Shown here piece after piece: positions 1 through 64,000 of a stretch of DNA of 64,000 nt. The position numbers and the translations under genes were made by a program. Position 1 is the first letter of the stretch, and every line of letters starts with the position of its first letter. Where the stretch lies: contig OX387202.1 in assembly GCA_947561715.1 (NCBI GenBank), positions 14,769,001-14,833,000 on the forward strand, given 5' to 3'. The DNA comes from Ascidia mentula (taxonomy: Eukaryota > Chordata > Ascidiacea > Phlebobranchia > Ascidiidae). Under the pieces are notes generated by a model. The model was not told the DNA's origin, did no database searches, and saw only the letters and a list, made by a program, of their open reading frames with translations.

Positions 1-159
1 TCGCATTTCAGTGGCGGTGTGTTCCACCATTCGAACCACCTCCCCCCTCTTTTCAGCCAATGCTGACACGCTCTGAATTGCCACGACATCAGCAAGACGC
101 TGCACATACAATGCTTGGTTGTCATCTATGTATTTGTTGATTTTTCCAAGATGTGCCAT
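1..159 (-). CDS. CNDP2: Cytosolic non-specific dipeptidase (CNDP2-like), first coding exon, partial
   Basis: This is the 5' end of a minus-strand gene that runs off the left edge. The first 53 codons are visible from the ATG at 159. They read MAHLGKINKYIDDNQALYVQ and then an AIQSVSALAEKRGE stretch. The N-terminus of vertebrate CNDP2, an M20-family zinc dipeptidase that cleaves Cys-Gly and other dipeptides in the cytosol, has the same pattern (K-Y-I-D-x-N-Q, then A-I-Q-S-V-S, then E-K-R-G-E). The metal ligands lie in later exons outside the window. The start is chosen because it is the only Met at the expected distance from the conserved block. No signal peptide is seen, which favours the cytosolic CNDP2 type over secreted CNDP1. 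Confidence 0.85.
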   Translation of the reverse strand, partial: MAHLGKINKYIDDNQALYVQRLADVVAIQSVSALAEKRGEVVRMVEHTATEMR

Positions 160-2290
160 GGTTATACTCCGGGTTTGCAACTTTGTATGAATGATCCCTA
201 GTCCTGTAACACAGTAATCAGTATTTAAATGTTGGTATTAACAAACATGCACTGAATGTAAATAAGAAACATGTCCTGCATTTCTATTTGCAAACCTAGC
301 ATAAAAAAAACCTTTGAAAATGTGGATTATTAAATCTACCTTCTTAACCAAGAAAATTGGACAATTGCCAAAAGTCTGAATTTAGTCTAATTTTTAAAAT
401 AAATTAAATCCGTCTCAAACAGGAATAATAAATTTGGTTGGCAAAGTCTTCTAAGAGCAACACCAAGATGCAGTGGTGATACCGTATAGGTTAAAACAGT
501 GGCCATCTGTCTGCAGCTCACTGAAATCATATATTATTGGCTCCACTTGCTTATATACTGGAATAATAAATTTCCAATGACCTTCAAGCAGACACAAAGT
601 TGTAAATAAGCAATCTACAGCACAAACAACCTGGGCAACATTGTAATACGAGACATCTGTTTACAACTTTCGGTACACACTTGATTGGTGGATTCAATTT
701 CAATGTAACAAAAGGCGTTTCCACCGATGACTACTTTGTATGCTAGTATGAAAACATGATGCTAAAATGCCATTCATTTGTTCTGGACAGATTATATGCA
801 CAAACCAGCCAGTGTTTTTCACACTAGTGCATTTATTTTTCATGGCAATCATTTCATTCTGGGTACTAGTTCTACCAGAGCATTAAAAATTTGCGAAATT
901 TAAATTAATTACAGCAAAACCTATTCTTTTCACGGAATCAAAAATATTCACTTAAACAAACTTGCAACTTTGCCACAGCTGACAAAACATCAGAATCATA
1001 AATACTAATAAATAATTCCAAAATTAAGGACAAAGGCATTTCCAGAAATCGTGTGGGCGTCCCCAGGCAAAATTAAATACACTTCTGAACCGAATAGAGA
1101 TTATTCTCAGCCGAGTAAGTTTCGAAGTTATTGCAACCTACCGTTGCTATTTACGGCATGCAGCGCACCCCTCACCAGACACCATATGGCTCAGAAAAAA
1201 GAAGACAACTAATTCATAAGCATGCAAATCACTGCAAATTACCTGATGATTGCGAAACCAAGATTGTTGCAAATCTTTTGGAAAATAAAAATCGGCGATT
1301 TATTACTTTTAAGGACAAATTGCTAATAGTTGACAAAACCATGAACTCTTGTGCGTTTAATCTAAAAATTAATAAGTTGCAATTTTTTGGTGGTCTCAAA
1401 GTTTTCCGGTCATGGGATGAAAGGGACTTTCCCTTTTGAAACACCAGCTGAAACTTGTGCAAATTAATTTTGTACCCTGTATACTGGGGGTTGCCATACC
1501 ACGCTTATGACTAAGGTTTATCCTTATTTTCAAGAACAGTGTTTAAGAAAATACAAATGTGCTTAATTGGTCAAATTTTGGGTGCCCATTAACACTGAAG
1601 TAATTAAAAATGGCCTACAAAATCGGGCAGTGACTTAAATAATTACATTTTTAATTTAACCCAACCCTCTAAACACCTTCTGAAACTGTCTGAAAACACC
1701 TCATATATGTTGTGATTGATAATTCCTCTTTTATGTACACAACTGCCAAAAACCAGTAACATGCAATTTTTTAGAACGCGTAAACGACGATAAAACAGTA
1801 AAAAAGAACTTTCTCGAGAAAAACGTTCCGCATAATTAATACAAAAAGACACATTGTTATTGTCAGAAAAAGGCGCAGTCGCAATTATTAAGTTTATTTA
1901 AATTGACAAAGCATATTTGGAAAAGTTGGTTTTTGGCTATAATATCTAACGGTAAAATAAATGGCTAGGAATTAGAAAGCGTATAACGTGCAATGCTGGA
2001 AAGTCGCAGTTGTTTCGGGCATTTCAACGAACAAGATAAAAGCATGTCATGATTCCAGGTGGAGGTCTCTGCTGGTAAAATTGGCTCGAAAAATGTAAAA
2101 AAAATTAGATCAGTGCTGCAATGACCGCAGAATATGAGAACTTGAAAGTTTGTAAAATTACGTATAACCAACGCTCAAAGTATTTCACTTTTTTAACCAA
2201 GCCAGAAACTCCTGCAAAAAGGCCTATTTGAAAGCGAAGAGACAAAAACATGCGTTTAAAAATACACTGTAATTTTTAAGATAACTCTCA
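160..2290. other. Intergenic: CNDP2 5' flank and peroxidase 3' UTR
   Basis: There is no supportable coding region here. The right part is the 3' UTR of the peroxidase gene: a minus-strand AATAAA (TTTATT on the plus strand) lies at 1893-1898, about 400 bases past its stop. The left part should hold the 5' UTR and promoter of the CNDP2-like gene. A degraded copy of the MITE family described at 47969 lies at 468-519. Confidence 0.6.
468..519. mobile_element. MITE fragment (same family as 47969-48119)
   Basis: About 52 bases match one end of the MITE in PHGDH intron 3. The match covers a diverged form of the internal CAGTGCAGCTG-side block and the end block AAACAGTGGCCATCTGTCTGCAGCTC, allowing for scattered differences. 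Only one terminus is preserved, so it is a truncated relic. Confidence 0.55.
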
Positions 2291-5200
2291 TCATCCGCTG
2301 GCCGGTGTTCCCCGCGATCGAGGTGGGCAAAGATAGCGAACCTCGTAATCGTGGCATTTTCCACTGGGCTGGTCCCGGTTATCGCACAAAAGGCCATGGT
2401 AGACACTGAACCGTTTCAGGACGTCGCCGCTTTGCGAGGCAGGAACGTGGGTTCCAACGACGCGGGCTTCTATCGTGAGAGGGACGCTGCACAACGGAAA
2501 CAGTTTAGAAAAAAATGAGGAGGTTTTGCGTTAGTTTCGTCGCGTCTTGGGTCGTGTTGCCTGGTATACTTGACAAATAAATATCATGCCCGCGGATCTT
2601 AAGTAGAAATTTTGACTTGCGCTTTGGTCACATTATGCACACAGCAGCTTGAAATATAAAGCGGGATTAAAGATTTTCCAGTACCAACATGTATAAGTTC
2701 GCTCTTGATAAACATGATATTTTGTAAGCAAAGTAGAGCCAATTCATATTATTAACTCGTCCGCTTTGTTTATCTTATGATTATTGTGACACGGGGCCTG
2801 ACGGCACTATTAGTTGAGCTTTGCTTGGCCATAGTGTTTCCACCTTGTTTTCTCCGTAAGGTTGCACCTAGTTTGGTGCCCAACGGTTGACGGTGATTGT
2901 ATAGTCACCACAAAGTGGAAGTCTTTGCTTGGCCGTTTGGTCAGCAAAGTCGTCTGAAAGTCACACCAGCTGCACTGATGAGACCTTTTAGGTCGAAACA
3001 GTGGCCACCTGTCTGTAGCTTACACAATGATATTTTATGTTTCAAAAAAAAACGCAAACTAAAACGACTTCTGGCAACTGAGGTTTTGTGCTGAGGTAAA
3101 ACAACTCACAAACCACGTGGATGGAAAAACTCACAGGGGTGCCAAAGTTCTCCTATTTTAAGTTGTACTTACAAGCTTTGCAAAGCGCATCGACCTACCA
3201 GTTCGACCTGTTGCAATCAGGGGTCTTCAGAGGAAAAAATAACCCACCTGCATCTGACCAGGCCCCTGGATCTTGCATTTCCAACCGACTCTACGTCGTG
3301 GTTTCCGCGAGATGGCGTGCTGAGGTTGATCCAGTCACTCCAGACGTATGGATTGTTGGACTGCTCTGCCTTGTCCTTGATGTTGTAAATACGCGCCTCT
3401 CTCGCTCGTATGTAATCTGTAAGAGATTTTTGGGCGTATATAAAAGGAGTGTCAAATGTCAAAGCTTAAAGTCAAAGCGCCTTTGTGTAAAAGAATGTTT
3501 GGGCTTGTGGTCTTAAAGTGCTCTAAAATTATCGCAAATCCGTGTTTGGTAATGAGGGCACGCACAATCGCAGCGATGACGTCACAAATACAGTTAACTA
3601 CTGACTGAAGTAGTTAAAAATACCCTCTAAAAGGTTGAATAATTCTATTTGTCTTGAAATGCTTTACCTCTGGGACAATAGAATCGAACTCTATAGTCGT
3701 GGCACCTCCCGTTTTCCTGGTGCGCCCCGCGGCAAATCAGCCCTCCTTTTGCCGTCAAAACCTCAAACACGTCCCCAGTCTCGAGTGCCGACACCTGAAC
3801 GAATGTAGGCTAAGCGTCAACACAAGTTGCTTTTCCAAGACTCCAAAAGACATACCCTGTCTTTGGTCTGAGCCTGCATGTATAAAGGCGAAGGGCAGAC
3901 TTCGGGCCTGTGTTCCAACAGGTAGTCACTGAGCGCCTCTTTATCGTCCATATCGTTGCTGGACGGGGTATCGCGATCCAACCATCCCGTCCAATAGTAG
4001 CCTAAATCTGAAGAAAAACGGGTTTTACTACATGGAAGAAAAGTTTTTCTCAAGAAAGTTGCATGTAGGGTATTGTTAACAACAAACAGTCCGGTGACAT
4101 TGTCTATCTAAATAAATGGAAATATGCACCTCGTAACAAAAGAAATCCATTTCTTGAATAAAGAATGCATATTTTTTGTACCGGTAAAAAAAATACCCGG
4201 ACCTGAATCGCGTGAGAAAAAAGGTTCTAGTTTGTCATGGAGTTGGCGCTCATATTCTATGTTTCTTGGCAAGAAAATTACGGCACTATTTATCGGCCCA
4301 CAATAATTTTAGGCAAAAAATAGTTCTAAGTTCTGTAAGAAAACACGGGTTTTACTACACGGATGAAAAGTTTTTCTCAAGAAAGTTGCATGTAGACTAT
4401 TCATAACAACAAACTTTAACAACAACTTTTTTTTATCAACAACGTTTTGTAATACCCTGCTAGACCACTTTACTCTTGGACTTTACTCTTGACAACACAC
4501 TCAAAACAATCGCATGGGCAGCAAGCACACTGCTTTTTAGACCAGGAGAAAACGACTCAATTATGGTAATTAGCGATTGCAAGGAATCATCCTAACCTCA
4601 GTTAAATACACAGTGCTGGCAGCATGGTGTTATGAGGCAGCATGGTGTTATGCAGACCGTTCATGCTTGGCGACTATGTTCTTTGCACTAATTAACCACA
4701 TAACATTATCACCACATATGTTGCACTCATAAACAAACAATAAGACTTGCGTGCACTCGCAACTGTACGTTTTGTCAACACGACCGGACATGCAGCGTGA
4801 AGTAAGATTGACGAGTAACATATTTCAGGTCAATTTGAAGAGCTGGCACCACCAACGTAGTGGTCATTTTTTAAACAACTACGATTTTATCGCTATCAAG
4901 TTGTCATATAAATAGCCCTCGGGGAAATTCATGAACTTTGTATATGTAAGGTCGTAATTTGAGTCAAAAATCATCAATAAATTGCACTCAAATTTACGTT
5001 AAGGTATACAACTATTTTTCGGTAAACTTCCTTGTGTGAATCAATAGAGCGATTACCACAAAGTTTTCTTAGGGTAAAAGTGTTTGAATGAATCTGTGCA
5101 GGATTTTGAAGGTTGGAAATAACCACTATGGTGCAAATGCACGCATAAGATCGACCAATATTAACGTCAGGGTCCATAATAACGTCCATACTTAGTTTCA

Positions 5201-8200
5201 CATCGGGAAATGAGGATGCGCGAATTGTTCCCATCGGACAGAGCAGACGGAATTTCTTTAGGTTTGGAGTTTGTGCCGACACGGAAGTGACCTGAGTACA
5301 AAAAAACAGGAGAAATCAAAGGTTATGAAAGCTGTTGTTTGAATATAAAGAAATGATGTTGGAAATGATGACTATTAAAATGCGTGGCGGAACAACAGGG
5401 CCACAGTCCTGGGCCTGATTAGAAACAATGAATTGGTGGCCCGTATATCACCTGAACAGATTATCTCCAATCGATTTGACATTTTTGGGCCCCTTGATAA
5501 ATTGCGGGGCCTCTAAAAGCGTGGACCCGATTAGGGTAAATCGGTTAAATGGGCCTTAAAACCGACTCTATGTTAGCAACGAAAGCATAAATGATGCAAC
5601 AAAAAAAATTGCCAGATGTTATTATTATTATTCTGTACATCGCATCAAAATTCATCTTACATGTTGACCACTATATTAATTGGGAGCAATTGATTGTGGT
5701 TTGCCTGCAGACCTTGGACGATTACCAGCAGTAGATATAACGTACCTCCGCGTCAAGTGGATTATCACACACGCTGTCTGGATCATACTTGCGTTGTCTC
5801 ACCAACGAATTATCCACCGTGTTCGAACCCGTCAGTATCCACCTCGTCCACTCACCATCTGTCACGTAACAATACACATTGTTACGCAAATGAAATGCAC
5901 TTTCACTTTCTTCAGTGATGATGCCAACAAATGCCACAAGATACTTCATCCTATAATCTATAACTTCAAATAGCTGATTCAGGACCTATATATATGTAAT
6001 TTTATTATTCAAAACTACACGTTTGCCCCAGTTTGTCCTAGAGATTTATCCACTTTCAACCTCACCTTGTTTGCCGTCATATTCCTTCCAATGAGTAAGG
6101 TCCATTTCGGGAAGAGCGTCACAAGGTACGCGTTCATTTGAACCAAATGCCTTCATCATTACGAATGGTGATACCGTTTCCATGCCCTCCATGTTGTTAC
6201 AGAGCAAGGATGACATTCGAACTTTCCGCAACTCTTGAAGTTGCTCTGTTGGGGAAATTATTGCTCTGGTAAATTATGTGGGCGTAGGTGTTAAATTATG
6301 TGGGAGTAGAATTGTTAGGTTGAAAAGTATATGAACTATTGGTACAGAATTTGAAAGGCAGAAACATTTTAAGCAAACAAAAACGAGTTTGAGATGTATG
6401 TATGCAAATGCGACACTATTTTAGCATAGATACAAAACTGTATTTAACAAAGCAAAAATACTCTTCTGATAAAACAAAACACTTCCATAATACAAAGCCG
6501 TTATAGGCTTTTTTATAATGAGCCTGCCAGTGTCGTAACGCGAATTCAATTGAAGAGAAAATTGAAGGAATTAAAGACGAAACACTTCTGACAAATAACT
6601 TAAAATAGAATCAAAGTAAATGCAAAAAAGATTTTATTTCAGTATATTTTGTGATGCGCACGAACCCAGTGCCTTAATAACTACAGCTGACCTGTTGTGA
6701 ATTGTCCTGGGTTTTCGTGCCAGAATCTGTCACCCTTCCTCAATTCTCTGAACTGGTAAGCAAGCAAACAGGCAAACACCGGTCCAACCGCAGCCCCATC
6801 CACGGCCCGCTCCGCCAACCCCCCCACGTAAAGATCCACGTCATCCACGTGACTATAAAAGGGAAACGTCATAAATTTTTAAAGTTCAAAAAAAAACGAT
6901 TTAAGTCTGGGCGCTTTTCAATACTAAGTAATTGAGCTGAAATTGAGTAAAATTTCTTAGGAATTATGTAATGGTTTTTTTATACCACCATAACTCGAAA
7001 GCACTTTTACCATCATGAACCTAAACGTGTGCATTTAATAATATTAAACCACCTTTCCAATTTACGCCGTTTTTACATTTAGCCCTCTGGCGATTAATTT
7101 TGCATAATTTTGTTCTCTTCAGGAAAAGAATTTATACAAAGGATTATGTTAGTGATAAAATCACCATCTTTCACAAACATTTTGCGAGGAAGTTTCATTT
7201 ACGATTTAAAATTTACTATTTTTACGTAATTTGTGTGCTCTAGGACTTGTAACCAATAGATTCCTGCTTATGATAAACATAAGATTTTTCGACCAAATAC
7301 TCGCAACCAACCTGTAAACTGCTGCAAGTTTAGCGATGGTCGATGCGCTCATTGTGTCACCCAAATCGTTCCACCCCACTGCCCTCTGAAGGCCGCAGAA
7401 TTCCCGATAATTGTTGTATGGAGCCAAGCCGTGTTCACGGCCTCTTTGGATGTTGATGGAAAATAAATCTTTCCCTGGTACGGTTTCGGACTCGAACATT
7501 CGGCTGTTGATAAATGTTGTGTAAGAGATTGCTCGTATTTTTGAAAAAAAAAGGTCTTTTATGGTTCGGAGATTTTTTGAGCTAAAATAACCGGACATTG
7601 AGGAAACCAATGCACAACATAGCAAGTGGTTTACAATCCTCGCAATTATAACACTAAAGTGCTAGTTTTTGGTTAATTTTTCTGAAACATATTAAGTGTT
7701 TACGAAAAAGACAGTGGGCAAAAAGACGTACGACATAATTTCACCGCTAAATAATAACGTACTCAAATCAAGGTGAAAGAAGCACTTAAGAATTATAATA
7801 AAGTCCTGCAGGTATCTTTAATTGAACAACAACAACCCGGCTTACTTTCGAATGTCAGGAACAAAGGAGAGATCAACGCTAAACGCCGTGTCCTCAGTTA
7901 GACCACGCAAAATAGCTGGAGATGTTCCATTCTTTACGGCGTCCTGCTGGAACAAGCTTTTGAACATGGGTACCTTTGGCTCCTTTAACGTCGTGTAGTC
8001 GGCACCGGGGCGGAAAAAAAACTTTCCCACTTGGCTGTGGCCATACCTGGGTAGGAAATGAATTTTATGCATTAAACAGAGCAATAAAGTAAACAGATTC
8101 AACAGTGCAATGATTTGGGGCAGCCTAACAAGTTTAGACTGTGGTACCTTAACGCGAGTTAGGTAAGAATTTGTGTTTTTGGTGTTGTTCCTTATCGCAA

Positions 8201-11200
8201 GGTTTACTAAATAAATAGTTTAGGTGTTGTACCTTAAATAAACGGTTGTAAGCTCGTTGGCAGAGATTACAAGTTTTGACTGTTGTACCTTAACGCAAAA
8301 TTTATTAAATAAATAGTTTAGGTGTTGTACCTTAAATAAAACGGTTGTAAACTCGTTGGTAAAGATTACAAGTTTTGACTGTTGTACCTTAACGCGTGAT
8401 AGGGAAGAATGTGTTTTATGGGCGTTGTACCCTATGGCAAAGTTTATAATTGGTGTTGTACCTCAAAGCAGCGGTTGTGAACTCGTTAGCAATGGTGGCG
8501 TCGATCGATGCATCATATCCGTAATAGAAACCGTGTCTCACCGGAACCAAATCGAACTTCTGGGCCATATTCACACCGACCAGGAGAGGCACATATTCGC
8601 TGCAAGACAGATACAGTTACATGGTGAATAAGAGCTGCATGGCAATGGAAAAAAACGAAAAAAAACACAACACCTATTATAATCTAGCCAGGGCCGGTTT
8701 GAAAAATTTGAAGTTCAGGATACGAGTAACTTCGAGATTAACCATACCGATATATTCTTCTTATGTCAACTTCACACTTTACATCAATATTCATTGCATA
8801 GTACTTGATCACAAGGTGTTTTTACAATAAAACTGTGCGTCGCGACGCCTGTTTTAAGTTTCAAGGGCATGGCGTAACCATTTTGATAGAGAAAACTATT
8901 TTTTAGGAAAAATAGAGGCTATAATAACAAGCTAAGTCAACTTTCTGCGACTGTAAATGATTAACATTAGAACAACTCGACCTGATAGATTTAACAATCG
9001 CTGCTTCGAAAGTTTCGTGAAACTGTTCATAGTGCGTCGCACGCAAAAATGTTTTTGAAACCACCGGCTTACTTGTATGTGATGATCTGCAGGATGGCAG
9101 CTATAATTCTCCTAGTTTCGTGAAACAATGTATCAGAATCCCACAACTGGTTCAGGCTTTTCAATCTGCGAGCGATCCTGTTGTGTTCCCGAACCAGAAC
9201 AAGATGCGTCGCCGAAAGCCCGATGTTTTCGTTGGCGCGAACGTCGCCTGTGACGTCACATTCGAAGTAGTTATTAATATGAAATTCCTGTTGCTGCCAG
9301 GCATATTGCAATTAAAAATGTACTGATCTTCTGGTATAAACGTACTGTATTCTTACGACAGTAAAAGTTAATATTTGAAAACAAAAGCCAATTTGCACGG
9401 GTTTACGTTGTTGAATGTAGGTATATTAGTCTGTGCTGTGCGGACAATTTCGCACTTAACTATAGTTCTCCTATCTTTAGCTTTCAATGCGTATCTCAAT
9501 CGAAAAATCTATTAAAAGTGTTTGACTGAACCATACGTTTTTTATGCCTTACATAGACATCACCACTAATAGCAACATGTCTAACACTGCTTTTTTGTCG
9601 TTCAAAACTGACAAGCCTCTATCCGTTCGTACGACGTAAACATTAAACGGAATGTATAATAGGGGGTTTTGTGGCTTCACCTGAAATGTAGCAAGCTGAC
9701 CCTGGTGGGTTGAGGTGGGCGGGACAGTCGAATCTCTGCTGTATTTCGGGACTAAAAACCTCCTTCCTGGGAAGATTTCCGCGGGATTTCAAAAAGGGAC
9801 ACCCCCCGCTTTTTGCTGGACGTTCGACCAGGAGTTCTCCGCTGTCTGTAGGTTTTGTAATGAGAGAATGTAACAAAAAACATTTGTTCGCCTTTTACAA
9901 ACAGGATATGAACAGTAAAATAATTTTTTGACCAAATTACAATAACGCCAATGCTAAATACCATGTTTACTATTTAAAACCACTTCAAAATGTTACGCAA
10001 CAGAACAAACCACAAAAATACAAACAAAACTGCACAGAAACTGAAAAATCATTATCAGGACAATCTAAAAAGCCTAAAAACCGTAAACAAACCTGAATTA
10101 GGGTCTCGTAATGCTTTCATGAGTTTATCATCTGAACCATAAATGACTGTACCGTCGATGTAAGCGCTCAGAGTGGAAACTTGCTCATTGGGGTACGTTT
10201 CACAGCCCTGGGCCACGACGGAAGCTTCGAGAGGTATGCAGGTGGGGTGGGGCCCATAGTAGGGGTCATTGGGTCCCACGGGAAGATTGATGCAGGAAGG
10301 GGAGGGGTTGGAGCATTGACAGTCCACCTTGACGCCGTTTGCAACTGACCAGACAACAATTAGTGAATTATTAGATGTTGAATGGATTTTTCTATTGTGT
10401 AATGTGATAGAAATGGGACATTTATGTGTTAAATCTAGCGTCGTAATCCAGTAAAGGTTTGTACAATGTACCAAGATTCCACAATTTAACAACGAAAAAG
10501 AAATGTTGCTGTTTCGCAACACCAAAACTCAAAAAAAAATCTCTTATTTTTTATTTAGATCGGGCTTTTTGTATATTCGTTTCGTTTCACCCGATCATTG
10601 TTTCAAAGTGGTTTCAAGTAATTATCGTGTGGCAAGGGATGTTTTTATGTACCAGCAAATACTCACTATATAAGATATGTAGTCATTACGAGGCCTGACA
10701 GAATGCGTGATATATTATGCTTGCCATTTTTTAAGCATAAAGTTCCTAATACGCTTGCACGTGTGTTCTGTACTGTGTACTCCTGATGTAGAAGTTTTTA
10801 AACTTTTTGAATTTCCTTTTTGCGAATTTTTCAAAGTGCCTTCAAGTCATTAACGGTTGTTTTCAAAATACTAGAAATTACTAAAGCAATAAGGTGTGAC
10901 CGGGTAGCATGGAATATTTCGCAACACATCCTCGTTTTTGTGCATCCCTGTTCTAACTTAAATGAATAACATAGGCTTGTGTTCTATCCATAAACCCACC
11001 TTTTAACGGTCGCGCATGGGCGATGTCGTGTGTTATAAACTGGCCGAACTGTACGTGCATCGCACTCATCCCTGCCGTGAAAGTGGAAAACGAGTCGTTG
11101 TTGAGAGAGTTCGACAGCGTTCTTGCAGCTGGGAGATCCCCGCCTGTCCGCGACTTTCTGAACGTCTGTAGAAAAAAACGGCTTCAATTTTTAAAAAAGG

Positions 11201-13595
11201 GGGGCCAGTAATTGATAGTGTTGCCGACGTATGTAGCTTGTAGCTACATAAGGAGCGCAGGAAGGTAAATTAAGCCCGTTTCGCCGGACCATACAGGAAG
11301 CATCGAAATCCGATCCCTGACCCACATCTGCATTTAGTTTAATATTTACATTGGCCAAGTCGGCGCGCTGCTTTGTTACTCGACTTTCGGAAGGTCGCAT
11401 TGTATTACTCTTTATGACGTCACAAATTTATCGCGCGAGGCTACGAAGTTTTAGATGTTTAAGTAACTGCAAAAAACTACTGTATTACAAAAAAAATACA
11501 CATTCTCCTTATTTTTTTAAACGCATATCGTCTGTTTTTTCTCACCTTCTTGTCGTCATCGTAAACTGGGGGTATGAGCCGTTTGAAGGGGGTTCCACCG
11601 GCCCCCGCATAACTGTTCGCTTTATTGTTGCACGTCCCGTCTACGGTTGGGTACCTGCAGAATTTTTATCGTTGCAAGTATCGCCATACATTACCGTCAC
11701 AAGTTTGTTTAAAGGCATTGCATTCTGCTGCACTTTAACGAGAAATAATGCTGTAAAATTGTTTCAAAAAAAAGAACAAGAATGTGGCGTCACAGTAACG
11801 ACATATTCCAAATGTAGACATTTCATTGGGACAGTTGAATTAATCACTTCCATTTTAGCAACTTTACCTCTGTAAGATAATCACATTTTTGCGTCCCAAG
11901 GTGGAAATTACTGTTACTTTGCATGTGCAGAACACAAACTACTTTCGTTACCATATTACGCGTATATTGGTACGGATTTAACATACAAGGGCTCGTTAAA
12001 AGTTAAATGCTAACATATTTACACACATGGAAATCCATTACCTTAATCCGTCGCAATTCGGCTGCGGGAGATTCAAAATTACACATTCCCTCGTGGTCCG
12101 GATTGAAGTTTGGTGTGGGTCGCCTAAATCAAAGCAAAAAAAAACGGAATTCGCAATTTAGTTTCATAGCGCTTTGAATGCGTACTTATGTTCTCCAAGG
12201 GCATAAAATCACATTTTGCACCAAGCACCAGACTGCGGGCCTGCGTTATTTCGTTTCTAATTATTGGTGTTGTTTGCCTGTGTAGTTTTTAATAGATATC
12301 GTTTTCTTTTTCATTTTTAAGGCAGTAACAGACGTATAGGAGTTCGTCTGCCATTCGGTTTTGATACTTACACAAACACGCAACTCTCTCCTTCACTGCA
12401 TATTCAGCGGTAGGCAACCGAAAGAGCGCTGCGTTCCAGTTGACAAATTATTTCGAAATGTTAATTGACTTCGCGTGCCAAGACTAAATGCGCACACCAA
12501 AATATGGTGACCTTTTTTGTTCAGTGGTCACTGCTTCTAGACGTTGGAACACAAACCCAGACGAATGGTAAAAATTTGGATCTCATTAATCACGTTCCAG
12601 TAATAACCAACTCTCGACCCCAGCAGTGCTTGGCGATTTCTGCATGTTTTGTAACAATTTAACTTTTTTACGTGTATTATCAAACTATAAAGCTTTGCAC
12701 GTGATCTATCGATGGAGAATTTTACCCCTGTCCCTAAATGACGTAACCGGCAACGCCCATGTCCATTTCTCACAAATTGATATATATGGGGCTTTTCCAT
12801 CACGGTTTGTACGTGGAACGCAATGGGCCAAATACAACGTCCTGCTTCATTTACAACTAGGGTGTCGCACCAGTGTAAATCTTATAAATCGTGATTGTAC
12901 AAAGGTTGAGAATACCTGCGGCGCCTGGAAGTTCGTTACACCGCTTTTGGCAAACGCCAGCAGACAAGTTTATGGTAACGGAGTTTTTCACATAAAGTGT
13001 GCGGCATGCCACTGTGTCGCAATGTAAAGTTTACTGCAGACATGGCCACATAATAAGGTCTTGTCAGCGCAACTGTGACTTTCAACGATTTTGTCACCTA
13101 AAACAGAAAAGACTTTCACTTCGTGTAGAATTAACAGCCACCATTTACCATTTTATAGTGGTCCTGTCTGCGCAACTTGCTGTTAAAAACATCAATGGCT
13201 CTATTGCTTATCAGTAAAATACACTGCCTGAAAAACAGCGTTCAAGGTCGAGGTACAGTTATATGGCGCTTCGTGCGTACATGTCACACGGTGCAATTAA
13301 AGTATGAACAAAAAGGAAAAAAGTGTGCGAATTGACACCGTTAACCTTGCCGTCATTTTATTCGCGCATCAAGCGCTGCTACCGACTGTATTTCGTTACA
13401 CGGATATTCCCTAACAGGCAATAACCGCTTATTTGTTCCGCATTTAAAAACACATCTGCGCTTTCGGACGATGTCCTCAAAAGGTGATCAAAACATATAC
13501 GTACCCAATGTGCGAACCGTTGTCATGGATGACGTCATCGCCGTCATCGCCGCCATCGCGATAAAATAAAATGCAGACGCAATGTTTTGAATCAT
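2291..13595 (-). CDS. Secreted animal heme peroxidase with three C-terminal WxxW (Mucin2_WxxW/CILP) modules
   Basis: Exons in gene order: 13595-13505, 12123-12042, 11654-11546, 11165-11000, 10344-10093, 9845-9681, 9247-9073, 8599-8462, 8046-7846, 7503-7312, 6852-6692, 6245-6066, 5858-5746, 5291-about 5057 (donor uncertain; 5156 is the alternative), 4007-3856, 3794-3668, 3416-3248, 2486-2291. The product is about 935-967 residues. Exon 1 encodes a hydrophobic signal-like start. The peroxidase domain (about residues 58-637) shows YPTVDGTCNN, distal heme motif GQFITHDIAH (His140), the calcium-loop region AYIDGTVIYGS, Arg292 and Glu295 in DVRANENIGL, proximal His396 in RYGHSQV, and IQRGREHGL. Three cysteine-bearing WxxW modules follow. 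Each is split over two exons, as WTRW, WTGW and WSDW halves; the last two have clear HDYxVRFxCP halves, the first a doubtful one (exon 14). The family makes hypohalous acids or cross-links matrix proteins; the WxxW module is known from CILP and gel-forming mucins. I infer an extracellular, possibly tunic or mucus, role. A minus-strand poly(A) signal lies at 1893-1898. Confidence 0.88.
2967..3020. mobile_element. MITE fragment in the last intron of the peroxidase gene
   Basis: The stretch carries the family's core CAGCTGCACTGATGAGACC, then GGTCGAAACAGTGG and a CTGTCTGTAGCT terminus. It matches the right half of the copy at 47969-48119. The other half is not recognisable, so this is a truncated copy inside the intron between 2487 and 3247. 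Confidence 0.55.
4011..4412. repeat. Direct repeat pair (about 75 bp, 4011-4086 and 4338-4412)
   Basis: The two blocks share GGGTTTTACTACA, AAAAGTTTTTCTCAAGAAAG and TTGCATGTAG in the same order and orientation, with a few substitutions, about 327 bases apart. The left copy begins right beside the splice acceptor of peroxidase exon 15 (exon start 4007). On the gene strand its tail is therefore part of the region just upstream of that 3' splice site. It looks like a local segmental duplication within the intron. Confidence 0.7.
8128..8505. repeat. Tandem repeat derived from the end of peroxidase exon 8
   Basis: Units of about 108-121 bases start near 8223, 8331 and 8452, with a degenerate partial unit at 8128-8200. 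Each contains GGTGTTGTACC, then an ACGGTTGT(A/G)A(A/G)CTCGTT-like block. The rightmost unit overlaps the coding exon 8462-8599 and its splice donor, so the intronic units are diverged copies of that exon end, including the donor-like AAG|GTACAACA on the minus strand. A second donor-like GTACCTTAACGC motif (plus-strand view) also recurs in each unit. Confidence 0.75.
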
Positions 13596-14039
13596 TTTCG
13601 ACAATAAATTAACGAAAAGTTCATGCACGGAAAAACTGCAAAACACAGAAAAAAGTTAGATCGTTGTTCTCGTTCCGTTGTGCGGTTCAGACACGGAAAG
13701 TTACTTATTAGAATTCTAAAAGAACAATACCTTTTCAAGGTTAAAAAATGCGCATTGCGTAAATTTAAACAGAAAAGCAAATTAGCCACCAAAAGACGAT
13801 GCTAAAATTGGTGAAATGACTAAATCCGCCCTCGGGCACTTTTCTATGGTTAACAACCGGTAGTAATAAGTCTAACTATTCCAAAATACAAAACAAAAGC
13901 TCGTATCAGAATAAATACACCAAAACTCACAAAAAAAACGCAATAATTTCTACCCAAACTGGTCACAGTCTCTGCTCTAACTGACGCAATTTAAACCACT
14001 TGCTGCGTAAATTCAAACCTAACCTTTATCACTGCACGA

Positions 14040-14440
14040 AGCGCATATAAGATCCCACGAATTTTGCACCCGCATGCACTAACTGGTAAATGTTTGTCCT
14101 ATGCGCCATCGGTTCCCGCGTGATGATGCGGCCCGTAGGGGAACCGCACGGCTCTGCAGATAACCTGTGCGCCTGTAAGCCGATTGCGCACCGCGCAAGG
14201 TTGCGCGGGTTCAATTGTGTTATCAATAACCGACCTGACCTGCTACGTACAAGCTTAAATGCGCGCCCGCAACAATAGCAACATTTTTGCCGCGCTGCTT
14301 TCTGTACGCGTGTCGCAAAGCCCCCGACTTTGTCGCGAATACGCCGAGTTCTAAAGCATCGCGACGCGACGGCGGGCCGCTGTGATGGATGCGCCCGACA
14401 TCGTAAATAAACTTGAACAATTGTGACAACAGCAAAACAC
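14040..14440. promoter_or_regulatory. CpG-rich block upstream of the peroxidase gene
   Basis: This 400-base stretch is visibly richer in GC and CpG than its AT-rich surroundings, with dense CGCG, GCGC and GCGAC tracts. It lies about 450-850 bases upstream of the peroxidase start codon. No coding similarity was recognised. A promoter or enhancer element is one reading; an old non-coding RNA or transposon remnant is another. Confidence 0.35.
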
Positions 14441-17400
14441 CCGGTGCAATTAATATCTAATCCGGTAGACGTGTTACGGCGGGTTGGTTACGAGGCATCG
14501 GTCAAATGTGACAAACAGCATCAATATGGCAGCTCCGAAAGCATAACAAAGTGATTTCTAAGGTGTTTTAGGAAACCTGTTTGGACGATTTATAGAACGG
14601 CGTATTGATCTTAGGCCTTACAACATAATGTGAACATCATTTGCCATCGGTTTTAAACCTTTTGTGAACGTGTTTTTGTGAAATTTATAGATTCACCGAT
14701 CAATTTATATTAACTTATTATTTGTTTTAACGCATTCTGCATCATACAGTCAAAAAGCAAAACAGTTTTTAAACTTTGTCTTTAACGCCAGCTATACAAG
14801 CAAAAAGAAACAGGCAGCAGCTCAATTCATGTCGAACTTCACAATGTTGATTTACAAAACATTTATGCAAGGTATTACATCCAATCTTTCTTTCCAATCA
14901 GTTGTCTGAAACGTTATCAACAAGACTATCACCAAATATGACATGTCTGCCCTATACACATATTCTACTGTTCTGCGGAAAATGCATTTACTTGCATGGT
15001 AGATTTTTTGACTGATCTTTACTTTATTGTCTACAAGGCTTCGTGCACCTGCGGTTCCTTGTCTGTGTCCTACTGAAAAAGCTGATATCCCGTCTCGTGA
15101 TAACAGGCTTTAGGGCGCGATCGTTTCGGTCCACGCTTGCTTTGGTCGGTGATAAGAACGAGGCAAGGCAGGTGCATAAAATTGCTTACTGTTAGTTTCG
15201 TACATAGCTTGCTTTAAGCGAAATTGCTCCCAATAGATTGCGGACAATTTAAGTGACCGGCGCGTTTAAAGTTGTAACGTCAAGCGCACTTCCAGTAACT
15301 TCGAATCAGCGTGTTTTGAATTCGGAGTGTTTATGACGTAACAAACCACACCTCACTAAAATTGGAAAGTCGTAAAGTCAAATGGAGCCGTAATTGGCTA
15401 GCCATCACGTAAAGCATAACGATATGATATGTGCATTACGTCTGCAAGTATCTTGAAACACGCTGTTTTCGTTTCTAGCAAATACACAGCGGCTTTTGGC
15501 AAATAATTTCCAACGAAAACCGTCCAATTTTAATGAAAATTTTTGTTCTTTACGACATTTCGTGCGGTATTGTCCGTTTTGTAATATTTGTTTACATTCT
15601 CCTAAAAAAGTTAAAACGCATAGGGCCTGAACTTAAAATTAAAATACACAAGTATTTTTTATAATTTTATACAGCAGCAAATAATTTGTCGACCTCTGTA
15701 TAACCATGCTATAACCCTTCGCTCGGCAATTAACTTGCACCATTTAAGATTCAACTGCCCTCTCAACCATCGAACCTTCTGTTTATAAAGCCTGGCCATA
15801 TGACAACACCATGCCTCCTTTTTCCTTTGTTCTTGTCCACGACGCCTCTTGCGCTTACACCATAGTATTCAAATCACAGTTAGCGCTACAAATAGTTCCG
15901 TTAATTCGTTGGAAACACCCGCTACTTGCAGCACGTTATTTCAACCTTTTTATTTGGAATTGATGGCGCAATAAAAATCAAAAACCAAGTCTTGTTCGAA
16001 AAACGTTTCATGACAAAAGTTATTGCATGGTGTGACTTGGTTTCAGTTAGGTGTATATTGACTGTGCATGTTGGAGACATGAGATAAAAGTTATTGATGT
16101 CATTTTCGTTCATTTGAGGCGGTTAAACTTATTACAAATGATGATTTGCAAAACAGTAGAACTCCGTGGGGATACACCTTACCAAAATCGCTTTGTGAAG
16201 GTTCCCACACTCATAAGCAATACGTCACACAGGGATCATGACAATAAAAACAAACATAAAATAAAGCAGCGTCGAGTTTTTCGAACACAAATTTAATTTT
16301 TAGAAACACGGTTGCAACTGCTTTGCAGAAAGTATATATTCGCACAGGGAATGAGGTGTATTTCAGGGGTACCCAAAACTTTTGTGCTATAATATACAGG
16401 CCGGTTTTAACAGAGGCACAGTTTCCATGAACCAGCAGCAGATATATTGCCGAAAGCTTGGCAGCATATTATGTCCTTTTTTCGGATCGCGGCCAGGTGA
16501 CTTAGATTACATTTACTTGTAACAGTTAACCGCGTTTTAAACGTGGCGAATTTTCACTCTTCAGTGTAATTTACCATCCTACGAATAACATGAACACAAC
16601 GAAGGCAACATAATGATGACATTTCGGAAACACCCCGGGCTGTTCTTATTATTTTTGTGGCGAGGACGCCATTCGAAACTGCCTTTCTCCTCTATTTGTT
16701 TTGGGGTCTTTTATTGGTCGTGACGTCACACTATGTAAATGCGATAAAAATTGCTTGAATGTTGAAATATGGGAATGGGCAACGTTTGTGGTTTTACATA
16801 AAGTATTGAGAAGGATTTAATCACGTGTTTCGTTTCCATACATTGATTGATCGTATACGAATTTCTGACGATTAAATTCACATTTGTGCAAAGAAGATGC
16901 AAAATCGTCCCAGAATTTTTAATTTCGACGTATTTCAGGATCCCAGGACTGTCACAAGTCGGAAAAACGTCGCAACAGTGATTCTAAACCTTTTTAATGA
17001 CATAGTACAGATATATTTCTGGTAAAATTACATGCATTTCATCGCTTTTAGCGTTCTTGTGCATATTGTTCATCTATACTTAGGCTACATGACAAGCTTA
17101 AAAACTACGCCAACAAAGGCCCAATGAAATAACAAGAAATACTAAACAATCACAATATGATGGTTCCGCTTCAAATTTATCTATTAAGTGCAATGTTATT
17201 GACGGTATGGTATAAATAATATTTCAAATACAAATCTCCAGAGTAAATTTGTCAAAAAACACATTGCGCTCAAAGGTTTGGATGTTGTTCGTATAGTGTC
17301 CATAGATATCACTGGTATATCAATTTTGTATTGCTTTGATTAACAATGAAGGATTTGCGTGGTAATGGTGACATGCAATGTGTTTGACATACAAGTTTTT

Positions 17401-18490
17401 GCATCACACTCTAGTATTTGTAACGATGGAGACCTTCAAAAGGCATTTACAATTGTTTCTAGAGGTTCCCAAATAATTCGTCGTTTCAATGTTAGGTGCC
17501 GCAAACTATTTTGGTTCGAAACAGTTTTGTTTCTATAACAAACCGCATATCATTTCAGCTGTTGCAATGACAAAAAAACGAATTATTGTGTACGCAAGCG
17601 AATTCGTCCTAAAAATAGTCACCATTTTTCGGGTGAGTCGCCATAGCATTTTGTCAGAGATGAGTGCGTCACCGATTTAAGAAAGTTGGGAACGTGGTAT
17701 TAGTTAACGTAATTGCGATACGTTTATGCTCGAATGAAGTGAGGCCAATATAGCAAAACACAAACAGCTTCATAGTTACCACTGGAAATAGCTATCGGCG
17801 TTTTCTGTAATACATCGCAATAGCATTCAAAAAATTCGACGAACTTTGCGAAAAACAATGTGGATAAGGAGCATTAATGCTCGCCGGCGTTCGATTACAT
17901 GTGTGTAAGTGTGTAAGCACATCAAGCGGTTTTTTAAGTTTTCCGTAGGTTTCCTCAAGATACACCGGTCGTGACCAGGGCCCCGGAAGGTTGAGATTTT
18001 GGTACAATCACGTACACACGGCACACAAAATACCGCCAAAGTGTCACAAAGCCAATATGCAAACAAGCACGTGGTTGCAAGGCCGCCTTTGTAATTGCTA
18101 CTCTTGTGGGCAAATCAGATAACAGTCGCACGAACTTTTGAATTCTGCGGAATGTTTTGCAAAATATCTACCGCTCAAATGCATCTAACATGACAAGTTG
18201 CAAAACAAGTTCTGAAATTCTGTTAGCGCTTCTCTGTACAGGCAATAACAGCTTACATCTCTGTAACCGTGTGCTATAAGAGCAAATGCGGCAACTTCGC
18301 CAAATTGTTGCTGATTAGGCTCTAGTTTTTTAAAAAAATCGGCCTGTAATCAAATACGTTTGTGGCGACATCGGTCGTGCCACTTATAATACAGAAACGA
18401 CTTTTTTTCCACCCAAACTTTTTTAACCAATGTAATTAGCATATATTGCGGCGTTTGCTTTCCCACTTTCGTGCCTAATTTAGGCTTTAA

Positions 18491-18627
18491 ATCAATTTAC
18501 GGGTGCGGGCCGGGTTTAAGCAGAGTTCGGGTCAACACATTCGGGTTCGGGCCTAAAATGTTGGACCCTATTACAACTTGTGTAGGCCCGAACCCTGCTT
18601 AAACCCGGCCCGAACCCGTAAATTAAT
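18491..18627. repeat. Foldback element with 43-bp inverted arms
   Basis: The left arm 18491-18533 (core GGGCCGGGTTTAAGCAGAGT) and right arm 18585-18627 (core CCTGCTTAAACCCGGCCCG) are reverse complements with about four mismatches over 43 positions, separated by a 51-base loop. The arms are GC-rich in an AT-rich setting. A short TTGGACCCTAT word occurs once in the loop and again just right of the element. It is probably a foldback-type MITE; a transcript across it would form a long hairpin. Confidence 0.7.
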
Positions 18628-19302
18628 TTAATGTGTTGGACCCTATATACAAAAAATTCTCTTCGGGGCGGAATTGTTTCTGGCGTCGCACAATCTTTCG
18701 GTAATTTTCTACAGCTTTGCAAGGTACTTTTGCTCCTTCAATTCGACATACCTTAAAGACAGAGCAACGAAAAATGTTTAAATATAGCTTTGACAAAATG
18801 CTGCACTCCGCATTTTTGCAACCAAGACAGTTTGTCCTCGTTCAAAGCAAATTAACACACCGTAGGCAAATGCCGGTACCGCCAGGAACAGGTTGCAACT
18901 GGTTCAAGATTAATTATCGCAGCCCACGCGATCCCACAAAATATACAGACATGTCACGTGCGTGCTCCTCAAATAAACTAACAACAGGAAAATCCTGCTA
19001 CTGCTAATTACCGGGTGATATCCTGCGAGAGTCGGCAAAAAGCTTAGCAGGTAGATTCCAAGTTTCGCAGGACTTTCCGAAGAATTTATGCTTTGTTTTT
19101 CTAAACTTGCAACTTCGTGTGTGTAGGCGTCGAAGACCTATAAATTCTTTCACGATTTTCACGTAAAAGACTTATAAGCAGTACAAAATGGCTACTGGTG
19201 TATCGTACTTAACAAAAGTGACCTAATCACCGCAAATACGTCTGTTTAATATAGTTGGGCATCGCAAGTTCAATATTATACGAATTATGTATTCGTTTAG
19301 CA

Positions 19303-19455
19303 CTGGGTTTTTCAACTGGGGCCCCCCTCCCCTGATCTAAGGGTCCACAGTGACCTATCGAAGGGACTTTCCAAAATGTCTTGTCGGTAATGGGGGCCAA
19401 CAGAGTTTAAAAAGGTGGCCACGGATCCATGGACCCAACGAGTTAAGAAACACTG
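19303..19455. mobile_element. hAT-like MITE
   Basis: A roughly 153-base insertion whose ends resemble the hAT-type terminal pattern: left CTGGGTTTTTCAACTGG, right TTAAGAAACACTG. It is flanked by near-identical 8-base target duplications GTTTAGCA (19295-19302) and GTCTAGCA (19456-19463). It has no coding capacity. Confidence 0.6.
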
Positions 19456-22161
19456 GTCTAGCATATCATACTTCCAAGCTAGCCGCTCAGATATTGCAGT
19501 GATTAAAACCACGTACCATTAAAATGTCAACAGATAAGTGCGTATAAGTGTATTCGTTTCCATAAAAGTCAATACTGTATGTGTGCGTCGGTATAAACTT
19601 TTGTTAGAAGTTATTGCGTTATGTAAACGAAAATTGCGCATATTTTTGCCTGAGTTCCATGCAGCTTTTGAAACAGCGGCCAATAAATCGAATGTGATGC
19701 AATGTTGCGAATGGTTGTCCAGAAGAACCGAAAACAAATTAAATCTCCCCTCGTTTGGCCGCCGATGTAGAAGCAAAACTAATCGAATTTTGGGAATATT
19801 TATTGCTTATTTTTGATGCCGTCTTGCGGTTTGAACTAAATCAAGGGATTTGCTTACGAAAGTTGATCACGCACTTAGGGCCATATGCGGACGCAATAGT
19901 GCACTTAGTCAAATTTTAAAGAAAAAACTTCTGTATAAAATCGAACTAACAATTACACTTGGTAGCGAAACACGACGCGCGACATGCGACGTCTGTCCGC
20001 GCTGTAAAAATAACGCTGAATACCATCACGAACTCCTGATTTGTGTATTCATTAACTTGGGAAACCTATCCTAATTTGAAAGCAATTAACTTTGCAATGG
20101 TATAAATATCTGGCCTCTGTACATACTCAAATGACTGCATTATTTTGCAGCAATAAGTCACTGTTTGGTTTAGTGAATGTACCGGTATAGCCCATTGAAA
20201 GATATCAAAAGTAAGCATGCAAATTTCAATGAATTCTGTTACAAAGCCTCAGTTTCGTGTTTGCATACCTACTATATTAAGTTACATAATAATTTAATAA
20301 CTTGCCTTGAAGGCGGCGCACATATTACGTCACAAAATGGCAAACAACCGAATGGCGGTAATTGCTTTCAAAATGTTCGTGCTTTATCACCTGTTTGTCC
20401 CGTAATAATTGCTATAGTTACGTAACAGTAGAACAAGAACATACGTTATGGAGCTTGCAATCGGTTACTCATCATTTTCGTGACATCACATCACATGGCG
20501 TGATGCAGCATGATGATAGTGCCATAAACGTTTTTATTAAATTTGTCTAGAATTAGGTTGACCGGGGTCAAATCTTGATCCTTTCTTAGGTTTTAATTAG
20601 TGGTATAACTTATTCGTAAGCATATGGTTTATGTCTCGTGCTGTGTGCGAAAGGTCATGAATGGTCATTTTGGTCATTTTGCAAAAAAATCCTCGACTTC
20701 CCTATACGTTAATAACTTTTTTCTGCAAGAAATCCACCGCACTCTTTTCGGGTCATTAACCTGGTTTGTGTTCAAGTAAAGTATGCCGGCCTGCGCAACC
20801 CTAAAAACAGATTTAATCAAATCAAATCATGTTAATTTTGCGAAAAAAAGCAACTACGCAGATGAACAATATACAAAGAAATAAAATGGCATGGGCACCA
20901 ATCAAACCACAAAGATTTTTAAGTCATGCGCCCATGTAAAGTGATATCCTTATGGAGAATCACCGTCTGCCGTAGGATCGCAGCCAGTCGCACTGGGAGG
21001 TGATGGGTTGCGACAGGTTTCATGTGACGGAAGGTGGCCACCCGGCCGTGCTGGCCAAAGCAAAACCGATCGAAACGCAAACGCCAATTAACTCGGTTCT
21101 CAGAACGTTTCCTTTGATCCACATCAACAGACCTTAAACGTCTCGAGGACAATCCAATCGTGGTCAAAAGCAAATCGATGGTTAATATGTTTCACTTGGC
21201 TGGAATACGAAACCTACCCATTTGCTGTGGTGAAAGTAAACAAGAACGTCCTTCGGTAAAAGAATTCTTGCCGGAACCGCGCCCCAGTGTGAATTCAGTG
21301 GCTGGGGTGTCGCAAATAGATTTAAACTTAATTCTCTTTTTTGGCCCTCTTTTTAAAAAAGACTGACTTTTTTAATCAAAAGATATGAGAAACTTAACTT
21401 TGGAAAATTTATTCACTTATTTGAGACATCTCGCCCAGCATACGAAATCACAATGGTTTCTTTTTCCGTGTAAATTCAACCTTTACGGTAAGATTTTTTT
21501 TTGCTATTACCAGTTGTCGTGTACGACTAAAAAGCGAAATGAAAAATTCAGCACTGTTCAGATCGTCGTGCAATTCTCCGAAATTGTCACACGACCCTAA
21601 AGACCTTGTGGTAATTTGCAAGACACAATACGTTTAGTTGATCCTTGATTTGTCTCCGGACTTTGTACGTGAGGTTGCCACACCTCCACAGTTAGTATCA
21701 ACCGGATTGGAGGCCGGCTCGACATTACTGTGATAGAACATTGTTAAGCACACGACACCGCCGCTGGCTTTGGAAAGACTATGCTAATAAAGAAAATATG
21801 TAGATGAACCAATAGATAGTTTGTTACCTTTTTTCTGGTAATGTTGTGATATAAATACTTGCCCCAATGCTGGGGTTGCCAAAATGTAGAAGAGATGCAA
21901 GAATATTTAAGCCTTTATATGCAGCAAGTGCAATAAATTTTTGTGGTGATATTTTGTAGAATAAAAGATTTATTTCCAAAGAAAAACAAACAAGGACAAC
22001 ACATAGCACCTTCATGATACAAACAGGAATATCATTGCACAACATAACTATTCACAACACACACAATATTTAACAAAAAGCCCCTTTTCTAAAAATGTGC
22101 ACAAGAGGGCAAGTTAAGCTGTCATGAATTTCTGCATGGCAAAATACAACATAAAAATGAT

Positions 22162-23476
22162 TTAGGCAACTTTTAGAAAATCAGGGTATAAAGCAGTTTG
22201 GCAGTGCTTGGGCCACATTTGTCTGTATGTCGTGTTAAAATATACATATGCCCAAAACACGGCAGGAATTAAAACAATTAATGAAGCCATGATGAGGAAC
22301 TTTGATGTGGCAGTCCTGAACGACAAAACAGTTATTTAATTAAAATGCAAAAACATAATGCAATGGAAACTTGCCTGGTTGATCCATGCATAAAGCCAGA
22401 CCACAAAGTTACAATAAGCAGACCTCCAAACTCTCTGCAATGACAACAAACAGATGTTTAAGCACTGCTTTGAAAATATCAATAGTTGTGCAGGCAAGTT
22501 CTGGGAGAAAATACCCAACTTTACAAAAATTTTGTTGCAAAGCTCATGGGATGTTGTATCAATTTTACTGTGACCTTAATGATAATGTAAGTCATTGGTT
22601 TTCAAACATTTTCTCTTGCGACACACAAAAGATTTACCATACTGCAATGAACCAGTAATAAATATACCAATGCCAGAGTGGTTTATTCTTAAGTTTGCTA
22701 ATTTCAGTCACAGAAGGCCATCTTAACTTATTATTTGCCTCCACTTCTTCGTAAAAATTGTTGCATGAACATCCTTTTTATAACGATGCACCAGGGTATA
22801 CAATTTGAGAATCATTGGTGTAAGCAATCCAAATGAATCAAAGATATACTGCTGAATGTTTTCAGATACCAACCTTCCTGCTTCATTGTGAATTATCCAG
22901 TTCACAAAATTATCTTTAAACTTGTAGTCCAAGTCAAGTATGATCCCTCCAAAAATGCAATAACCAACAATGATCATTTCATTCAGTTGCTTGACAAACT
23001 TGTGCTCTGAAACACAACACTTAGTTAGATGGAACAGAGTTCTGGATTGAGAGTTAAATAAAAAATGTATACTTCTTCAATGAAACAAAACAAATTAAGA
23101 CATACAAAACTTGAGTGGTTGACAGATACCATGGTAACAAACACTAATTGGTTAAAAAAGATCATGGGTATATGCATTACCTGTAAATATGGGGTTTATG
23201 GAAGTTGCCAAAGATAGAAATGCTGGGAGAAGATAAACAGGCTATATAAGATAAAATAAGAAAAATCAATTCTTTCAGCAGCAGAAAAAACAAGCATTTA
23301 AAATACTTACAATCCAAATGTGTGGATCGGGGTCATTTTTCTACAAAACAATGGCATGTGAAGATCTTATTAATTGCAATTAAATAACTATTACGTATAT
23401 GTTACCTTACCTGGACATAAGCAGACAAACAGAAGTACAAGGCACCAAGAAAGTGTATAAACTGGAAAAGAGTCAT
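22162..23476 (-). CDS. TMEM220: Transmembrane protein 220 (TMEM220)
   Basis: Exons in gene order: 23476-23411, 23340-23311, 23241-23181, 23006-22874, 22434-22375, 22315-22162, giving 167 residues (vertebrate TMEM220 is about 160). The start MTLFQFIHFLGALYFCLSAY is followed by QKNDPDPHIW, matching the family's Q-x-N-D-P-D block, then LLPAFLSLATSINP, NEAGREFGGLLIVTLW and the tail YRQMWPKHCQTAL, which corresponds to the vertebrate W-P-x-H-C-x-T end. Several hydrophobic segments fit a small multi-pass membrane protein of unknown biochemical role. Intron 5 (22316-22374) has a GC donor (AG|GCAAGT). The gene is divergent from the kinesin gene, with 717 bases between start codons. A minus-strand poly(A) signal is at 21969-21974. 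Confidence 0.9.
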
Positions 23477-24193
23477 TTTCGACGTTTTCTCTCTACATTA
23501 AAAGTTGTAGAAACAAAACAAATTACTTGTTATGCAGCGACCACAGATTTGTTTTTAAGATTATTGCTTTGTAATGTCATGTGTGTTATGACTCATCATT
23601 ATTTTCTGACTTATTTTTTTATCATGCAATAAGTCGACAAATATATAAAAAATACTTTTCGATTATTACAATGACTGCAATAATGATTATTTAAACAAAT
23701 ACACAAAATATTAGTCGTAAAGCAAAACTTTTGCCAAATTAATGTGTCTCACGTTGCAATGATATTTGTGGGGCTATTAAGTTATGAACGTGTATCTTTT
23801 AAATAGAAACAGCTATTTGATATTTATTACGTTAAACACAATTTTTTGTGTTGGTATGTTACCTACACTACAATATCTACGCTTATTTTAATAATTTGTT
23901 TTATTCACGCATAGAAATCGTACTGATTGAGTTTCGATCATCTGATTTATCTACGTAACAATGCATTTTTATGAGTTGATAAAAGACCAGTGTCTTGCGC
24001 CCGGCTTGTTGTGTTACGTTGAAGTTCAAGTCTAGGTTTTGCAATTGTTGGCATTCGCGAGTCTGTAATTCTAGTTTAATGTTGGAAAACTATGCGTTCA
24101 TGTGTTCTGGTTTTCAGTTTTGTTTTGTCAATATGTTTTGCAGGTCAGGTTCAGGGTTTGTCAAAAGCTCTTGGACATAAAACCTGACAAAGT
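23477..24193. promoter_or_regulatory. Shared divergent promoter region (TMEM220 / KIF5)
   Basis: These 717 bases separate two start codons that face away from each other. The sequence is AT-rich with no coding similarity. It must hold both 5' UTRs and at least the core promoters. A pyrimidine-rich TTTTGCAG just 5' of the kinesin start, near 24135-24143, could be a cis- or trans-splice acceptor. Confidence 0.5.
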
Positions 24194-39264
<15,071 letters not shown>

Positions 39265-39702
39265 TCCGTATGTAAACACTTACCAGAAATTCTTCTAATT
39301 TTCATGCTGTATTAATTTCCCTTTCCTCCCGCATGCGTTGGTTTTTGTGCCAGCATCGCGCACAAAATTAAGGGTGGCAGTGATTACATCCCACCGCTTA
39401 TGAACTTGTTTGCTTTGGAACAAAAACGACTTTATTGGGCGCCTTTTTAATCATTTCAATAGGAAGCCTACAGCACAACTAATTACAAACAATTTCAATG
39501 TAGTTTTGATTAAATGCGATTTCTTGTTGAGGTAATTATTTCCAAACAGTAAAACAAGTAATTTGTTAAACTAAAGTTTCCAGAGAAAATGTTACATTTG
39601 TAATTTAATGCGATTTCTTATTAAACTAAATGCCAAATTCTGACATTGTAAGTTCAAGCTTCGCTCGTGTCATGCACTGCCTATAATCACCTTGTCGAAA
39701 AA

Positions 39703-41801
39703 AATAAAATTGAATATTGGCCTTCTTCGGGTGCCATCAAAAGCCGTTAATGCCGAATTTTATTTTTATTTTTTTGCATGCTGAACAGAAGCATGGGAAT
39801 AAGTGCAGGTAATTTTGAACTTAGTGAAATTGCTGTGTTTGTCGTGTGTTCGTAGTTCCGGGCATTTTCTTTTCTTTGTGGTGTCGCCTTAATTTAGCAT
39901 GCTTCCGGTTCAACGTAGAAAATGCAATGTGTTTCTACAGTTTCGGGGAAATTCCCTGCAAAGAAACCGTTTAATTTGAACTTTTCACAAGTAGAAATGT
40001 ATTATTATATCTATAGCGTCTTGTGATTTCTTGTGCTTTAAGTAAAACCGACGAAGGCTAAACTAACTATCAACAAGCTTGGGTAGAAATTAATGGATTT
40101 TACTAATCACCAATTTAAGTAGTATTTTCATAAGCATAGAAAACTGGCAACCCATTAACATACGCACATCTTACAGTATTAAAACACAAACAATGCAATT
40201 TTTGTTGCTTTTTTATGCTGTACAATCCAAATTTACTGTAAAAGTTAAACAAAATGCATATAACAGCGTTTGGATCTGTTGAATTCGGTCGGTTGTTCGT
40301 ATTTTTGCCAAAAAATGTCATTTTACATTTAGGCTTCACGACCAGCGAGATGATTGAAATGAAAAAACTGCGGCAAAAACAGTTGATTGCGCAACAGAAC
40401 CCACCCCATCTCCGCCAGTCTCCTGCTTTATAATCAGTGTAGTTATGTTGATTGTCGTGGAACGAATACTATGACCATCGTTACATTATTATCACTACTA
40501 CGAAGTGTGTACTGGTACAATGCGACTTTTCAGATACGTTTAGACAAATACGACTGATCTGTAAACCTGGCACTGTTCTGATAGCTGTTCATATATATAT
40601 ATCTATATATGTGCTATTTATTGTAAGTTTGTAGGTAATTGGTGGACAGCAACTGTTATCAACAAATTTTCGCCGTAAATTGTTTTTTGCCCCTGGATGT
40701 GTATCACTGATGACGTTGATACGCTAAATTCACAATGTTCAATTGCTTCAAATCAAACCTGTTCGCCGTGGACTGTTTTAAATTCAAAAACTGCCATGCT
40801 CCCTGAAAAACGACCCAAACCAGAAGCAAAACCTTTTCGAAATGGTGCAATTACTTTGTGATGACGTTGCAAAATATGATCGTGCATGAGCTTACGTGTG
40901 CATTTGTCATTGGCTGGCGCAAATCATTGCATGTAGGTCTCGTATGGCTTGGTGTATGGGAACAATACCAGATAGCAAAATCTGTTGCCCAGTTTTTCAA
41001 GTTCCGTATCCATTCGCCACTGCTTCAATTGCACCCGAAAGCTGCAGTTTTCGGTCGTGTTCTTTTGACAATAGGCCCGTTCTACTAGTTCGCTGGGATT
41101 GTGACGTCACAATGTAAATCCGCTCCTTCCCAAAACATGACACTGCAAAACTCGCATTTCCCCCAAAAGGTTTGAAACGGGACTCCCTGTGGCGCAGATA
41201 TATGTATATTTATTGTAACAACGGTTTAAATATCGCACAGTGTATTCGAAAATTCGCAAATGTATCGGTTTGATATCGGGAAATTCGACGCCAGATCGTT
41301 CCGTGAAGATGTTTTATTTATTATTATAATTCCTTGTTTGTTCTTGCTCCTGTTATTTATGTGACGCGGTCGGTGTCCAACATTAGCGCCTTGAAAGTGC
41401 GTTTGTCGCGGCAGAATCACCACTCACGCCCAGCGCCCCACTGTTTGTTAAATCATACCTGGATGCTTATAAAACAAAAAGCGGTGTTCAAAAACGTTGC
41501 ACTGATCACCCAAAGGGCAAAAACTGGGTGGTGGCAAGTCTTCAACTGCACGGTCACGATATACTTGGTTGAGCCGGTCCTAAAAATGCTTGCGCGTCTC
41601 CGATTGTGCAATCTTACGCCCGCCGCCGGGTCCCGAATGTCTTTCTTAATTCATATAACGCCCGGAAGCCGTGTTGTGTCGTTGCATGCCATCATTCGTG
41701 ACCGCTTTATGACGTCACCGCCGTTACCTGACCCCCGTGGCGGAGGTTCTGCATTGTGGGGGTCGCACCCCCACTGACTGTTGAAAGGGCGAAGTAATAA
41801 A
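39703..41801 (+). terminator. Two poly(A) signals for the kinesin gene
   Basis: AATAAA occurs at 39703-39708, 439 bases past the main stop codon, and again at 41796-41801. The first would end a short transcript that finishes with exon 27. The second would be needed by a transcript using the candidate exon at 40333-40433, or would give a longer 3' UTR. Neither use is proven. Confidence 0.5.
40333..40433 (+). CDS. Candidate alternative last exon of the kinesin gene
   Basis: After the acceptor TTTTACATTTAG there is an open frame of 33 codons ending in TAA at 40431-40433. It contains SEMIEMKKLRQKQLIAQQ and then a Pro-rich end. It begins in a phase that joins exactly to exon 25 (ends 38573), bypassing exons 26 and 27. 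It also joins to a possible 20-base microexon at 39789-39808 that would follow exon 24. The basic helical composition looks coding, and no other plus-strand gene is near. The product would be a kinesin with a different C-terminus. No known kinesin tail was recognised, so the call rests on phase and splice signals. Confidence 0.5.
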
Positions 41802-42336
41802 ACTGTCTCGATGTTAAAATATTGCCTGTTTGTTTTGTACGAAGCCTGATGGGTGAAGTGTGTCAGGTAATTGAGAATAAGTTATTTGGAGCTAAATAAT
41901 GTAACCGTGGGCTGTATTTGGAGTAAAGTAGCATCTAAGGAAGTATTGCATCTAAATGTACCAATACTTCTATACCAATATTAGTTACTGTGACAATGGG
42001 CCACGCACATTAAATCCGATCAAAACTAATTTTAGGCTGGAAAACCAATTGATCTTTTCATCTTGTCATATTTACAAAGCGAATCCTGCAATGTGTAACT
42101 CCACTTGATACTAACATTGTCACTCTGATATGGCAAATTTTAATTGTTTATTTTGGAGCGCTGGTTTTCACAGAATTCACATACCTTAGTTACCGTAGGT
42201 ATATAGCGTGTCATTACCAAAGTCAGTTATGATATTCTAAGAGAAAAAAAGTTGTTGCACCAATACCACACTTGCGAGACCCACTTCTCTTGGTCAATAG
42301 CTTTTCCATGACCTTAAACTTCTATATATTTCAATA
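40434..42336. other. Kinesin 3' UTR and convergent intergenic space
   Basis: The left part is probably kinesin 3' UTR up to the poly(A) signal at 41796. A short TATATATATCTATATATG run lies near 40593. From about 41330 to 41780 the sequence is unusually CpG-rich and happens to contain a 147-codon open frame without similarity. At the right, DSCC1 ends with its own minus-strand AATAAA at 42147-42152, so the two genes converge. Confidence 0.5.
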
Positions 42337-45218
42337 TCAAGTTCTTGTCTTTCTGGAACTGAATAGTTTTAATCCATCTTTTCCTGTAGAGCTTCTGGCG
42401 TGCTTCGTTAACGTCGAGGTAACTGACAGTTCATCCAAACACACATCCCTTAAAGTAAAATGCAATGATTCAGCCCTAATACTTGTGTAGTTATATTAGT
42501 GTTGGAAAATTATCACTGAGCTACAGACAACGCACACTTTTTTGATAAAACCTGACAAAAAAGTGTTAACCTCTTCAACAAACAATAGTAAAAAGTTAAC
42601 AAAAACTGTTCAAAATGATCCAAATTTCTGTAAAAAAAAGCTTACTTGATATAAGGGACAATTTCACCAAACTTCCATTTTTCTTTCGCTTGAAACAAGA
42701 CTTCAAATCTTGCATCAACATCAATTGGCAGGTCTTCACTTTTTAGTAATTTGATGCACGGTGGCTGAGAGTTAGTATCAGTTAAGGCAAGACCCTGTAA
42801 CAAATAAAGAATTTTACGTAACGTTGATGTTTTGGGACCAGCTGAAAGAGCTCCTCTAAAATTAATTCTTAACATAATACATGTTAGACAATATAAAACA
42901 TACTGAACAAAAAATGTTGATTAAAATTCTTCAAATTGAAGAACAACTTTTCAGTAACAAATTTAAAGTAAGATCAGCATTTTTGGTCACAAGTGCTGAC
43001 AAAAATTAAAAGACAACTAGTGCCAAGAAAGCCTTGCAAAACAACAACATTGTCATTGTGCAACAAAATTCAATGCACAGATAAAAGTATCAGTAAGAAG
43101 AATATAATTAGTTTTTATCATTGTGTATCAACTAAGCCTATTGCCACCTGGAGGTAACATTCATCTGCCTCCATTCCCGCTGGCAAACTTTCCTTCCATA
43201 CTTCGAGAAACTCACCAAGGTTGAATTTACCAACGTCTTTCAAAAGCATCTCGGCAAAGAATCTGGCGAGCTAAAGAATTGAAAGATATAATCTTCGTTA
43301 ATCTTGATGAGTTTAACTTCATGTACAATGTGATTGTAGTTACCTCGCATTCGTCAAGTTTGATGTACAGCTTGCTGTCGTTTTCGGAAGTAAACTGTGA
43401 TCCATAGATTGACATCAGGTGTTTCACAACAAACCTATATGAATGTTTGTGTAAAAGTCACTATATATATATATGTTAGACACATAACAAGTTCACAAGA
43501 AAACACTTATGCTCAGTTTAATACTTATCAAAACTTTACATATAATATTAGTAATACCAATCGACAAGTTTTTGAAAAACAAATGAAATTCAGCATTTTT
43601 AACAGATAAACATTGAAGTAATATTAGGAAAAACACAAACCTTGGCACCAGTTCTCCGCTGTCATTGATAATTTCACAAAGTTCATCAATTGGTACTTTT
43701 CCACAATTCCAAGATTCTGACTCGATTACTTGTAAAATTTCACTCATGCAATCAACAATGTATCCAAAATCAAACAACCTCCAACGACCTAAAATCACAA
43801 AATAATTAGCAACGGGGAGACTATTTTCATATGCCTCCTTTTAACTTGATTTTTTCAACCAGCAAGTGTTTTTACTATGAAATTCAGTCAAGAAAGTAAC
43901 GAAGGACTATTCATATACAGGTGTAAGTTTACCATACTAATATAATGTGGTCAAAAAATATGTTAAAAAATTTCAGACTCACTCTCAATGCAACAGCAGT
44001 TGAACTTGATTAAAAATTTCATTATTTCGCACTCGCTTGCTTGGATTAATTCAACCAAATCTGTCAAGGAGTACTGTAAAGAAAATGGATAAACAAAAAA
44101 TAAATGAAAGATCGTCATTGGACTTATTCTCTGTTAGTATCAGAGTTGTTAGCTTTGCACTTACTGCTTTAGAAAGATCTGTTTCCTTTTCTGCTTCTGG
44201 TCCTTTGTACGGACACTGTTTTAGAAGTGTCAACATTCGTGTAACTCTTGGATAAATTCTTTTGAGCTCCATATAAGTGAAGCTCCATCCAAATGCCTGA
44301 AAATGTGGAAGGTTTAGTGATTTGCCATGAGCAAGATTTTCTTTGTCACGAAAAACTTAATGTTACTGGGATGCAAACAAGTCAAAACCGAAACAAAGTT
44401 TTGCAAGTAAAGTGGAAACAATTGAAAGTACCAAATAGTGCACAACATTACAATATATACATATGGCATTGTTACATTTTTGTCGACGGTTTCTGTTGAT
44501 GTGTGATCCATGCTGCTGTATGGGTGAAGATCATCTTTATTTGTGCTGCATTTCTCAAGAAGTATCATGGTGTTTGACGACATTGCCTTTTTTAAATCGT
44601 AAGTTTTATCTTCAGTGCAAAGAACAGCGGCATCTTCAGTTCCACCTCGGATGATTAACCTGAGGTATAGAAAAATTTTCTTTTAACTTTTAATTTGAAT
44701 TCAAATATCATTAGTTTGCTTATTCATCAAGTCAATTTTGAGTAAGGCATTATAGTCTAGTCTATGATACACCTTTTTGACATGGATTGTTTTTGATATA
44801 CCAGACTGGGAAAAAATGTCACTTTTGTGAAAATTTACCGATAATCCGTGCAATAGTAATGAGCTAATGTATTAACATAGAAAATAACGTTGCGATCGTC
44901 CGCGCAATTGAAAAAAAATTATTTGCACAAATTACTAACTCACCATGTCCATATTCAGGTTAGCATGTAAAAAGATAACATAATTGTTAAATTAAACTTA
45001 GTCACTTCTTACTCTTGCCCTGCTTCCACTTTTTCAAGCATATTTTTGTCCATTTGCAGCAGCATAAAGCTTTGGTCATCTGCATCTTCATCGAACTTTA
45101 GTAACTGGACAGGAAGCAAAAGATCACTTCTATCCAACTTTGCATGCTCCGTTCTCGCTCTCACGTCATCATATTCCGTCTGACTTTCGTCAACGTTAAT
45201 CATATCCACTTCAGCCAT
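42337..45218 (-). CDS. DSCC1: DSCC1, subunit of the CTF18 alternative clamp loader
   Basis: Exons in gene order: 45218-45013, 44659-44476, 44296-44165, 44073-43983, 43788-43641, 43434-43344, 43270-43148, 42794-42646, 42448-42337. Phases close on 411 residues (human DSCC1 is 393). Family blocks seen include AAVLCTEDKTYDLKKAMSSN, ESESWNCGKVPIDELCE, VWKESLPAGME, a GLALTD block, EKWKFGEIVPYI and the tail LTKHARSSTGKDGLKLFSSR. In vertebrates and yeast, DCC1 joins CTF8 and CTF18-RFC to load PCNA and to promote sister-chromatid cohesion in the nucleus. The start at 45218 (MAEVDMINVDES) is preferred over an in-frame upstream Met at 45320, whose extra codons show no similarity. The gene lies about 530 bases downstream of PHGDH on the same strand. 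Confidence 0.93.
44801..44925. repeat. Dispersed repeat, copy 1 (partner at 52807-52930)
   Basis: This segment of DSCC1 intron 1 and the segment at 52807-52930 in MRPL58 intron 2 share CCAGA(C/T)TGGAAAAAATGT, GAAAATTTAC, ATAATC(C/T)G, CTAATG(T/C)ATTAA and GTCCGCGCAATT in the same order and orientation. They are two diverged copies of one interspersed repeat of at least 120 bases. Class unknown. Confidence 0.65.
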
Positions 45219-45747
45219 ATTCAACAAAATTGAATTCGTTTTTTTTGGAATTTTGTTTGTATAAACAATCTCAAAACAGTCCCAGTACTGGCATTTTAAC
45301 TCCCGCGTAATGCTCATCAATGCGCATTAAATCAGTCATGCATAACAATAAAAATAGTACACGTTTGGGGTTCATTTTATTTCAGAGGAAGGTTGGGTAT
45401 AACAGTGGTAAGTCAACACAAATACAATATGCAACGATGCTAGATTTTATTACACTTGTTTTTTTCACAAGCATTTTCTTCTAATTTGTGAAGTCAGATT
45501 AAAGAAACGTTGATACGTTTACGAATGGTTACGGTAGAAATGTTTAAGTGAAATTGTCATTGATGTGAAAGGTAGTTAATTATGAAACTGTTGGAAACCA
45601 CAAGTGGGTCTAATACAATTTCCTACAATGAAATAGAAATGGTGTGATTTCCCACTAAGTTAAAAGGCATCATACATATTTTTTCTATTCCATAGCGCCG
45701 CACAATAATAAAAGTAAATTTGACTATTGTGTATAGCTTTAAAACAT

Positions 45748-48700
45748 TTAAAATTGCACAGCAACGGCATCTAGACTTTGAACGACTTTCTTAGGAAGAA
45801 CTTTATCAAGACCAACTGCAAATTCTTGCCCGCCAGCACTTGATAGTGACGTCACAGAACATCCTTCTTCAGCAATGAGACCTGTAATTGAAGGATATGT
45901 ACATATATTAACTGGCAAGTCAGTGTATAATTCTCCATCAGTACATCGACATTACATGATGCTTTTTGCACTGCGCATGTTACTTACCTATGGCACCGGA
46001 AAGATCCTTGTTGGAGCTTTTGAATAGTGCAAGATTTCCTTTCATAACTACTGGAACCGAAAATTTCAATCCATTCATTGAAACGAGCACTGGGGTTTGG
46101 CTGATCACAGATACCACGAAGCTGAAAATAAAGTTGTAGAATTTTGTATTATTGTCGTTAAATAATTGACACCTGATAAAGTAGGAGGAACTTTTGCATT
46201 TTAATAATATAAAAATTAGTTTTTCCAATAGCACCAACCAAGAAAAATGCAGTTCCATGTCAGAAGACTTGCTCAAGTTTAATAAACAAATGTTTACCTT
46301 AGAGACACAACTTCAGTCTTGACAGTAATCATGCAACCGCATTTTTCGCTTAATGGATGTTTTCCCAGGAAAATCTGCAAGAACACTCGTTTGGTTAAAC
46401 ACTACACAGGCAAATTACAATTCCACCAATAGATAGTCTCTGAAATGATTAACCACTGTTTTTCATAGTGTCCTGAATCAACATATTTTTCACCTCAGTC
46501 CCTTGGCTTGATAACAGGGCAGCTGCATTCACAAGATTAACGTTATTGCTACATTGCAAATATCCAGAGCAGAAAGCTGCCTTGAGGCAGTGACCAGCAT
46601 TGGCAAGGATTGTACCTGAAATAGACAAATAAACATTGAAAGGAATTGATTCCCAAGATGAATTATTCCTTCTCACCGTATGACTCCAAGGTAACTTCTT
46701 TAGGATTCGTCTTCATGAAACCTTTAAGGAATTTTCCTGCGGCTGTCATGGCGGATATCCACTCGGCCATTTCAGCAGATGCTCCTTGACTCAATGCTGG
46801 GGCATTTAGCTGTAAATTATCATTACCAATTATAAACTTAAAAGTTTGTGCATTTTTAATCAATAAATGTGCCAAAAAAGGTAATCTAAGATAAAAAAAC
46901 ATTTTTTTAAATATATTAAAATTTTACTAAAAAAGGACTGTTACCGGTATTTTACAAGAAACATAATCAGCCACATTTCAAAAAACAATTCTAGTTCAGC
47001 ATGATATCTTACAACTCCAAAAAAGCATTTTCCCTCTGAAACATCAGCTATTTGGTCAGCTATTTCACGACCGCAACGCGATTGTGCTTCTCTGGTACTA
47101 GCACCAAGATGGGGGCATGCAACCACTTTGGGGTGTTTTACTAATGCCAAGTCTGTTGGCGGCTCCTGTGAACAATGTAATAATTTTACCCACTGTATGC
47201 AAAATTTCTTTTATACATGTGATTCCACCAATCAACGATTTACAATTCAAAACAGGTCACTGCATATATTCAGGTAAAAAATACAAACTTATCACCCAAG
47301 TTTACCCAATAAGTTTCCAAAACATTTATTTTTGCAAATTAGTCATTGACCTGCACATACACATCCAAGCCTGCACCACCACATTGGCCACTTTCCAAAG
47401 CACGCAGTAACGCTCCTTCATCAATTATTCCTCCGCGTGCGCAGTTGATTACTTTTACTCCCTTCTTGCACTTTGCAAATGTGTCGTCATTCAAAAGACC
47501 TAAATTGAAAAAAAATTTTGATTTCAAAAAATATATTTTTTTTTAAATTTTCGATTTTATATTTGCTGTTATGCATGTCACTGAGAACAATCAAATTGAC
47601 AATACCTTTTGTTTGGGGTATAAGAGGTGTATGAACAGTAATATAGTCAGCTTTTGGCCAAATTTCAGTACATTCCATCCATTCTATGTCATATTTAGCA
47701 GCTTCCTCTTTGGACACTAAAGGATCAAATCCAATGGTCTGGAAAATGTAGAAGCATTTGTGAAATCTCCAAAAAGGATTTCCATAAAAAAGATTAATCA
47801 ATTACCATACCTTCATGCCAAAAGACTGCATTCTAATAGCAGCTTCCCTGCCTATTCTTCCAAGTCCGACAATTCCAAGGATTTTGCCATATAGTTCGTT
47901 GCCCATAAACTGAAAAATATGTATATATACTGAAAAATAGTGGGTTATAGAAAAAGAATATGTACATAGAGAGCTGCAGACAGAGTGTACACACTGTTTT
48001 GTCCTGTAATATCTCATCAGTGCAGCTGTTGCCTGTGGCACTGCGCTAGCTTTTACTCCAGCATGCGCACAGATTTCCGCTAATAGGTCGAAACAGTGTG
48101 CACCCTGTCTGCAGCTCTCAATGATTATTATGGCTTTTTTGGCAACAAATATGTACATAATATTGCAATTAACATAAAAATAATAAAAAACACAAACACA
48201 ATCTCAAATTTGTTTTACCAACTGTACACAACCACAAGCAATTACACCATTAAAACAAATATAACCAAATGAAGCATGGCTTTATGCACAAATCTACAAA
48301 ACAAAGATTCTTACAGCTTTTCTGTCCCATTTTCCAGCTTTCATTGATGCATCTGCAGCAGGTACATTGCGACTCAAGCACGCAATCAAGGTACAAGTGT
48401 GCTCTGCAGCACTCAAAGTGTTTCCTCCAGGGGTACTGCACAGTTAAGAAAATCATAATAAATTTCTCGCAAATGCCTTTTTATGAACAAAACGTACTTC
48501 ATCACAATCACTCCATTTTTTGTGGCACAATTAATGTCGACATTGTCTACTCCAGTTCCAGCTCGACCAATAATTTTAAGGTTGGGGCATTGCTCGATTA
48601 TGTCTGAATTCACTGTGGTTGCAGAACGGACAACCATTCCATCATATTTCTGCAACACAACAATAAATATGTCATTAGTTATAGACTTGCTACAAAAAAC

Positions 48701-49186
48701 TAGCCCTCAAAAACTTACGTCAGCAGATTTGTAATTAAAATTGATTTCGCTTATGCACTGAAGGCATTATCAGTTTCTTATTGAATAGAATTAGTTATTC
48801 AGCGTAACAGACAGAGTGTTAAGTTTTAAAAATTTCATTTGAAAAAATTAATTATATTTACAAATGGTCAGCCTGCAATGTCATTACTTAAAATAAAATT
48901 TACAAACCTATTAACCACTATAATTCCAACTTTAACTTAGCAGTAGTGCTGCAAAAAATTGTTTGCAGAGGTTTAACAAATAAACATACATCTATTGGTA
49001 GTGTGCTTACAAGCAATTATATCATCATTTACATAATTCACATTATACCTGCAAGTCTTCGATCAGCTGTTCCTTCGTTAACTTATCTTTTTGCAGTGTG
49101 GCATTTATACCTCGACCTTCAAGAATGGTTTTGGCACTTGGATCCACGTTGTCCAGCAGCAACACGTTTTTAATTTTAATCGACAT
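45748..49186 (-). CDS. PHGDH: D-3-phosphoglycerate dehydrogenase
   Basis: Exons in gene order: 49186-49049, 48649-48498, 48435-48315, 47909-47811, 47738-47606, 47499-47351, 47165-47013, 46809-46677, 46615-46494, 46374-46298, 46121-45988, 45881-45748. The frame closes on 514 residues (human 533). It catalyses the NAD-dependent first step of serine synthesis from 3-phosphoglycerate in the cytosol. Visible are [11 protein letters not shown], the Rossmann motif [11 protein letters not shown] (GLGRIG at 152-157), [11 protein letters not shown] with Arg236, Glu265, and ACPHLGAST with His283. These catalytic residues fall at the same numbers as in the human enzyme. The C-terminal regulatory part (exons 8-12) is present but diverged. 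Intron 3 carries a full MITE. The start is fixed by [16 protein letters not shown], the expected N-terminus. Confidence 0.95.
47969..48119. mobile_element. MITE, complete copy (PHGDH intron 3)
   Basis: A 151-base element with terminal inverted repeats GAGAGCTGCAGAC and GTCTGCAGCTCTC, extended inward by GAGTGTACACACTGTTT against AAACAGTGTGCACCCTG. It is non-coding. Related copies lie at 468-519, 2967-3020 and 37248-37365, so at least four members occur in this window. The flanks do not give a clear target duplication beyond a possible TA-like dinucleotide. Confidence 0.8.
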
Positions 49187-50956
49187 TCTAATATTGATTT
49201 TGCAAGCTAATTGCTACAAACTAATACAGTCACATTACATGTTAAGCTAGTCAGGCACTTCACGGTAGCAAATCAAAAAAAAAGCTACACAACTTTTTTA
49301 CTTCATTTCTTAGGAAATTGTATTGCCGATTCAGCATTTTATTGCAGCAACGACTACGTTGTCTATTTAATTTTGCTGCACTTTTTTGTGTTGCGTAACA
49401 CGTGATTGTGTTTCTAATCCACTCGTACCCGTGCATTACTCCACGATTCCCAGCCCCCAATGCATGAATCGGTGTGTGTGCCGGTAGACGTGTTTACTTT
49501 TGCAAAACGTGGAAACTATCACGCGGCGGGCGCGTGATTTTCAGAGCTCTTGAAAGTTTCCTCAGTCTGTGGAAAAGTTTATTTCAACCTCCGTCTCGTG
49601 GTTGCGCAAGATTTCTCCTCTGAGCGATCCAGTCCTCTGCGGTTATTGCAATTGTGCGACACATATTGTTCGGTTTGTGCAACCCATTGACTTAATTCGT
49701 ATACAAAGTAGGCTACTGTAGGCTATAGGTTGTTTAAATCAATTCAGGTAAAGCACATTTATGAATAATTGCATTTTATTATTACAAGATAATACAATCA
49801 AGGCCATTTCAACCGAAAATTCTAGCAAGATACTGAAAATTGAGCTCCCGGTGAGATTCGACCCACTCTGGACACCGTACTTATGCTTTAGCGCCTCCTA
49901 GCGGTTATAAGATTTAAAAAGTTATTTTGGGCAAGTGGCTCGCAACGTTTTTGGATTACGACACCCCAGGGGAAATTCGAAGTTTTCGGCACTCGATGAC
50001 GATAAAGCGACCGCGCCATGGACGCTGCAATCTGTATTTCTATATGATTCAAGATGTGGAATTATTATCGTGACAAACATTTGTGCTCTCTGTACCCCAG
50101 TTACATCACCGGCAAACAGCATGATGACAAATTACGAGAGTGAATTTAAAGAAAACCTCGCAACGCCTCTCAAGTAGTGATGTCTTGCGCCGGATCCGGG
50201 TACCCGGACCCGGCCGGATATTGACCAATTTTCAATACCCGGACCCGGCCGGATAATACACTTAATTTTACCGGATAGTTGTGAAAGCATTTTTGTCCTA
50301 AAAACGGTCAAACATTTCGCAAATTACTCGTTTTTGGGATCCAGTCTGTGATTCTCGCCGACGTAAGATTTTTCTGTTGTTTGTTATTAAGGTTTTTCGT
50401 GACGTGTTGTACCATATTAATAAATGCCCACGTTTATTTGTTCCCCTCATGATAAGCTAACCTTAACATAGCATTCTGTTTGGCAATCAAACATTTTTGC
50501 CATACCGATAAAATACACGAATCGGTGTTAACAAACTGCCGGATCCAAATTATCCGGCCGGATTTGATTGATAACTATCCGGATAATTTGTAACTGGGAA
50601 CATCACTACTCTCAAGGCAGCAAACGATACCCAAGGGCGCCGCGGCACCACGGTTGGGACCGCCTGATTGAAGGCAAGATGATTTCTTCTGACAACAGCT
50701 ATAAACGGCGCAGCCACACAGCTGGGTAAAAGAACCTATTTAACTTTTTTTAAGTGACTAGCTAGTAACTGTTTCAATTATTGGCACATGTTCACTATCC
50801 TGACGGAATACAATGAGGACAAATTACTTGTAACAATTTCTTTGCGCAGTACACATTTTCGATCGCATTCCGATTGAAAAGTCGCGGATATTATAAAAAG
50901 GTATAGCACAAAAGCGGAGGTAAAAAAAGACAGAAATCTGCTTTACTGCAACTCCG
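49187..50956. other. Intergenic between PHGDH and MRPL58
   Basis: There is no supported gene. The left part is the PHGDH 5' flank, which includes a CpG-bearing stretch near 49500-49620. The right part is MRPL58 3' flank. A complete non-autonomous hAT element at 50175-50608 takes up most of the middle. Confidence 0.6.
50175..50608. mobile_element. Non-autonomous hAT element with perfect 8-bp target duplication
   Basis: A 434-base element with ends TAGTGATGT and ACATCACTA, flanked on both sides by CTCTCAAG (50167-50174 and 50609-50616). Near each end it carries GC-rich GGATCCGGGTACCCGGACCC or ATCCGGCCGGAT-type sub-repeats, with an AT-rich middle lacking any transposase. The exact duplication suggests a relatively recent insertion, mobilised in trans. 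Confidence 0.9.
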
Positions 50957-53348
50957 TCATTCGTACGTGTTTCTCATTTGCTTGTTCAGCGAATTCATTT
51001 TCTTCTTTCTCAGTCTCTTTTCATGGGAGCGTTGAACCCTGTGTTTGAAGGAATGTTAAGGAATACAAAAAAACTTGAATAATTGGAATTTTGTGATAAC
51101 CAGTTTGTGAGTTTTGGCAATGTGAGTGAACATGAAAGTGGTGCACAATATGTTTTCAGTGCTAATCTTGCTGGAAGGCATTTTACAGTTGAAAGAGTTG
51201 TTCTTTTTGCATAAAGATTACAATCCGACGAGACTTCTTTAGGTTATCAACAGTTCAAGATATTTTTCATACATTTAAGACATATTACAAACCTAATTTA
51301 CCAATTAACAAATTAAATTTAAAAAAGTCAGTTTGGGACAAATAACTTTTAAATTCTGGGCAACTCCTTTATCTGCTTTAAGCACTTTGTGTGACAATAT
51401 TAGGAGATTGACAGGTTTAAAAGTTATGATTGTAAAGAAAGAATGTTTTTTTGTAAGCATTTATTTTGTTTATTTCGCAGTGCATTTATTTTTATTTGCA
51501 AATTTATATGAACAAAAGGCTGCTATGATACCCATAGATTTGTTGGTAGCAACGATATTTAGTTGCCTACGCTATCATGCAGAGGGTTTTTCATATCTAC
51601 AAAGGAATGCTTAGCCTTACTGTTCTATGGTTGGTTGAAAGGTTTCTTTTTCCTTTGGCGGCGTTTCTGCAAAGTGTATCATTTTCTTGATTTCGTCCAA
51701 GCAGGTTTTCACGTTGTTTAATTGGTATCGACTCTTATCACTGGAAACTATGAGTTCACCAGTTCGACTAATTCGTCTCCTGAACTGAAGTACAATAAAC
51801 ATAGATTGTAATTAAACAATTATGCCATAAAACAGTGGTCTGATGGCTGCCTTTATTGAATTAAGCACACTTGCAACAGGCAGAAACTTACAAGTTGTAA
51901 CTTGTAAGACCAAGAATAGAATCAAAACAGGTATATAATTTTATCGAAAAACTTGCAAAAAATACTCTTTTCAATTAAGCCCAAAATAATGGACAAAATT
52001 TCATGGCAAAATTATAACCTTGTGTCACCTACAAATTCCTTTAATGAAAACCAACACCAACAAGCATAATTTTACCAAATACATGAAAAAATGTAAGATA
52101 AATCCTACTTTTTCATGAAGCAATTCTTTTGTTGTGTCTGGTATCCAATCAGCTGTATCAACTTTGAACCGAATTTCAACTTTTGTGTCCGCTGATAAAA
52201 CATTTATCACGATTAACACAAGACCAATGCACGTTGTTACTTTCTTTGAATAAATACTGTTTTAAATTTTTACAAAACTTAATTATATCTATGATAACCA
52301 TGAACAATTTTAAACAAGATATTCTTAACGGCACTGTTCCCAAATGCACATTTATAAAACACAGCTTCACATTAAGCTACAAATTAGTTATACAAACATG
52401 TTATTGAAGTAACAAAGATATAGCTGAAAGTTCCATACTTTTGTTTACATGTTGACCGCCAGGTCCGGAACTTTTGCTGTACAATAGTTGAAGTTTTTCT
52501 GTTAGGAAACACTCGCAACGTTAAAACAAAAGAACAAGCTAAGTATTAAAGCCATGAATTTCCTTCCAAACAAAATTCATACTAATGTTGGGTATATATA
52601 CTAGATATAAAAAATACCCTCCTTGCACTTTTGTGAAATTGGCCAATAATCTGTGCAAAAACAATATGCTATTTGGCAGTATTAACAAAATACACATTTC
52701 TACATTCATTGCTGATTCTGTCGGGCATATTTATTGCTACAATATGGCTCTTCTGGCAAAAACAGTTGTGGGTGTCAACGTACAGTTGCAATGCAGCAGC
52801 TATACTCCAGATTGGAAAAAATGTTGAAACTTTTTCGAAAATTTACTAATAATCTGCACAATAAGAAGTAACTAATGCATTAAGATACGACAAACATTGA
52901 GATCAACCATGCATTGTCCGCGCAATTATTGATCGCCAAAAAAAAATCCTTATACAATAAACTTTCCAATCTGGGCTATCCTGTAGTAAAAAATAAGACA
53001 TACTTATTGGAACTTCTCCACTAAACCTCTTGATTTGTTTCTTTGCTTTGTTTTTTGTATCTTCCTTAAAACAGCAAAAGAGTAAAATTGTGAATAAAAT
53101 GTGTCTTCTTTATATGTCGTTGCCACAGGTGCTTTAATGAAATGTTCTAGAATATTTACCAGTTGCATGTTTTTTAACACAAATTGTACAACTAAATTAC
53201 AGCACATTAAACAAATACTTACAGAACTATTTGACATATTCTTGTAAAAATCAACGCTGTCAGGATACAAATTGTCGGAATGATAAACGCTTTTGTAGCC
53301 GTAACATCGCGCAACGCAGCGATTTAAATTGACCCGTAAGGCCAGCAT
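50957..53348 (-). CDS. MRPL58: Mitochondrial peptidyl-tRNA hydrolase ICT1 / mL62
   Basis: Exons in gene order: 53348-53223, 53064-53004, 52498-52439, 52191-52109, 51784-51621, 51038-50957, giving 191 residues (human 206). It shows the release-factor motif SSGPGGQHVNK with GGQ at 76-78, then a KVEIRFKVDTADWIP block, RTGELIVSSDKSRYQ and a basic C-terminal tail RSHEKRLRKKKMNSLNKQMR. In mammals the GGQ domain hydrolyses peptidyl-tRNA on stalled mitochondrial ribosomes, and the basic tail enters the empty mRNA channel. The tail here lies on a separate exon 583 bases downstream. Exon 5 has its own read-through stop (51617-51619) directly overlapping a GTAAGG donor, so intron retention would remove the tail. 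The start MLALRVNLNRCVARC looks like a mitochondrial presequence. A further in-frame Met at 53381 cannot be excluded. Confidence 0.92.
52807..52930. repeat. Dispersed repeat, copy 2 (partner at 44801-44925)
   Basis: See the partner copy for the shared blocks. This copy lies in MRPL58 intron 2. A shorter related stretch, CACTTTTGTGAAATTGGCC followed by AATAATCTGTGC, occurs at about 52626-52656, so a third partial copy may sit just upstream. Confidence 0.6.
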
Positions 53349-53916
53349 GATCGGATTTATACCTTCTTTAGTTTGAAGCAATTCTAGTACACGATGTTAT
53401 GACAAATTACGAAGAAACATTTACATACACGTTTGTGACTTCCACAACTGTCGCCCGTTGCGCATGAGCGATTATGTTTGTCGCATGAGCGGTTGCATTT
53501 AGGGGATTTTATATTCTAGTCCATTTCGATGGAACCGTTTTCCAACACAGGGTATGTTTGCAAAAACTTTTGCTTTTTGGATGAAAACCCCGATGAAGTC
53601 AAGCAGGCAAAATAAGGTTTACTTCGTGTATTTTGAATCACTTTGAGACAAAAACACAAAAAATCTACGCATGCACCAAAACAAGAAAAAACTCTGTCAA
53701 ACAACTTTTTAAAAGATATTTTTCACATCACAAATAAAGTTTTGTGTCACACGACCATGCACTTTCTTGTTATATTCTGAAAATATCGCATATATGAATA
53801 CATGCATTTCCCAGGATAAAAAATATGTTTAGAAAACAGGATTTGTTTGTTGCAAATTATTTTTGCACTAAAGGCATGCTTGTACTACGATGACAGACAG
53901 ACGAAAACAGCATATT
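53349..53916. other. Intergenic between MRPL58 and the 7TM gene
   Basis: This holds the MRPL58 5' flank and the 3' UTR of the 7TM gene. The only notable feature is a 28-codon plus-strand frame at 53529-53615 starting MEPFSNTGYVCKNF, which starts 180 bases upstream of the MRPL58 start and on the opposite strand. It has no recognised homologue. Confidence 0.45.
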
Positions 53917-54915
53917 TTAAAAAACTCTTTTAGTCTTGTTGGTTTTGAATTTGGTGAGTGTCCTCATTTTCCTCACATGCGCGTCGGAAGGTTGCACTTT
54001 TGCCTTCGTCGGCAGTAGAAAACGTCTCCGGTAATCTTTAAATGTGAGTAATGTGCAACAGTTGTTAAGCAACGTATTGTAGCCATGTACAATTGCGGGA
54101 AAAGATCCAGAAATCAGGGCCAGTTGCAAAATTGACATTGTGGCAACGATGATCACATCGCTGAGCACACAGACACTTGTAAATACACCGATTCGAATGA
54201 CGACTGCTCTCACCTCTGCGTTGTACTGTTTCAGATACACGAACGGAAACAGCGTCAGAGGAACAAGAATCAATTGGGAGAAGGCAAAACAGCCTAGGGA
54301 AACGCGTACAAGTGCTGTGGGTTCATGGTTATTTACATATTGACAACCCAACGAAGATGGTGCGCGTCGATAGAACAAGACGATCCCGATACAAATCAAA
54401 ACGCTTGCTGCGTTTGTACCGAAGATCAGAAACTGTACGAACCTAATGACCCTGAAGGTTTTGCGACCGTACCGGAAAGCGGTTCCGCTGTAGACGGTCC
54501 ACTGCCGAAACCAGAGCAACAAAACCACCAAGCTTCTGCTGATGCTAAAGCACACAAAGCCTATCTGAAACTGAATAAAACAAATTACGTTGTTCAACTT
54601 TTCCGAGTAAACCTCTGGGCCGAGACTTGAAACTGTTACCAGAAGAGTTAAAGTTGATAGGGTGCAGAAACGGTTGGTCCACAACAAACACTCCTTCTGG
54701 GATGTTGACAGATATGCGACTGAACAAACGCTCAGAAAGATACAACCAGCCATCAATGGGGGCCACAGGGCCATTTCGTAAGTCCGAAATAGAAATGGTA
54801 GCTTCGAAACGGTCTCTGTTTGGCTTCCAAATGGGTCTACTGTCGTGTTGTTCTGTATGCTTGCAAAGTTTAGTATTGGCAAAGTTGGCATTTTCCTGTA
54901 ACCTAAATCAAACAC
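53917..54915 (-). CDS. Intronless 7TM receptor-like protein
   Basis: This is the longest uninterrupted frame in the window, 332 codons. Seven hydrophobic segments can be placed, from WPPLMAGCIFLSVCSVAYLS through ICFIQFQIGFVCFSISRS and RVIRFVQFLIFGTNAAS to PAIVHGYNTLLNNCCTLLTF. A short N-terminus with an NNTT glycosylation site precedes them, and a basic Lys/Arg-rich tail follows. It looks like a G-protein-coupled receptor by topology, but it lacks a recognisable DRY after helix 3 and NPxxY in helix 7. I cannot assign a family or ligand. An acceptor-like TTTGATTTAG overlaps the first codons. The true start may therefore be the Met of MPTLPILNFASI, or an upstream exon may exist. Confidence 0.7.
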   Translation of the reverse strand: MFDLGYRKMPTLPILNFASIQNNTTVDPFGSQTETVSKLPFLFRTYEMALWPPLMAGCIFLSVCSVAYLSTSQKECLLWTNRFCTLSTLTLLVTVSSLGPEVYSEKLNNVICFIQFQIGFVCFSISRSLVVLLLWFRQWTVYSGTAFRYGRKTFRVIRFVQFLIFGTNAASVLICIGIVLFYRRAPSSLGCQYVNNHEPTALVRVSLGCFAFSQLILVPLTLFPFVYLKQYNAEVRAVVIRIGVFTSVCVLSDVIIVATMSILQLALISGSFPAIVHGYNTLLNNCCTLLTFKDYRRRFLLPTKAKVQPSDAHVRKMRTLTKFKTNKTKRVF

Positions 54916-55914
54916 TCAACCAAAATCAGATAGATCTATAATAGTCAGTATTCCTAACGGTAAAAAAATTACATGCGTAAATTTTAACATCCACCAAAGC
55001 TGCATTCAGTTTTATGCTGTATATCCCCTTAAACTATTGCTGCACTCCACGCAATAGGCTATTTATGCATTATCGTTCAACGGCATAATTATTTGCGCAA
55101 ATTTTATGATCTTATCAAAAACTATTGGAATACATAAATATTTCATTAATGTCAACCAAATATTGTTTTTCACTCATTTCGTCCCTCAATGTAAAAGCGA
55201 AAAACATGTGAATATTTAATACGAGATGTTTATTAGTATCAGAAAAATAATTATAACAACTCTGCCCATCTTCAGAAGGCAAAACGTGGATCGAAACGAA
55301 TTCGACAAGTTTTAGCATTGAAACGTTTGTAAAATATTCCTGTAGACCAAAGTATAAAACATTTTTTTACTCGCGTGATCATTTTGTTTTAAATTCGAAG
55401 CTGAGGGATTAAAGGGCATGTAGGCTTCGGGGCAGCGCAGTGCCAAAACCTCTGCTAATAAAGCACATGACCAGGTTATGTTACTTGCCGTTGTTCTTGT
55501 CCTGTGTCATGTAGCTGTGTTTCCAGACAGTCGAATTTAGAAACAAATTTGTGGTGCCTATTACGACTATTTTACGATCTCGCTTTAGCCATCTGCAGCA
55601 CGGTGCCCCCTTCGTCGTCATTTCCCAAAGAACGAGGCCACGCCCACTATCCACCCACTCATGTAGCCATACGGCTGAAGTTTGTCAACATTGGAACTAC
55701 GGTATTTCGAAATGCTATGTAAGCTGTTGTCAGGATCAAAGCGATGTTTGTTTATGGTTTTGTGTGGACGTTAATGCACTACATCTGTGTACCTAGGATC
55801 TGTGGTCTGATGAATCATTTGTTTTGAGCTCTGAAGTGGTGTTTGGAATTCTGGCCCCATTACAAATATGATAGTGCTGCTGTAGGTAAAACAACCAACG
55901 CAAAACGATTAAAA
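54916..55914. other. Divergent intergenic region between the 7TM gene and the kinase-like/KEN gene
   Basis: About 1 kb between two start codons that point away from each other. No coding similarity or repeat was seen. It should contain both promoters. A short GC-richer block lies around 55590-55690. Confidence 0.5.
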
Positions 55915-58900
55915 ATGGCAGCAGAATTTGAAGTTGTTTCTGATGTTAAAATAGAAGGACGTAATGGATCCCTAATACAGATGTGAGTTAACTGTGTGCT
56001 ACAGCTTTGTTGTATCTAATTGTGTATTTAGCATTCATTTTTTTTAGATACAAAAACGCCCAATGTATGGAGTATGCTGGAAAAATGATTGACCGATCCA
56101 TTTACCGAAACTACACAAATGAAATTGAAGTTTTAAAATTGATTGTTGGAGAATGCCCCAATGTTGTCAAGTTTTTTACTACCATTACGCCAAGGGGCAC
56201 AGTAAGTTGAAGAGATGAATTCTTACTTAAAATCGAATAACAAATTAAGCACACCAGAACATTAAATTACCAAAGCAATTATAAATGCTTTGTAGAATCC
56301 TAGTCCAGTGATTTTGATGGAGCTTTGTGATTGCAACCTTAAACAGGTATTGTTGAAAATACCCACCCCTTTTTTCGCAGTAATGATATATATTTGTTGT
56401 GCCTTTCAGTATGTGAAGAATGATTCTACATTTATTGCTCTGAATAATCGTACAATGCCCCCAATGCCCCCAATGCAGTATTTTGCTGATGCCAAAAAAA
56501 TTTCTTTGGCAAAACAGATGTGTGAGGCTTTGGAATTTCTACACAAGCAGAATATAAGTAAGCTTGGGTAATAAACCAATAAAACATAACATAAAACAGT
56601 ACTTCCCTCAGTTCATGGTGTCATTGCTCCAAAAAACATATTGCTAAAACGGCAAGGTGACATCACTGTTGTCAAAATATCAAGCTATGGATTTAGCAAA
56701 CATCTTCCTGAGAATGTGTCTGGAACTTTTTATTCGCTGGAGTGTGAAAAGGAAGGCTTCACTGCCCCTGAGTTTTCCACTTCGGAAAAAGTGGTAAGTT
56801 GGTATCACCATGTGCGAAATTTATTGCTTGATTTAATATTCATGTGTTTTGTACATAGAGAAAGTCTGTTGACATTTTTTCCCTTGGTCTGGTGCTATTT
56901 TATTTATTTTCTGATGGCAAACATGTGTTCGGGAAAGGTCCAACTAAGTGGCAACACAAAATTGACAATAAAAAGGATCCAAGTTTTTCTAATGTCCGTG
57001 AAAAAAGTGGTATGTGTTTGTTTAAATTGTAACGCAACATTAAATTTCCCTGGCTGATTTGATCAAAAAACTTTTTGTTTGTAAAGCCTGCTTTGAAAAG
57101 TACAAATTAACAAGGGAACAAGCAGTGTGTGCAGTAGATTTAATCAGGAAAATGGTGAGAAGTGATCATGCAAGTCGTTACAGCATACAAGAAGCTTTGC
57201 ACCATCCTGTTTTCTGGTCTGCAAAGAAAAAAATTAAATTTTATGAGGTTTGTTCATTTTCTTCTGATTCTGTAGCAAAAAACTTATTATTCTTGTGTGT
57301 TTGACAGGAGTTACATAAGTTCCTCAGCAATAATCAATCAAAGCATTTCGATGGATTAGATGAGTATAGGCAAGATTTACTAACCGAAGGTGGCAAGAGG
57401 AATTCCTTTTCGGTTTTATTGGCAAATTTGCCTTTTTCCATTGAAAATGCATATCCCAAAAGCGGTGCTAAAGAATGCAACAATGTCAAAAACCTCATAA
57501 GATTGATCAGAAATCTGGTGAGTGTGAATGAGACTGTAGCTGGGTGAATTGTTCACCCCAGTGTAAGTTACTTAGTTATAATTGGAAAAAAATCCATGTT
57601 TTGGGAAAAAAACACCATCTTTATTTCCCAAATTTTTACTTGTTTTTGATGTTTAGCTTTAGTAAATATAGCACAAAAATAAAAAACATGTGAAATAGTG
57701 CAAGCTGAGTTGTATTTTTTTGTTAATTTACCTGTTTTGACGTTACAACAGGCTCAACATGTAACTCACAAATCAACGCATATTGAGATAAAAAAGTGCC
57801 TTGGTGTCAATGTGGACGGGACGGCATATGATGCAGATGTTTTTCTGGAAAAGCTTACGTCAAACTACCCACAGTTGCTCGCCCACTTGTACGAATTTTT
57901 CAGGGATAAGAATATTCAAGGCAACTTCTATCCAAGGTGAAATATTGTTTCTATAAAGACCAATTGTCATGTTTTCACAAGATTTTGTACGAATGATATC
58001 CACAGTTGCTTTACTAACTCAAATGCACACAGTGCAGTAGTTAACAAACAAAAAGTGTATTCAAATATTTTTTTTACAGGCAGGTTGGAGACAACAGAGT
58101 GAGAACCCCAGTGGCATGTCAGTTCAGTTTTGTTTCATTTTTTACACCCCCTTTATTAAAAATATTCTATATTCCAATCAGCCCCACGACACCAGGTTCC
58201 AACAGAAAATACTCCAGTACCAGCTGTGGAATTACCTGATGAAGTCAAAGCATTTCTCAAGCAGCATCAGATTGAAGGTGAGTTTTAATAAGTGCATTGT
58301 TCTTGTAATTTGTTGCAGATTTCTGCAGATTTGCCAGGAACATCTGCATAATGTTGTAAACCAGTGGTTCTTAACCTTTTTATTCTCATTTCCTACTTTC
58401 AGTTTGAACGAAATCCTTGACCAATTTTTTTTTTCCAACTACTTTTGCGTATTTCGGTGCCAACTAGCCTACAACCCCACCATTTCCCCCAGGTTAAGAA
58501 CCACTATTTTACATGTAATCACCCTTTACATGTAAAATAGCCACTATTTTACATGTAATCACATCATTTTTATATGGATGGTTGGTGAGCAATTAATCCC
58601 TGATGCATTGTATTTGATTCAGAGGAAGACTTGTTCAAGTGTGACTTGGAAATTTTCCGATGTGGTGTGTCCGTTGTCAGCAGAAACGTGGATCTTCGAC
58701 TACCTTTGACAATATCTGGACCCAATTACTCACCGAACTCCAATCTACCTCACATTGAGATTCCAGGCAATAAACTGCTGCCAAATGTGCAAGGCATACT
58801 GGAGGACTTGAACCAAGGGCTTATACTATCGCGAAGCGGGTGTGATTTGGTTGCAAGGCGAGATGGGCTTACGAGAATATTTTGCCCTGAGAAAATGGAG

Positions 58901-59125
58901 CAAAATAAAGAAATCACATTTTTTTCCCTTGCTAGCGTTTTGGCCAATCCCGCATTTAAGGTGCCTGCACATAAATTTAAGTTTACCATTGGAACTGATC
59001 CTAGCAGAAAAGATTTGCCTGTGCCAGCATTTGAGGTTGTTCTAAAACCTTTAGTTGTAAGTAAGTTAAGCGAAATTGCTATCGCAAATGAATTGCACCA
59101 CTCGGATGTCCAAAAATCTGTGTAA
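55915..59125 (+). CDS. Kinase-like + KEN (RNase L/IRE1-type) + IRF-association-like domain fusion
   Basis: Twelve exons: 55915-55982, 56048-56201, 56296-56346, 56410-56557, 56612-56793, 56859-57009, 57087-57247, 57308-57517, 57752-57936, 58080-58117, 58182-58277, 58623-59125. All phases close on 648 residues. Residues about 20-290 are a kinase fold: Lys35 in YAGKMID, QMCEALEFLHKQN, and VDIFSLGLVLFY. The HRD motif reads HGV (142-144) and DFG reads SYG (165-167), so it is probably a pseudokinase. Residues about 290-437 match the KEN domain (HHPVFW, NLIRLIRNLAQH, YPQLLAHLYEFF), closest in feel to RNase L. After a linker, residues about 487-640 resemble the IRF association domain (DLEIF, LEDLNQGLILSRSGCDLVAR, ITFFSLASVL). 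No ankyrin repeats, lumenal domain, signal peptide or membrane segment is seen. An innate-immune RNase or regulator is inferred. Poly(A) signals lie at 59490 and 59560. Confidence 0.85.
58362..58565. mobile_element. hAT-like MITE plus adjacent palindromic repeat (intron 11 of the fusion gene)
   Basis: The element 58362-58506 starts CAGTGGTTCTTAACCTTTT and ends AGGTTAAGAACCACT, perfect inverted termini of about 15 bases. Directly after it, CCACTATTTTACATGTAATC occurs twice (58501-58520 and 58542-58561), with TTTACATGTAAAATAG between them forming a palindrome. It is non-coding. Confidence 0.75.
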
Positions 59126-60533
59126 TCTTATTTAAAAGGTTGATATTTTTATAAGTATATTCAAAGTAAAGCCTGTTTTATTGTACTTTCGCTACTGTTA
59201 GTCTGTATCCACAAAGTTCCTTTTATAAATTGTTGTAGAGTGTTTTGTATTTTAAACTATTTAATTGTAGGGCAAAATACCATGCAGTGACAATGTTGCC
59301 GGGATTGTTTCTTTGACTTTGCAGTAAACCAAGAAAGTTTTGTGCAATTTATTAGTTTGGTGAAAAATCTTGTGCTCCGCTTCATAAATTTGTAGAAACT
59401 ATATGAAGCGTGTTTTAATCTGTCACATGATAATTATCACTGTTGTAGTCAAGGTTTCTCAATTGTGTCACTTTTATGCCATAAACAGAAATAAAAAAGT
59501 ATTTACTATGGTTTGCAATCGCAGAATGTTATGTGAAGAAGTTTTAAAAAACGTACAACAATAAATGTTTCAAAAAATACAAGTTGAACAAGTTAAAAAA
59601 TCTTTTGTGACCTTGGATAACAAACTACAATAGCTGTTTACTGTGTTCCACCTGTAATATTTAAAACTGACAAAATACAGGGCACCTGACATATGTCTTC
59701 ACTGATGTACAATGAAAACAAGTGCTCCACAAACATAGGTTGTTAAAACAAGTGCTCTACTTTATTTAAAATGTACGATTGCAAGTGCTCCGCAAACATA
59801 CCGGAAGTGTCACACATAGGTTTTGACAATGATAAGCAGTGGACAGGATTGCCAAGTTAGGAAGTCTTACGCTTTCACAATGCGAAACATCACTGCATAA
59901 GCTAAACGAAGAAAGAAGTACATTGCAAAAGGCAGTGCCATGTTTGGGAATAATGTTCAGAATGCTGTTAAAACAGTGATTATAAAAAGCATGGTTGGCA
60001 GTTAACCCTGAGACTTCATCGCTTTAAAGCAAAACTTTTATACACATTCACTGAAGTCGGTAAAATTTTTTTTCAGCAGTTAAACATTTAGCATTTATTC
60101 AAAAAACAGTCAAACATTTAGTATTTACTCTAATAAAAAAACAATTACTTTCTACATAATTGTTTGGGACTTTTACATCTTTTGTAAAACCAGAGAAGGT
60201 AAAATCCTTAAAATAGGGTTAAAATAGTCTTCCAAAAAAATCAAATGATGGATAACTTGCAACATAAAAGATAGGATGTTTTGCATAATCTTGATTTAAA
60301 GAATTAAAAGAACATTATTTCAACAGTTTTGCTGATATAAAAAACAAAACCAGCATTAAACAACAAAAAAGTGCAATACACACAGAAGTAAAATCAGACC
60401 ACCCCAAAATAGTTGTTCGATATGCACTAGTCCAAAGAAATACTGTACATACACATTGCAATAGCATGCTAGCACTAACATGTTTCGAAACAGAAATAAG
60501 AGATTACATTGCAATGGCTGCGGCAGCTGTAAA
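59126..60533. other. Convergent 3' region
   Basis: This is the 3' UTR of the fusion gene, with AATAAA at 59490-59495 and 59560-59565, followed by the 3' UTR of the nucleotidase gene, with a minus-strand AATAAA at 60094-60099. Near 59718-59800 a short CAAGTGCTCC(A/G)CAAACATA word is repeated. Nothing else is seen. Confidence 0.55.
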
Positions 60534-63513
60534 TCAACCGGTGCCAGAATGAGACGTTGATTTTTGTGATATACCATATGGAACGTGAGCTGACTGCACG
60601 CCGTGCTGTAAACCACTTTCGACGTTGCGAGTTTGGTCATCGAAAAACAAATGAGGTTTAATTTTTTCAAGGATTGGGCCCTTGGGTGCTCCAGCGAGGA
60701 AGAGAGCTTCGTCTATGTCCAGACCCCATACCCTTAATGTCTAAAACAATCAGAGCATAAACATTAAAGTTCAATAAATAAAGTCTGGTCATATGACAGA
60801 TGAAACATTGAAAAAACACAGTAGTTTATGCCAGAAGATCAATCTATTTTAAACTGTAACATACCTGGCATAAATAGTAGTACAACATTTGTTGCAAAAA
60901 ATAAAATACCTATGACAGGCTGTACATATATACACACCACTGGCTTGATACTTCCTTTTTGTATAGGGCTCACTAAACCGAACAAATAATTGATAACACA
61001 GTTGGAAATATAATTTATCGTCTTTTTTGTTTCAAACAGCCTAGATGCAGTCTCAATTGGTCCAGTAGGGCCTTTACAGAAAAAAAAACTTAGCAAAATC
61101 GTACCAGTGTGTTTTGAGTATACAAAACTAGACCAATGACCATTTGACCCAAACTAAGCCATACACAAGTTCTACACCTTGAGCCACAAAAGAATAAGTT
61201 TTGTTTTACCCTCAATGCTCTGAGGCCAGAGCTGGCAGCACTTCTTGCAGTAACAAGAAATGTCCTGATTGGACATTCTTCAATAATGCCACGGTCCGTG
61301 AACTTTTTCTTGATTTCACCAATTTTCATTGCAAACTTATGAAGGGGCCCAAAGTCCAAAGGTAGATTAGCCTAACAACAAAAAAAGTGTGTTTTAATTT
61401 TTTAAAATAACCCTATGGCGGGCCAAGTTAGAAGACACAACGGGTTTGGCCCGCAGCCAGAAGTTTGCCCATCAATTGTAGATGAAGTTTCTGTGAAAGC
61501 ATTAAAAAACCTTGGCTGCTTCATTTTCAAAAAACTTTTCCAATCCGTGTTCTTTGGCAATAATTTCTGCTTCATCAGAAAAGAGCACTGCGTCGCCATC
61601 AAACGCAATTTTTAGTTTGGAGCAAGATTGTGATGCGCTGTCACTTCCACCTCCAAAAACACGGGCCGAAGCAATTCCTAACAAATATTTACTGGTTAAA
61701 ACAACAACAGTGAACCCAATGATCAAATTGGAATACAGCTCTTAAAAGAAACTGTGCAGTGGGGTGCTGTATGCTTTGTCATATAATAGCATAAAACACT
61801 TTTGCATTGACAATTAATTATGTTTAAAATTAGGTACAGAGACACTCATGACATTTATCACAACAAACCTTTGTTTAGGGCATGAACAACATTTGATTCG
61901 TCCGCTGATAAGTACAAGTCAGTGTCATATGCAGATAGATAACCAATCACACTTTTTCCAGCAGTTAAACATACTCTCTCAATCGTCATTTCTTAAAAAA
62001 GGTCATATAGTAATGTTAAGTGAGGTCATAACATTGTGCTTGTTTGCTAAATATCCAAGACCTATATCATTGTTCTTTTAAGTTACCATTTAAAGCAACA
62101 CATACAGTTATTGATAGTATTTTTATTGAAATATCACCATAGGCCATTGATTCTAAACTGTTTTGCTTGTTTGTGCCTTTTGAAATTACCGTCCAGTTTT
62201 TAGACCCATACTGACAACCATGCAATTTACAATTTATGTAGTCAACCTAAATGAATCCAAGTTCAAGCACCCCTGGTTAAAAACCACTACTACAGGGAAT
62301 TTGGTTGGTTTACCAGTTGTACAAAGTAATGACCATCAATTTTAAAATATAAAATCAAAGGAAGTACAGGAACATTTCATTTATCAAGAGGTTTATGTCG
62401 GCAAAATTATGCTATACACTAGCTGACAACTAATAGTAAACAACAATAAACGCTGTTAATAAACCAAATTCTAATTTGCTAATACCTGGTAAAACACAGC
62501 ATTTTACAATGGAATATTTGTGAAACAGCCTTATATTAAGTTAAAATCTTACTGTGATAGTTGATGGAGTTAATTAGTGACACTCCAATCTGTGCTGACT
62601 GGTTGCTCATTAAAACAACATCAAAGAGATTTTTTTCAGTTGGATCCAGCTCCAATAACTTCAAATTGATACAAGCCAAAGCCTAAAAAAATCACAAAAC
62701 CAATTATTCCGAGTACACAATATGAGAAAGTTTTGCTGTAGGGCTACTATAAGGTTAAAATCTAATAAAACGTCTGTATTTCTAAAATGATATTACATGA
62801 CACAAATTTTCTGCGAATAAATAATGTGGCAGCAAACTTTTGAAACAATCCAAAACTTACACCAACTGTGGTTAAAATTCCTTATTGGCAAGTTTAATAT
62901 TCATATACACTGTAGCATAACCAGTTTTAGGCAGATTTTGTCTTACCTGCACAAATGGAAATGCACTTCCAGGTTTTAATGGAGTGTTCTCTCTTTCAAT
63001 CATGTATTTTATGTATTCTTGTAAACCCTTCTTCTCATACAGTGCCCTTTCTTCTGTCAGATCAAACAGAGCTCTCGATGAAACTGCTATTATGATGGCA
63101 GTGTCAGGCTTTGGCTAAAATACACGATTTTTCTTTAGCATAATGTACGCCAAATTAACAAAAAGTTGGTTTTGAAGCAAAGGTTACAAATTCCCAAACA
63201 ATTACAAATTAAAAATGTAAAACCAGCTACAAATTTTCAACAAATACATTTATCTACTACATGCCATAACATAAAATAGCAAACTTAAAACAAGCTGACA
63301 TCCTTGCAGAATGTAATACAAAAAGTTCAACACACAATATCTTACAATGTTCCAGCGACGAGTAGCAATGGGGCTCACTGGTCTATCATGAAACTCCGTT
63401 CGTTTAACTTCCAAAAGTGTTGTGAAGTTATTGTTGATTTGGTTAAGTTCGTTTTCAATTTCAACTTCATCATCGCTGTCCGGTGTATTGATGGCAGGTG
63501 GAAAGGAATTCAT
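60534..63513 (-). CDS. NT5C1A: Cytosolic 5'-nucleotidase 1 (NT5C1A/B type)
   Basis: Exons in gene order: 63513-63346, 63114-62947, 62682-62553, 61991-61869, 61677-61511, 61371-61210, 60740-60534. Phases close on 374 residues (human NT5C1A is 368). It should hydrolyse AMP to adenosine in the cytosol. Conserved blocks are [53 protein letters not shown], the catalytic [13 protein letters not shown] (Asp223/Asp225), [17 protein letters not shown], an [14 protein letters not shown] segment, HLFFDDQ and AHVPYGI. The first exon is a low-complexity acidic N-terminus that is not conserved. One ancestral gene may correspond to both vertebrate 1A and 1B, so the symbol is approximate. The donor after exon 5 (AAG|GTTTTT) is weak but phase-consistent. 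Confidence 0.92.
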
Positions 63514-64000
63514 TTTGCCGCTTAATGCTAATTGCAGATGTTTAGAAATTGAGCTTAATCACAAATATATACTAACCACTTTATGAGAACTCACAACACT
63601 GCATTAAAAAGTAAAACCTTAAGTTCGTCTATAGTTACCATACAGCACTAAAAAGGGTCTCGCAAATGCAGGATTTGTTCAGACAGTCGCACAAATTTAA
63701 ACAAATAAACAAGAAACGCTTGCAACAAGTTGTCTTAAATGTAATTTTCTAACACAAACCAATGGCTAAGGCTTAGCCGCTAAGCATTCATATCTCAAAT
63801 GAAACTAAAACGTTTTGCTACTGCTGTGCTGTTTGCCTATCACTCACAACGCTTGGTAGAAACCGGTTGTTTTGAAAAATCACGTCATGCTTTTTGCATG
63901 TCATGTAATCATGACGCTAATAAATCTCCTATACTGACTCCTTGCTGGCCCATGTTTTTCCCTCAAATACCTAGAAAAACTATTTTTATTACCTATGCAC
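63514..64000. other. Upstream flank of the nucleotidase gene
   Basis: No coding similarity. It probably contains the 5' UTR and promoter. An imperfect dyad around CATGACG and CGTCATG near 63882-63916 is the only structure noted. Confidence 0.4.

Follow-up and report, generated by a model that had tools for sequence, protein, structure and literature searches.

A predicted Ascidia mentula gene that appears to join an IRE1-type pseudokinase-KEN front to a divergent IRF association domain

The locus and its pseudokinase-KEN front

We analyzed a 64,000-nucleotide stretch of Ascidia mentula DNA, referred to here as the window, in which a multi-exon gene lies on the plus strand at positions 55915 to 59125. 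Scripted splicing of 12 exons yielded an open frame of 648 residues followed by a stop codon, with compatible exon phases and GT-AG boundaries at all 11 introns. A preliminary description of this DNA had proposed twelve phase-compatible exons encoding one protein of this length, and the splicing bore that model out. The start codon, with A at -3 and G at +4, lies in exon 1 (55915-55982), which together with exon 2 (56048-56201) encodes the N-lobe of a kinase fold; K35, encoded by exon 2, aligns to a lysine of IRE1. The fold continues through exons 3 (56296-56346) and 4 (56410-56557), through exon 5 (56612-56793), where the HRD (catalytic loop) and DFG positions are found, and through exon 6 (56859-57009), which contributes to the C-lobe (SVDIFS), and it ends in exon 7 (57087-57247). 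The KEN domain is divided between exon 8 (57308-57517), which ends in RNL, and exon 9 (57752-57936), so that an R-N-L-A-Q-H motif straddles the two. Linker exons 10 (58080-58117) and 11 (58182-58277) lead to exon 12 (58623-59125), which carries the stop codon and appears to encode a divergent IRF association domain (IAD; residues 482-648).

The gene has neighbors on the opposite strand. A 332-aa frame (53920-54915, minus strand) lies head to head with it about 1 kb upstream; it is hydrophobic, looks by eye like a seven-transmembrane protein, and had no Pfam match at 0.01. The other neighbors, all on the minus strand, are a 2-hydroxyacid dehydrogenase exon (48416-48706), Dcc1-like exons (42645-44356), and animal haem peroxidase exons (7209-10528).

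We compared the 648-residue protein with Pfam. Pkinase matched residues 14 to 294 (1e-32), and Ribonuc_2-5A, the KEN family, matched residues 361 to 429 with 25.4 bits, above its cutoff of 23.3; the domain by itself scored 28.3 bits. A kinase fold followed by a KEN domain of the RNase L/IRE1 class had been the preliminary call, and both matches agree with it. A six-frame search of the whole genome with the KEN family did not list, at E 0.001, the KEN domain of the window, which is split between exons 8 and 9. Using phmmer against the PDB, we found the front half to be collinear with IRE1 over residues 35 to 424 (best solved-structure match, E 2.2e-24). Its closest solved relatives were IRE1 chains, and no RNase L chain was present among the best 60 of 1236 PDB rows.

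In the alignment with IRE1, both motifs expected of an intact kinase are altered: HRD reads HGV and DFG reads SYG. The kinase is therefore probably dead, that is, a pseudokinase. The resident IRE1-like gene, which was recognized by its kinase-KEN part only, keeps HRD and DFG. The kinase of the preliminary description thus stands as a fold and is refined to a probable pseudokinase whose nearest solved structures are IRE1 chains. No Pfam match to ankyrin repeats, a lumenal sensor, or a transmembrane segment was found in the 648-aa model or in the six plus-strand frames from 54902 to 55983. The earlier statement that ankyrin and lumenal sensors are missing accordingly holds for the gene model, the 5' end of which is predicted from the DNA.

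The position of the IRE1 KEN tyrosine, Y892, reads K in the phmmer alignment, and for this reason RNase activity of the KEN domain is likely but not certain. The R-N-x3-H motif (R-x4-H) is kept, with RNLAQH aligned to RNKKHH of IRE1. An Rx4-6H motif with a polar residue after the R is given as the HEPN/KEN active site in the sections of PMC3710099 used here.

These residues bear on what a fusion protein of this kind would do. One alternative, which we consider unlikely, accepts a single fusion protein and has its IAD act on the IRF network, as a decoy or scaffold binding IRFs or adaptors, while the kinase-KEN part serves as a platform with weak or absent RNase activity. We reason that competition with IRFs is possible for an IAD that has no DNA-binding domain, and the R of the RLCQ segment is retained in the IAD of exon 12. 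The loss of the kinase catalytic residues and the lysine at the KEN tyrosine position would also suit a platform. However, the R-x4-H motif and the N after its R have been kept amid strong divergence, which suggests selection for RNA cleavage.

Continuity of exons 9 to 12

Exon 10, only 38 nt long, is the least certain exon. Its donor (AT/GTCAGT) is mediocre, making it the weakest link of the gene model. Direct splicing of exon 9 to exon 11 or to exon 12 breaks the frame, and exon 10, which restores phase, is therefore required. Exon 11 comprises 32 codons and is frame-neutral when skipped, so that 9-10-12 is also in frame. No Pfam family scored above its cutoff on exon 11, and a MurD_N match on the linker (E 0.049 to 0.11) was dismissed as chance. 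By eye, exons 10 and 11 matched none of the open frames that precede the IAD in three resident IRF genes (L003, L004, and L005). From the reading frames, we infer that exons 9 to 12 are carried on one mRNA.

Tunicates have operons and trans-splicing, and it might be proposed that two head-to-tail genes, perhaps in such an operon, encode a pseudokinase-KEN protein of 437 residues that terminates at the intron 9 TGA and a separate IAD protein from the last exons. The mediocre exon 10 donor would agree with this arrangement, as would the immediate TGA met upon read-through of the exon 9 donor, where the frame ends in GNFYPR. The second protein, however, would have to begin somewhere. The final in-frame ATG before the IAD is at 57152, in exon 7. 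Exons 8 to 11 contain no in-frame ATG, and neither do the open frames leading into exons 8 to 12; the sole in-frame ATG of exon 12 (58895) lies in the middle of the domain. A single mini-exon found in introns 8 to 11 (58578-58584) combines an ATG with a strong donor, and its use would leave an intron of 38 nt. A separate IAD protein would thus need an unseen start. Moreover, among the 21 genome matches listed for the IRF DNA-binding domain (PF00605), none falls in the window. We regard a separate IAD gene as unlikely, and give the two-gene arrangement as a whole rather little credence.

Lying where intron 9 begins (57935-57940), the same TGA would stop an intron-retaining transcript just after the KEN domain. 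Retention of intron 9 is a possible source of an isoform consisting of the pseudokinase and KEN domain without the IAD.

Homology of exon 12 and exon signatures of the two halves

We compared the C-terminal region with PF10401, the Pfam IRF-3 family that represents the IAD and that the preliminary description had singled out. The match was low: the full protein scored 18.1 bits and the C-terminus alone 21.2 bits (E 0.00027), both below the curated cutoff of 27. In a whole-genome search with the same family, exon 12 (E 0.07) ranked 13th among the 14 matches listed. The remaining 13 fall in six other places, each near an IRF DNA-binding-domain match, one of these weak.

We then built a profile from six IADs of other loci in the same genome, leaving exon 12 out, and scored exon 12 together with 5000 composition shuffles and one reversal. 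Exon 12 ranked first of the 5002 sequences, with 17.6 bits versus 10.4 for the best shuffle. Among the 1319 frames of at least 30 aa in the window, it was the only good IAD match (E 0.00019; next, 1.5). The motif segments quoted in the preliminary description as following the order of an IAD did align in the right order in the six-IAD alignment. Pairwise, exon 12 shares 22 to 23% identity with three resident IADs, in order across the domain. Compared with the resident IADs, it is missing the LCQ motif and some of the N-terminal region.

As a further comparison, PDB chains were searched with a profile of three resident IADs, with or without exon 12, and with either of two shuffled versions of exon 12 as controls. 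Addition of exon 12 changed the best E-value for IRF4 from 4.4e-11 to 8.9e-15 (shuffles, 2.2e-11 and 4.9e-9). IRF3, not found by the starting profile, was detected at 1.2e-6 (0.05 with one shuffle, none with the other), and IRF9, likewise not found before, at 6.5e-4 (none with either shuffle). For IRF5, the value went from 6.7e-13 to 1.7e-13, and the shuffles gave 1.2e-13 and 9.3e-12. Exon 12 therefore clearly sharpens the profile for IRF4, IRF3, and IRF9, while for IRF5 one shuffle equalled it.

Searches with exon 12 as a single sequence were less responsive. Profile-profile comparison with hhalign gave a weak match (probability 17.5%, E 0.0014). phmmer of the C-terminus against the PDB returned no IRF, only two weak fibronectin matches, and a search of its own genome at E 10 returned no resident IRF, only exons 12 and 11 themselves.

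Structure models were of low confidence. AlphaFold2 (AF2) applied to exon 12 alone reached a pLDDT of 31, and a fold search with that model had no IAD in the best 50 of 67 rows. With two IRF rows added, the best model reached a pLDDT of 48 and a pTM of 0.36, the other four remaining at pLDDT 31 to 35; by eye, the three-row alignment that was folded misaligns the first strands. A two-row alignment with another sequence, P0002, misaligned the domain start and was dropped before folding. Foldseek with the best two-IRF-row model returned IRF IADs first and then SMAD MH2 domains, with TM-scores of at most 0.45 and none at E 0.001. These matches to IAD and MH2 structures lend weak support to an IAD.

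The position of introns provided a further type of comparison, made by eye throughout. A phase-1 intron precedes exon 12, at [E]EDLFKCDL. In three resident IRF genes, L003, L004, and L005, a phase-1 intron interrupts the same aligned codon ([V]ESLLTYEL, [A]EELFTYEL, and [D]KELFTFEI), and the rest of the domain is intron-free down to the stop codon, as it is in exon 12. The site was thus found in three of the seven IAD loci read. L012 has a phase-1 intron close to where the domain starts, displaced by about two codons, and in L006, L008, and L009 the acceptor is inside the IAD. An eighth IAD locus, L016, was not located by the script and stands outside this seven-locus comparison.

The front half was compared in the same manner with the resident IRE1-like gene, at five of its eight introns, and three of the five sit at exactly the same sites. 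The first, which opens exon 5, precedes the HRD histidine in phase 1; only its acceptor was seen in the IRE1-like gene. The second, opening exon 6, lies three residues before VDIFS in phase 0 (TQAVDIFS in the IRE1-like gene). The third, opening exon 8, is a phase-0 intron at FFE/DVSD in the IRE1-like gene and FYE/ELHK in ours. Of the two introns that do not match, the one at RN is 7 nt away, and the other cannot be aligned owing to indels.

Since three introns of the front match the IRE1-like gene and that of exon 12 matches three IRFs, each half appears to bear the exon signature of a different resident gene, and the whole resembles an IRE1-type front followed by an IRF-type IAD exon. All of these genes are on one contig of 21.17 Mb (C70), with the IRE1-like gene at 9.30 Mb, the three IRFs at 6.38, 13.28, and 18.25 Mb, and the fusion gene at 14.83 Mb. 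This common location would fit an intrachromosomal shuffling event.

That the C-terminus is no IAD at all, its likeness being chance in a fast-evolving tail, is very improbable: the Pfam score is below threshold, a single sequence gives no fold, the hhalign probability is low, and pairwise search did not reach the resident IRFs, but exon 12 is favored by the shuffle tests with both the six-IAD and the PDB profiles, is the sole good IAD match in the window, has in-order identity to three resident IADs, and has its intron site and phase exactly in common with three IRF genes. Homology of exon 12 to the IAD is therefore supported. The IAD call of the preliminary description is now backed by a shuffle-tested profile, by the profile searches of the PDB with their two shuffled controls, and by an exactly shared intron site.

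Proposed origin and relation to known systems

The explanation that we favor, and hold to be probable, is that a divergent IRE1-type kinase-KEN paralogue acquired at its 3' end, through exon shuffling, the last exon of a resident IRF gene, which encodes the IAD. The product would be a soluble protein composed of a pseudokinase, a HEPN/KEN ribonuclease, and an IAD. By analogy with RNase L, the dead kinase fold may serve the KEN nuclease as a dimerization scaffold and a nucleotide-dependent switch. The IAD is a protein-protein interaction domain, and here it would take the place of an ankyrin or lumenal sensor as the input to the RNase. Self-association of the IAD, or its docking on an adaptor or partner IRF, would pair two copies and turn on RNA cleavage. 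RNase L itself is described, in the portion of PMC4718504 used here, as a pseudokinase thought to scaffold homodimers, with an RNase that is activated by ATP binding.

More tentatively, the signal that activates IRFs might switch an RNase L-type nuclease directly. The IAD would bind the activated adaptor or phosphorylated partner that IRFs themselves dock on, dimerize the pseudokinase-KEN part, and cause RNA cleavage without 2-5A or transcription. We are doubtful of this extension; if true, it would be a third type of input for the IRE1/RNase L nuclease.

The predicted protein resembles IRE1 (ERN1/2) in the order of kinase fold and KEN domain and in the three exact intron sites common to the fusion gene and the genome's IRE1-like gene. 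Unlike IRE1, the model has no lumenal sensor, has lost HRD and DFG, and carries an additional C-terminal domain. It shares with RNase L the soluble pseudokinase-KEN architecture, but the model has no ankyrin repeats, and hence no 2-5A sensor of the known type, and has an IAD instead. According to the part of PMC6307210 considered, four sponges and eight other lower metazoans lack RNase L; no tunicate is among the species named there. With IRFs that have an IAD of the IRF4/5/3 type, the predicted protein shares a terminal exon with a divergent IAD and the phase-1 start of three resident genes, but the fusion protein has no PF00605 domain, and its IAD is shorter, under the Pfam cutoff, and truncated at its C-terminal end compared with the three resident IADs. 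The sections of PMC11841930 used here state that homologues of IRF3 to IRF9 are absent from protochordates such as tunicates; we claim an IAD for the fusion gene, not orthology to IRF3 to IRF9.

An expansion of the KEN family is on record for one tunicate, Oikopleura dioica, the solo KEN proteins of which, according to the sections of PMC3710099 used here, expanded separately from the kinase. Table 1 of that paper gives kinase, ankyrin, CCCH, UBI, and BRCT as KEN partners and no IRF domain, and the term IRF is absent from its main text. Nine IRF genes are described in Ciona (PMC2885996), none of them as joined to a kinase in the 12 of 26 places of that paper covered. We found no report of a KEN-IAD protein in the open-access literature searched, in line with the earlier remark that no such join had been described. 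In a protein collection, candidates preselected by shared words and length (461 for the IAD part and 6441 for residues 265 to 648) included no orthologue at E 0.001. Two proteins found with the IAD alignment were, by eye, like the resident IRFs L003 and L005 and unlike the fusion gene, and were set aside.

The combination of KEN and IAD is a new architecture made from known parts. In vertebrates, RNase L and IRFs represent two arms of interferon defense, and if their modules are joined here, a KEN nuclease would have been rewired to IRF-type signaling outside the known RNase L pathway. The gene would also offer a simple system for asking whether an IAD can switch on an enzyme, beyond its role in a transcription factor.

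Candidate IRF partners exist. The genome holds several IRF loci, including a tandem cluster at 909 to 925 kb of contig C52. This array (C52:909968-925240; L006-L009, L028, L029, L032, L033, and L035-L037) contains at least four IAD exons, and the near identity of L006 to L007 across the IAD suggests a recent duplication. A divergent IRF-like locus at C70:9976295-9982033 (L013 and L016) has weak DNA-binding-domain and IAD matches, all of them below the cutoffs.
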